64,000 nucleotides of DNA. Source: Leptodontidium sp. MPI-SDFR-AT-0119 (Eukaryota > Ascomycota > Leotiomycetes > Helotiales > Leptodontidiaceae). The DNA lies in contig JAHLEZ010000002.1 of assembly GCA_020726505.1 (NCBI GenBank), positions 434,001 to 498,000 on the forward strand, in the 5' to 3' direction. Each line of letters opens with the position of its first letter. Position 1 is the first letter of the stretch. Shown in pieces: positions 1 through 64,000 of this stretch. The translations under genes and the position numbers were made by a program. Under the pieces are notes generated by a model. That model had not been told where the DNA came from and searched no databases. It was given only the letters and a program-made list of their open reading frames with translations.

Positions 1-385
1 CACATAAGGTTTAAGAATTGTGGCTGATGCATATTAATAAGCACTAAAATTTGACGCTAAAATATGTAGCGTTTTATGCCCCCCCTGCCCTTCGCACGGC
101 GAAACTCCCGGACTATACAATTTTCGTGTTTAAGTGTCTTCAAAATTTAGAGCCATATTCTTTCCTCACGGATCCTTCCCCTAAGTGCTCCGAAATTTGA
201 TGAGACTTTAATGGTCGCGATTGAACAAGGGGGAACAGCTAAAGCAGCGATCGGTGGCGTGATTGAAATGATCGACAGCATTATCGACTGCAGTCCTTTT
301 CTTATTGCTGACGAGTCACCTTAGGGAGAAATGGTTAAAGAAGAGTAATATATTAACAACAACTTTGTAGACTTGCTAAGGAAAA
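1..385. other. AT-rich left flank of the retrotransposon
   Basis: No convincing gene is visible. The stretch is AT-rich with one C run near position 80. It ends at 381-385 with GAAAA, the left copy of the target-site duplication of the adjacent LTR element. Confidence 0.6.
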
Positions 386-582
386 TGTCGTGCAAGAGCA
401 CGCCTAGAGGCTCCACAGAGGCGAAATTGACGTATTATTGAGGTATGCGCAGTACTGTAATTGATCGTTGTATTCTCTACGTATGGTCTATTCAAGCTCC
501 CTGAATATGGAGGTCGCGGGCGCTTTGGCCATGGTGCCTTTGATTGGGCTCGCTTAGCCGGCCTACCATAACCTGCACGACA
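386..582 (-). repeat. 3' LTR of the copia element
   Basis: 197-bp terminal repeat, TG...CA, identical to the copy at 7684-7880 except for A instead of T at 424 and 426. It is the 3' LTR because the polyprotein reads on the minus strand towards it. Confidence 0.95.
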
Positions 583-593
583 CACCCCCTCGC
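583..593 (-). other. Polypurine tract of the copia element
   Basis: On the minus strand the bases directly before the 3' LTR read GCGAGGGGGTG, a G-rich purine run in the place expected for plus-strand priming. It shows that the sequence just inside the LTR belongs to the element. Confidence 0.75.
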
Positions 594-757
594 CAAGGAC
601 AATACTAAGCTTTGGCGAAGCAAACAAGTGCTCAACAAACATGATAGACAATAGGAAATCGACATCTAATATATAACTGACAATATGAAAGCGACAGACA
701 GTAAGGGAAAATGATAAGCAGTAGCCAAAGCAAACATGCCAAACGTCCAAACGAGAG

Positions 758-763
758 TATATA
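758..763 (+). promoter_or_regulatory. Possible TATA box of the antisense accessory gene
   Basis: TATATA lies 52 bases upstream of the ATG at 815, inside the retrotransposon and on the strand opposite to the element's own transcription. The spacing suits a fungal core promoter, so the gene may have its own transcription start. Confidence 0.4.
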
Positions 764-814
764 GACAACTGCTCCCCCATCGTAACTTCCTTCTGTAAGC
801 ATACCAAATTCAAA

Positions 815-1649
815 ATGGGTCGTGTCTCCGCCGCCAAGTTGGCCGCCCGCGCCTCTCGGCGCTCCAACCTCGCCGCTGCTCGCGCAGCAAAGAAGGTACG
901 TTTCCCTTGTGTTTTACTAATTTGAGATTGGTTCCGACGTTGTCTGAGTCAAAAAGTTGAGAAGTTGGGTGGGTTAGAGTATGCTGACCAGCTGTAACAG
1001 TCTGCCGCCGCTCCTCGCCGCCGCACCCCCTCTCCTGCGCCCCCTCCTGCCGCCCCTGCCACCCCCTCTCGCCGCCGCGCTGAGGCAGGTGCTGATAGGG
1101 AGGTCCCTTGCTCGGCATGCGTCAAAGCTGCCTTGAAAGGTGACCTCCCTGTCAGCATCTGTCAAGATGCCGCTGGCTCGGCTCGGTGCCTTCGGTGCCA
1201 CAGTCAGAATCATGGTTGCGCCGGTCCTGTTGGGCCTGCTGTTGCGGTGGCTTTTGCCGCCTTTTTGGAGGAGAAGCGTGGTGCCTCGCGCACCCGCGTA
1301 AGTTTGACTTTGGTTCTTGTGGTTTTGAGTTTGGCTAACTCTGAGTAGCAGTTGAAATCCCTCCGGGCCGCGGTCCGTGAGGCTCTTGCTGCTCCTGGTA
1401 TGTTTATTCCGTCTTTGCAACAGCTTTAAAGAGACTGACTTTAGTTGTCTAGCCGCTGCCGCCCCCGCCCCCGCCGCTGCCCCTGCCCCCGCCCCCCGCC
1501 CAATCCTCCCACCTGTTCGGGTTGGTGCTGGTGCTGGTGCTGTTGGTGCTGGTGCTGCTGCTGCTGCTGATGGTGCTGGTGGTGTGGCCGCCCGCCGCCG
1601 CCGCATCAAGGAGTTGCTGGTGGAGCTGGTGGACTTGTTGGTGGTTTAG
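815..1649 (+). CDS. Spliced Cys-cluster, Ala/Pro/Arg-rich protein gene antisense inside the copia element
   Basis: Four exons, 815-895, 1001-1297, 1352-1397 and 1453-1649, join in frame to 206 residues. Donors are GTACGT, GTAAGT and GTATGT; acceptors are ACAG, GCAG and CTAG; each intron has a good branch point (GCTGAC, GCTAAC, ACTGAC). Residues 1-27 are basic and Ala-rich. A Pro/Ala/Arg stretch follows, then a six-cysteine cluster at 64-100 with spacing C-x2-C-x13-C-x8-C-x2-C-x6-C, which recalls a Zn2Cys6 motif with a longer first loop. The end has Ala/Pro and Gly/Ala repeats, four arginines and a short hydrophobic helix. A zinc-stabilised nucleic-acid binding role is inference. I do not recognise a named family. 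The gene lies wholly between the polyprotein stop and the 3' LTR, so it travels with the element. Because it is antisense, its introns would not be removed from the element's RNA. Confidence 0.7.
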
Positions 1650-1885
1650 TTCGCGACTTGATAGCGGCTTGGGAACGTGCCCCTTCAGAGTTATGGTTTG
1701 CTACCTTATGAGCAGCTTGGGAACGGGCCCTTATGTACTTGCTTTGCGTTGGTTTGGTTGTGGCTTCGGCCGGAATGGAATTCCTGCCCTCTGACAACTT
1801 GAAAAGAACGTGCTTGACGTGACTGTGCCACCTTGAAAAATACAAAGGAAAACAAAAGAGTGTGTTTTGCAGTAAGGTGCAAGCT

Positions 1886-4800
1886 TCAATTGAGCTCTTC
1901 TACCGACGCCCTAGCATCTTGTAGGTTAAGCAGTGCTAAGAAGGTCTCAAACTTCTGGCGTGGGAGGTTTTTAGTGAGGCCATCAGCGTACATCTCACTA
2001 ATTACTGGGCAGATACGTAACCTCAAAACTGCCTTTTTGGTGCTCCTGGCGTAGCCACATATTCTGAATATCAACGTGCCTGAGCTTAGTCGATATACGC
2101 TGGTTCTCTCCAACTATGAGCCTAATCGTCTGTTGGTTGTCACAGAAGATGTTCCAGGGGCACCCCACATCAAGGTGCATTTCTCTAAAGAGCCTCTGCA
2201 GTGCCATAACCTCCTTTGCAGTTCGCTCCACCCCCAAGAGCTCAGCTTCTGTAGTCGAGGTGGTGACTGTGTCTTGCCTAGATGCTTTCCACAGTATGGC
2301 ACCCCCGAACAAAAGAATGACGAGCCCTTGTGAAGAACGCCTAGTTTCCAAATCATCTGCGAAAGAGGCATCAGACGCTATTACAAGCTGCGTTTCGCGC
2401 TGTTGACAGCTGTAAACGATCCCTAAGAAGCGTGTACCGAACAGGTAACGTATCGTCCAATCGACAGCCTGTAGGTGCTTCTGGCTTGGGTTCGTCAAGA
2501 ATTGCGACAGCTGTGAAGCTGCAAAAGCTACGTCCGGTCTGATCATGACAGCCGTGTACAGGACGGATCCGACCTTTTCTTGGTACTCCTTGATTTGTGC
2601 CTTCGTCGCTTTGCCCGTGTTTTTGACTAGGTCGTAGTACGGCAGAGGGGTGCTCGGGCAGTTGCCATCTACTAAGCTGAATTTCCGGGCCACCTTCTCT
2701 ATGTACGTGTCGTGGACTAACGTGACTGTTCTCGCATGTCTGTCCCGTACAATTCGCACCCCTAGAAACCACTCCACGTCACCCATTACAGTTAGCTCGT
2801 AGGCTTTATTAAGGCCATCGATGATTTTGGCCGCTGCAGCGAGGTTTGACTTGTGGTACAGCACTTGTATGTCGTCTACGTAGAAGGCCACAAACACTGT
2901 GCGCTTGTTGTTTGTAAATATGCAGGGCTCTTCTGCAAGTGGCTCTAGACCAAGGCTTCTGAGTGTAGCTGAGAAGTCGCCATACCATAGGGCTGGGGAG
3001 TCGCGTAGGCCATACAGGGCTCTGTCGATCTTTACAACCATGCCGGGCTGCTTGAAACCGTCAGGAAGGTAACAGTAGACGGGTGCACTTCGTTCGTCTC
3101 GTTCTGCATTAACAAAAGCGTTCACGACGTCGTACTGCTTAACTTCCAAGTCAAATTGGGCTGCCAGGGCCATCGCAACACGAAAAGACCTCGCCGCTAG
3201 TGTGGAGGCGTACGTGGAGAATATGGTGGCATCCTCCTGCAGGTCACCCCTAGCAACGATACGCGATTTGGTGCGTACAAGCTGTCCAGCTGAGTTAACT
3301 TTGTAGGTAAACACCCATTTTAGTGGTATAGGCGTCGTTTTAGCGTCTGCCCTAGGCACGATATGCCAGCATTTCCTAGCCTGGAGGTTCTCTATCTCCT
3401 TGCGTGCGTCCTCTCGGAAGCGTTCTCCCCACGGGTGCTGGTCTAGGTTCTGCCAGTACTTTGGTGCTGTCGGAAGCTTTGCCTGATGTGGTTGTGTTGT
3501 TTCAGAGCTTGCAGTTTCCTGTGCTCTGATCGTTTCACCACTGACTGCAGCTGCAAAGACAGCATGCACAGTTCTATGGTCTTTACCATCTTCTCGCGTC
3601 ACGTCTTCATTCCAGAACGTCGTGGTGAAGGATGCGATTTGCGTATGGTTCTTGTCTTTTTGGTCCATGGACTCGGCGCTTAGGAGCTCCCTTGTCGTGA
3701 AGGAGTATACTCCCGGCCTAATCTTTGACCGTCTATTCAACTGTATTGTCTCTCTGGCTCGCCTTCTCCGCTGAGCTCGAGTGACAGGGTGCAGTTGACT
3801 TTGGTTAGGTGCCTGCAACACTTCGTCTAAGGTCTCTTGAGACATGGTTTCTTTCAACAGGGGTTGTGTTGTTGTCTCTGACGGTGTGTTTTCCAGGAGT
3901 AGTTGTTGTTCTTCCTCTGGCTCGTCGTCGTAATCCTCCTCAGACGAGGTGTTTTCGTGCTGCAGTGCACTTCCTGGGCCTGCACTGGTTGCTTCAGTTT
4001 GGCGCAGTAGTTGACTCTGGCTGTCTCGTGCTCCACTCCAAATTACAACTTGAGGTATTGATTTGCGCGCACCCTCAATCTGGCGTGGTGGTTTCGCACG
4101 TGGGGCACCCCTCCCAGGCTCGATATGTTCGTTTCGTTGTGTCTGGCTTCGAGTCTGTCTTGGTGTGCCTAGGCTTTTTGTTGTTGCCAGAACTTCTGTA
4201 TCGTCCTTGTCAAGCTCCATGTCGTCCCCCGACGTGTTAATTCGTGAATCTAACGGTACTATCTCATTCTGGTGCTCTCGTGGAACAGGCAGTCCCGCCT
4301 CAGCAGTTGCGTGCAGGACTACCTCCGTAGAAACTTCGTCGACTTCCATTAGGTCAGACAGTAGCCTGTTCAATTCAGTACTGTTTTTCGCCTCCGCATG
4401 CTCGTCCCCTACGTGTTCGATGGCTAACTCGGCGTCCCAAGCGGCCTCAGGCTCCGCAAGCATATCAACGACCTGTTTAAGTATCGGCAGTGGTTGGCCG
4501 ACCACTGCCTGCTTGCTGTAGAACTGTGCCTCATCAAAAACAACGTTTCGGGTACGTATTACACGCTTCAGCAGGGGTATCCAGATCCTGTATATGTTGG
4601 TTGCACAGTAGCCAACCAGGTAACCGACGTGCCCCCTTGGGTTGACCTTAAAGCCTCTCTTGTCACGGAGAGCTTGTCGGTCTTTGATCATCGCGTAGGC
4701 TTTGGCGCCATACGCAAAAATGTTGCTCCAGTCAGGTCTCAAATCGACTAACAACCTCTTCACTATGTGTGGATCGTACCACCGAAAATACTGCCTAAAC

Positions 4801-7631
4801 CATGCTTCTAGGACTTCGTTTGGCGACCGCATGGCTCTCCTGGCCAATGGCGACATGTTGTATAAGTATGCAGCCGTCAAAACAGCCTCCGGCCACAGCT
4901 TAGATGGTAGATTGGCGCCTGTCATCATTTTCAAGGCCTTGGCAATTAGCTCCCCACCAGCTCTTTCTGCACCTCCATTTGGCTCATGCGTGTAAACAGG
5001 AGTAGGCTCTAGGTCGATGCCATTGTCTAACGCCCATTGGTCGTACTGGGTCCAGTATCTTGTGTTAATTACAGACGTGTCGTTGTCGGACCTGACTTTG
5101 CATATGGCCAGACCGTATTGGCGTCTGGTCCATACCTCAAATGCTTCAAGCACTCCCATGATTGACTCGTTGGCTTTGCTCGTGAGTGTAAATGCGAAAA
5201 GCTTTCCACTGTATTCGTCCTTAATCAACAATAGCCAGCATGTGCCATTGTAGCCTACAGGGTAGTCAAACAGGTCCCATGCGACTCTGAAGAAAGGTCT
5301 CGGGGACTTGTTGTCTGACTCTCTGCGCGATGGTCGTTGATTTGAGTGTGTTACAGTACAGCTTTCGCATTGTATGCCAGTGATTCCATCGATTTGGACA
5401 TTGCGGGCATGCTTCACAAGAGCTTCCAGGGCCATTTTGCCGAGGTGACCAGCCCGTAAGTGCCACATTTGTGCTGTATCGCTACGGGGCCGTAGGAACC
5501 GGCGGGTTGACTGAAAGGTATGCTTCTTGAGAGGGTGCAGTCGTCTACTGATCGTCGGGTATATCATTACAGCAGGAGATCTACGTGTCTTCATGAATGC
5601 ATGTAGTTGTGGAGAGCGCGAGCAGTTGTCAACAGGCTTGTATTCAAATACCATAAGGTTCCACCTGCGCTGCAGGGTTCTCACTACATGGCTCTCTTCA
5701 GCACTGCCTACGCGCAAAGTCGTGTCAGCACCATTATACCACACCCCCGACTGTGCGAGGAGGCTCTCTGAGATGATGTTAACGTTAAACCCCTCTACAA
5801 CTGCCACATTAGACAGTGTCAGGTCCCTTGTGAACGGTCCGGCAGGTCCATGCATAGCGTTCTCGAAGACACGTGTACCCCTGCCAATGATAGGCAGGCT
5901 TGAGGTGCCCGCGTCAACTGATTCTCCTGTGGTGCGTTTGAAGCTGCCAGGGACTAGTTTATCAATGCTATTGACTAAGTGAGTCGCGCCGCAGTTGTCG
6001 ACAAGAGTGCTGTCTGACAGAGGGTGGCGTTGGAACTCCATGGTACTGTATATGCCAGCGTTAAGAGTGTCGTCCCAGATCATGTCGTCAAGGAGGTTTG
6101 GGTCAAGTACAGCTGCGTTAATGCTCCCTGTTCCTTCCCACGTAGCTTTGCCTTTGTCTTTGTTTCCTGCAGGTGCAGCGGCATCGGCTGTTTTGGCGTT
6201 GGTAGTAGGTTTAGAGGTGCTAGTGCTGTTGGCTCCAGTGATTTTGGCTACTGCAACGTACTTCCAACCTTCTTTGGCTATGGCGGCCTTGAGCTCCCTG
6301 AAGTCTGCAGTCTCCAACTTCTTGCGGGTTGCAGTTACCTCGTCAGCGTTTGGCACATGCTTCATGCCTTCGGTGGTCGTTCCGTCAACTGCATAACGTA
6401 GTCTCCAACACTTGAGCGGCTCAAAGAAGTGCTTGCTGTTCATGCCGCATGGGCATAAGTTACCTTGGCCGCGAGAGCAAGATCTGCTGGAGCTTGCGCC
6501 CGACGCACCATCGTCCATTCCTCCAAGGGTTGAGTATTGACCACCACCCCCTCCTTGACGCCTGGGCTTCCTGAACATGGTGTGCTCTTGGTCTATGCCA
6601 GGGAGCACCTGAATGTAGTCGTCAAGAGTAAAACCATGCTCCTTTCCAAGTTGGTCGTCGCGTATAACTGTGCTGAGGATAGGATTTGCCCAATCAGGGT
6701 GCATGTGAGCTCCCACAGCACGTAACCACTTCTTTAGAGCCACAGTACCCTTGACTTCAGGTATGTCGTACGCTTTGGCATTCCTGTAAGCCTTCAAGAA
6801 GTCCTTCATCCACTGGTTGACGTTGACTTTTCCCTCATGTGCCTCCTTCAAAACCTTGTCGTATTCCGTGACCACCGTTGTAAGGACCGACGATTCTGAT
6901 GGTGCTATGTCGCGCTGAAGTGTGCTAACTAACGTTTGTAAGCTCAGGTCGCTCTTGCCGGCCAGTTCCCTAATCGCAGAGTCCAAAAGCGAATCGTCCA
7001 CCGTTTCGGAGAGCCAGTTGTATAGAGCCATGTACTTGTTGTTTTGGCTCGTCCATTCAGCAAGCGTGTACTGGTACTCCCTGGCTTGTGCTGCGTAGAT
7101 CTGCTGCACCTCTGCAATTGTCGGGTATGGAGGTGGACCAGCTTCTTCTGGACTTGTCCCTCCCATTGGGGCATCTGTCGATATGGCTGGGGTAGGTGTA
7201 GCCCACGCGTTGTCGGACGACTCAGGCGTTGAAGACGGTTGTAGGTTTGCTGCTTTCCAAGCTGCAACATTAGCGTAATACTGGCTCAACTGAGTCTTTG
7301 CAACCTCTTGCGTAGTGCTTTCGAGCGTTGGAGCCTTGGGTCGGTGGTTTGGGATATGGCCTGTCGCAGGAGCGCTGGGGTCTACTATATTTGGTGCACC
7401 TATGAAGCCAGCATGGAATGTCAAGCGCAAGTGCCATGTCGCCCAATCCTTCCGCGCCTTCAAATTGCAGTCCGTAGGTAGCCTAGGAAGTGACATTGTC
7501 GGTTTTGGGTATGTATATAATGATTTCGAAGAGGTTTTGATGATTTGAGGGTTGTTGACGGGCTTTTGAGTACTGCTAGTACGTGTGTAAGGCAGCGGTG
7601 AGAAAGCCTCTGCATGCCTCTGTGGAGCCAC
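1886..7631 (-). CDS. Copia gag-pol polyprotein, one-base frameshift near the C terminus
   Basis: One 1,877-codon frame covers almost the whole polyprotein. In order: a gag region with a CPCG...H...C knuckle near residue 396; a protease with the variant motif VDNCGATH near 543; the integrase zinc domain (HLRAGH and CESC, about 725-750); the integrase core with acidic residues in WDLFDY, RSDND and PNGGAERAG (about 786, 847, 883); reverse transcriptase with KSRIVARGD, ALYGLRDSPALW and YVDD (about 1583); and RNase H with ASDASF, TEAELLG and KLRHVDIQ. The frame stops at 1998 just before the expected ADGLTK block, which continues one base out of frame to a stop at 1886. A surplus A:T pair at 2000-2001 explains the break. 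The first ATG is at 7631; a later in-frame Met at 7496 is a possible start. Confidence 0.92.
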
Positions 7632-7672
7632 GTCGGCGCGTGCATGCGACTGGGAAGCTTTGATAGCTTACG

Positions 7673-7683
7673 GGGCTCATAAC
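7673..7683 (-). other. Primer binding site, half-tRNA-iMet type
   Basis: Just inside the 5' LTR the plus strand reads GGGCTCATAAC. This is the sense sequence of the anticodon arm of initiator tRNA-Met, with anticodon CAT. The element RNA therefore carries its complement, GTTATGAGCCC. Drosophila copia and relatives prime from an internal fragment of initiator tRNA in this way, not from the tRNA 3' end. Confidence 0.8.
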
Positions 7684-7880
7684 TGTCGTGCAAGAGCACG
7701 CCTAGAGGCTCCACAGAGGCGTATTTGACGTATTATTGAGGTATGCGCAGTACTGTAATTGATCGTTGTATTCTCTACGTATGGTCTATTCAAGCTCCCT
7801 GAATATGGAGGTCGCGGGCGCTTTGGCCATGGTGCCTTTGATTGGGCTCGCTTAGCCGGCCTACCATAACCTGCACGACA
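7684..7880 (-). repeat. 5' LTR of the copia element
   Basis: 197-bp terminal repeat, TG...CA, followed by the right copy of the GAAAA duplication at 7881-7885. It differs from the 3' LTR at two bases only. Confidence 0.95.
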
Positions 7881-7885
7881 GAAAA

Positions 7886-8522
7886 TTTTAGGACTCTTAA
7901 AGTATAGATTCGTCTCGTGACAGGGTGCCTCTCGGGACGCAGGGGTGCACGTTAATCATGAAATGAATATAGTCTATTCTGCCTCTTTCTTCCCATTCTT
8001 CCCATTGTTAGTTTCACTCATGCTTTATGCTGCTTGACTTAAATACAGCTCAAGTATTATCTAACTCGACGGACTGTTAAAAACAGGTGATGCAATTGGA
8101 TTTGGTTGTTATTGAGGTTGCCGAACTGCTGATAGACTGTTTTCCTGAAAGTTAATGAGCACAGTAAATGCCAACTAAACATTTACGGAAGCGAGGGATC
8201 TGCGTCATCTTCTGCCACGTATCCTACCACAGGTCTTATTTATAGTCATCAAGAGATCGTGGAGGAATATAAATTAAACCCAATTTTCTTTTTAAATTCC
8301 GCAAAAGAAAAAGATCTTCAGGCCTCGAAGTCTCTCCACTGCGCTTGTAAATCAAGGTCACACACAGAAGTGCTTCCTCAAAACTATCAACACCAAGCGA
8401 AGCGAGAAAACCCCCTCACGAGCATCTCCAAAACCAAGCTGCGCACGATCCGATTCAGCTTTGAGGAAACACACAAGCGAGCCTCGACCACGGGGTACTT
8501 ATCACAGCATTGAAGAGCAACA
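7886..8522. other. Spacer between the retrotransposon and a small Cys-rich frame
   Basis: No recognisable gene. Short open frames here lack family features, and the last 250 bases could be the leader of the small frame at 8523. Confidence 0.5.
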
Positions 8523-8759
8523 ATGTGTCTGAAAGGTCCCATCGAATGCAGCTCCTGTGACTGCAACAAACAGATTAAACCCAGCTATCATGAAATTTGT
8601 TCATTGAATTGCAACAAAGAGACCATACGGCGGACAGACGTGGCAGTCAAATCTGAGTACATTCTATGCAGGGCTTGCTTTCAGCCTCCGAGATTAATAG
8701 GTGTAAAACGAAAGAGCGAGCCTAGAAAAGAGGACCGCGTGATCAGGCAGCGACTTTAG
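8523..8759 (+). CDS. Possible small Cys-rich protein, 78 aa
   Basis: An uninterrupted 78-codon frame starting in a good context (CAACAATG). It encodes eight cysteines, including CSSCDC near the start and CRAC near residue 51, followed by a basic tail. There is no signal peptide, so it is probably intracellular. I do not recognise the family; small MC-starting Cys-rich proteins are common in fungal genomes. The high cysteine content and clean start argue for a gene, the short length argues against, and no intron supports it. It lies 275 bases from the convergent end of the HyuAB gene. Confidence 0.35.
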   Translation: MCLKGPIECSSCDCNKQIKPSYHEICSLNCNKETIRRTDVAVKSEYILCRACFQPPRLIGVKRKSEPRKEDRVIRQRL

Positions 8760-9032
8760 CTGCGAAACTTGGATAAAGGAGTAGAAAAGTTCTCTAAAGA
8801 TTCCTGAGTTGTATCTAGTTCGTGCACAATGCAATCGCGTTAAGCTTTTCTTTGTCATCAGACACGACATGTGTAAGCGCTTTCGATTGTCTAAATGCAC
8901 CAGCGCCATTGAAATACCGTCAAATTGCCATGATTTTGTACTTAGTGAGTTTCTAGTGAAGAAGGATATTTTCGATGGTGGTGATTGTGAGTTTTGATTC
9001 TGAAGATGATGCGTTCTTGAATAACGTAAGAT

Positions 9033-12000
9033 CTATTGCAAGTCCCAATCTCCTTTCTCCCGCATAGTCTTATACCACTCCTTAACATACGGTAATGCAA
9101 CATGCAGTCCATAAGGATCTTTCTCCCACTGTAGTTTCGGAGGGGGCAACCCCGTCTCCTCAAGACAAGTTGCAGTAAGCTCCGCCAGGGTCCCACCGCG
9201 ATCATAAACTCTACCCTCATATTCCTTCGTTCTCGCCGCCACAATCTCCTCCCTCCTGGCTTTCGTAGCCCCCTCATCAACAACGAACGTGTTCCCATCC
9301 ACTATAACCCCATAATTCTCCTTGGCACCCTTGACAGTGACGAGCTTGCGAGCAACTTCCATCGCAACGATCTCCGCTGGTCGAGTAGTGGGGTCGCCTA
9401 AGCCACCACCACCCCAGGTAACCCACTCGAGGAGATCATTGGGCTGCACGCGGATGTGGTCGCATTTGCTGGGGAGGACTTCTATCTTTGGGTTTGGGGG
9501 ATCTGCGGAAGAGTAGCGGTAGATTTTCTTGAATGAGCGAGCACCGGGACTACCCCCGTTTATGCCCCAGGGTTTAGTGAACCATCGATCGTCGTGGATG
9601 CTGAACTCGCCGGCAGAGAGGAAGCGGTAGAGGGTGCCTGTTCACGACAGATTAGTCGAGGTCATGGAGACAAATTGTTTTGATGTTCAGGAGAGGAACT
9701 CACGCTGAGCATTTCCGCCTCGGTAGAACCCAGCACCTCCAGTGTCCGCGAGTGACTCGTTGGCTTCGATTCGCAAAGGGAAGTTGAGCTCGATGAACTC
9801 GGTTGGGACAGATTTAATAGCAGGGAAAAGACAATGACAGTCCGGCTACAGATCAAATTAGCTTCTTTTACGGTCCATTGCCAAACAATATGCGGTGAAT
9901 GATGATTTCGACCACAGATCGCAGAAATAGGACTTACTCCGTCTCCAATCGGTCGAGCTGGAACCCCACCGAAGCCGATCTGGTAAAGTTGGTACCACTC
10001 GCCATTGGGCTTGAAGCCTGAGTAGAAGAAATGTGGCGAGTCGGAGAACCCCGCAGCAGCTCTGTATTCTGGGCTTCGCTGGCCCATCAAAGCCTGGATG
10101 ATATCCATCGTTCTACCTAGGAAATGCGTTCGACAGCTCAAAGCCGCTGGCCTAACTGGTCGCAGTAGGGAGCCCTCGGGTGTAATTATATCCAACAGAT
10201 CGTGAAATCTATCATTGACGACGCAAAACGGATCGAAGACTGCCAAGAGGTAGTAGCCAACGAACATCTTGAACATAGTGGTCGACAGGTAGAAGTTAAT
10301 TGATGTCTGGCTTTGAGGGCTTGTTCCGGAGAAGTCAAAGACGAGCTTTCCTTCTTTCTTTTGCATTGTGCAGGTAATTGCATAGGGCCCAACACCTTGG
10401 CCGTCGTCATCGACGAAGTCAGTAAATGTGGATGGCTCAGTTCCAATTTGGGTATCGATCAATTTCATGATTCCAGAACGGTTTCTAGCAAGAAGCTCGT
10501 TACAAGAGGCGGTATACACACTGGCGTAGATTAGTCGGAGGCTCTGGGTGGACAGCGGAAGGAAACAAATAGATCGTATGACCTTGGGAGGAAGGCTTAC
10601 TTTGGACCGAATCTCTCATTTAGCTCACAGACTCTTGTTGCAGCCGTCCGGCAAGCAGCCACCAGAGCAGTCAGGTCGCTTCGGAACCAATCCGGTTGAC
10701 GAGAATTTCGGCAGAAGACGTCTACCATTGCAGAATTGAACGTTCCTTTTGAGTAGAGCTTGACCGTTGGGATCTGCAGTCCGTCTTCGAAGATCGATGT
10801 GGCATTGATAGACATGCTGCCTGGCACTTTCCCACCCACATCTCTATTTCGAAGTCAGTTCAAAAGGTTTGCTGAGACCAGAGAAGGGTAACTCACGTCA
10901 TATGCCCGAAATTCGCAGCCCAACCTACGATATCGCCCTTGTAATGAATGGGCAGTAAGACAATCACATCGTTCAGATGCGTTACCGCGCCGCTGATCTC
11001 ATACACATCGTTGGTGACGAAGACATCACCCTCTTCAATGGTACCTTTCCACGAGCCCAGAAACTGTCCAATAAAACTGCCAAACCGGCCGACTAACATC
11101 TTGCCTTCCTTGTTCGTGATGACATTGAATTCATCTTGCTGATCTCGAATGGCAGGGGACATGCTGCACCGCAACATAAGAGTATCCATTTCATTTCTGA
11201 TCGATTGCAAGGATGACGAGATGAGTGTTGGAATAAGTGGCGAGTGATTAACAAGTTTTTGAGCGGTCTCCCAGTCTAGCTCTGCGATGTCGCCCGTGAG
11301 ATTCGTGCTTTCGTGGGGGTGGATGAGAATGTTGCCGTAGGAATCGATTTCACCGTAGAAGCCAGGGAGAATGAGAGTATTTGAGTCCATCTCAGAAATA
11401 ACACAAGGTCCATTGACCTTGTAGCCACATTTCGAGATCTTTGCTCTGTCCCAGAAGATCGCTTCGAGTCGTTCGCCTTCCGTGCTTATCATTTTGCGGC
11501 TGACGATGGCACCATCTGGAGGAGTCTCGCCAGCATTGCCTGATGTCTCGATGGATGTGATTTCCGTATCTGGGGATCCGTCCGTGACAATCGCGCCAAG
11601 TCTCATGATTTCCAATGCGAACGAAGGAAGACTGAAACTGAATTGTTGCTCGTGTGCGGCATCGAATCGCTTCTTCACTGCTTCGACAAACAGCGCTGGC
11701 TCTAATTTCAATTCCTCCTCCAGGAACGGAATGCTCAAGGTCAAAGCCTGGCCTTTGTACCTGAGATCTGCCTCAAATGCCGTGGTAAGTATGGCCGAAG
11801 ATCCAGTCCCCAAGGCCTTGAACATGACCTCGCTGCAGCCGCCCTTCAATTTTTGAAGTGACTCCCAGAGCTCGGTTGGGCTCGCATCAGTAAGGAGTTT
11901 GATGTAGGAAGCCGATTGTTCATGGCTCAATTTGGTCGTCGCATCTCCTTGTGCACAAAGTACTCCCGGTGCTGGAGGGATGATGACTGGCCATGCTCCA

Positions 12001-13646
12001 AGCAACTTGCCAACAGCGTTGGCATGAAGAGGTCCAGCGCCTCCGAAGGCAACTAGAGAGAAATCCTCAGGGTTGTAGCCTTGTTCTACCGATACGATTC
12101 TGAGGGCATTGTACATCCTCTCATTGACCAAATTGTAGATTCCTTGGGCAGTTTGATCGGTACTGAGGCCCATCTGACCGGCTACCCTTTCAACAGCAGC
12201 TGTGGCAGCCGAAATGTCGAGAGGAAATGCCCCTCCGAGAAGTTTGTCTGGTAGATAGCCAAGAACAACATTCGCATCTGTGACAGTTGCGTTCGTGCCT
12301 CCTTTCCCATAACAAGTTGGCCCAGGATTAGCTCCAGAGGATTCCGGCCCCACTCTGAGAGTTGAGGTAAGTTCTACATATTGTGCAATAGACCCACCAC
12401 CCGCTCCCACCGTCCTGGGAAATTGTCAGCGGCTGGAATCAGAGCAGTACTTGACACTCACTGTACATCTACAGATGGTGCTCGAACAGTCAACGAGTCT
12501 ATTGCTGTTTCTCGACGCAAGGCTGGACTTCCATTCGAAATGAGGGCACAATCTGTGGAAGTACCTCCCATATCCAAGGTTATCAAATTTCGGTACTTCG
12601 TCTTCTTAGCAACGACATCAGCTACACCACGGACCCCACCAGCAGGTCCTGACCTGACGCTCTTTAGTATGTTTTCCATTCTTGGTTTCCGCCCACTTAC
12701 ATTAGAATATTCACCGGCAATTCTCCTGCCAGATCCAAAGTAGTCAAGCCGCCATCACTCTTCAAGATCCGGATTGTCTCGCTATCTTCTTTCAACAGCA
12801 TCGACAGATTGGCCAAGTACTTCTTCACAACCGGCTTCACGATAGCATTCGCACTCGCAGTGACCGTCCTCTCATACTCGCCCACCTCAGGCAACACATC
12901 AGCTGAACATACAATTTCCACGTCTGGGCCGAGCTCCTCTCGTAAAATTTTGGCTACAGTCTGCTCGTGTGCTGCGTTTTGGTAGGAATTGAGGAGACTG
13001 ATTGTCACCGCTTCAGGCTTCTGCTTTTTGAGATGCGCCAGATCTTCTCGGAGCTTGGCTTCGTTGATTGGAGTTACAATATTGCCATCCGCGACATCAT
13101 GCCTTCACATTGCGCAGTGCTTTCAAGAGGCACAATGGGAGGAGGTGGGACGAAGTTGATCCATGCTCCTAGTCCGCCTGGGATTTGTGATCTTCGCACG
13201 GAGAGGACATCTTTGTGTCCAGATGTTACGACCAATGCTGTTCTAGCTCCTTTGCCTTCTAGGACTGCATTGGTTCCTGTGATGGGAGTGAGCACAGTCT
13301 CTTAGCATCAAACAAGTGAAAATAACTCACCGACCGTTGTGCCGTGATGAATACTCTCAAACTGGCCATCCCACCCGTACAGACTCTTCAATTCCTCTCG
13401 CGCTTTCAAGATGCCGTTCTTGACGCCGATACTCTGATCGTGACTTGTTGATGGAACCTTCGTTCGAACTGTCTTGCCTTCAGGTGTGAAGACACAAACA
13501 TCCGTGAATGTTCCCTAATTGCCATATGTCAGTGATCATTTAAAATGCAGGTGGCATGGACGCAATTCGGGTCCTAGCTAGAAACATACCCCTACGTCAA
13601 CACCAAGACGATATCCAGTCCCTTTCATTGACCCCGCGTCTCCCAT
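9033..13646 (-). CDS. 5-oxoprolinase / hydantoinase-type HyuA-HyuB fusion, with one missing base
   Basis: Nine exons: 13646-13590, 13514-13331, 13276-12701, 12659-12462, 12414-10897, 10843-10601, 10520-9938, 9845-9704 and 9637-9033. All intron phases agree if a single base is restored near 13096, giving about 1,368 residues, the size of the fused eukaryotic enzymes. The HyuA half has GVDVGGTFTD near residue 15, HHGTTVGTNA, DMGGTSTDCA near 300 and GAGGGSIA. The HyuB half starts near residue 714 and has NDVY...THLND, NFGHMTDVGG, DFSGTSPQ, GGAGFYRGG and WGGGGLGDP. The family opens cyclic amides such as 5-oxo-L-proline using ATP, in the cytosol as part of glutathione turnover. The exact substrate cannot be read from the sequence. 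As given, the frame breaks after residue ~147 in exon 3, so the copy is either freshly mutated or misread. Confidence 0.88.
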
Positions 13647-14769
13647 TTTGATGATGCTACAAATAGCCACACACACAATGTAAGTACGGATGATACAACC
13701 TTAGGAGAGATATACCAGACTGTGGATGAGAGATAATGGAGATATATACCCATCCACTCTCGACGCTCAATGATGTAAGCCAGGGGATCCCAACTTTCTC
13801 ACCTACCTAGCTATCTATCGGTATCTGGACGATACCCCTTCATCGATAGAGATATGGGGAGCCCAGAGCTGGGCTACAGCTGGAGTATATCGGAATTCCG
13901 ACCATGGACCTCTTATCATGATGCTTGTGCACTTCGTCCCATCAATCTCGTCTCATTGGATGCTGCACTTAAGTTCGAGAGTGGAGGGTTTGGTAGGCCG
14001 AGGTGCATGACTAAGCGACTATCAATCTTCTTTGGAAAAAGAAAACGTTGTACTGGCAATGTAGTCCTTTTATTACCCGAGTCTTAGGGTCAACTTGAGT
14101 AGAACTTAAGCACCCACAGTTTTCTAAAGTCAAAAATGCTACAAATAAAAATATCATCGACTACCTTGCCTTGCTCATTTGGCGTTGCTGTCACGTGAAA
14201 ATCTGACCCATGACACTCCTCCTCAGGCCCGCCTCCGAGGATTGGATATCATGATATCAATTCTTAGGTATACGACTAGTAAAGCATCAATTTCACTTCA
14301 TATATTTTGCGCTTATCTTAATTTTCAGAAATAAAAAGGCAACTTGAGGTGATCATAAGTCGTTCCTTTCTCGCTTCGGAGAGTTATTAAATCAGCAAAT
14401 GCTGTACTTGTAAGATGGAAACGAATCCAGCTTCTGGTCCCATCAAAAGAATCTGATTCCTCCATTCTCGGGGAGTTGGATTCAACAAGTCATTCTTCGA
14501 TTACAGCCGAGAGCTTCTGTCCATCCTGCAAGAGCATGGCGGGCAATTTGGAGAACTACATCTGAGCGTAAGTGACTCAAAGAAAGCTCAGTAACGGAAC
14601 ATGTATGCAAGACAAAGAGCTGTGGATTAATACTTCACGGACTTCAGGTCTCAGACTTCATATCACTTTTCTTCGATAGGTAACTAAAAGCAAGGACCAG
14701 ACTGGACAGTTTTGCCATGTTTTTTATTGCCGTTCACTAGTTCCAGTTTAATTTATCGACAGCAAAATC
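13647..14769. other. Intergenic, upstream of HyuAB and downstream of GMC
   Basis: Holds the HyuAB promoter region and the 3' flank of the GMC gene. A short frame near 13854-14087 has no family features. No repeat or RNA gene is recognised. Confidence 0.5.
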
Positions 14770-17175
14770 TCAAATTGAGCAGGCACCACCCTCACCTTCA
14801 GAGGCCATTGTTAGAGCGGCCTTCTTGATGATATCGGCAGCCTGTTTATAAGTTAGCGGAAGTTCCACGCAAGAAATTACAATCTCAAGCATTCGTGGTT
14901 TGTAAGTGAGAACGATAGGGAAGCTTACCTTTTCTGCTACAGCATAAACCGTCGTCATCGTATGTGCAGCTGGCAAAATGGGCATCATACTCCCATCAAC
15001 GACGCGCAGGTTAGACGTTCCATAAACCTTCAGATTTCCATCCACAACGCCACCCTCTTCTCTCGCCCCCATCTTGCACGTCCCTGCTGGGTGGAAAAGA
15101 GTTCCCGCTGACCCTCGAACGAAAGCCTCGATATCTGCATCACTCACCACAGCTGCTCCTGGAACAATCTCCACGGGTGACAGACTTTCCATTGCTTTTG
15201 TGAGCATAAATCGACGCGCGAATCGCACTCCTTCTGTCAACCGTGCCACGTCAAGAGGATTACGAAGAATGGCCGGGTCTACCACTGGCGCCGTGAACAT
15301 GTCAGACGAAGATGCGAGCACTTCACCGCGGGAGAAGGGGGTTTGTAAGCCAAGCACACAAGCACCGCCGTCGTAAATCATTTCGAGCGAGGCACAACCA
15401 GATGACTCGATGCTCTCTGTCAATAGAGCATGCTCTGCGGTATAGCCGGCTAATCAAGAATTAGTACTTCCATTTTCAAATGGCTAAGAATCAGAACAAG
15501 AGATCCGATTTCGCTTCTGGGATTGTGGAGCGGGCCAATCTGAGAAAGACATACCTGCGACAGTGGCTGGGGTATTCGGGTACAGGAAAGCAGCAGGATC
15601 TTGGGTAGATGCTTGGGTCTGGATAGCAGCGGACTGGTTCGAAAACATGTTCATTGGTAGAAAGAACAGAAAGTCGCCGGTGGGACTTGAGTAGGGTCCG
15701 GTACGGTTTGCGTCGTACTCGGCTCGGGCCTGAGCAGCAAAATCTGCGTCTCTGGTCAGTCTCCCAGAGGTGACCGTCTCATTGGTACTGTCCACCACGA
15801 CCAAGGCGACGTGGTCGTGCAAATTCTGTCCAACACCGGGAAGATCAACGACGGTGGTGATGTTGAGTGACGATAGGTGGCTGGCCGATCCAATCCCGGA
15901 TACTTGTAGAAGTTGCGGTGTATGAATGGTTCCTGCTGCTGCGATTACCTCTCTATCGACTGCTACGGTCGAGCGGGGACCTGAAGCGGTGCTTCCAAAC
16001 TGATGGTTGCAAGAGTTAGCCGTGGCATTTACAACCAACTCACTATCGCGGGTTCTTGTGGTAATCTTACCTCAACGCCAGAGACTGTTACTTCCTCAGT
16101 TCTGTTCTCACTCTTCTGTATCAGAAGTCGAGTGACTGTGTTACCAGTGATGATGTGCAGATTCGGTCTTGCACTTGCCGTGTTCCAGTAAGCCTCCTGA
16201 GCAGATGACCGTGTAATAGTAACCGGATCCTGATTGTGTGGACACCAATAGCCTCCAATTGGACTACCATTTGCTTGGTCCAATGTAGTTGGGATACCCA
16301 ACTCCCGTCCAGCCTCGAGTAGATTCCCTGTCATTATTGAGAAGATGTTCTATGTACTACGCAGAGGACGACGGATTCAAAAGGTATCTTACTAGTTGCG
16401 GGATAAATGAATGGAGAATAGCTGACTTTCACATATCCATTTTCCCCGTGTGCAGAAGGATCGGAAGTGGTGTTCCATTCTGCGACCATCGCTGTCGAGG
16501 GTGGTGTGTACTGCTCATTCTACATATGGAATGACATCAGTGAATGCTGGGGAAAATGACAACTTGATATATTCCCACAGTACCTTTTTGAAGTATGGCA
16601 GCAAATCTTCGAATCCCCAACCTTCATTCCCCAGTGCTGACCAGCGATCGTAATCGCACTTGGAGCCGCGATCGAAGACCATGCGGTTGAGTTTGGTTGA
16701 CCCGCCGACAACCTTGCCCAAAGGAATCGAGACTGAACGATTATTGACTGCTGCGGTCGGAGCATATGTGATATTCCAGTCGTATTGAGTGCCTACAGCG
16801 CCTCCCGCAAGGCCAGGAATGGTTACTATGTCTTCTTGTTTGTCGCTACACACGAGAAACATTAGCACAAAACTTTGACTTTGGTTTCGAGGATCTTACA
16901 AATTTCCTGCTTCAATCACCAGAACTGTGACACCTGTAAAGATACACTCGTTAATCAAGTTTTCCGCTACATGACCTGATCTGGTACGCACTACTGTCTT
17001 CCGAGAGCCTATTTGCTACTGTGAGCCCAGAAGCGCCGGCTCCAATAATCACATAGTCGTAACTCGGACGCAAATCTGTTTCTTTTACGTATGCCGCACG
17101 ACGAAATGACGGGGCTGCGTGTGTGAATGGCAATGCGAACGATATCGCACTTGCCAGATGAGTGATCGACTTCAT
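14770..17175 (-). CDS. Secreted GMC oxidoreductase (aryl-alcohol/glucose-oxidase-like flavoenzyme)
   Basis: A multi-exon FAD-dependent alcohol oxidase or dehydrogenase of roughly 600 residues. It starts with a signal peptide (MKSITHLASAISFALPFTHA), then the dinucleotide-binding motif VIIGAGASGLTVANRL. GMC signature 1 follows (GKVVGGSTKLNRMVFDRG), then signature 2 (AAAGTIHTPQLLQVSGIG). The catalytic pair sits near the C terminus: the His in FHPAGTCKMG and the His in PAAHTMTTVYAVAEK. His at the second site is usual in aryl-alcohol and glucose oxidases. The first donor (16991) and the last small intron, which splits AVAEK from AADIIKKAALT, are clear. I saw no frame break. Oxidase versus dehydrogenase and the substrate are open. 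Confidence 0.88.
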
Positions 17176-18041
17176 TTCGACTGTTCACTAAGCTTCTGAT
17201 AGAAAAGAATGTGAGATTCAAAAACGGAAAGTGATGAACAAGAGTGATCGTCACTGTGCTTTACAAGCCTTCGTCCGAATATATAAACTATGAAAGAGAT
17301 GAAACTCAATCCTCCCACCCGGCATCCAGGGACACCGAACCTGACCAGTGCCAACTTTCAATGTATCAACCTTTTGAAGATGACAAAAAAACGTGGTCGG
17401 CAGTTCAGTTGGGACGAATGCCAGCAAACCTTAATTTTAGAATGAGAATGAGATCGGCAGTTAATTTCTGACGAATGCCAATGAACCTTAAACTTGAACT
17501 GGCCAAACAATCGGCTGGATAATAGGCATCAAGGAACCGATGAACCAAAACAAGAAGAGAGGTTTTGAGGTTGGGAAGGTGACGTCGTTTTACCCCTGGA
17601 GTTAACCCTAATTGAGACGCAGTTGAGGATTCCCACGAGGTCAACTAGTAACTTACGATGGCCTGCCAGATCTTTTCTCGCTTATCGTTCGTTGCTTGAA
17701 TGCTTTTCGCAGTACCCATCATTGATAAAGCTGATCCCGATTCCACATTAGATCAGGTGTAGATATTATTAGACAAGTTAATACGATCAATCATGCTTTG
17801 GGGATAAATAGAGTAGTACCCCTTTCATAAAACCTAATTCACGCTTCCACCTCCCCCGCAGATAGAGTGCAAGAGGGTTTCTAGTTCAAGTTCCTTCGCA
17901 TGTGGGGCCTCTACGTGGGTGGGGCCCACATAATCTCGATCTTTTCATGCGGATTCGGGAACAAGGACCTTGGATGCTGGCTGGCTTATCGCTCTTGATC
18001 TATATCATGTATAAACTGCTTGATCCTAGCGAAAAGATCAT
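17176..18041. other. Gene-poor stretch upstream of the GMC gene
   Basis: Contains the GMC promoter region and an imperfect direct repeat around GACGAATGCCA (17413 and 17471 regions). No gene is supported. Confidence 0.45.
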
Positions 18042-18205
18042 GTACGATAGGGGGTTGACAGTGGGTCTCGTCACCCCTTGTACGGCAGTAAAGTAATTCT
18101 TCCAATCAACAATCTGAAATTCTAGAATTTTCTCCACAAGTTTCCTTGTATGTTAAGGCAGAAACTAGGGGGGTGACGAGACCCACTGTCAACCCCCTTT
18201 CGTAC
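18042..18205. repeat. MITE-like hairpin element, unit 1
   Basis: 36-base arms at 18042-18077 and 18170-18205 are reverse complements with one mismatch, around a 92-base loop. GTAC stands at both ends (18042-18045, 18202-18205) and may be a 4-bp target duplication, leaving a 156-bp element with tips GAAAGGGGGTT. There is no coding capacity. Confidence 0.75.
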
Positions 18206-18365
18206 GAAAGGGGGTTTCAGGTGGGTCTCGTCCACCGTTGTAAGTAGCAAGGAAATATATTCCATAGAACATTTGTCAAATGCTCTGGTATGCCCCAAAA
18301 ATTTCCTGGATTGGCAAGAGCAAATACAGGGCTGGACGAACCCCACCTGAAACCCCCTTTCGTAC
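18202..18365. repeat. MITE-like hairpin element, unit 2, adjoining unit 1
   Basis: Arms at 18202-18234 and 18333-18365 match as reverse complements at 31 of 33 bases, around a 98-base loop. It shares the central GTAC with unit 1 and again ends in GTAC (18362-18365), so it is also 156 bp between GTACs. Tips and arms resemble unit 1 but differ in the middle of the arm; the loops are only loosely similar. Confidence 0.75.
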
Positions 18366-19847
18366 GAAAGGTACCTAGCATGGAGATGACGGTCGAACGA
18401 CTCCCACTCTCCTCCAGAGTATTAAGCGAAGGGCAAATAACAAAGCGTTGGACATGAGCTAGATCCTGCGTGGCTGAGCTTCATAATCCGATCTTCCAGC
18501 TAAGCATTGTGCTAAGTGCCGTGATGTCGTGGAGTGCCAGCGCAGTAGTAGTGTATTCCTTCAATTCGGTTGAAACATTTAGCTTCTAGCTTCTTAGACG
18601 CTTGAAACTTCTTCCCTGTGGACAATTGTACCTCGGCACTGCTCTGTCTCAATTACAAACAGCGGCCGCTTTCCCAGAATTTAGATTTACTGCTCGGATT
18701 CTAGACTTATCTTAGTATTCTTCGAGAAGCTGGTGGTTTAATCAATCGATCATAAGTGGCCTGCAGACTTGTTATTGACTTACCAAGCAACAAGTTTGGG
18801 GCGAGGTCGCACGAAGTCAAACTTGAAGGGAATACCTCGTCTAACAAAAGGAATATAACATTGCTAGGTCGCTTTAAGCATAAACAAATACCTCAAATTA
18901 AAGTGTCGATATTAATGTGTGGGCTCACGAAACTGCGACTCTCGAAATCAACAGTTTTCCTAATTAAAAAGCCACACCTACTACCCATCTGACAGTCACA
19001 TCTGTTTTCTGGGAGGAGAGCAAGCAATAGCAGAGCATCATTGTAAAGACTCTTACTTTTAAAGCCATTATGATGTTTAAATTAGTGTGCACATCACGCG
19101 GGAACTAAATAGAAAGAATTTCCCCCAGAGCTCGTTTTCGAGATTTGCAAGTTATGATATAAATTTTAACTATTGGATATATGGCCCCTTTGGTATTAAA
19201 CTTATCTGCACACATTCCTCTTTTCGTTGTTATTGTGAAGAAGCTGATCTGAGGCCAACTTAAGCCCCTTTTTCCATTGCTTACGACCTCGCTTCCTTAT
19301 TTCCTCTTGTCATGATGCTTGAGAATTCACTACGCTGTAGAATGGAAAAAACACGTATATGTCACATCTACGACTGAGGTCAGAGAAAGAAAACTATCTT
19401 CCCAGTCAGATGTATATCCCGTAACACCAAAACTCAACTACTCCAGTTTCATGATTTCATCCCATGAACTGCAATTCTACACCATAAACAGACAGAAGAA
19501 GGTAGCACCACCTCTCTCTCGACTAACCCGTGCATCAACCCCCCCCCTCCCCCCCCTCCCCCCCTTCCCAAAAAGACCAACTCACATATTCCAATAAGCA
19601 TGAACAGAAATAGCATGGCATTAAATACTGTAGGTCTAGCTCTACATACACCCACACCCAATTACCACTAGCTCCGGGGTATAAATCTAATAATCCGATC
19701 CGATCCATCAATCATTAGGTAGGAAGTGGGCTAAGTCTCCTCCACTCCGTCCAGTCGGCTACCCAGCCGAGTAATCCCCCACCACCCCCAAGCCAAGCCA
19801 AACACCGTGGAAATGCATCATCTCGTTATCCGTGCTCCTCCGTTTGC
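18366..19847. other. Gene-poor AT-rich stretch with a C-rich tract
   Basis: No gene is supported. A low-complexity run of C with few T occurs at about 19539-19567. The right end is the 3' flank of the LRO1 gene. Confidence 0.5.
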
Positions 19848-21848
19848 TTACAAGTACTCCTCCTCTTCATACACCTTAACATTATCCGCATACTCCTTGA
19901 TATTACTAACCACGAACTCCCCAATCTCCTCTCCTTTCCCGGCTGCAACCCGAAGAATCAGATCATTCAAACTCTGTCTACCGAGGATATCGACATGGTC
20001 CCCAGTATTCGGTCCACCGCGGGGACTGAACCTGTCAGGTTCGTGAGGCATCTCGTATACCTTGATCTGTACACCGGCGGGGTTGTAGCGGTGGATGTTC
20101 CAGCCTTTATTGCACATGTATCCTGTGGACAGGAGGGGGACTGTGCCGTCGCCTTCGCCGAGAATGACGCCGTGGTCGATATTTCCTTGAGAGAGGGTCG
20201 TGTCGATTGTAATGTTCAGTGACGACAGCGGGTTAGTGTCTGTGCGGTAGAAGTAGGATCGTTCGGTTGGTTTACCGATTCCTGTTCTTGTGAGTTTCCC
20301 GTCTTTTTAGACATTTAGATCACTTACCATAGAAACAATAGATCTTCAAGTTAGGAGCAAGAGGTAGTCGAGTTTCCAGAGGATTGATCCACTTCTTCTG
20401 ATCCTTCTCGTTTGCCTCCACTTCTGCGGTAGTGTGCGCTACTCCATGCGAATAGCTTCCTCGCACAGAGTCTTGATACCACTGCTCCGTGGTATTCATC
20501 AGATATGCCATACTGTCCTCGAGCGTCAAGTTCCGGTATTCCGAGGTGCCGTTGTAATGTTTGAAATTCAAGAATTTCCCATAGCTGACATTCTGGCCCG
20601 GAGCATCATCTGGTGCCCATGTTGAGTTGCCCCAGACAGCGTTTCCACCAATCGGTAGCATAGAGCTGATACCTGGCATGGCTCTGAATATCTCCGCACG
20701 TTCTTCCCGACTCAAGAATTTCTCCAAGCCGTACACAGCAAAAGCGTTCAGCTGGGCTGTGTCTTTCATCTCGCCCGAAAGTACCGCTGGCAGCCCCTTT
20801 AAAGCTCCTAGCATGCATCCACTGACATTGATCCACGATCCAATGTACTTGTCCACCCAGTCGTCTCCACCATTCCCTCCCTCCTTAGCCGCTACCCAGT
20901 GGAAGAAGTAGAATAGAACTTGACTTCCCATAGAATGAGAGACCAGCACAACCTTCTGTCCCGTAGTCTTGTATGCCATCTCACAGTACATCTGTAATCT
21001 CGTGAAGTACGAATCCCTAACCTCCAGATTCTTATATGAGAGTCTCCAGTCATAAGCAGCCGTATAAGAATTGTCCGGATCGTATCCAATAGTCGCCAGA
21101 TTCTCGAGAATCTTACTCCAGATCCAGTATCCGGTAATGAAGAAGTCCGCCGCATCGAAACCTTGCGCTGCTCGCAACTTGATCCCACCCGCGGGGTCGA
21201 GACCCGTGTATTTGTCCAACATGATATGTTTCTTCCAGCCTTCCTTATCCAGCACCAGCGCCCGCATCATGCTCCAACTCCCCCATAATCGTTTCCTGAA
21301 GTATTGTCGTGAGCTATTCGTTGTCCCCCATGACTCAAGACCCGTAGATATAACACCAGGCACCATAACGACAGGGTGTTTAGCCCGCACTCCTTGCGCC
21401 ACAAGGTTCAGTCCAACAGAAAAAGAATCGTAATTAACCGCCTCCCTCTCCCCCTTCTGCAGAACCATCAGCCCAGCTCCATTCTCCCCTTCACCATAGC
21501 AGACTTCAAAATACATACCGCCAAATCCCTAGCATCCTTCACAAAGCCCGCAGGCAGCACATCCATCAAGCTATCCATACTCAGATCCCCAAACTCCGGG
21601 AAATCAATCAGGTCACTCCTGCCTGCAAAGAAACCCGCGGCCAGAATCCCAAACAACCCGCCCAGGACGAAGATGAAGCCATTCCTACGCTTGGTCTTGG
21701 CCTTCTGCTGCTTGTGTTTTTGAGGGCGCTCGCTGTCGTCGTGGATTATCTTCGAGACGGGCGCGAGTTGTACTTCTTCGGCTTTGGCGGGTGAGTCGTC
21801 GCGTGCGGGAGGGTCTTTCTTGCCTCGGTTGCGTAGGAAGGAAGACAT
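19848..21848 (-). CDS. LRO1: Phospholipid:diacylglycerol acyltransferase (LRO1/PDAT)
   Basis: Three exons, 21848-21519, 21456-20328 and 20281-19848, give 630 residues, normal for PDAT. The enzyme moves an acyl group from a phospholipid to diacylglycerol to make triacylglycerol at the ER. The N terminus is basic and cytosolic, followed by one membrane segment (about 54-74, GFIFVLGGLFGILAAGFFAG) and a lumenal LCAT-type alpha/beta hydrolase domain. The nucleophile Ser is in VSHSMGSQV (about 283), the Asp in GDGTVPLLSTG (about 534) and the His in GDHVDILG (about 582). The oxyanion-side HPVVMVPGVISTGLESW is also present. Both introns are short with good branch points. The start fits because the single TM anchor follows at the usual distance. 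Confidence 0.93.
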
Positions 21849-22382
21849 GGTTATGTTGGCAGATGGTATGTATGTACAGGAAGAGTAAAGTGAGGAGAAG
21901 GGAATGGAGGAGAGAAAAGAGGTTATTGACGGTGAGTCGGCATGCTCGGTGACGAGTGTTCGTGTTGATTGAATGTTGCGAAGTTGCGAGGTGCCGCGTG
22001 CCAAAAGTTTAAAGTCAGAGCTACGTAATGTGGGTTTTAACCGCTGCCGGAGCAGTCGTCCCGATCCGTCCCCTGTCAGGCATGTGAAAGCAGGTGATCA
22101 TCGACAGGTACCATAGGACTGGGTATATAAGTACCTAGGTATTCGTATTCCTCTTTGTGGAGATATAATCTATTAACTTTTAATAAGATCTGGTGCCTGC
22201 TTTGCGATTTCTGATTTTGATAATCCGCAATGAGAAAGAACACTCCGGAATTTGGTGTTCAAGAGTTGCATTGTATTTGTCGCCATGAATACAAGTCCAA
22301 GTCTGCTTTACATGGACATCTGAAAGGTCAAGTGCATATGCCGCGCAAATGTACTGAAGCAAAGGGTATCTCCGAAACAAAT
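21849..22382. other. Intergenic between LRO1 and the DUF1917 gene
   Basis: LRO1 promoter side and 3' flank of the DUF1917 gene. Pyrimidine-rich leader sequence precedes the LRO1 ATG. No other gene is supported. Confidence 0.5.
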
Positions 22383-23594
22383 CTACTCCATATCAACACG
22401 GCGCCAGTCCCCATTGTCCTCTTTCTTCTTTTTATGCAAATAGCTGTCTAGCTTGCCATCCTTGGCATCGAACAGGTCCCTCGAGCTGTACATAGACGCT
22501 TTGATGTTGTACTCGTTAGTTGACTTGAGGCCAAGATAAGTATATGCATCTGCTTCGAGTCAATTTGGAGCTACCTGGGATGAGGAACGTTGCAAACTTA
22601 CCACACTTGTAATAGATCGCTTTGCTTTTCTGCACGAGACCGAGATCTTTCAGTTTCAGGAGAACTCTCCGAACATCGTTCATATCTTCGAAATCATTCG
22701 TGTAGATGCATATCAACCGAGCACTTCGGTCGTCTCCATCATCTGGTGCGACTTTCGACGAGATGCCTAGTTGATTGTTGGCAGTGGCATGGGCTACAAC
22801 AGACCAGACTTCGTTGACTTCGCTTGGGCTGGGGAAGATCATCCACTGTACTGGTCAGCCACATAATTTTCAAGCAGAACCGCACCATCAGCAGTCCAGA
22901 CTCTGCAGACCAGGATGTCCCACCTTGCCAGTGGTAACATGCAACTCCACAGCCGTCTCCAACAATTGCTTCACAATCTCGTCCTTCTGGACATTGAGGG
23001 CTTTTGTGATTGTTGCCTTGGCCTTTCCACGGCTCTTCTTTTCCAATTCGTGTCTCATTCCTATAAGCTGTTCCAGAAGTTGGTTACCACGGACAACAAA
23101 CTCGGCGAGATTTGCGCAGTCATCTGGTGGTGCTTCGTCGGCCAGCTTGGCCTCGCTGTACTTGCTCTTTGAGACTTTGCGGTATGGGTTGGCGAGGAAG
23201 ATCCACGGCTGGCCTTCGGTCGCTGGAGTTGTCGCAGGAGGGAGTCGTTCCAAGAATTCATCGACAGTTTCATCAAGTTGTTTGGCGCGTGGCTCGCCTT
23301 CATACGGATTGTACAGTGTAGCAGCAATTTTCTCGGCCTTGGGAGCTGCCAAATTCTCACGAGCTTGCTCGATTAGAGATGGAACTCGATTCTCGTGCCA
23401 TTCCTCAACATCAAAAGCATTCGCTCTTGCTTCTAGATCACGTTTGGTAGTCTCGTCGCCTAAATCTGTCAGCTTTGTTATGAAGGCCAAAATGGCCAAA
23501 ACTTGGAGAAAATGGTACCGTAGAAATCCGAATCATCAGACAAATATCCCGTATTTTCAGCAATTGTGGCCTTTTCTCCGCGTCGTATTGCCAT
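22383..23594 (-). CDS. DUF1917 (BLES03-like) protein
   Basis: Four exons, 23594-23519, 23459-22924, 22845-22602 and 22549-22383, join in phase to 340 residues. The start is chosen because the short first exon encodes the acidic DDSDFYG motif, which precedes the domain in fungal members. The body has QPWIFLANPY and, after the second intron, WMIFPSPSEVNEVWSVVA, then AKVAPDDG-type and ICIYTNDFED blocks and a C-terminal YTYLGLKS segment. This pattern is the DUF1917 domain of human C11orf68/BLES03, a fold related to eIF4E; its function is not known. There is no signal or membrane segment. The gene is divergent from the DPH7-like gene, with 461 bases between the starts. Confidence 0.8.
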
Positions 23595-24055
23595 GTTGGA
23601 GTTGCATGAAGAATCGACGGTTGAAAGTCCCGACGGTACCGCGTGAATTCGCGATCAAAGGACTTTGGATTGAGAGACAGTTTAAGGCACCCAAACATGG
23701 AGTGGGCTCGAATAAAGACCGTATTTACATCTGCGTATCAATACTGAACGACTTCCGCCGCCTTTCAAGAGTCAATTCCAGACTGGTGGTGATGGTGGAG
23801 GAAACTTCGATGGGGAAGAAGTTGCTTTCTTGATGAGGAAATCACGCTTCCGAACTTGTACTGTGCAATAGACGCTCGGACCTTCTAAATTCGGCTAATC
23901 CTCTTCAAGAACAGGAACCAGAACTTCCATTTCCTTCAACTTCAGCGTCGCATGTCTTTTTACTTCGTATCCAAACAACAAAAGACGCATTGCAGCACTT
24001 CCTAGCGAACACGATTTCATCATAGACTCTAGTCGATCTCTAGTCTGACATCAAC
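23595..24055. promoter_or_regulatory. Shared divergent promoter region (DUF1917 / DPH7)
   Basis: 461 bases separate two divergent start codons, so both promoters must lie here or overlap. No specific element is recognised. Confidence 0.5.
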
Positions 24056-25467
24056 ATGTCTTTTCATACATTTCCAGCGTCGAATCCTCCCACTGGCACT
24101 GCAGTGCTCAACTTGAAGGACAGCGATTTCTTCAATGACAGTGATTCCATCAAACAGATATCAGAGTTTGACCTTCAAAGACCACCGAGCTGTATCCAGT
24201 TTGTGCCAGATACCCGATATGAGAACTATCTTGTTGTGGGAACGTACCAACTGGAACCTGATGAAGTCAGCGTTGAGCTGACTGACACAGGTTCCAAGGA
24301 GTCGTCCCCTGCATTTGGAGAGCTTGGACCGAAGAAGCAATTCAGAAACGGTTCTTTAAGTCTCCTCAAATATGGAAATGGCCAGTTGTATGTCTTTTAC
24401 CCTTAGGAATTTCACATCATTTTCGCCACTCTGAGACTAACAAGCCTCATAGAAGCATTGTTGATACAATCGAATGTTCGTCTGCCGTCTATGATCTGCA
24501 CTTTCTTCCAGGCGAAACGACAACCTTTGCAACCTCATCGAGTACTGGCACCATTTCATTTTATCATGTGGTAAACTCCTTGCGAGTTTCCGCGGGGATA
24601 GGCAACATCTCAGAAACCAGGATTCAGCCTCTCTGGTCAGCCCAAGTTCTCTCGCCCACAACGATCATCACCTTTTTCCAATTTATTCCTGCCCAACTAA
24701 ACAAGTTTGGTCCACTTATTGCAGCCACTGCAAACGATGGCGGAGTGTACCTCATGAGTTACTGCCTCGAAAACTTCACGATAGATCTTCTCAATGATGG
24801 AATGCCCATTACCGAGCACCGGCTTAAATTCCTCGGGACACCCGATTATGCCTGGTGTTGTGCCTCGTACTTCAAGCAGACATTCAGCGTCTATTCCGGG
24901 GGGGACGGGGGTGATCTCGTTCGGGAAAGGATCCCTTTCTCAGATGGTAAACTACAGCTCGACCAAAGACTCGCACAAATCCATAATTTTCATGATGCCG
25001 GAGTTACTGCAATACTTCCCTTGCCGATCAGTACCAATGATAACTCGGCTCTACTTCTCACCGGTAGCTATGACGAATACGTTCGGCTCTACTTTGTGAA
25101 AGAAAAGAAGGTCCTGGCAAAGTTGAAATTGGGCGGTGGAGTCTATCGTCTGAAATTCGTACGACAGTTCCATTGGCCGAGCGGAAAAGCTAGCTACACA
25201 GTCCTGGCTTGTTGCATGCACGCGGGTACAAAAATAATTCAGGTTCAGGGAAATCCGTTCGGCGAATGGACCATAGACGTTGTGGCTAGTCTGAACGTGC
25301 CAGGCAACAATGCTGACAATTATTGCTACGCAGCAGATGTCCAGCCTCAAGGCCAGATGCAAGTGATACCCTCGAACCGAACCTACACACGTCTTTGCGT
25401 CAGTGGAACGTTTGTTGATAAGAAGCTAGCCGTCTGGGAGTTCATGATCAGGATGTCGGAAGATTAG
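24056..25467 (+). CDS. DPH7: WD40 protein, diphthine methyltransferase-like (DPH7/RRT2)
   Basis: Two exons, 24056-24387 and 24453-25467, give 448 residues. WD-type blades are visible in pieces such as SSAVYDLHFLP, TGTISFYHV, WCCASYF...SGGDGGDLV, HDAGVTAI and LLTGSYDEYVRLYF, and the chain ends KLAVWEF. In DPH7/WDR85 these beta-propeller blades carry out demethylation of methylated diphthine, a step of diphthamide synthesis on elongation factor 2 in the cytosol. The call rests on length, the GSYDEYVRL blade and the N-terminal FDLQRPPSCIQFVP opening; another WD40 protein is possible. The intron has GTATGT and CATAG ends. Confidence 0.75.
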
Positions 25468-25852
25468 TACACCATTTGGGTGGAACAAAAATGGCACACG
25501 TGTGTGTTCTGCAACAGCAGCGTTAATCCCATCGGCTCTGCCTCCCCTGGATGTGGAGATTAAGTGAGTCTTGGTGGTATATATATCCGAACATTCATCA
25601 CCACCCTTCGGGAATATAATTGGGGTGTCTCATTGGGAGTTGTTGCAGCTGCAATATTGGGATAGGCATGGTCGGCTGCATTCCATGGGCGTTTTAGACT
25701 AGGTCCGTCAAAGTTTACATTTCCAGTTCACTACTAGCTCGCTATGATGACGATGTCCACGAAACGTAGAATCTTCGTCTTTTCGCTCTTGTGTCCATTC
25801 GCTGTCTCAATCCTGAGGTGCAATTCTAATAGCTGCCTAGGCCTCTTAATTT
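25468..25852. other. Intergenic, 3' of the DPH7-like gene
   Basis: No gene or structured RNA recognised. Confidence 0.5.
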
Positions 25853-26090
25853 GAGACGCATATGTTTTCACTTACCACCATTTCCGCGCTGACGGTGCGT
25901 CCACTGCTCGGACATACCAGGCCCTACAGAGCTATCTGCTCTCCATTACCGGCCATATCCAGTTCATCTCACTACCAATCATCTCAAAATCCACATCATA
26001 AGCCTCAACCTAAAGAACACCATCCTCCAAGCCCCCATCGGCCTCCCCGCCTCCGCCCCAAGCCTCATCAACCGCCCGTCACTAACAGAT
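25853..26090 (+). pseudogene. Possible relic of a HHxxxDG acyltransferase
   Basis: One frame reads YVFTYHHFRADGASTARTYQ and then LLSITGHIQFISLPII before a stop at about 25999. The next frame then continues ILQAPIGLPASAPSLI. HHxxxDG is the active-site motif of condensation-domain and alcohol-acetyltransferase families, here followed by the expected helix. No upstream two-thirds of such a protein is visible, so this is at most a decayed C-terminal fragment. The match is short and could be chance. Confidence 0.3.
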
Positions 26091-26257
26091 AAAAACCATA
26101 AAAATAAGGCGGTACATATGAACGATCAAGAAACTATAGCGACCTAAAGTCCCTCTCAGAGCGAAATTCAAATTTCTATCAACTTTTAGGAGCGTTCCAC
26201 ATCCACACCTCCTCAGTAGAGAAATTGAAGCTGACAAAGGGCAGGCCTTGCTCAGAC

Positions 26258-27784
26258 TCAATACCCCAAATAGAACAACATCTTCCCCAACGCCACTTCG
26301 CTCTCCTCTCTACACTTCAAAATAGCACTCTCATCCATCCTTCTCAAAGCATCCCCATTACTCAACCTCCACGGCAAAACCATACCCAACAATGCCTCAA
26401 CGTCCGCCACATCTTCCACACCCTGCACTGTACTAGGTCTCTTGACATCCGCATGCTCCAATGCTTCCTCCCAAGTCTTGAGATTTTCCCATCGGCTGCC
26501 TTTCTCACTATCACATTCTGGCTGCGCAGAAAGCACGGATGATACACCGTGGATTTTGGCATGCCGGATTGAGGCGTCGTCGGCCGATTCAGAGGGAGAA
26601 TAACCTTGTAAAGACTCGCCGAAGCCAGAGAAGGAATTTAGGAATTCATGGATGGGGTGTAAGATAGCAGAGAAATCCCAGTCGAGGAGGGCTGTGATGT
26701 TGTGTGTGGCGGGGTCGAAGAGGATGTTGTTTGGTGCTAGTTATCGTCATCAGTTTCTCCCTTCAACTTTTATGAACGAAGGAAGAATTTTCCAAGAGAT
26801 TAATTTAGAGAAATAATTGCTTACTGAAATCCAGATGAGTGATGACTCTCTCGTTCCTGCAACCCAGAGAGTCGAAACGTGTCGCAAGACCATCGTTGAC
26901 GAAAGCATCAAGGCGATCCCTAATTCCATTCGCTCGCCACCCTTGAATATAAGGATTCTGATCCGCTTCTCTCAGAGCAGCATGTATTCTACCCCTAAAG
27001 AAATCTTCATACGAACCCCAAGGCCCAGCACCAACAGTTGTCATCTGAGCGCTCACAATCCCACCTTTATGATTAAAAGTCACACCCCCAAAACCCGTGA
27101 TTGACTCTGGTACTTTGAAATCCTGCAACCCTTTTAAGATTGTTGCAATCTGTGTGAAGATATTCTTCTTTTGGGCGGTGGACATGGAAGGGAGTGATTC
27201 GTCTAGTGGCGAGCCGGGCATGAATTCTTGGAGGATCCAGCCTTGAGAGGTGGGAGAACTTGCTGTGCTCCAGCCGTAGACGCGGGGGATGATAGATGGT
27301 TTGATGGTAGCGAGGGCGGAGGTGGCGAGATTGAGCATGCTGACTTCGTTCTCGACGCGGGTGCTCTGATGGAGACCTTCTGCGTCGGCGTTAGTTAAAC
27401 GGAGGAGGAGGGTTGTGGTGCCTTCTGGGACTGGAACGCATCCTGGCTGGAGAGATTGTTGGGGATTATTTTTATTGTTGGTTATTGGAGTTTTCAAGGT
27501 GATGCGGTAGATGAAGTTGTTGTATTTGAATGGGCATGTGGCATCATATTGTATTGGTGTTATCTCCGACGGTTCCTGACATGTCGTTAGCTATAGGTTC
27601 TTGTGTGGGTTGGGGAGAGGGCTCTAATTCCGGAAGGGAGAATGAAAAACTGTAAACAGCATCTTTTTGGTGAGAGACATACCGAAACACCAAAGCCATC
27701 ACGGAGGAGCTGTTCGATGAAGTCAAGACGATTCTGGTAGTTTGCATGATTATGCGTGACCGCCTCTTGTGGAGCGAGAGTCAT
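26258..27784 (-). CDS. Aminoglycoside phosphotransferase (APH)-fold protein
   Basis: Three exons, 27784-27683, 27575-26825 and 26736-26258, give 443 residues. The ATG at 27784 is the first that leads in frame into exon 1. A kinase-like N lobe (YNNFIYRITL, then the glycine/hinge region ILQEFMPGSPLDE) is followed by the catalytic segment HLDFTPNNILFD, split by the second intron, and the metal-binding LLDWDFS. These are Brenner-type motifs of the APH/choline-kinase fold. Fungi carry many such genes of unknown substrate, and most are not drug-resistance enzymes. It is cytosolic as far as can be seen. The C terminus beyond the kinase core (about 140 residues) is not recognised. Confidence 0.82.
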
Positions 27785-28272
27785 AGTCAAGAATGAGTCT
27801 GGTGACTATTTGGCTAAAAAATCTGGTCACCTCGTGTAATTTACTTTGGATTCCTGAAAATAACTTGGCAAGGTGAAGACTGAAAATATAAGGAGCCAAG
27901 AGAATGTTTGATATTTAAAGGCAGCAGTTAATGTCATTTGCTTACAAATGTTGGTACATCCTAAACAGGAAGGTGGTAGCAGTAATTCCTGTTATAGAAG
28001 GTGTTTGAAGATTAAATATAGATCACCAAGCTATCTCTGAGAGAAACTAACACTCACCGAGTAGAAGTGGAGTGTTTTAGTTTGGTTAAATGCAGCGGAG
28101 TATTGTTATTTGTCCGCTGAACAGGACATGATAACCTATCTTGTTGTTTTCTGTAGACGTTCAACGCCTCAATTCTACACTTTTTTCTAGCTCATCATTT
28201 TCCTCTTCATCACGTCTCTTGTATCCGCGTGAACAAACATCAATCATCAATCATCAGTCAGTCATCCACTCA
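27785..28272. other. Intergenic between SKI3 and the APH-fold gene
   Basis: Promoter side of the APH gene and 3' flank of SKI3. A run of TCATCAATCATCAGTCAGTCATC-like short repeats lies near 28238-28265. No gene is supported. Confidence 0.5.
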
Positions 28273-31200
28273 TTACTCTCGCCCTGCTAAAGCATCCCCC
28301 AAAGAATCCCATCCATGACTACCCCACGGCGAGATCATGATCGCCTTCTGCGCGCCCCCGATCTTGCCCATACCCGCAAATGCCTTTGCCAAATCCTCCG
28401 AATCTAATTGACCTCGGGGTGGGATAGCTTTCAGAGCAGTCTTCAGAGTCATGTCCGCTGTGTACGCATCGCTTTCAATTTCCGCTAATCGGTTCCACCC
28501 ATGTGGTTGGTTTGGATGGAGGAATACATCGGTTTGAATCTCGGTCAAGACTTGTTGATCTGGGTCCTCGCTTGACAGGGCTGCGATGGCGCGAAGGACT
28601 TCGCTAACTCCTGCTTGCTCAATATCGCTTATGGTGTGGGTGGTTCGCAAGTCTTGGAGGGTAACTGTCACGGCTTCAAGGCTGTCACTGTCGTTATCGA
28701 GGAGGGTGATAATGCCAAGAAGCAAGACGGACTGGACATGCTCCGGGTCTTTCTCGACGCAGCTGAAAAGACGGTCTCGGGCTTTTTCTCGCGAGCCTTC
28801 GTCGCCTTTGGCCCAAAGTACCTGTGCAAGGAGACATACGGCATCTGGATTTCCGTTTGACTCTTCAAGGGCAGGGATGAAGTACTGTAGAGCAGCTTCG
28901 GGTTCCTGGGAGTAATACTGCGCTAGACCCACGGTGAGATGGGCAGATAATCTGCATTTCTGGCGAGATTCGGCTGTGAGTTCGTTGCCTGCATCCTCTG
29001 CACTGAGTTGCAGGGCGGTTTCGCCGTTCTCGATAGCTTCTTCGTACAACCCCGCCGATAGTTGAGATCGAGCTAAGTCGGCTTTCGCGAGTACAAAACG
29101 AGAGAGAGATGCAGGCGATTCAGTGACTTCGTAATCCGCTTCGACGGTAGCACAGATCTTAGAGAGTGTTTCCAGAGCTGCCGAAACATTATCGATGCGC
29201 TCCAGAAAGAGACTTGACAGATGTTGGTACATATTGTCACTAGGATCCATTGACTGCAGTTGCTTGAGAGCAAACAAAGGCTGAACAAGATCTGTTATAC
29301 TTGATGCTGTCTTTGATACCAGTAATTGGTCAAAAGTAGACTGAGAGTATTGCTTCTTGGTGATGAGTGAGGATGATTCGGAAATCTCCATGGCATGGCT
29401 GAAGAGAAGATTTGCTTCCTTCGTGTCACCCGTCATCAGCAATGCCAGCAATCCCTGTCCGATCCAGGCATGGGCGAAATCTGGATCGCTTGATTGAGCA
29501 CGGGTAAAAGCCTCATTTGCAAGCATATAGTCGTCCTGCAGCAAGTAAAGAGTGCCTAAGTTCGTCCAAGCTTGAGAACTCCTCTCGTTGAGAAACAGAC
29601 TTCGGACGAACGAATGCTGGGCAACTCTGGGATTCAGCTCGCTCGTAACAACACCGAGGGCGTTCCAGAATTCGGAATTGCCAGTTTCGAGTTCGATAGC
29701 TCGCTTAAAACACCGGACAGCTGCCTTTAGATAGCGTGTACTTCGCTTCTTCATGCCTGCACACAAACAGACATGCGCTCGGTATTCGGCCCAACCCAAG
29801 TTGTAATATGCGACAGCTTGAGCGTGAATATCATGGGCCGATGCATGAATAGCCCGTTTTTGAGCAAGCACAGAAGCGTGTAAGCATCGCGTCAAATTCA
29901 ATCCGTCAATCTCTTCATCAGAATATAACCCGTTCGCAAAAACGACATCGACCCCGACCCCGTCAATGTCGGCAAATAATACATATGCGTCTTTCTCATC
30001 ACCAACCTGAAGCAGTTCCTTTATCTTCGAGTGTGGAAAGTCGGAAATGCGACTCTGAATCCATGAGAACACCGAGCAAGCATCCCCAACTGCCTTCCAA
30101 AGATTGAAAGCATCAGGTCTGCTTGGTGCAAGTGAAAGAGCTGCATCTATTGTCTCATATGCTCGTTCGGCAGCGTACCCAAAGAGGCCCTTGTCAATAC
30201 CATCCCAGGCACTCTCCACAAGGGCTTGGATCAGGGCGATCGACACACCAAATTCAGAAGGCCGCGCTCGAAGCACCGTCTTATACCCTTCAATAGCATC
30301 GTCATAATCACCCAATTCGCGTTTGACATTGGCGAGCATGTGCTTAGCAAACCAAGTCTCTCCCGATTTCTGTTGCTCAACCTCTTGCTCAAACTGTTCA
30401 GCATGCTGGAAGGCTTTTGTAGCAGCGATGTATCTCCCTGAATTGTGGTAGCTTTCGCCCAGGCCAACCCAAGAATGATAGTCGTTTGGCATAATTCTCA
30501 GCGCGGACTGGAATGAGACGATGCTCTTTGCGTAGTCTTGCTTGTTCAGTTCCGCAACCCCTAGTGCCGCAAAGGGCCAGCTGATGCCCTTCTTCTTCGA
30601 GCCAGGTGATGGTCGCACCTTTCCAGAGTCTACCACGCGTTGTGCCACAACTTCAACCAGTTCCCATTCGCCTTGTCCTGCGAAAATTTTGGCTAGACGT
30701 TCAGCAGCCTCTACTTCCGACGGTGAAAGTTCAAATGCTTTCTGAAAACACTTCCGAGCCCTCTTCTTGTCTCTGAGGTAATCCGCGTAAAAGATCCCAA
30801 GACTTGTGTACGCCGGCGCAAAATTCAAATTACTTTTGAGAGCAGCCAAGAAATAAGAGTAGGCACCATTTCTGTCTTTCCGTGCTGTTTTTGTGGTGTC
30901 CGTGTTCCAGATGCAGGCTCCGATCCGGTACTGTGTTTGAGCAAGTAAATCCCGGTTGCGAGCCTCTTTGCCATTGATTTGAGCCAGGCATGCTTCCAAC
31001 TCATCTTTGCCTCTGTCATAGTCGCCATTAAGAGCCTTCACCCAGGCAGCTTCGGTTTTGACTCGGACATTGGACGGGTCTCGTTTGAGTGCTCGCCCAA
31101 GAAATTCGATAGCTGCTGGGTAGTCTTCCTCCTCCTCAAAGATCAGACCTACACCAATCAACGCTGGTGTTGACGTAGGGTTTCTTTCAAGAAGCCCATC

Positions 31201-32623
31201 AAATAGAGTCTTTGCTTCGGGATGATTCTTGGGAGACTGGTAGAACACCAGTGCTGTGCCGAGAAGAGCGGTCATTGCATCAGAAGAGTGATCAAACTTG
31301 AGTCCGGTCCTGTTTGACTCTTCAGCGATCAACCTTCGCCCGTTCCGCATGAGCTCAACAACGCTTTCGTGTTCTTCTAAGAATTGGTAGTATTCTCCCA
31401 TCAGACGATGGGCGAAGATCGACTTTCCAGAGTCTGAAATGCCATCAGTCATCAATAGTAGTCGATCTTCACCGGTCAAGAATCCATCTAGTACGACTCC
31501 ACCACCATCATCGTCGTCGTCCTCGCTCTCGTCCGATCCTGCCGTTTCTATCTTTTGCACAGGTGGTGGCGGTGGTGCAAACGGAGAGATTTCGCTACTC
31601 ATGAACCCTCGCAGGACTTTTCCGAGTCCAGCAGTTGGGAAGAACGTATAGTATTCCCGTAAGACGTTGACGTCTAAGTCCCGGATGTTTTCTGTATCTT
31701 TCCACTCGATTGCGATATCCCAGGCAATTTTGAACGGGTGTTTAATGATGACCATGTCATTCGCCAGCTTCACAGCCTTCTTGCGTTTCTCGGTCTTCTC
31801 TGCACCGGAAGGCAGAACACTTAATGCCTCAACACATCTCTGAACAAGCTTTTCTTCATATTGCCGGCGGATATCATCATCACTACTCCAGTCAATGATT
31901 TGACTATACAGCTCCTCCAGATCGCTGTCTCTGAGAACTTCCCGCTTCACTTCAGTGGTAACTTGGCCGATTTTTGCACCAAGCCTGGTTCTTCGCTCCC
32001 CTATTTCCTTATTGATGCGTTCTTTCTCCTCAAATTCTGTGATTTGGGCCATGATCTGGTATGTGTGGGCGGGGTGGGGAATCCTACCCTCAAGATACTC
32101 ATAGATTGGACTGGTGGGTAGGACAATTTCTTGGGCTTTCTTCTGCTGAAGTCGTGTGCCTTGACTTTTGGCAAAGGTAAGAAACTTGTCCACCACATCT
32201 TGACATTTGTACTTGTCATCCGCGTCCCGGTATATCTCAGCCAACCTCAACGCTGCCGTTTGGTAGGATGCAACCTTCTCCCCATCGCCCTTCTCGTAGA
32301 GCTGTATAAGTCCCTGCCAAGCTTGTGGTTCGGAATTCTTGATCGTGGCGGCAGCATCGTAAGCTTTCTCAGCATCTGCAAGTTTGTTCTGTTTGGCGAA
32401 AGCAAATCCTAGGAAAATGGATCTGCAAGAGGGTTAGCAACTTAGCATGGCTGAATGAATTCGATGGAAAGGCCAAAAATAGCTGTTTCGACAGATTTAC
32501 ATACGCCTGGTAGTTCTTGGGGTCTGATGCAAGCAACTTTTGAGCTGCCTGCACGGCATCATCGTATTTCTGTGCCTTCACAGCTGCACCAATAGCTTTC
32601 AGTGCTGCCTTTGGTCCGGACAT
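28273..32623 (-). CDS. SKI3: Ski3/TTC37 TPR scaffold of the Ski complex
   Basis: Two exons, 32623-32505 and 32422-28273, give 1,422 residues, matching the large Ski3/TTC37 family. Ski3 is the TPR scaffold that joins the Ski2 helicase and Ski8 and feeds mRNA to the cytoplasmic exosome. TPR units run through the protein, for example PALIGVGLIFEEEEDYPAAI, FAPAYTSLGIFYADY, DYHSWVGLGESYHNSGRYIA, SEFWNALGVV and SQAWTNLGTLYLLQDDY. The N terminus MSGPKAALKAIGAAV followed by AQKYDDAV is the typical first TPR, which is why the Met at 32623 is preferred over one 13 codons upstream. An acidic insert near residue 250 (DESEDDDDDGG) probably is a loop. The gene is divergent from the GH5 gene. Confidence 0.9.
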
Positions 32624-33312
32624 GATTGGATAAATGTTCCCGAAACTAGCATAGCTGGCCACCTAGTTTAACGACGGCGGATTTTGAGACTATTCGTGTT
32701 GTGGATGGAGGGAGGTGACTGTTGATGTTGATGTTGACCATGCAAACGGATTGTGCCCTGGCCGCCGTGCATGCCACTTCCACAGCCTTGTCTGATCCTT
32801 GCAGTGAAGTGGGATGAATGAGAAGAGCACGAGAGGCTAGGAACAACAATAATCCTGTATCCCTGCATCTCGGACCTGGCCTGGAATGGGAAGTCGTTGG
32901 CAAAACCTCGGCGCCATCTGCATCCAAGCCGAGCTGTACGAGCAGCGCGACGAATAACTGGTGTGCCATGCAATCATCATCGCAACCACCAGGACCGCCA
33001 CTCTAGGTTATTCAGCAATTTACGCTGTTGGTCCACACTGCCATACTGGCTGCGTTTGCCGTGCATTTACCCTCCTCCTCTTCTCCATACTTTGCTTGCA
33101 TCCGCACCTAACTAATGTCTTCATGATAGTCAGCGACCTGCGATCCCTACAGTCTTGAATATTCCCTGGTGATGCAACGCTATTGATACCAAGGAAGAGG
33201 ACAACAAGTACGCCTGGCAGGACGTCGCATATCCCGAGCCTATTGCTTCGCGCTGCATGCGATCAGCAGAACTGTTCAAAATCGCAGTCTCGGAATCCGT
33301 CAATCTCACATC
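32624..33312. promoter_or_regulatory. Divergent intergenic region (SKI3 / GH5)
   Basis: 689 bases between divergent starts. Short overlapping frames here show no family signal. Presumed to hold both promoters. Confidence 0.45.
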
Positions 33313-35701
33313 ATGGCGCCTCTGAGACTCACCATTGAGAAGGGCCACTTTCAAGATGATCATGGGAGACAGGTTACACTTCGAGGGATCAATATGGCCG
33401 GAGATGCCAAGTTCCCAAGCAATCCGGACCAGCCTTCTCATGTCCCTATGGATTTCTTCGATGGAGATTCAGTGAACTTCCATTCTCGCCCCTTCCCTCT
33501 CGAGGACGCACATCTTCACTTCTCCCGATTGAAGCGCTGGGGCTACAATACTATACGATATGTCTTCACCTGGGAGGCCATCGAGGCGGCAGGGCCTGGC
33601 ATATACGATGAGGAGTGGATTCAGCATACTATTGAAGTTCTGCGATTGGGGAGGAGTTATGGATTCTACATCTTCATGGATCCGCATCAGGACGTTGTAT
33701 GTTGGCCCAATAGTTGAGAGCTGGGTTTCGCTAATTAGTTCAGTGGTCGAGATTCTCAGGAGGATCAGGGGCTCCAATGTGGACTTTGTATGCATGCGGG
33801 TTGAATCCTCAAAGCTTTGCAGCAACAGAAGCTGCCCTTGTACACAACACCTATCCAGAACCCGAAAACTTCCCCAAAATGATCTGGTCCACGAATTACA
33901 CTCGAATGGTTTGCCAGGTTATGTTTACACTTTTCTTCGCAGGAAGAGACTTTGCGCCAAAGTGCATTATCGATGGCAAGAACATTCAAGATTTCTTACA
34001 AGACCATTTTGTCAACGCTCTCGCCCACCTGGCTAAGCGGATACACGAAGCCGGCGACTTGGAAGACCAAATTGTGATTGGGTGGGAGAGCATGAACGAG
34101 CCGAATCGTGGGTTGGTGGGTTGGCAAGATATCACTGTCATTCCAAGCGAACAAAAGCTACAGAAGGGAACATCGCCAACTGCCTGGCAAGCTATGTTGA
34201 CGGGATCGGGAAGGGCGTGCGAGATAGACACCTGGGACTTCGGAGGCATGGGCCCATTCAAATCTGGAAGAGTTCTGGTAGACCCGCAAGGCGAAAGCGC
34301 GTGGCTTCCAACAGATTATGACGAGTCGAGATACTCGTACAAACGGGATCCTGGATGGAAGCTTGGAGAGTGCATTTGGGCCCAACATGGTGTCTGGGAT
34401 CCAAGCACAGATACGCTCCTGAAAAAGGACTATTTCAAGAAGAACCCCAAAGGGGAAGTGCTTGACTACGAGGTGTTCACTAACACTTATTTTATGGACT
34501 ACTATCGGAAACACCGGGATGCCATCCGGAGTCACCACAAAGACTGTATTTTGTTTTGCCAGCCTCCAGTGTTGGAAATTCCGCCTTCAATCAAAGGCAC
34601 TGAAGATGACGACCCCAAAATGGTTTATGCACCACATTACTATGACGGTCTGACTTTGATGACCAAAAAATGGAATCGCTACTGGAACGTGGATGTTTTC
34701 GGCGTGTTACGTGGACGATACATGAGCCCAGCTTTCGCAGTGAAGATTGGTGAGACTGCGATCCGCAACAGCTTCAGAGATCAGCTTTCTGCGATTAGAC
34801 AGGAAGGCCTGGATTACATGGGCAACCATCCTTGTGTTTTGACAGAGTTCGGAATTCCTTATGACATGGATGACAAATATGCCTACAAGACTGGAGACTA
34901 TTCGAGTCAATCTGGGGCTATGGATGCTAATCACTATGCCGTCGAAAGCAGTTCAATGGCGGGGTATACTCTTTGGCTGTACATGTGTCAGGTAAGTTGA
35001 GTTCCTAACTGGCTATTATGTTGCTAATGTAAATGAAGAATAAACATCATCTTGGTGATCAGTGGAATGGAGAGGACTTGTCCATCTTTTCGTTGGATGA
35101 TCAGCCTCTCCCACTCTCCCCTCTTCCTCCTTCACCCTCCAATGGATCAACAACAAGTTTGGTCCACAAAGCCGGACCTATGTCGAAGAAAGCATTCTCC
35201 GACGAGTCAGCTGTCAATCCTGGCAATTTGAAAGACAAGCTGAAAACACCTTCAATTTCTTCAGATGCCAAAGCCTGTGATGCACCACCCGAACTCACAA
35301 ACGCCCCTGGCTACCGAGCGGCGGAAGCGTACGTCCGACCCTCCCCTATCTGGACTGTTGGAAAGATCGTCAAATCAGGGTTCGACCTTCGAAATTGCAT
35401 CTTCACATTCACGCTGAAGGCGCACAAACCCAGTACAGAGGAGAAGCCCACTGAAATATTCTTACCGGAATTCCATTTCCCCAAAGACCAATGCGAGATT
35501 GTGGTCTCATCGGGGAAATGGACCATCACTACCGATGACGAAGATGGCGGAATGATTCAGAAGTTGAGGTGGTGGCACGTTGAGGGTGAGCACAGTATCA
35601 AGGTCACTGGTGTTCAGCGGCAGCAGAATATGGCATTGGGTAGAGAAGAGGAGGAGGGTTACTTGGACCAGTGCCAGCAGAGCAAATGCTCTGTGATGTA
35701 G
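33313..35701 (+). CDS. EGH1: GH5 steryl-beta-glucosidase / endoglycoceramidase-related protein (EGH1-like), CaaX end
   Basis: Three exons, 33313-33696, 33744-34991 and 35039-35701, give 764 residues. It is a retaining GH5 glycosidase: the split motif PHQDV/WSRFSGGSGAP spans intron 1, the acid/base Glu is E247 in WESMNEPN and the nucleophile is E496 in LTEFGIPYD. Length and motifs match the EGCrP2/Egh1 group, which hydrolyses ergosteryl glucoside (and some glucosylceramide) in fungi. A Pro/Ser-rich linker after the barrel (about 555-600) leads to a C-terminal beta domain. No signal peptide is seen. The chain ends CQQSKCSVM, a CaaX box with a second cysteine close by, so prenylation and membrane anchoring are likely, though inferred. 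The substrate call rests on family only. Confidence 0.88.
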
Positions 35702-36482
35702 ATGATGAAATTGTGAGGCGAACCATCAGGGCCATTTTCTTCGTTCTGGACCCTTGTTTATAGGCAGAGGGTGGATTGCGTTTCAAGGAGTTCTGGCCAC
35801 TATTGAGTGATTGGATCGGATTGGATATTCGGGCTGGTTGTATATTTACATTCTTGAATTAACAAGCTGTTTCTCTCCAAAGATATTCAACATTGCGTCC
35901 CTAGCGAATCCGTGCTTCTGGTCATATGCTGTTCTTAAGTAGATGTAGATTTGAAGGAGATGTGAGAATGCCTCGCGTTGTCTCCCAAAGGCAAGACCTA
36001 AGGTATGCTTGATTAGAAACAATTATGAGTGACAGTAATTATCAGACCGAGGAGCTCTGAGGGCTTTCTTTTGGCTAATGCAAACACAGCCTTCCATTGA
36101 TTGGCCCGTGTCCCCATACCTAGCCTTGCCCCATCGGAAAATTAGCGGGCGGCCGACTTCAGCCTTCCAGGTTGAAAGAAGGCCGAGATATAGACTTTGC
36201 CATCTTCCTGCTCACAGCATTTCCATTCTTTGTCATTCCCAACCAGAGCTGTGCCATTTTTCGACATCCCCTGCTCCAACAAAACATTACCTGGTGAATG
36301 GTCTTCTTTATCAATCTTGCTCTTGGTGCGCCGAGCTCTTTATCAACGTTGAATGCACACGCATAACCAGCCACCAGCTCAGGACTTGGATGACCATTTC
36401 TCACAACAAGATCCCTAGACTATAAAGGTTTTCTCGAATACAAAATTCCTGCTTTACAATACTTGGAGATAATAGTTTCGCC
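35702..36482. other. Intergenic between GH5 and MSN5
   Basis: 3' flank of the GH5 gene and promoter/leader of MSN5. A short frame at 36078-36425 looks like chance or an upstream frame. No gene is supported. Confidence 0.5.
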
Positions 36483-39400
36483 ATGAACGGCTCTTCGAAC
36501 GGTCACAGCACCACCGGCGTGCACGACACGGGGGACGATACGAACCAAGCAAACGGTAGCACAACTTTACTGCCCCAAATCCAGGAAGCCCTCCACATCG
36601 TCCACGGCCCATACTCCTCGAATGACTCCCGCAGAGAAGCTTCGATCTTCCTAGACGATATTAAGAACAACGCTGAGGCTCCCTACCATGGCTTCACTTT
36701 GGCCTCTGACAAGAGCCAGCAGCCTGTAGTCCGCCACTACGCCCTCTCCCTCCTCGAGCACGCGATAAAGCACAAATGGGCAGAGTACTCGGTGGCACAA
36801 GGCACAGCGTTGAGGGAATGGGTGCTTCAACTTTCGCAGAACGTTTCGCTTGAGGATCCTTTATACCTTCGAAACAAGACTGCACAACTATGGGTGGAGA
36901 TCGCAAAGCGAAGCTGGGCTGCGGAATGGCTTGATATGGATCAGCTTTTGGTGCAGCTTTGGGAAGTTCCTGGATCAGTCGTTCATAAGGAATTTGTGCT
37001 CTTCGTACTTGAAACACTTTCTGACGAGGTCTTCAATGGGGAAGATACAATTGCGGTTCTGCGAGAAGGTGCTCTTAGCAAGGCTTGCGTGGAGATTTTT
37101 ACACCAGCAATTGTCCTTGCCGAGGCATTCCCAAACCGACAAATTGGTACAACTGTCAGATATGGAGAGGAGGGTTGGCTGGTGAGATTGGGAGAGCTAT
37201 TGAACCAATGCCTAGACAATGACCTTGAGGGCAACGCGCAGTACCAGAGCTGTGCTGTCAAGACTCTGGCTGTCTATAAGTCGGTTGTGCCATGGGCAAT
37301 TCCAAAGGCAATCTCCAGTGCATCTTGCGTTCAGCATATGTGCAAAAGTCTTGCCACCCCTAGTGTTGTGGTGCAACTAGTAAGCTACTCCCGTGGCTAA
37401 AACCTATCTGTTGGACTTACTAACGGACCTAGGCATCAGTTGAAGCCCTCCATGCTCTATATAGCAGATTGCACTTCTCAGATGAGGAGTTCCTGTCATT
37501 GGTTTGCCCTATGTATACCAGCCAAATGGTCGACCTCCTACGGAAGCTTTTCGAATACTCGGTTGTTGATCCTCGAGATATAGACGACGAGAAGTACTTA
37601 TTTGCAAAGAAGTTCTCTGAGGTATGATGTCCACATGAAAGCATTCGTACTCCTACTAACCTCATACCAGATGATCTCGAATCTCGGAAGCTTTATAGAG
37701 CAAAAGATCTCAGCCATCCCCGAAGATTGCGATCTGCCAAGTCTTTTGAACCTATTTCTTGCTATTGCTCAAAGTCAGAGCTTTGTTATTTCGATACCCC
37801 TTCTCGTTACCTGGACCCGACTTCTCCGATCAGATACCATTGGCAGCTCTCCCACTATCACCCCTCTAATTGCACCTCTACTCGAATTATGCAGCTCGAG
37901 ATTAATACGCTACGAGAATCTTCCCGAAGACTCAGATGACCCCTCCCTAATTTTCCTACTCGAGGATATCGACACAATCCCTGAGCGACACGCATTTCTT
38001 GGCAATTACAGACGTTACAGTGTGCAGATCATTGAGTGCATTGTTCGCCAGAAGCGATCAGAAGCCATCTACCATATTTTGAGCCAGGTGGATACTTCCA
38101 TGAGACACTTATATGATGGACAGCCTCCATTCTCTAGTAAGTGTTACCACACAAACGAGTTAAGGAGGCAAACACTAATATCAAGTAGTCGAGTCTTACT
38201 CCAAGTCCTCAATTCCAGTTCTTCGAACAGACGCTCATTTCACTGTCGTAGAAGCTACATTGAAGGGTTATATGAAGTGGAGATCGGGTCACGGATCAAA
38301 GCCTCAACAAGATGTAAGAACCAACAGCTGTTCAACTGTATTACTTGCTGACTGTAGCTTAGGAGCAGGAGCGAATTGCAATAGAGAACAACATTGAAGC
38401 CTGGTGCGATGGTCTCATGGAGATCAATTTTGAGGTAGCGTCGAACTTCAGTTCGTTTTAAGAACATTCTGACTTGAAAATAGGATCCGATTATACGCAA
38501 GAGGATCCTGCAACTTGTTGTTGCATTCTCAACAACTGCTATTGACAAGGTCTCCTTCACGTTGAAGGTATTGGAGCAACTTCTTACAAGTAGGCATGTC
38601 GAGCGACTAGAGTACCCTGCATACAACGATGCGGTGAAAGAGTTGCAAGCAGACAGTGTTTACGAGTTGCAGAGACTGGCTAGCAAGATGCCTGATCAGC
38701 TTCTGGTAAGATGCCTTCACACACCGATTGAGCGGTGCTAAATTCCCTAGGACGTCTATGAGCAGCTCGAAGCAAAAGTAAACGAGATCATCTCCTCGGG
38801 AGCCCTAGACTCGAAGAGACAAACATCTTACCAAACTTTCCTCTTCACCATTATGTAAGCCCCCCTTCCAAATTGACCACTTTGGGATCCTGATGCTTCG
38901 CAGTTTAAAAGCCTCCCAGATTAAGTCCAGTGTCCGAATAGAGAAGCTACTTGGGTTCGTCAATCCAGTCAAGCAACTGTGGCAAAATCCAGAAATGGAC
39001 CACGCTCTTGCTTCATTCGGTGGATTTTCCGACCTGCTTGGCTTAAGCAGGGTTAGAGATTATCTTGTGAGCCGGAGAGCTCATGAGATCGAAGAATGGG
39101 GACTTTATCAGCTTGATGAAGAAGGTCAATCGATTCAAAAAGAGTTGGAGGATCGCTTAAAGGTCATTATCATCCACTACTGTGTCTATGCCTTACTGAT
39201 GGATTGACAGGCTCTGCCGTTACGAACAACCAAGTCTTTCTTGTCTTGTTCAACTGAGAAGGTAGAAAAGAACAGCCCAACATATAGGGTGTCGCTTCAA
39301 CTGTGGCGTGAGGCTTTACCAGTCATCCTCCCAAGCTTGCTGAAATTTATGAGGTATGTTTCCCCTTCTTCTAAAGATAACTGAAGTCTAACTGTACAGT

Positions 39401-40731
39401 CACGCCCATGCCTTCCATAACCCCGCCAATTGGACAGGCTTACCCCCCGATATGCGATCTCTGGTTAGCCGCATCTTGACCGACAGATTCTGGCAAGCCG
39501 GTATCTCAGTAGGCAGCAAGGACGATTTTTACGCCCGTGTTTCCGGTACTAGGAGCACAATGGAAGGATTCGCTTCATCTATCCGTGGAACCGTCCGTAC
39601 CATTAGAGAAGCTTGCTACTCTATTCTCTGGTGCATGAGCAGACTGGACGTCGACTTCTACGGCTTCAATGAACTACCTGGTCCATTAGCCCATGCTCTC
39701 TTTGCAGATGCTGATTGCCTGTCGACACATCAGCTCATAGCATTGCTCAACGTTGTTCGCTTACTGACTGATGACTGCCCTGTCGAGTTGCGAAGTCACT
39801 TCATCCCACCGATATTAGCAACTTGCTTTGCCCAGATAGACGCAAAATGCAGTTCGGAATGGGAGAAGCTTGCCCAGAAGCAAGCAGCGGCAACGGATGG
39901 TGACAATTTGACTGATGAGATGAAGTCCGAGAGCATTTTACGCCAACTGACTCACTCGGCTGTCATGATGGCTGCTGGTGTTCTGGATCCTGCACGTCAA
40001 AGTAAAAAGCAACACCTACCGTCTTTGGAGGAAATTACTGACCCTTGACAGATGTTGCTGCGAGCACCACAGCAAAAGACGCTTCGACGTACCAGAATGC
40101 GGATCCCGCATCAGCATATCCATCTATGCGAACATTCTGCCTCACCTCATCCACAATTCTAGAACCGCTATTAATGTTTATGACCCACGCAATCCGCATG
40201 CGTGACGGTCGATGCTGCGGAGCCGTGCTTCGCATCTTTCGCTCTTTGATCCCCGACTTCGTTACTGAAAGATCTTCTCTGGCCTCATCCATTCGCGAAT
40301 TCATTAGCACCGACGTCCTAAAAGCTTGTATCTCCTCCCTCAACGAACCTTACTTCGTCGATCTGCAAAAGGACCTTGCGCAGCTCATTGCCTCAATTCT
40401 CATCTACTACTCTCCACTCACCCCTACCCCACGTCAAATCCTCGTCAGCATCCCAGGCGTCCAGGAGCGCGCTGTTGATAAATGCATAGATTATGTGATG
40501 CGACCAGGAATGCAGCAACGACAACAGCGGGCCTTGGTACTTGATCTCCTCCGCGATATCAAGGGCGTTAGCATCAGTGAGCAAGGCCGTATTACCAAGT
40601 CGGCTTCCGCTGTCCGGAAAGACCGAAGTAAGATGCAGCAGGAATTCATGACGGAGCCACCACCATCGATGGAGCCGAGACAGCAGAGTCCCAGTCTGGT
40701 CGGCGTGGCTGATATGTTTCAGGAGCACTGA
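36483..40731 (+). CDS. MSN5: Exportin-5/Msn5-type karyopherin
   Basis: A nuclear export receptor of about 1,240 residues in roughly ten exons; the first ends at 37379 and the last reaches the stop at 40731. The N terminus has the importin-beta region with VRHYALSLLEHAIKHKW and LYLRNKTAQLWVEIAKRSW, followed by LLNLFLAI, TMEGFASSIRGTVRTIREA and a late ATILEPLL...IFRSLIP HEAT-type region. Msn5 and exportin-5 carry phosphorylated proteins or structured RNA out of the nucleus with Ran-GTP. The order and size of these blocks fit the exportin-5 family better than other karyopherins. I saw no frame break, but small internal exons between 37,400 and 39,420 were only placed by eye. Confidence 0.88.
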
Positions 40732-43700
40732 GACTCTGTCGATGAGGCTCGGCGGTCCAATGCCATGTGGCGACTGCCGTCTTGCTTTTGATGGTGGTCG
40801 TCGAATGGATCTCCCTTGTGAGGATGGATGGCATGTTTCCAAGCATAGCCATCGTCAAGGTCATGAACTTCATGAACTTCATGAATGAAACGGAACAGAG
40901 GAACCGAGGTTGTTTCTCCCATTCCCTTCGCAAACAAGCAAGCAAGTGATCAGCCTGGTTTGTGGAGAGAGGGCAGGATATACGTTCGCTTTTGTGCAAC
41001 TGATTAGCATTTGGCAGCGGGTTTGACTAGGTGGAATATCCGACTTCACAGTCACAGTGAGTGGGCGCAAAAAAAAGCAAAATTACTGGCTGGCTGGCTG
41101 GGAATCTGCTTGCTTATGATTTTCTTATTCTACAAACATGTCGGCGACGGCTATTAGACGCAATACAATCTCACGAAATGAGAACTTGAGTTGAGGGGGT
41201 GGATGGATGGATGGATGGATGGATGGATGGATGGATGGATGGTGTGTATAGATAGGGAAAACAAAGAAGAAATTGATATCTCGATCTTAAGAGGTACTCA
41301 GTGTGTGTTGGATTAGTGATTGATTCTTGGGGCGCTTTTCTCTGTGTCTTCTTTTGTTGGTGATGACTTGTAGCTCTGGATCGGATGTTTTTATTCTTCC
41401 ATCGGTGGGTATGACAGATGAAATACTGTGCCTTTTGTTGCTAGGCCGGGGAAATCATCAGATAGACAAACCTACCTAGGCAGTGAGCGAAGCTGTGGGT
41501 TAGGTCAAACCATAGCTAAGATATGTAGAGATGACTGATTGTCGAACCTTGATCGTCTTTATATTGAGGTTCACTTTCATGTTCGGATTCTGGAGCTTAA
41601 GCTTGAGCTTGAAGCTTCATTTCAGCTTTTCTTTCAGAGGGAGAGGAGGGAGAGGTTTTGGTAGTTGGAGAATCCCATAGTCTGAAACGGGAACAGGTGC
41701 TCTTCTCGTTTGCCTTGGCGAGCGGAGCAAGCCGAGACAGAACGAGGAGTGTCCGCTTTGACCTCTTGTCATCGAACGACTCGCCACGCACACTTTCTTT
41801 CCGTGTCTTGCTTCTTCATCGGCTCTTTTATTGATGATTAGTAAATAGGAGATGGTGAGGGGATGGGGAATTGACAGCTTGACAACAGACCCCCCTTCTC
41901 CTCTTTTCATCTCTTCAAAGAGAGACATTTGAAGGATTACGGTCTGTATGATACTGCTGAACGAGCATCAAACTCACCCAAGGTCCAAATCATCACCAAA
42001 AGTCAGAAGGCGGAATTAAATCTAATCAGGGTACGGAACGAGAGGGAAGGAATTGGCGGAAGAGTGGAGGGAGAAGTGGAGTTTGACTGAACACACCCGC
42101 TTACCAGGTCCGAGCGAATAGAGTCAAGGAGTTAAGGGAGAGAGCAGTGGAAACTCAGATGGTGACAGCCCCTGTCCGGTATTTTCAGATCGCAGTCCCG
42201 CAGCTTCTTCCCTGTCGAATCCTCGGAGTCTCAACCGGGAGGGAGAGTTCGAATATGCTCATAGCTTACCGCAGATCATAACTCCTCAGATTAGATTAGA
42301 ACGTTCTTCTTATTTATGGTTTGCATAAAGACGATGAAGAGAAAAGGGACTTCCTGCAGATCTCGTTCGTGAGAGGGAGCAGAAAGGGAGCTAGCTATGT
42401 TGTGGTGGTGCGGTACTCGTTGTGTGTTTTGCAGCACTAGTTCCCGTGGCGTTGCGTTTCGAAGATTTAGACTTTATTGCTGTTCAAGGGTAAGTGCTAA
42501 GTTTCTGACGGCGCCGGTGTGGCAGATGCCAGCCAGTCAACCAATCAGCTACCACACTGCTAGCTGAAGGGAGCTTGTGAGAGCTAGTGCTCATATCTTA
42601 GGTTCCTTTTAGCTGATCGAGAGCTAGAAACCCGGGGTCTTTCTAGACTAAACCGTGCCGTGCTACTTCCCCTCACCGACCTCCCCTCTCGACTCCGATT
42701 GCCATCCTCTACTTACACCAACATCCGTCTGCACTCAACCGTTAAAGTGAGAGGTTTGATTGGAGGCCTTTTCATCTTTATTTGCTTCTTTGGCTCTATT
42801 GGCGCTAGTCTTTACTGCAGCAATGCGGTGCAAGGGTCAACCGCTGTGAGAACGAATCAGATACCCGGTGCATACGTAGTAGACCTCACGGGGAACCCTC
42901 GACTTCGGTATCTGTGCGTTGCGGCCCCGGAGGTGGTGATCAGGACGGTACGGCTTCTAAACAAGCTGCATCTGTCAGTCACAGTCCGTCTTCTGCTTCT
43001 TGAGGAAAAGCTGAATTGGATAGACCGGCACTTGAGACTTGCTGGTGCACTGTCTCCCACACGTCAACATTCGGAGCTTTGATATTTGATCTTTGATCTG
43101 AAGGGAAGAGGGCCTCGATCCTCCAGATATCGGTCGTGCTTCACCAAAGTCCCGGACAAGATCCCATGCTCGTTCCAGGTCTCCCCGAATGAGCACACCC
43201 TGGAATCTCCAACGATCGATGAACCCGGATCCCTGGTCGAGCGTCGCACGGCACAGCACCTTTCCCCCAGTCTCTCCAGATAAGTAACTCCCAGGTACTC
43301 TAAAGCCGAGGAGAGACTTCGTCCTAAAGATATCAATTTTCTACCGGTTCAATATTGACACTTTGTTCGAGTGGCCTCCTTCTCGTACGCTTGATGTTTC
43401 TCCAGCACAGCCGAACCAAGCAGATCAGAGTCCAAACATCATAAACTTCGGTTCCAGTTCGGAGCATTCGATCGCATCTCGCCGTCTAGTCGATCATCTT
43501 GCGAAGAAAGGAAGGAGTTGAGAGCCGCATTCGCATTTCTACGTTGCCATCTTTCTCTCGACCAGTGTACCTTCACCTGCCACAGTTTCAAATCATTGCA
43601 CTGCCATCTGACAGTCGCCCCTCACTCCAATTTCACTCCAAGTTACAGCCCGACGTCAGTTTGCACCGTCCAATATATTCCATATTTTATCGGTCCAGCC

Positions 43701-43836
43701 CTAAAAGCCATCTCTGGTGAACTGGATTCAGAGAACGGCTTGGAGGGTTTAATACTGACGATTGATCTGCCGCTTCTTGTAGATCTCCAGGAACGCCCTT
43801 GTATCTGTGGCGCAGTGAGGATATACCGGTAGCAGA
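40732..43836. other. 3.1-kb region without a supported gene, (GGAT)n microsatellite, upstream of a TF gene
   Basis: MSN5 3' flank, then pyrimidine- and purine-rich tracts. Open frames here (for example near 41597-41928 and 42660-43082) lack start context or family signal. The right part is probably the long leader and promoter of the Zn2Cys6 gene. Confidence 0.45.
41201..41242. repeat. (GGAT)10 microsatellite
   Basis: Ten perfect GGAT units plus GG, 42 bases, in the non-coding region 3' of MSN5. Confidence 0.95.
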
Positions 43837-46205
43837 ATGGTTTATTGCGGGAAGCCCTCGCGGGGCTGCCAGATGTGTCGGACTCGACGGATCAAAGTAA
43901 GATATTCTCCCTTTAATTATGAAATGTCAATGGAGCTATTGCTGACCTCTTCCAAAGTGTGACGAGACAAAACCAACATGCAACCAATGTGCGAAATCAA
44001 GGAGAGTTTGTCCTGGATACAAAGATGATTTCGATCTCGTCTTCCGAAATGAGACGCAAGCCACAGAGAGGAGGGCTCGGAGGGCAGTAAACAGCAAGAG
44101 AGCAGGATCTCAAATCACTCTTGCGGCCCAACAGTCATCCTTTTCAGTCACATCAACTAGTCCAGAACGATCACCAACACTGATCGCACCAAATCCCGGC
44201 CAAGACATGTCGAATGGTATAACACCAATGGGCGCGCTGACCATCCCTCTGGAGCAGCAAGCGCCGTGTTTCTTCGTTTCGAATTTCGTTATTGCGCCTC
44301 GTCTTGAGACGAGAGGATACTTTGACTTCCTCATGCCGATGTTGAAGAACGAGCCTGCGAATTCGCATCTGTCGCTTGCGTTCTCGGCTGTCGCTATGGC
44401 TTCGTTGGCGAATCGACCAAACACAAGAGGCCAGCGTATGTTGTTCAGTCAGGCAATTGGACAGTACGCAAAAGCACTGAAGGCTACGAATCTGGCTTTG
44501 CAGACGCCTGCGCATCAGAAGACAGACGCGACTTTGGCGGCTATTCTGATGTTGGGGTTCTTCGAGGTATGAGATCCCGTTCACGAAGTGGACTGGATAC
44601 TGAATACTGACTCCGAAAAGACGGTAGCATTGGAAAAATCTAATGCAATGGCTTGGTACTCACATGTCGATGGTGCAGTCCAACTTGTGAGAATGAGAGG
44701 CAGGAAGCAACTACGAACCAAAGCCGGCTATTCGTTATTCATAGCTGTAAGACAACAAATGGTAAGCGGTCTCCTCAAACTACTGAGCTTCTGATGCTAA
44801 CACACACCAAGCTTGTATCCGCTCTATCAGGATCAAAGCCCTTGACTATGGGAACAGAATGGTGGATCACCGACGCCGAAAAAGACAAAGTCGGCATCTT
44901 CGTCACAGGCCTATCCTGCCGCGTCGCTGAGCTGCGCGTCGAGCTCAATAATGCCCTCTCCACCTTCCCCCGCACTCCCGAATACATCCAAGAAGTAGCC
45001 AACATCATGCGACGCGGGCAAGCTCTAGAGGCTGAATGCGTAGAATGGGAAGCCACCTTACCAAACGAGTGGCGCCCGCGTACTGTCTCATGGGTCGACC
45101 AAGTCCCCGGCGGCGATATCACGAAAGCGGAAGTCTTCCCAGGGAAGGTGGATATGTATTGCGATGTCAGCACCGCCAATATCTGGAACCAGATGAGAGT
45201 AGCTAGGCTCTTCATCTCAGGCGCTGTAGTTCGCTGCGCAGCGTGGATATGCTCGCCCGTTGATTACCGCACTACGCCTGAGTATGCGCAAGCTGTACGG
45301 TTGTGTGTCGATCTCATCACGGATGTCATTGCTGCGACGCCGTACCACCTCGGTTGGCGAGTGAGTCAAGGTGGGATCCTGAAGTCAGGCGATTTCGCGA
45401 GTCCATTTTCGAGTGACTGTGGCGTTACGTGCTCGAAAGCTATCGGAGGCGTCTTTATGATGTGGCCGCTCTTCAGTATCTCGAATATGGATTATATCTC
45501 TGATGCTCAGCGGGTATGGGTGAAAGGACGACTGATGTACGTGAGTGAGACGCTGGGACTGAACCACGCGAAAGTTTTGAGCAATGTAAGTCATCAGACC
45601 CACCCACCTCCTTTCTCGGTTCTCTAAATTGCGGTACTGTACAAGTATTTGGGGGTTTAAGCGAGCGAGCGAGGAGTTGTGTGTACTGACAACAAACAAC
45701 AAAGTTCCACCTCCGTCTCCCATCAATGATCATCCGCCGCGATAATATGATGCACATGGCACAGGCTGCATCGTCACCCTCCGCAACCGCAGCGCGCGGT
45801 TTCTCTCCTCCGATCGCAGCAAACACATCGCAACATATAACCACAAGCACGATCTCCAACCTCGCTGCGTCGAGTGGCTTCCCTACTAACACCACCAGCT
45901 TCATCAGTAGCCCAGTCCTCGCTCGTGGTTCCATTTCGACTAGTAATGCCTACACAACCCAACCTTCCCCGCCACCAGGAGCAGTAGCTGGAATGGGAGG
46001 AGTAGGAGCAGGAGCAGGAGCAGGAGCGCCGAATGTGATGACAACCGGCGCTGGCTTACCGATATACACGATGAACCCACTCCAGCAGCGCGAAGCGATG
46101 CTGAAAGAGAACTGGGAGAATGAGCGGAAGAGTTTGTTGAAGAAGGCGAGTAATCAGCAGGGTGATTCGGTGGAGAGGCTGTTGGCGAATTATTTTGTTG
46201 TTTGA
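43837..46205 (+). CDS. Zn(II)2Cys6 transcription factor with fungal TF middle domain
   Basis: Five exons, 43837-43896, 43958-44566, 44621-44761, 44812-45585 and 45705-46205, give 694 residues. The binuclear zinc cluster is C11-x2-C14-x6-C21-x6-C28-x2-C31-x6-C38, split after residue 20 by the first intron, a common place for such an intron. A basic linker and the fungal-specific regulatory domain follow (LPMLKNEPANSHLSLAFSAV, ILMLGFFE, HVDGAVQLVRMRG, EWEATLPNEWRP, ARLFISGAVVRCAA). The last exon adds an Ala/Ser/Thr-rich tail with a GAGAGAG run and a charged end. It is a nuclear DNA-binding regulator; targets cannot be told and no adjoining cluster suggests them. Confidence 0.9.
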
Positions 46206-47675
46206 GTGAGTGAGTGAGTGAGTGGGTGAGGCGGGTAACTGGGCTGGGGCTGGGATTGAGATTGAGATTAAGCATGGGGATTGGGCGTTTTGGGAATGGA
46301 GTTTGTTGACGTGGATGTGAGTGACGGTTTAGCAGGGTTGGGTTTACGCAGGTGTTGGGTGTGATGAAATGGATGGGGAGTATTTAAGCATCTTACGGAC
46401 TTGATCTTGTGGAAAGAAATGTTGTGTGGGCATTTATCGGTCTGTTTTGCTCGGTTTAGGAGCGAGAGAGGATATGCATGTTAGGTTCGAGGTTGGTTCC
46501 ATCACCCCACATGTTCTGCGAAATGGCGGTTGTTCAGTCTGTACTGGTATTTTGTTCTCTATTTGAAGGACTTCTGACGGCCATCTCTGTTTTTGAGTGC
46601 TGCGTATGGATATGGATATGGATATGGATATGGATATGGACATGGCATAGTTTTATTATATTTGAGGGGAATTCTGCTGGGAAAAGCCCATTGCTACTGA
46701 TATCGCTATCTCACTGCTTGGATATGGCATGGGAAAGGATGGAAATTGGGTATGTTTTGGTTTGGGCATTCAGGTTGTTTGTATTAATTGAGATAGGATG
46801 AGAATGCGATAGTGATACCATTGTCTTTTTCTCTTGCCTTTTGGCTCATATGTCAATGTCGATCGATCTTTTGCAAGTAGAAAGAAAAAAGAGTGGTTGT
46901 GGTGCAGGAAGGACTGGTTGTGATGTCACTGATTTGTGGTTATATTTATTCGATTGCCTCTATCTGCTGATATTTGAACTTTGCAAGGCAACGTAGATTT
47001 TGTTGATGTCTTTGAGATTTAAGTGGTTTCCAGCGTCCTGAATGTCAAAACATCTCACTACTTCGTGAAGTTCTCAATGACAGAGAGAGAAAAAAATCTA
47101 TATATTTCGGACGTTTCGAGAGAGAAATGCTTCAAAACGACACACATGTGGGAGTTTTATTGCAAGTATAATGTAGATTTACATCTTTCAACAGATCTTT
47201 ACATCCAGTTGATTCAATAATCGCGAAATCACTCCCGAGACCCCTCTTCAATGTATGAACTATGCAATCATAAAACGAACCAAACCACCCTAGAGGGCAC
47301 ATACAAAATCAGATGTAACCTGTGACCGTAATTGCCTGTATAACCGCAATCATGTGTACCGAGACCCTGCACTGTAACCCCAGAAATGACCTGCCCTGGC
47401 CTAACCTAGCCCAACCCAGATATAGAAAACATTGGTGATGAAGTGATTCGCCGATCACACATCTAGTTGACTCTAACAAAAACACGCTACCTGCATATAA
47501 GGAATGGAATCGGCCGGGTATCGTAGAAGGTGGTGGAGAGACATGGCGAGCTGGCAGCCTTTACTTCGTAGATGTTGAAGAGGAGTGACGAGAGAATCTA
47601 CAAGGTAATAATGTTAGCTTATGCTTGTTACAAACTCTGCAAACCAAAGCGGAGCCAAGGTATAGAATGGGAAGC
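46206..47675. other. Intergenic between the TF and a small membrane-protein gene
   Basis: Starts with a short GTGA repeat just after the TF stop (46205-46228), includes the TATGGA hexamer repeat, then AT-rich DNA. No gene is supported. Confidence 0.5.
46605..46640. repeat. (TATGGA)6 microsatellite
   Basis: Six perfect 6-bp units in the 3' flank of the transcription factor gene. Confidence 0.9.
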
Positions 47676-48094
47676 TTACGGTTTCCTCGACTCGACCTGG
47701 TTAATTGGCGCATCCTTATTCCATAGCTTGCTCTTGTACTCGGGCCATGTACTCAAATTCCACGCCTTCACCATGAAGCTCTGTGTTTTGTCGACATAAT
47801 GCTCATTGCTTCGTTCTTTTACGCCGACTTTCACGCCGTCTTTGGTGATCACTACGTTCTTCTTCTCCATCTTCTCGTTGGTGGCGGTTTGTACATTGCA
47901 TACTACCAGGTAGACATGGTATCCCACGAAAGCAAATCCGCCGAGGACGACGAATAGAATAAAAAGAGGGAGTAGCTTGCTATATAATGTGTCAGCTGTA
48001 GCTTCCAACAATAGCAGTAGGGCAGGAAGGACTACCTGAGAGCTGATTTAGGAGGGGAAGGAGGTTTGGGAATTGAAGAGCGTCCCCAGGCCAT
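47676..48094 (-). CDS. Small single-TM protein, 120 aa, unrecognised
   Basis: Two exons, 48094-48036 and 47979-47676, give 120 residues. A Pro/Ser-rich N terminus (MAWGRSSIPKPPSPPKS) is followed by one strongly hydrophobic segment (LLPLFILFVVLGGFAFVGYH, about 22-41). The remaining two-thirds is hydrophilic, with a KKNVVITKDGVKVGVKER strand-like block and a C terminus WNLSTWPEYKSKLW. I recognise no named family. The split gene structure, the clean TM segment and the well-formed C-terminal domain argue that it is real. It could be an ER or mitochondrial membrane protein. It is transcribed away from SEC24. Confidence 0.65.
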
Positions 48095-48750
48095 ATTTGC
48101 GATAGCGACTGTGCGAAAAGAACTGGAGTTGTGGTATGTTTCCTGAAGATGTATCTCTTCTCTGAAAAAGACAGTATGTTGATAGAGTTTTCTGCGGATC
48201 CTGTGGAGGTGGAGGTTGAGTTTCACAAAGATTTGAGGATCTCACTTTCGCGGCAGTCATCCCATGTGAAGGCGGGCGGAGCCACTGCGGCTGAGATGTC
48301 TGTTCGGGCCGGACTTTAGCCTCTCCACGTGACTGAATCGAGCTGGGAGCAGCCAGATTTCCAGCCAGCCAACGTGGGGATCTTGGAGGCAATCTGCAAG
48401 GCCAGGATCGACTTCCCTCCACCACTGCCTTCACCACCTACCACTCACACTCACATATCTCACCTCCCCGTGTCATGAATCAACAGCTCGACAATCTTGA
48501 GTTCTCTACAGATAGCTGAAGCTCTGATCCCCGCAATTGCCTGCCTGGAGATCCCGCAACGTGTTCCCTGGACTAAGCTTGAGACCACTGTTCATTTAAG
48601 CTTGGGCGAGACGATACGACACGATATACATCTCGAACTGCACTCCTTCGCAGTCAACAAACAATTTTGGACAGCAGATACTCGAGAGCACGTTGCGCAT
48701 CACTGCAGCTGAAGATCAGTTACCCGCATCGAGTCCAGCTTTAAGCAAGC
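48095..48750. promoter_or_regulatory. Divergent region between the small TM gene and SEC24
   Basis: 656 bases between divergent starts, presumably both promoters and leaders. No other gene is supported. Confidence 0.45.
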
Positions 48751-51700
48751 ATGGCGGCGCCACAAGATGGATACCCTCCTCAGGGCTACCCTCCCCAAGA
48801 TCCATACGCCGAGCAAAGCCCTTCTCAACCAGGCTTTGGTGCGCCAGCTACGTCCCCTCCACCTCCTGCCGGACACCCTGAGCATGATGGAGGCAAGAAG
48901 AAGAAGAGAGGATATGCGGCGCAAGCCTATGACTTTGGAGCTGGTGCGAACTCGGCATTGGGAGGCCAGACCCAGGGCGGCGGGCCTGCCTTTCAACCTC
49001 CCCCAGGTCCAGCATACGGCGGATATCAAGCTCAGCCAGAGACTCCAGTATATGGTACCCAACAGTATGGAGCGCCAGTTGGAGGACCTGATCCCGCAGC
49101 AGCAAACCCAGGTTATATCTCCCCCGCACAGTATGGCGGCGGTGTAGGTTATCAGAACCCCGCCGCTGGATATCCAGGACCAGGCGCACCTCAAGCTCCT
49201 GGAGTTGCTGGAATCACCCAAGGAATGGGACAGATGGGGATGGGTGGACAGCCCCCTCTACCAGGGGCTCAGCCAGGACAACCTCAACCACCTGGAGCAG
49301 CTGCCCGACCCGCAGTTCTAAATCAATTGTATCCCACGGACTTGCTTAACCAGCCTTTCAATGTTGCGGAATTGGATCTGCCACCTCCACCGATAATACT
49401 GCCTCCCAATGTACGTTACTTGTTGTATTGCGAAGTGTTGTGCTAATTCTCTGCAGTCGAGTGTCACCCCTTCGCCAGATGCAAATTGTCCTCCTAAATA
49501 TGTTCGATCAACACTTAATGCTGTCCCCACTACACACTCGCTCCTCAAGAAATCGAAGCTTCCATTTGCCCTGGTCATCCAACCATATACCTCTCTCCAC
49601 GACGTAGACGACCCAGTGCCGATTGTCCAAGATCAAGTCATCTCTCGTTGCCGAAGATGTCGATCATACATTAATCCATACGTCACATTCCTGGACCACG
49701 GACACAGGTGGAGATGCAACATGTGCAACCTTACAAACGATGTTCCTCAGGCTTTCGATTGGGATGCAGCAGCCCAGAAGAGTGTTGACCGATGGCAAAG
49801 ACCGGAATTGAACCACGCAGTAGTGGAATTTGTTGCTCCACAAGAGTACATGGTTCGACCTCCGCAACCACTGGTCTACCTTTTCTTGTTCGACGTCAGT
49901 TACGCTTCGGTATCCTGTGGTCTTTTGGCAACCAGTGCCAGAACCATCCTGGACTCCTTGAACAGACTGCCAAATGCCGATAGACGGACTCGTGTTGGGT
50001 TTATGGCCGTTGATTCGAGTTTGCACTACTTCGCAGTTCCAAAAGATTCAGACGAGAATGGCGAGACTCAAATGCTCGTTGTAAGCGATCTCGACGAGCC
50101 ATTCTTGCCAATTCCCCAGGAGCTGCTCGTTCCGCTATCAGAGAGCCGATTGAGTGTCGAGAAATTCCTCACTACTCTCCCAGCAATGTTCCAGTCGAAC
50201 CAGAACAATGGATCTTGTATGGGATCTGCGCTGAGGGCTGGTCACAAGCTCATATCTCCTCTTGGTGGCAAGATTGTTGTTATCACGGCATCCCTACCAA
50301 ATGTTGGATATGGCAAGCTCGAGATGCGGGAGGACAAGAAATTGCTTGGGACCCTCGAAAGAAAGCGCTCTCTTGCAAACTGGCAACAGCTTCTACAAGA
50401 GTTTTGCTGTTGAGTGCTCAAAGAACCAAGTCTCAATCGATATGTTCCTTTTCTCGTCTCAATATCAAGACGTAGCATCTCTGAGCAATCTCCCAAGATA
50501 CACTGGTGGACAAACGTATTTCTACCCCGGATGGAATGCTGGAAGAAGCGAGGATGCAATCAAATTCGCTACTGAGTTTAGCGATTACCTGTCAGCAGAA
50601 ATCGGACTCGAGGCTGTGCTACGTGTCCGTGCTACGACTGGTCTTCGCATGAGCACCTTTTACGGCAACTTTTTCAACCGCAGTTCGGATCTCTGTGCTT
50701 TCCCTGCTTTCCCTCGGGACCAGAGCTACGTTGTGGAGGTTGCAATCGATGAGAGCTTGACGAAGAACTTCGTCTGCATGCAAACTGCTGTTCTCCATAC
50801 TACGAGCAATGGAGAACGACGAATCCGAGTTATGACCCTCTCATTACCTACTACAACCAATCTTGCGGATGTTTACGCATCAGCTGATCAGTGCGCCATC
50901 ACCACTTTCTTCAGTCACAAGGCCGTTGAACGAGCTCTGAGCAGTGGTCTCGAACCAGCACGCGAAGCGCTTCAATCGAAGCTTATTGAGCTTCTCCAAA
51001 CGTTCAAAAAAGAACTCGCCGGAGGAAACTCTGGCGGTGGCGGACTTCAGTTCCCTGCCAATCTTCGCGGTTTGCCTGTTTTGTTCCTCGGGCTTATCAA
51101 AAATGTTGGCCTCCGGAAATCAGCCCAGATACCCTCTGATCTTCGGTCTGCCGCTCTGTGCCAGTTGTCGACTCTGCCCCTCCCTCTGTTGATGCAATAT
51201 ATCTACCCCCGCCTCTACTCATTACACGACATGCCTGATAATGCTGGTGTTCCGGATCCCGAAACCTCCCAGATCGTCCTCCCCCCACCTCTTAACCTTT
51301 CCTCGGAACGCTTGGCGCCATATGGCCTTTACTTGATCGACGATGGGCAAACTCAATTCCTCTGGGTGGGCCGAGACGCAGTACCGCAACTCCTAGCCGA
51401 TGTGTTCGATGTTGGGGACAGGACCAAGCTCAAAGTCGGCAAGAGCACCCTTCCAGAACTCGACAACGACTTCAACGAGCGTGTCCGAGCCGTTATCATG
51501 AAGAGTCGGGATTACCGAGCTCGGGGTGTCGGCAGCATCATCGTACCGCATCTCTATGTCATCCGCGAGGATGGTGACCCAAGCTTGAAGCTGTGGGCGC
51601 AGACGCTGTTGGTGGAGGATCGAGCGGACCAGGGAATGAGCTTCCAGCAGTGGATGGGGACCTTGAGAGAGAAGGTGAGCTAGATTTAAACCCTTGTTGG

Positions 51701-51763
51701 AGATCTGAATCTTGGAGTCATGGCCTTAAGCTGACGCGATTTGATTGATAGGTCGTTCAATGA
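48751..51763 (+). CDS. SEC24: COPII coat subunit Sec24, with a one-base frameshift
   Basis: Sec24 is the cargo adaptor of the COPII coat at ER exit sites. Exon 1 (48751-49410) encodes a Gly/Pro/Gln/Tyr-rich disordered region. Exon 2 (49457-51674) carries the zinc finger (CRRCRS...WRCNMC), the trunk with YLFLFDVSY, the beta barrel, the helical part ([12 protein letters not shown]) and the gelsolin-like domain ([10 protein letters not shown]). A surplus C in the CCC at 50352-50354 breaks the frame between KKLLG and [16 protein letters not shown]. With it discounted, all phases agree and the protein has 962 residues. A last micro-exon at 51752-51763, behind an intron with a GCTGAC branch point, supplies the usual VVQ ending in place of an immediate stop. 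Since Sec24 is essential in yeast, a sequencing or assembly error is the likely cause. Confidence 0.92.
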
Positions 51764-54048
51764 TTGCGTTTCTGGTGAAGTGAATTGGAGTGGAGTGAGG
51801 CGGGACTGGAAGGTGTGCGGTGAGATGATCGAGAGTTATTGTAGCACTATAGAAAGAAAGCAAAAAACATCTTACTTAGTGAAGCGTAATTCATAAATAT
51901 TTTCTTTTTCCTCGCGACCTTGAATTATGATTACATCAGCATTCTCATTCCGGTGCTTCCACTGTCGACTAACTTTATTTTATTATTCAACAGCCGTGAG
52001 GGACTAATAGAGACGTCTGACATTCTAGACGACAACTTTATTCCCCCAATACCGTACTCCCGAGAAAAGTTAACAAACGAGCTTTAAACCTTATAAGTAT
52101 TAATAGCTCACTCGTCTAGAGTGCGATTTTGTAGAGCAATCAATGTAGGAGAGCAGAGTAGAGTATATCCTCATAAAAATCTACCCCTCGAACCCCCAGG
52201 ACAAAGTAATGTTTTCTCAAGTCAAGATCCTACCTAGCATAGACTCTAGAGATCATAGCCACAATCGTCCAACGGCGACGGAGCCGCAGATCAGAAAACT
52301 CCCTACCGACTTACTCCCTTTACTCGGTGGGTCTACGAATTGGGCTATCTATCCATTTATTAAAAGGGAAAGGAAGGAGATTTTGTTGATCTGATTAATT
52401 GTATAATTTTGTACTGAAAGAGATTTGATTCATTTACAAAAGTATCGATTGGTTGGTTGTGTAAGCGGAGTAGACATATACCTTGAGTATTCATTCGGCT
52501 TATTAGAAGAATTGCCGCAACTATGGTCTGGAATCAAACGCACATTACATGATTTTCATCCCATAAAAATCAGATCAGATCACATCACATCACATCACAA
52601 CTTAGTCAAGTCCGGCAGCCAGTCGGATCCTTACAGTAGATACTTGACCAAGCAGATAAACTGGACCGGAATCAACGAGAACCGGGAAGGAAAGCCTGGC
52701 AGCGAAGGGACGGGTTTCATGCAAGGAAGTAAAGGGATCAGATGAAGAAAAAAAAGGAGCAGACGAAGGAAGAAAATATCCAAACTGGCCTGCCTGGCTT
52801 TGGGATCATAACCACAGCGAAGCGAGGCAAAGCGAGGCCAAGCACATCACACATCACATCACATCACAGCACAACCGACCGGATCGGATCGGTCCAGGCG
52901 AAGAAGCGAGAAGCCATCGTTTGGGAGGTGTTTGACGATTGTTTTTGGGACGAAGAAGGAGGATCCTGGCAGGGTGTGAGTGCTTAGTGCGTGCGGTAGG
53001 GTAGGTTCAGGGGGGGTTGGAGAGAAAGGTAACGGTTGAGGATGAACCCCTGGGAGTGGAGGCTATATCAGCTTATTATATAGCTCGTGAGGGAGCGGTG
53101 GACGGAGATCATTAATTTATTTTCGGAGAGTTAGTTGAGTTTGATCTGCTTGAGCTTGTTGTTCCTCTTCCTCTTCCTTTCGGACGGTTGTTCTTTTATA
53201 AAATGCGAGTGAAGTGTGTAAGTGGTCAGTTGGTTGGCTAAGTGTTTGTTGGTTTCTACCTTTCTGCTCGGTAAAGAAAGATATGAGATACTTTGCCTTG
53301 GATGGACTGCAGAGTAGGAGTGTATGAAAATACACTTCGACTAGAAGCCAGACAGGCACATGTACTAAAGTACTGTGCACTACTCGTAATTGGCTGGCCT
53401 TGCAATGTAGTCTTCTAAATCCAACAAAGTCTGTGATCACATCTCTCCCATCACATCGCTGTGGCCAGTCATGAAACGCCGCCGTCGATGGCTGCAGCCG
53501 TGAAACAGGCGCCTTGAGTGAGTGACAGCAGAAGCTATTCCGGAAGGCTAGTGGTGTGGTTAGAGGTTGGTTGGTGGTGGTGGTGTTGGTGGCGGCGTGG
53601 TGATGTTGATGCTGGGCTGGGTTAGACTGGTGTGATACCAACCGGCGCTTAGAGGAGGCCAAACAAAGCGTCCAGCGGGACCCCTCGCTAACGGCGCTCG
53701 CCCCTCCTGCCTATGCCCGCCCCTGATACGCTGATTCGGCATCGCTGTCAAGCCATTCAGCCCCCAAGAAGCAGCCTGGCCAGTCACCGTCCGCTGCCCA
53801 CCCTCCGTCGAGCACGGCGAAAGGGACGAGACGAGACAAGGGAAGCAAGCCGAAGTGATCGATCCTGAAGAGTGGGCGAAGTGGGTGTGGATGTGGATGT
53901 GGATGTGGTTGCCCTGGGCTGGGTTGGGTGGGTGTGGTGCAGGAGAGAAAAGAAGAGGGAGGGAGGGAAGGGGATGGGAGGGCAGGCCCGCAAGCGCAAC
54001 GACCCCTCCTCATGCTCAATGCTCATGCCCATGCCAATGCCCGCCCAC

Positions 54049-54072
54049 ACTGACTGACTGACTGACTGACTA
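54049..54072. repeat. (CTGA)6 microsatellite
   Basis: Six CTGA units in the upstream region of the MAP kinase gene. Confidence 0.85.
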
Positions 54073-54163
54073 GACTCCAACCAGCGACTCAGAGTTACAC
54101 TGTGCCCACTCACTACGGAGGCATTATCCACTATCCATCGCAAAGGAGACCGACCAGGCCCAG

Positions 54164-54190
54164 CCAGTCCAGTCCAGTCCAGTCCAGTCC
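54164..54190. repeat. CAGTC pentamer repeat
   Basis: About five perfect copies of CAGTC in tandem, about 1.15 kb before the MAP kinase ATG. Confidence 0.85.
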
Positions 54191-55341
54191 GTAAAGCAAC
54201 GTCGTGACCTTGTCGGACCTCTGTGCGCAGAGCTGCTTCTGCAACCGACCTCATCTCCAACTCTCCAACCTTCAACACCAACCCGCCATCCCCTCGACTG
54301 ACTTTTGCCCTTGACATCTGCCCATCCGCCACTTCCTCATACCCGTTTGCCACTTCTCTTCGACCTGCAGCCGGCATTGATTCATCTTCCCTCCCTCACT
54401 CACGCACGCACACACATCGTACCGAACGGCTTTTGGGCAACCCTTGTAGCGGGGCAGGGCAGCACCGGCTGAACGTCAGGCTGGAACAGCGCAGAGTTGG
54501 ACATTACAGGTACGGACTGCACCCTTCGAACACAGCAGACGCGAGGCATTCCGAGATCTGCTGTACATAGAGTCTGCAGAGGCGATCGAGACTTTCTGGA
54601 AGCTTTGGTCTGTTGGTGTCAGAGAGAGACAAAGCGGACGCAGACGGGGCACCGCAACAAAGAGACGAGAGGGGCAGAGGACCACTTGCTGATTTCCATT
54701 GATGTTCTAGAAGTGCTTCAAAGAACCCTTGGCGCACAACGAAAACACCTCCTGAACACCCAGTGCTGATTTGGAAAAGCTGCGACATTTGCATATTTCC
54801 TGGCAGGGCCGAGCGCATATTCATTCGATTATCACCAGCAGTAAGGTTATCCAGAGACGACGAGTTGTTGAGCAAAGGACTGCACTTCACTTCACTGCAC
54901 TGTACGTACCCGAACCGGCAACCACGATCACACCTCGAGAAATTGCGTTGTCAAGTCCAGGCGAAGGTCGGGAGAAAATAAAATTACTGTGCTTATTGAG
55001 TCAGAGTGAATCAGCAGATACAAAGGAAACGAAAGTGAAGAGCTGGCCAGGCACAATTTAAGCGGACTTCACGTCACGTCCTGATTCAAAAGTCAACACT
55101 CCGAGACTTCTATTCACAAACGTTCTTTGACCACCACCACAAGGTCGCCCACAACCAACAAAGGAGCCCTTCACCTCTCCACCTCCTCGAACCTGCAGAG
55201 TACCTAGGTAGCAATACAACCACACACTTGGTCAACCTTTTCCAACAAACACGCTCCTTTCGTCTGCAAATTCCCGTTGCAAACGAATCGAAGCCAGCAA
55301 GAACAACTTTTTGCTTGCTCGAGTAGCTCTCCGCCCACAAG

Positions 55342-56700
<1,359 letters not shown>

Positions 56701-58037
56701 GCTATTCAAACGCATCCCTCCCGTGTTTCCGTTCCGACTAGCTCACCCTGTCATAAATCATGCTTCGCATCCTCGTTCTCGCTATTTCTCTCAACACTCG
56801 CATTTGAAAACTGACGGCATATGTTCACCTCGATCCCGAAGATGCGGGAATCGCCTTGATTTCTTTGGCTGACCGACGACCTTATACACTACGATACACT
56901 CCTCTCCCATTATTGTCTGTTTTGGCGAAACCGAGGAAAGAAAACCAGGTAGCTCGGGCAATTATTTGAATGGAATGAATGGACGGAAAGCAAGATTGGC
57001 AGGCATCACAGACTTATTTCGGCAATGTGGGAAGGAAAGAAAGGAAGAAACCTCTTTGTGTATTCAGCGCTTGCTTGCTTCTGTTCCCTTCTGTGTCCTA
57101 GAGGTTTGGGCGGAGGAGCAAGGGTTCCCGGAATGATTTATTTTCTCGCTTCTCGCTTCCTTCGTCGTTTTTTCTTCGTTTCTTTTCATTATTGCATATG
57201 TAGGTATGGATTCGATTGATCGATCTGATAGGATGGAAATGGACCTCTTTGAAGAAAGCTAGAGGCAAGCGAATGTTAGGATGGAATTTGGTCTGGTCTG
57301 GTCTGGTTCGATCTGGTTTCTGCTCGAGCATAAGGCTGGAATGGATCGGAAGGATGGCATTCGGCGATTGATCGGACGAGACAAAGATGGGAAATTTGGG
57401 TGGTGCTAGCTTTTTTCCTTGCGAAGACCATACGAACGAACCAACGAACGAGCTGCTGCAGTCCAATCGATTATGAAGGCATGAAAAAAAAAAGATTAAT
57501 ATTTGCGTGTGCGACTTCACTTACCCTTATCGTTTGTGGTTCTGGTTCTGGTTTGCTATCTCTTGCTTTTCCCCCGCTTTTCTTGACTTTTGCCCGCGTG
57601 TGTTTTATGAGTGGCAGTTTGATGAATGAATGGGCCGGATGGCGTTGGTTTGTTGAATTGAATTGAATTACTTACTTCCTTGGATATTTGGATGTCTCGA
57701 ATTGGGAGGGAAGAAGTGGAAGGTTCCTTATATGTTTGGAGCGAAGTGCTTTTACCATAAAAACTTATAGATAGCAATGTTTCTTCGATTTCGTCTATTC
57801 TTCTTTTCTTAGGCTTGAATTTTGAGTAAATTGGTGATGTGGATAGATGGATCTCTCTTGATTAATCTTGTTTGTGATTTTTGAATATGTGCATAATACT
57901 TGTGATATGCTAAATAGTGATAGATCAGCTCTTGGTATTTTCGAATGTCAAAATGGGTATCTAACTAAACTCCCAAACGCCCTACGTATACAAACCTCTC
58001 TTTCATCCATTCGTCCAAATTCAAATCCCAACCCAAC
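56701..58037. other. Intergenic between the MAP kinase and RMI1
   Basis: 3' flanks of two convergent genes. Short tandem TCTGG copies lie near 57292-57312. No gene is supported. Confidence 0.5.
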
Positions 58038-58838
58038 TTACTCCCCTTCCCCATCACCCCTCTCCTCAACCTCCCTCCTCAATCTACTCTCCCTCCCAGC
58101 CCTCCACGCCTTATCCTCACTATCAATCTTCCCCCCAAAAACAACCACATTCCCAGGCTCAAGCAACACCATCCCCCTCGCGACCTTCGTCCCCCTCCTC
58201 AATAACAACTTACACCCAATCCCCATCACAGGCGGCAATCCCACCTTCTCCACCTTCCGAACCTCAAACCCCCAGATCACGACCCCCTTCCAATCCTGCA
58301 GCAGGAGCTTGAAGGGACCTCTTGAGGACTTATCTCCCGTCTGATTTCCATTTCCGTTTCCCTGGTTTTGATTATGATTCTGGCCAGGGAGGGATTGCGT
58401 CCCAGCTACACCCGGTTCCTCCTCATCTAAAGGCACAACTCGAATGACTTCGCGACCTTTCATCGTCTCCCCTTTCCTCTCCGCCTCCAACCCCTCGATT
58501 TGTTCCCACTTGCTCCTACCCAGATCCTGTATATCCACCACCTGGACGAAGACATCTTCGCCCAGTAAGCGCTCTTTAACGCGCACGTCTGAGATATTGC
58601 CTGGGAAGGCTGGAGTTGAGGGGATGAGGATCGAGGGAGCGGACGGGGAGGAGGTTATTGAGGCGGAGAGGAGACGGTGTTTGGCTGTTGCGGTTAGGAC
58701 TGCGAGGGGGGGTGTGCGGGTTGGGTTTGAGGTTGGTGGGGTGAGTATTGGTTGCAGGAAGGTGCTGGTTGGTGTTGGGAGGGAGAGGGCTGTTAGGGAG
58801 GTTATTAGGTGGGTTAGAGTTGGTTGTTGGGCTGCCAT
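58038..58838 (-). CDS. RMI1: RecQ-mediated genome instability protein 1 (RMI1)
   Basis: One exon of 266 residues. The C-terminal half forms the RMI1 OB-fold: GPFKLLLQDWKGVVIWGFEV, then a VGLPPVMGIGCKLLLRRGTK strand pair and MVLLEPGNVVVFGGKI. Upstream is the linker with DVFVQVVDIQDLGRSKWEQIE. Rmi1 stabilises the Sgs1-Top3 complex that dissolves double Holliday junctions in the nucleus. The Met at 58838 is preferred; a longer in-frame start at 58901 adds 21 residues with no recognisable feature. A Gln/Asn/Gly-rich loop (NQNQGNGNGNQTG) interrupts the fold. It is divergent from VPS51, 284 bases apart. Confidence 0.83.
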   Translation of the reverse strand: MAAQQPTLTHLITSLTALSLPTPTSTFLQPILTPPTSNPTRTPPLAVLTATAKHRLLSASITSSPSAPSILIPSTPAFPGNISDVRVKERLLGEDVFVQVVDIQDLGRSKWEQIEGLEAERKGETMKGREVIRVVPLDEEEPGVAGTQSLPGQNHNQNQGNGNGNQTGDKSSRGPFKLLLQDWKGVVIWGFEVRKVEKVGLPPVMGIGCKLLLRRGTKVARGMVLLEPGNVVVFGGKIDSEDKAWRAGRESRLRREVEERGDGEGE

Positions 58839-59122
58839 TGGGTTGGGTTGGATGTGGTTTGTAATGTATTGCGTGCGTGGTGTTGTAGAAAGTGGATTCA
58901 TAAGAAGAGGACGAGGTGGGCGATGTCAAAAGCGCAGCCTCGCTTCAACTCTCAGCCTCGCGTCACCCAGGAGCTTGGGCTACTTCACTCCCTCCCTTGA
59001 CCTTCCTTCAAATATATACAGCATTCAATTGACAACACCCAACCCAACCTAATGCATACATTAATCCTCGTCCGGACCAAAGTTATCTAAACCAACCCCA
59101 AACTCTCACGGAGTCCTACAAA
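58839..59122. promoter_or_regulatory. Short divergent promoter (RMI1 / VPS51)
   Basis: Only 284 bases separate the divergent starts, so the promoters must overlap. No specific site is recognised. Confidence 0.55.
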
Positions 59123-60136
59123 ATGTCAACAATAGCCAGCCCCCGAGAGCCCTCCCTCTCCGGCCGCCGCGTCCCCCTCCTCTCAACACCTACCTCCTCC
59201 TCACGCCCCAGTCTCGACACACCACGATCAGACGCCTCTCCCTCCCGACCACCAATCCCCTCCCTCCCCTCAAACACAACCAGCTCCCTCCCAACCGGCC
59301 AACCAAAACGCAACCGCGCCGCTTTGCGCGAGTACTACAACCTCCAAAAAGCCTCTACTGCGGCGGGTGCAGCGCCGTCCTCATTATCGACAACGGCATC
59401 ACAACAGCCCTCCTCGCCAGCGAGTTCGAGCATCCATTCGTTCCCAGACGATTACGGCCATGGTGGGGAGGATGGCGATGGGGGGGAGATGGATAAAGAG
59501 GGTTTCAATGCGGAGGAGTACGTGAGGAGGGTTTTGGAGGAGAAGAGTCTTGGGGAGGTGTTAGGGATTTATAGGGGCGTGCTTGCGGATGTGAGGGCGC
59601 TGGATGCGGAGAGGAAGGCGTTGGTTTATGATAATTATAGTAAGTTGATTGTGGCGACGGAGATGATTGGGAGGATGAGGGAGGGTGTTGGGGAGGCTGG
59701 TGCGGGTGCTGGTGCTGGCGTGGGGGGTAAAGGTGGGAAGGTTGTGAGGGGAGGGGGGAAGGGGGATGGTGTGGAGGGTGTGGAGGAGTTGGTTGAGAGG
59801 GTTCGGAGGGGGGTTGAGGGGTTGAGGAGGGAAGGGGAGGGTGGAGGGGTTAGTAGAGAGGAGGCTGAGAGGGTGGAGAGGAGGAGGAAGACGAGGGTTG
59901 TTGTGGAGAGGGTGTTAGGTACGCCGGAGAGGGTTAGAGTGCTTGTTAAAGAGGGGAAGGTCGATGAGGCGACGGTGTTATGGGAGAAAGAGAAGAGGTT
60001 GTTGGAGAGGTGGAGGGAGAGGGGGGTTGGTGGTGATGATGTGATGGAGTGTATTGAGGATGGAGATGCTGCTTTGAGGGGAGAAGCTAAGAGGGAGAGG
60101 AGTACGAGTAGAGATAGAGAGGAATCGAATTCTTGA
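59123..60136 (+). CDS. VPS51: GARP/EARP subunit Vps51
   Basis: One exon, 337 residues. A Ser/Pro-rich N terminus (1-65) is followed by RAALREYYNLQ, a conserved segment, and the Vps51/Vps67 region FNAEEYVRRVLEEKSLGEVL, then ALDAERKALVYDNYSKLIVA and TEMIGRMREG. Vps51 joins Vps52-54 in the tethering complex at the trans-Golgi for endosome-derived vesicles. The second half is Gly/Arg/Glu-rich with coiled-coil character and two low-complexity inserts (GAGAGAGVGGKGGK, then VERVRRGVEGLRREGEGGG). Codon choice there makes the plus strand almost free of C, in contrast with the C-rich first 200 bases. Confidence 0.85.
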   Translation: MSTIASPREPSLSGRRVPLLSTPTSSSRPSLDTPRSDASPSRPPIPSLPSNTTSSLPTGQPKRNRAALREYYNLQKASTAAGAAPSSLSTTASQQPSSPASSSIHSFPDDYGHGGEDGDGGEMDKEGFNAEEYVRRVLEEKSLGEVLGIYRGVLADVRALDAERKALVYDNYSKLIVATEMIGRMREGVGEAGAGAGAGVGGKGGKVVRGGGKGDGVEGVEELVERVRRGVEGLRREGEGGGVSREEAERVERRRKTRVVVERVLGTPERVRVLVKEGKVDEATVLWEKEKRLLERWRERGVGGDDVMECIEDGDAALRGEAKRERSTSRDREESNS

Positions 60137-60457
60137 TACCTTTGGTGTCTAGTTGCGTGGAAATCCTTCGTAGTCTTTTGAAAGAAAGATAGTGAAGTGC
60201 TCAAAGAGAAGCAAGGAGTGGTCTTGCATTCATGTTCGCTTATCAGCAGTACTATCAGCTTGCACTTGGAGCGTAGTTTTGATTCTCCTTAGGCCCAGTA
60301 AACCTCCCCGGAAATCCCATATTTCTACCCCAATCTCATTGCTCTGCCTTCCGTTGTACGGTAGTATGAGAGAGTGGAGAGGGGCGTGTGCCGCGTGCCT
60401 CCGTCAAGAACTAGGTAGGTACCATCGATGGCTTGCTCTCTATAAGTCCAGCTATCT

Positions 60458-61667
60458 CTACCACATGTGCGTTCCTTGCAAAACAACCTGATAGGGATCT
60501 CTATCGCACTCGCTAACATCGATACGAAAGTCCTCATCCCCATCTAACTCGTCTGCAACCATTTTCTTCAGGGCAGGCACCATCCTCTGATTCAAAAATG
60601 CCCTCTCACTGTTACTGTGAAAAGTAGTGACGACACACCGTCCAGCCTCAATCGCAGCCAGTGCCTCATGGTGACTCAATTCACCAGTAAATAAGAGATC
60701 GACATCAAGACCGTTGAGCATCGAACCACCGGATCCAGCACAGATACCTACGGTCTTGATCTGTATGTTCGATTGCTGGCAGTCAAGCGTTTGAGGAGTG
60801 GCGACTGACACGGATGTCGTAGGTTGGGGATTTCGAGTTCTCCACGTGGAGAGGCCGTTTATTATACCATGGACCAGGGAGCCGAGGCTCTGCGGGTTGG
60901 AAAATGTCACAATCCGACCATAGCCTGCAGAGGAGAAGCTTTCGGGAAGATCTTGGAGGTTGGGGACTGGGTTGATGATTTTTCTGGTGTGGGGTTGGAA
61001 GTAGGGGCTTTTCGCTGTTGGGTTACTTCCGGTGACTATATCTGCTAACCAGTCATTCAAGCCCCCAGGAGCTGCATCGACAGCTGTGTGAGGACTGTAG
61101 ACACTGATTCCCTCTGAGGCGAGACGGAGGAGAGAATTTTGTTGGGTGTTGGCGAGAGTGAGTGCTTTGAGAGGGCGGAAGATGATTGGATCTGGGATTC
61201 GATGTCAGTCATGTGCTCTCAAACAATCAATTGGGCCTGGGTGTCGAAGGAGCTTACGGTAACTGATAATGATTGAATGTTTTCCCTTTATAGCTTCGTC
61301 GGCTACGGCTTGGGTAAGGTCGATTGTGAGGAGTGCGGACTTGGACAACTTGGTGTTGTCTGGTCTGTAAGGTGCTTCGAGGAGGACTTTTCCAATGTCA
61401 GTTCCTTCCTTGAATAATATAAGGACATAGAATACAAACGGCCTGTATTATCAAAGCTCTTGTCCGCCAAAGCTTCTGGATACCTACAGATACACAAGTC
61501 AGAGTTGGCCTAAATGGTGGATGTGCTCAGGAGGAGTTCAGAGTTGGGACTTGCAGTTTTCTCATTGCTCCTACTACTGCCTTTGTGAAGGGCGAGGATG
61601 TTACGGTTGGAGAAGACATAATTGGGAATGTGGAGAGGGATCTTCGGAATAATCTTTGCGCGTTCAT
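60458..61667 (-). CDS. NIF3: NIF3-like metal-binding protein
   Basis: Multi-exon NIF3/DUF34 protein. The C-terminal exon (61060 region to the stop at 60458) holds the hallmark metal-site motifs: GICAGSGGSML, DLLFTGELSHHEAL and TTFHSNSERAF. The first exon lies near 61560-61667, with small exons between. Two in-frame starts exist. The one at 61667 adds MNAQRLFRRSLSTFPI, which looks like a mitochondrial presequence; the one at 61619 (MSSPTVTSS) would give a cytosolic protein. NIF3 proteins are widespread; a GTP cyclohydrolase or metal-chaperone role is proposed but not settled. The internal exon boundaries are approximate. Confidence 0.82.
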
Positions 61668-62427
61668 CAGAACACGATGATGAACTTCAGAGGTGGTGTT
61701 GACAAGAGCTTAGTTTGGTAGAGGTTCCTTGACATTACCGACGTCTCGCCTAGAACGCCCCTTAACATGATGACTAATATCGACTTTGACCACATTTTCA
61801 GTTACTTGAGCAACCTTTCCAGCCTTCGATGTTTAATTCATCAATTGGATCGCTCTCATCTACCTACGGATCTTCGTGGCAGAGAACTCACTCTCAATCC
61901 ATATTTCAGCGTGCTTCCTTCTCGGAGATGCGTTTACCGCTTCCAGCTTTGTCGAAGAGGCGTTTCCCTTTTTCGGGTCAGATTTTCCTAACCACAGGCC
62001 CAGCTACGGTTCTGACATTTCGGTTGGATCGCAATCCGATGTATGGTAACGAATAAGCGCTTCGCGTCCTGTCAGACCCGTGAGATCTGATTACGTTAAA
62101 CTGAGGCGTGGGAACGGATATTTAGGAGTCGTTGTGGCCGATGTGGTGATATTTTGGGAGCTTTCGGCGCAGTCTCACTCAACCATAAGCATCTGCCACC
62201 GCCAAGCTGTGGAAGGTTGTTTTGTCTCTGAACTTCGCATCTTACACCAAATTGGTGGAGATGATCGTCGAGTATATAGTAGGTGATGATTGTGCTCTTG
62301 TGCCGTGTTATTGCATTGTTCAATATTTCTCACTTCCAACGATTTTCCGTTCCACCTTCGTTGGTCTTTTTATTTCCTATCTCCTTCCCCGTCAGTTCAT
62401 TCTTGTTTTGTCTCTCTTAGTTCATTA
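61668..62427. other. Divergent region between NIF3 and the SGNH hydrolase
   Basis: 760 bases with no supported gene. The last 80 bases before the hydrolase ATG are CT-rich, as fungal leaders often are. Confidence 0.5.
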
Positions 62428-63576
62428 ATGGCCTCCCTCCTTCAGGTCTCGGCGTTGCTTGCACTCTTTAGCTTCGCTACTGCTACTCCCATTCCTGCTG
62501 GGAATAAATCAGAAGCATGTGCCTTCAATCTTCCAGCATCTTATGCTGCTCTTGGAGATAGTTTTGCAGCTGGACTCGGTTCTGGCTTCCTTGTCGACGA
62601 TGATAGTACGCAAGCATGACTGTTCCCTTCCCGATACACTACTAACATTCCAAGTTCAATGCCAACGTCAAAATGGCTCATATCCATCTCAACTCTTCGA
62701 ACTCAACCCATTCAATGGCAACCCGTCAAGCTTCGACTTCGTTGCCTGCTCTGGCGACGAACTTGATGACATCGATGCCCAAATTGCAAAGCTTGCGTAC
62801 AAGAAATTTGACCTCGTCACATTGACTATCAGCGGAAATGACTTTGGGTTCGGCGACATTGCAGTACGTTGAATTATTCTATTTTCATGTTCAAGGCTAA
62901 TCCATATATTCAGGAAGCATGTGTCTATCAAACTCTCTCTCCCAACATCACCGACCCACAGCAAGTCTGCAATACAGCCTTCGCCATCGGCGAAGCTCAA
63001 GTTGCGGACAAGACAATCTGGGACAAATTCGACCAGAAACTCTCCCTCGTCAAATCCACGTCTCTCAACAAAGGAGGCCGTATCTTCGTCACAGGCTACG
63101 CTAAATTCTTCGCTGCCCCCATCGAAGGAGATGCATGCGATTCCATCTCATTCTTCCCCATCCCACAACTAGCAGCCCTCAACATGACCGCCGCCAACCG
63201 CCGTCGTGCCAATGCCCTGACTGTCGCAGTCAACCAAGGTATCAAGAGATCCGTCGCAAAGAGCGGCTCTGATGTACAATTCGTCGATTTCGATAAACTC
63301 TATGAAGGACGCAGATTTTGCGAGGCAAAGAATGCAGATGATCCTATTGGAGCCAACAATCCGAATGTCTTCTTCAATGATCTGACGACTGTCTTGCCAG
63401 TCCCTGGTGTCGCGGATGTTGCGAAACAGACGCCTGGGTTGAAGGTGGATATCACGAATGTGTTGCAGCAGAGCTCTGTCTTTCATCCGAAGATTGGAGC
63501 GCACCGGATTTTGGCTGCGGAGTTGAACCTTAGAATTTTATTTGATTCGGTCATTCCAGTTAGTTCTCATGTTTGA
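62428..63576 (+). CDS. Secreted SGNH/GDSL-type hydrolase
   Basis: Three exons, 62428-62605, 62655-62863 and 62914-63576, give 349 residues. A signal peptide (MASLLQVSALLALFSFATATP) is followed by block I with the nucleophile S45 in YAALGDSFAAGLGSG. Block III SGNDFGFGD (about 119-127) carries the oxyanion Asn, and the catalytic His is in FHPKIGAH (about 320-326). This is the layout of extracellular SGNH lipases/esterases. The ester substrate cannot be told. NMTA offers an N-glycosylation site. Exon phases agree. Confidence 0.88.
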
Positions 63577-63944
63577 ACTAAATTCGGAAAGGTAGTTCTA
63601 TAGATGTCTTGGAGTATGCTGGAGTTATGATGGGGGAAATGCGTGTTTATGGTTGGCGTTTAGGAGCTTTGGTTAGGAAGAAACAATATAATTTACTGTT
63701 TAAGTTACAAATACCTTCTGTAACTCAATATCGCAATTTCAATCTGCGGTGACAGTAAAGCGCACAAGTCTCCTCTCTTATGACCTGTAAACAACCAGTT
63801 CCAAAGCAAAGCCTGACCCAAAAGGGCCAAGCGAAGCGGCCGCACCCTTTTCCAAAAAGTTGCGATTTCGGATGTTGATTTCAAAGACCCTTCGTCGAAG
63901 TGCTGCATCACGACAATCGAGCAGAGGAGATCCAAAGAAAAGCC
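63577..63944. other. Intergenic before the BolA-like start
   Basis: 3' flank of the hydrolase gene, then a short promoter or leader. No other gene is supported. Confidence 0.5.
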
Positions 63945-64000
63945 ATGGCAGAGACAGCAGGCGTTACGCAAGAGGTGCTGAAGGAGAAGATCACCCAGAG
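63945..64000 (+). CDS. Start of a BolA-like protein (partial, cut by the window end)
   Basis: The open frame begins MAETAGVTQEVLKEKITQ and runs off the end. A short acidic N terminus followed by an xTxExLxxKL helix is the usual start of BolA/Fra2-type proteins, which bind monothiol glutaredoxins and [2Fe-2S] clusters in iron sensing. With 18 residues the call is tentative. Confidence 0.4.
   Translation, partial: MAETAGVTQEVLKEKITQ

Follow-up and report, generated by a model that had tools for sequence, protein, structure and literature searches.

An antisense gene with introns and a six-cysteine cluster in a clade of Ty1/copia elements of Leptodontidium

A Ty1/copia element in the window, the 64,000-nucleotide stretch of the Leptodontidium sp. 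MPI-SDFR-AT-0119 genome analyzed here, carries a four-exon gene on the strand opposite to gag-pol, between pol and the 3′ LTR. A copia clade has long carried this gene, and recombination has exchanged it between elements. We consider it probable that it is an accessory gene whose TATA-driven, spliced transcript encodes a basic six-cysteine protein of ∼200 aa that regulates its own element in trans from the nucleus.

Structure of the element and its antisense gene

The element spans positions 386–7880 of the window and is oriented on the minus strand. LTR comparison places its 3′ LTR at 386–582 and its 5′ LTR at 7684–7880 (197 bp each, with two differences between them), and the target-site duplication GAAAA flanks both ends (381–385 and 7881–7885). 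The polypurine-tract-like motif CACCCCCT has its first base at 583 and reads AGGGGGTG on the minus strand (583–590); the stretch adjoining the 5′ LTR (7672–7683, minus strand) we take to be a putative tRNA-complementary primer-binding site. The gag-pol frame (1998–7631, minus strand; 1877 aa counted from the first start codon) has Pfam matches to rve (782–880, below the curated cut-off), SH3_retrovirus (965–1038), and RVT_2 (1420–1663, E = 1.9e-35). Integrase core and SH3 domains thus precede an RVT_2-type reverse transcriptase (RT), the copia order, and paired TG..CA LTRs with 5-bp target duplications, as found in 22/22 copies with an LTR pair, agree with Ty1/copia membership.

The sequence-only reading had placed the gene between a pol stop at 1886 and the polypurine tract. 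This order stands, but the pol frame of the window copy closes at 1998, and the pol C-terminus (1886–2113, minus strand, from frame comparison) continues to 1886 in another frame because of a small indel near the pol C-terminus that is common to a second copy, L011. The gag-pol frames of these two copies stop ∼100 bases before that of copy L009. L011 combines the same indel with identical LTRs, so this form has moved recently, alone or helped in trans.

The antisense gene occupies 815–1649 of the plus strand and encodes 206 aa, and its parts follow from a spliced model and an alignment of copies. A TATATA motif at 758–763 is kept in 37/37 aligned copies reaching that far. Exon 1 (815–895) starts with the ATG at 815 and encodes a basic, Ala-rich N-terminus; exon 2 (1001–1297), for which ω gives further evidence, encodes a Pro-rich part and all six cysteines, in the cluster C-x2-C-x13-C-x8-C-x2-C-x6-C. 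Exon 3 (1352–1397) is followed by the Ala/Gly-rich exon 4 (1453–1649), with a conserved C-terminus and the stop codon at 1647–1649. All three introns (896–1000, 1298–1351, and 1398–1452) are GT..AG, and 1650–1885 separates the 3′ ends of the two converging genes. The exon and intron coordinates, splice boundaries, protein length, TATA box, and cysteine cluster proposed by the sequence-only reading are all reproduced.

Searches with the protein of three family members gave no Pfam match above the cut-off, and a search of PDB sequences with the antisense protein returned no convincing relative of solved structure; Rfam and tRNA scans yielded nothing useful. The zinc- and nucleic-acid-binding readings of the protein therefore rest on its cysteine pattern and composition.

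Coding selection on the antisense frame

The antisense frame is under purifying selection between young versions of the gene, and the overlapping sense ORF is not. Between the window copy and L011 (191 codons), dS is 0.40 and dN 0.12, giving ω = 0.31 (bootstrap range 0.20–0.48); whole-gene ω was 0.31–0.33, and in both of two comparisons 0/2000 bootstraps reached ≥ 1. Over the 72 codons of the exon-2 core, the antisense frame is without stops and has ω of 0.20, 0.19, and 0.23 against L011, L010, and L012, respectively, values that draw on few lineages. The minus-strand ORF at 974–1609 gave 2.14, 1.41, and 1.19 in three comparisons, and the sole other frame with low ω (0.26–0.38) contains 3–4 stops. 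L011 compared with L034, a mutated copy carrying another gene version (types B and C, respectively, below), gave a core ω of 0.75 from few changes. Transversions make up 47/97 of the differences between the window copy and L011, so mutation bias alone does not explain the low ω.

Presence across copies and passage of introns through transposition

We searched a 77-Mb, 69-contig assembly for further copies. The LTR gave at least 41 matches (40 scored of 131 candidates), and a separate search with 3′ pol sequence, independent of the LTR, found at least 40 (40 scored of 85 candidates). By coordinates, the gene adjoins 40/40 scored pol-3′ matches. It is also present in 9/9 full-length copies chosen solely by their LTR pair and in all 22 full-length copies with paired LTRs, every one of which has identical 5-bp flanks. 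These 22 came from 29 checked loci, of which five had one LTR and two no fitting pair. The gene thus belongs to the mobile unit, as had been claimed from the matching LTRs, target duplication, primer site, and polypurine tract, and no full-length copy without the region was found among the nine LTR-pair copies or the 40 scored pol-3′ matches.

A copy that dropped the gene would be shorter and could use the protein in trans, and none occurs among the 40. This suggests that carrying the gene benefits its own copy or that the DNA itself is required.

The LTR pairs of L009, L010, and L011 show zero differences, and every intron is present in all three copies, which shows directly that transposition leaves the introns in place. 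The explanation offered earlier, that antisense orientation lets the introns survive, fits these three copies: in the genomic RNA of the element, the template of reverse transcription, these segments do not function as introns and would therefore persist.

At L020 (472–1838), one LTR and the antisense gene occur without pol; we set this locus aside as a candidate domesticated gene, since two of its cysteines are lost to an in-frame deletion in exon 2 and its exon 4 is frameshifted. L046 (G000:C13:169900-171100) is a mutated exon-2 homologue in a 1.2-kb stretch that has no pol match.

Gene versions and cassette exchange

The 38 aligned copies fall into type A (21, including the window copy) and types B and C (17 together). 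Type A has four exons and an intron 1 of 105 nt, and intron 1 measures 57–58 nt in types B and C. Type C (n = 7) also has four exons, and in type B (n = 10) intron 3 is tandemly duplicated together with a 39-nt exon, both duplicates being in phase 1. The duplication was read fully in L010, L011, and L012 and inferred from length and alignment in the other seven. A type B model with a single intron 3 was rejected, the alignment having hidden the tandem duplicate; an internal stop of L010 falls in the second duplicate and is absent from the duplicated-intron model.

Near-identical pol genes can carry very different antisense genes. In 200-base bins, the window copy is 100% identical to L011 over ∼4786–7585 and 94–100% identical across the remaining pol, and identity is 64–92% over 586–1585, where L011 has type B. 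To L009, it is 100% identical over 586–1785 and 2186–4585, with 95–96% between these blocks and 91–98% over 4786–6585. This uneven identity makes the window copy a mosaic. Exchange of the gene cassette between elements by template switching during reverse transcription would be the likeliest route. The two differences between the LTRs of the window copy are both transversions, whereas L009, L010, and L011 have no differences within their pairs; taken with the mosaic structure, this may point to strand transfer from one template to a different one.

Age and distribution of the gene

The gene also occurs in more distant copia groups. In a second group (type D; L047–L050), it adjoins the same LTR-end and polypurine-tract motif, and a pol part from this group (L052) shows 57% identity over 550 aa. 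By eye, one or more of the four type D copies retain Cys at four of the six cysteine positions, and all four copies have Tyr at C67 and C93, as a G-to-A change yields.

A third group (type F; L053) has an RT that is 62% identical and an antisense gene undetected by tblastn with type A. Its parts nonetheless follow the type A order, with a basic N-terminus, two introns at matching places, a cysteine cluster (C-x2-C-x12-C-x9-C-x2-C-x5-C, the second Cys being Tyr in L053 and Cys in the protein P0005), and a Leu/Val-rich C-terminus. The L053 model reads the intron 1 acceptor as a mutated AG, contains one stop, and needs no third intron.

The type F exon-2 piece as query matched 108 places in the genome. 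Among 150 scored RT matches (412 candidates), 106 have a homologue in antisense orientation 1045–2159 bp downstream of the RT; a homologue lies on the same strand at five and upstream at one. Detection varied with RT identity: 9/9 at ≥ 85%, 32/35 at 65–84%, 11/15 at 55–64%, 32/38 at 50–54%, 20/47 at 45–49%, and 2/6 below. At the 44 other RT matches, no homologue was detected at the expected place, where it may be absent or merely undetected. Eight RT matches at 49% identity, including G000:C19:392587-393258, have stop-free frames of 966–1504 aa and no antisense-gene match alongside, and L054 of the same C19 family has no recognizable homologue in 601 bases, a short stretch. This family may have arrived recently and lends itself to comparison with the others.

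A protein search returned seven matches at E ≤ 0.01, namely three from Leptodontidium (two isolates), two from Leptodophora, and two ENA entries. P0006, from Leptodontidium sp. MPI-SDFR-AT-0119 itself, is a homologue of the antisense gene. The annotated exon joins of P0005 (type F) coincide with the inferred introns 1 and 2, and those of P0002 agree by eye with type B introns 1 and 2, in gene models that may in both cases be predictions only. P0005 comes from a Leptodophora isolate, and by eye only two of its first 79 residues differ from L053, both as C/Y; such likeness would fit a recent common ancestor or horizontal transfer of the element.

The sequence-only reading took the gene to be captured. 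Capture as a one-off event is not supported: the gene is common to deeply diverged copia groups, other LTR elements are known to have antisense accessory genes in this position (PMC7264820; PMC11963269), and no host progenitor was found in the genome or the protein collection, in a protein search that needs shared 5-residue words and scores the best candidates, so that a remote progenitor could be missed.

Decay by repeat-induced point mutation

Many copies bear the mark of repeat-induced point mutation (RIP), with TpA/ApT of up to 2.02 and GC content down to 0.30. All changes to the start codon and splice sites among the 38 aligned copies are G-to-A, the direction of RIP. The start codon is ATG in 16/38 and ATA in 22/38; deviating copies number two at donor 1, seven at acceptor 1, five at donor 2, eight at acceptor 2, and ten at donor 3, and acceptor 3 is AG in 38/38. 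Cysteine codons show solely TGY-to-TAY changes, except in L020, where the deletion falls.

Exon lengths are kept: exon 1 is 81 nt in 38/38, exon 3 is 46 nt in 37/38, and the length of exon 2 is divisible by three in 35/38 (the exceptions being L032, L037, and L044). With ATA at the start in 22/38 and stops in many copies, few copies are able to make the protein. Full spliced models of the window copy, L009, L010, L011, L012, and L034, picked for having few stops, are open in 6/6.

Relation to known systems

The kind of gene described here is already known: antisense accessory ORFs between pol and the 3′ LTR occur in Grande, Retand, and, as brtn, in Boty. The passages on such ORFs (aORF-3R) in two papers name gene23 of maize Grande, rice RIRE2, Silene Retand, and PvRetro13 (PMC7264820; PMC11963269). 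As described there, they share with our gene the place between pol and the 3′ LTR, the strand opposite to gag-pol, and presence in most copies (here 40/40 scored, with coding conservation at a core ω of 0.19–0.23) (PMC7264820; PMC11963269). Some of their products are nuclear or predicted to bind DNA, and Grande is credited with a promoter of its own for this ORF (PMC7264820; PMC11963269). Retand is a gypsy element (PMC11963269), whereas ours is copia. These passages describe no intron within the antisense ORF (PMC7264820; PMC11963269), and the 2020 review calls for a search for spliced antisense transcripts (PMC7264820). The Retand product, as the relevant passages have it, contains a TRP28 domain; TRP28 (PF04195) is absent from the Pfam matches of our three family members at E ≤ 1. 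Grande and RIRE2 are likewise gypsy elements.

Within fungi, the closest parallel by description is brtn of Boty-like elements, reportedly described by Zhao et al. in 2011. The passages we drew on give it as an antisense gene of Boty-like elements in Botrytis cinerea (PMC8365987; PMC7264820; PMC4227169; PMC5987419), thus an extra antisense gene in an LTR element of a Leotiomycetes fungus, like ours. Boty differs in being a member of BcGypsy1 with a chromodomain in pol, according to the same kind of passages (PMC8365987; PMC4227169). No protein named BRTN is among the matches of our protein searches, which require shared 5-residue words.

The six cysteines share the order C-x2-C .. C .. C-x2-C-x6-C with the fungal Zn2Cys6 domain (PF00172), whose spacing is CX2CX6CX5-12CX2CX6-8C. 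The first loop here is x13 (x12 in type F) rather than about x6, and PF00172 gave no match at E ≤ 1. Ty1 copy number in yeast is controlled by p22 and an antisense RNA, and p22 resembles the proposed protein as a self-limiting product of a copia-type fungal element; p22 is a sense-strand piece of Gag, whereas nothing in our antisense gene derives from Gag. By description, HBZ of HTLV-1 is also an antisense gene near the 3′ terminus of a retroelement, with a spliced transcript and a product that acts as a nuclear regulator. HBZ resembles bZIP proteins and is started from within the 3′ LTR, whereas our gene has its TATA box beyond the LTR and encodes a cysteine cluster. The role of the protein as a regulator of its own element would most likely resemble that of HBZ, which is mentioned alongside the Retand antisense work in the part of that paper considered here (PMC11963269).

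For rotifer LTR elements, whose extra ORFs have also been studied, the passages considered describe no antisense genes with introns (PMC5408684). We found no Ty1/copia element with a multi-intron antisense gene in the literature covered, which leaves out most subscription papers, so that absence is unproven. The copia host element, the multi-intron structure, the conserved six-cysteine cluster, the intron duplication, and the cassette swapping are apparently new.

Proposed function and alternative explanations

Under the explanation that we favor, the gene's own TATA promoter, just inside the 3′ LTR, would drive a transcript opposite to gag-pol, from which three introns (four in type B) would be removed. 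The resulting basic protein, with a probably zinc-binding cysteine cluster, would most likely enter the nucleus, bind nucleic acid, and act in trans on the expression or copy number of its own element.

The useful product could instead be the antisense RNA, pairing with the genomic RNA or disturbing its 3′ end and so causing silencing or copy control. The two genes converge, so full-length sense RNA crosses the antisense gene, and double-stranded RNA is raised as a role for such genes in a passage of the 2020 review (PMC7264820). We nevertheless regard RNA as the main product as improbable, because ω is ∼0.2 in the protein frame only and because exon lengths stay in frame (exon 1 in 38/38, exon 2 in 35/38) with splice signals kept; an antisense RNA could also work alongside the protein. 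Recent capture of a host gene by one copia family, followed by spread, would account for the introns, the TATA box, and a gene-like layout unlike that of most retroelement genes. It is less probable still, since copia groups whose RTs are only 45–60% identical carry diverged homologues in the corresponding position and no host copy was found in the genome or the protein collection, although remote relatives could be missed and matches far from an LTR or RT, such as L046, were only partly covered. An old capture is possible.

Two further readings we think very unlikely. The 211-aa minus-strand ORF at 974–1609 might be an extra sense-strand ORF after pol, and it is open in the window copy; its ω values exceed 1, the place and length of the longest minus-strand stretch vary in L010, L011, and L012, and the frame test led us to reject it as a real gene. 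Exon-intron structure might also arise by chance in GC-rich, low-complexity DNA, as exons 2 and 4 include Ala/Pro repeats that align poorly between types. Yet splice sites, TATA box, and start are conserved, selection acts on one frame, and diverged homologues have the same layout. Because the 38 aligned copies share frame, sites, and phases, a homologue missed by tblastn has two of the introns in equivalent positions, and ω is ∼0.2 in the antisense frame vs 1.2–2.1 in the sense ORF, the sequences identify a real gene of the spliced type, beyond chance.

On the favored explanation of a protein-coding accessory gene, the elements of this clade probably each encode an additional protein with a regulatory role. 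A further conjecture, which we hold only tentatively and think rather unlikely in full, is that a multi-intron gene older than the split of the copia groups, viable only in antisense, encodes an HBZ-like trans-regulator whose swapped cassette versions serve incompatibility or copy control.

Antisense placement lets spliceosomal introns, and even a tandemly duplicated extra intron, persist in an element that moves through RNA. The system also offers a test set in a filamentous fungus, with young copies bearing identical LTRs, two divergent gene versions on near-identical gag-pol, and a cysteine cluster that can be mutated. If the conjecture on cassette versions is true, regulation or tolerance between elements within one genome would depend on which versions they carry.
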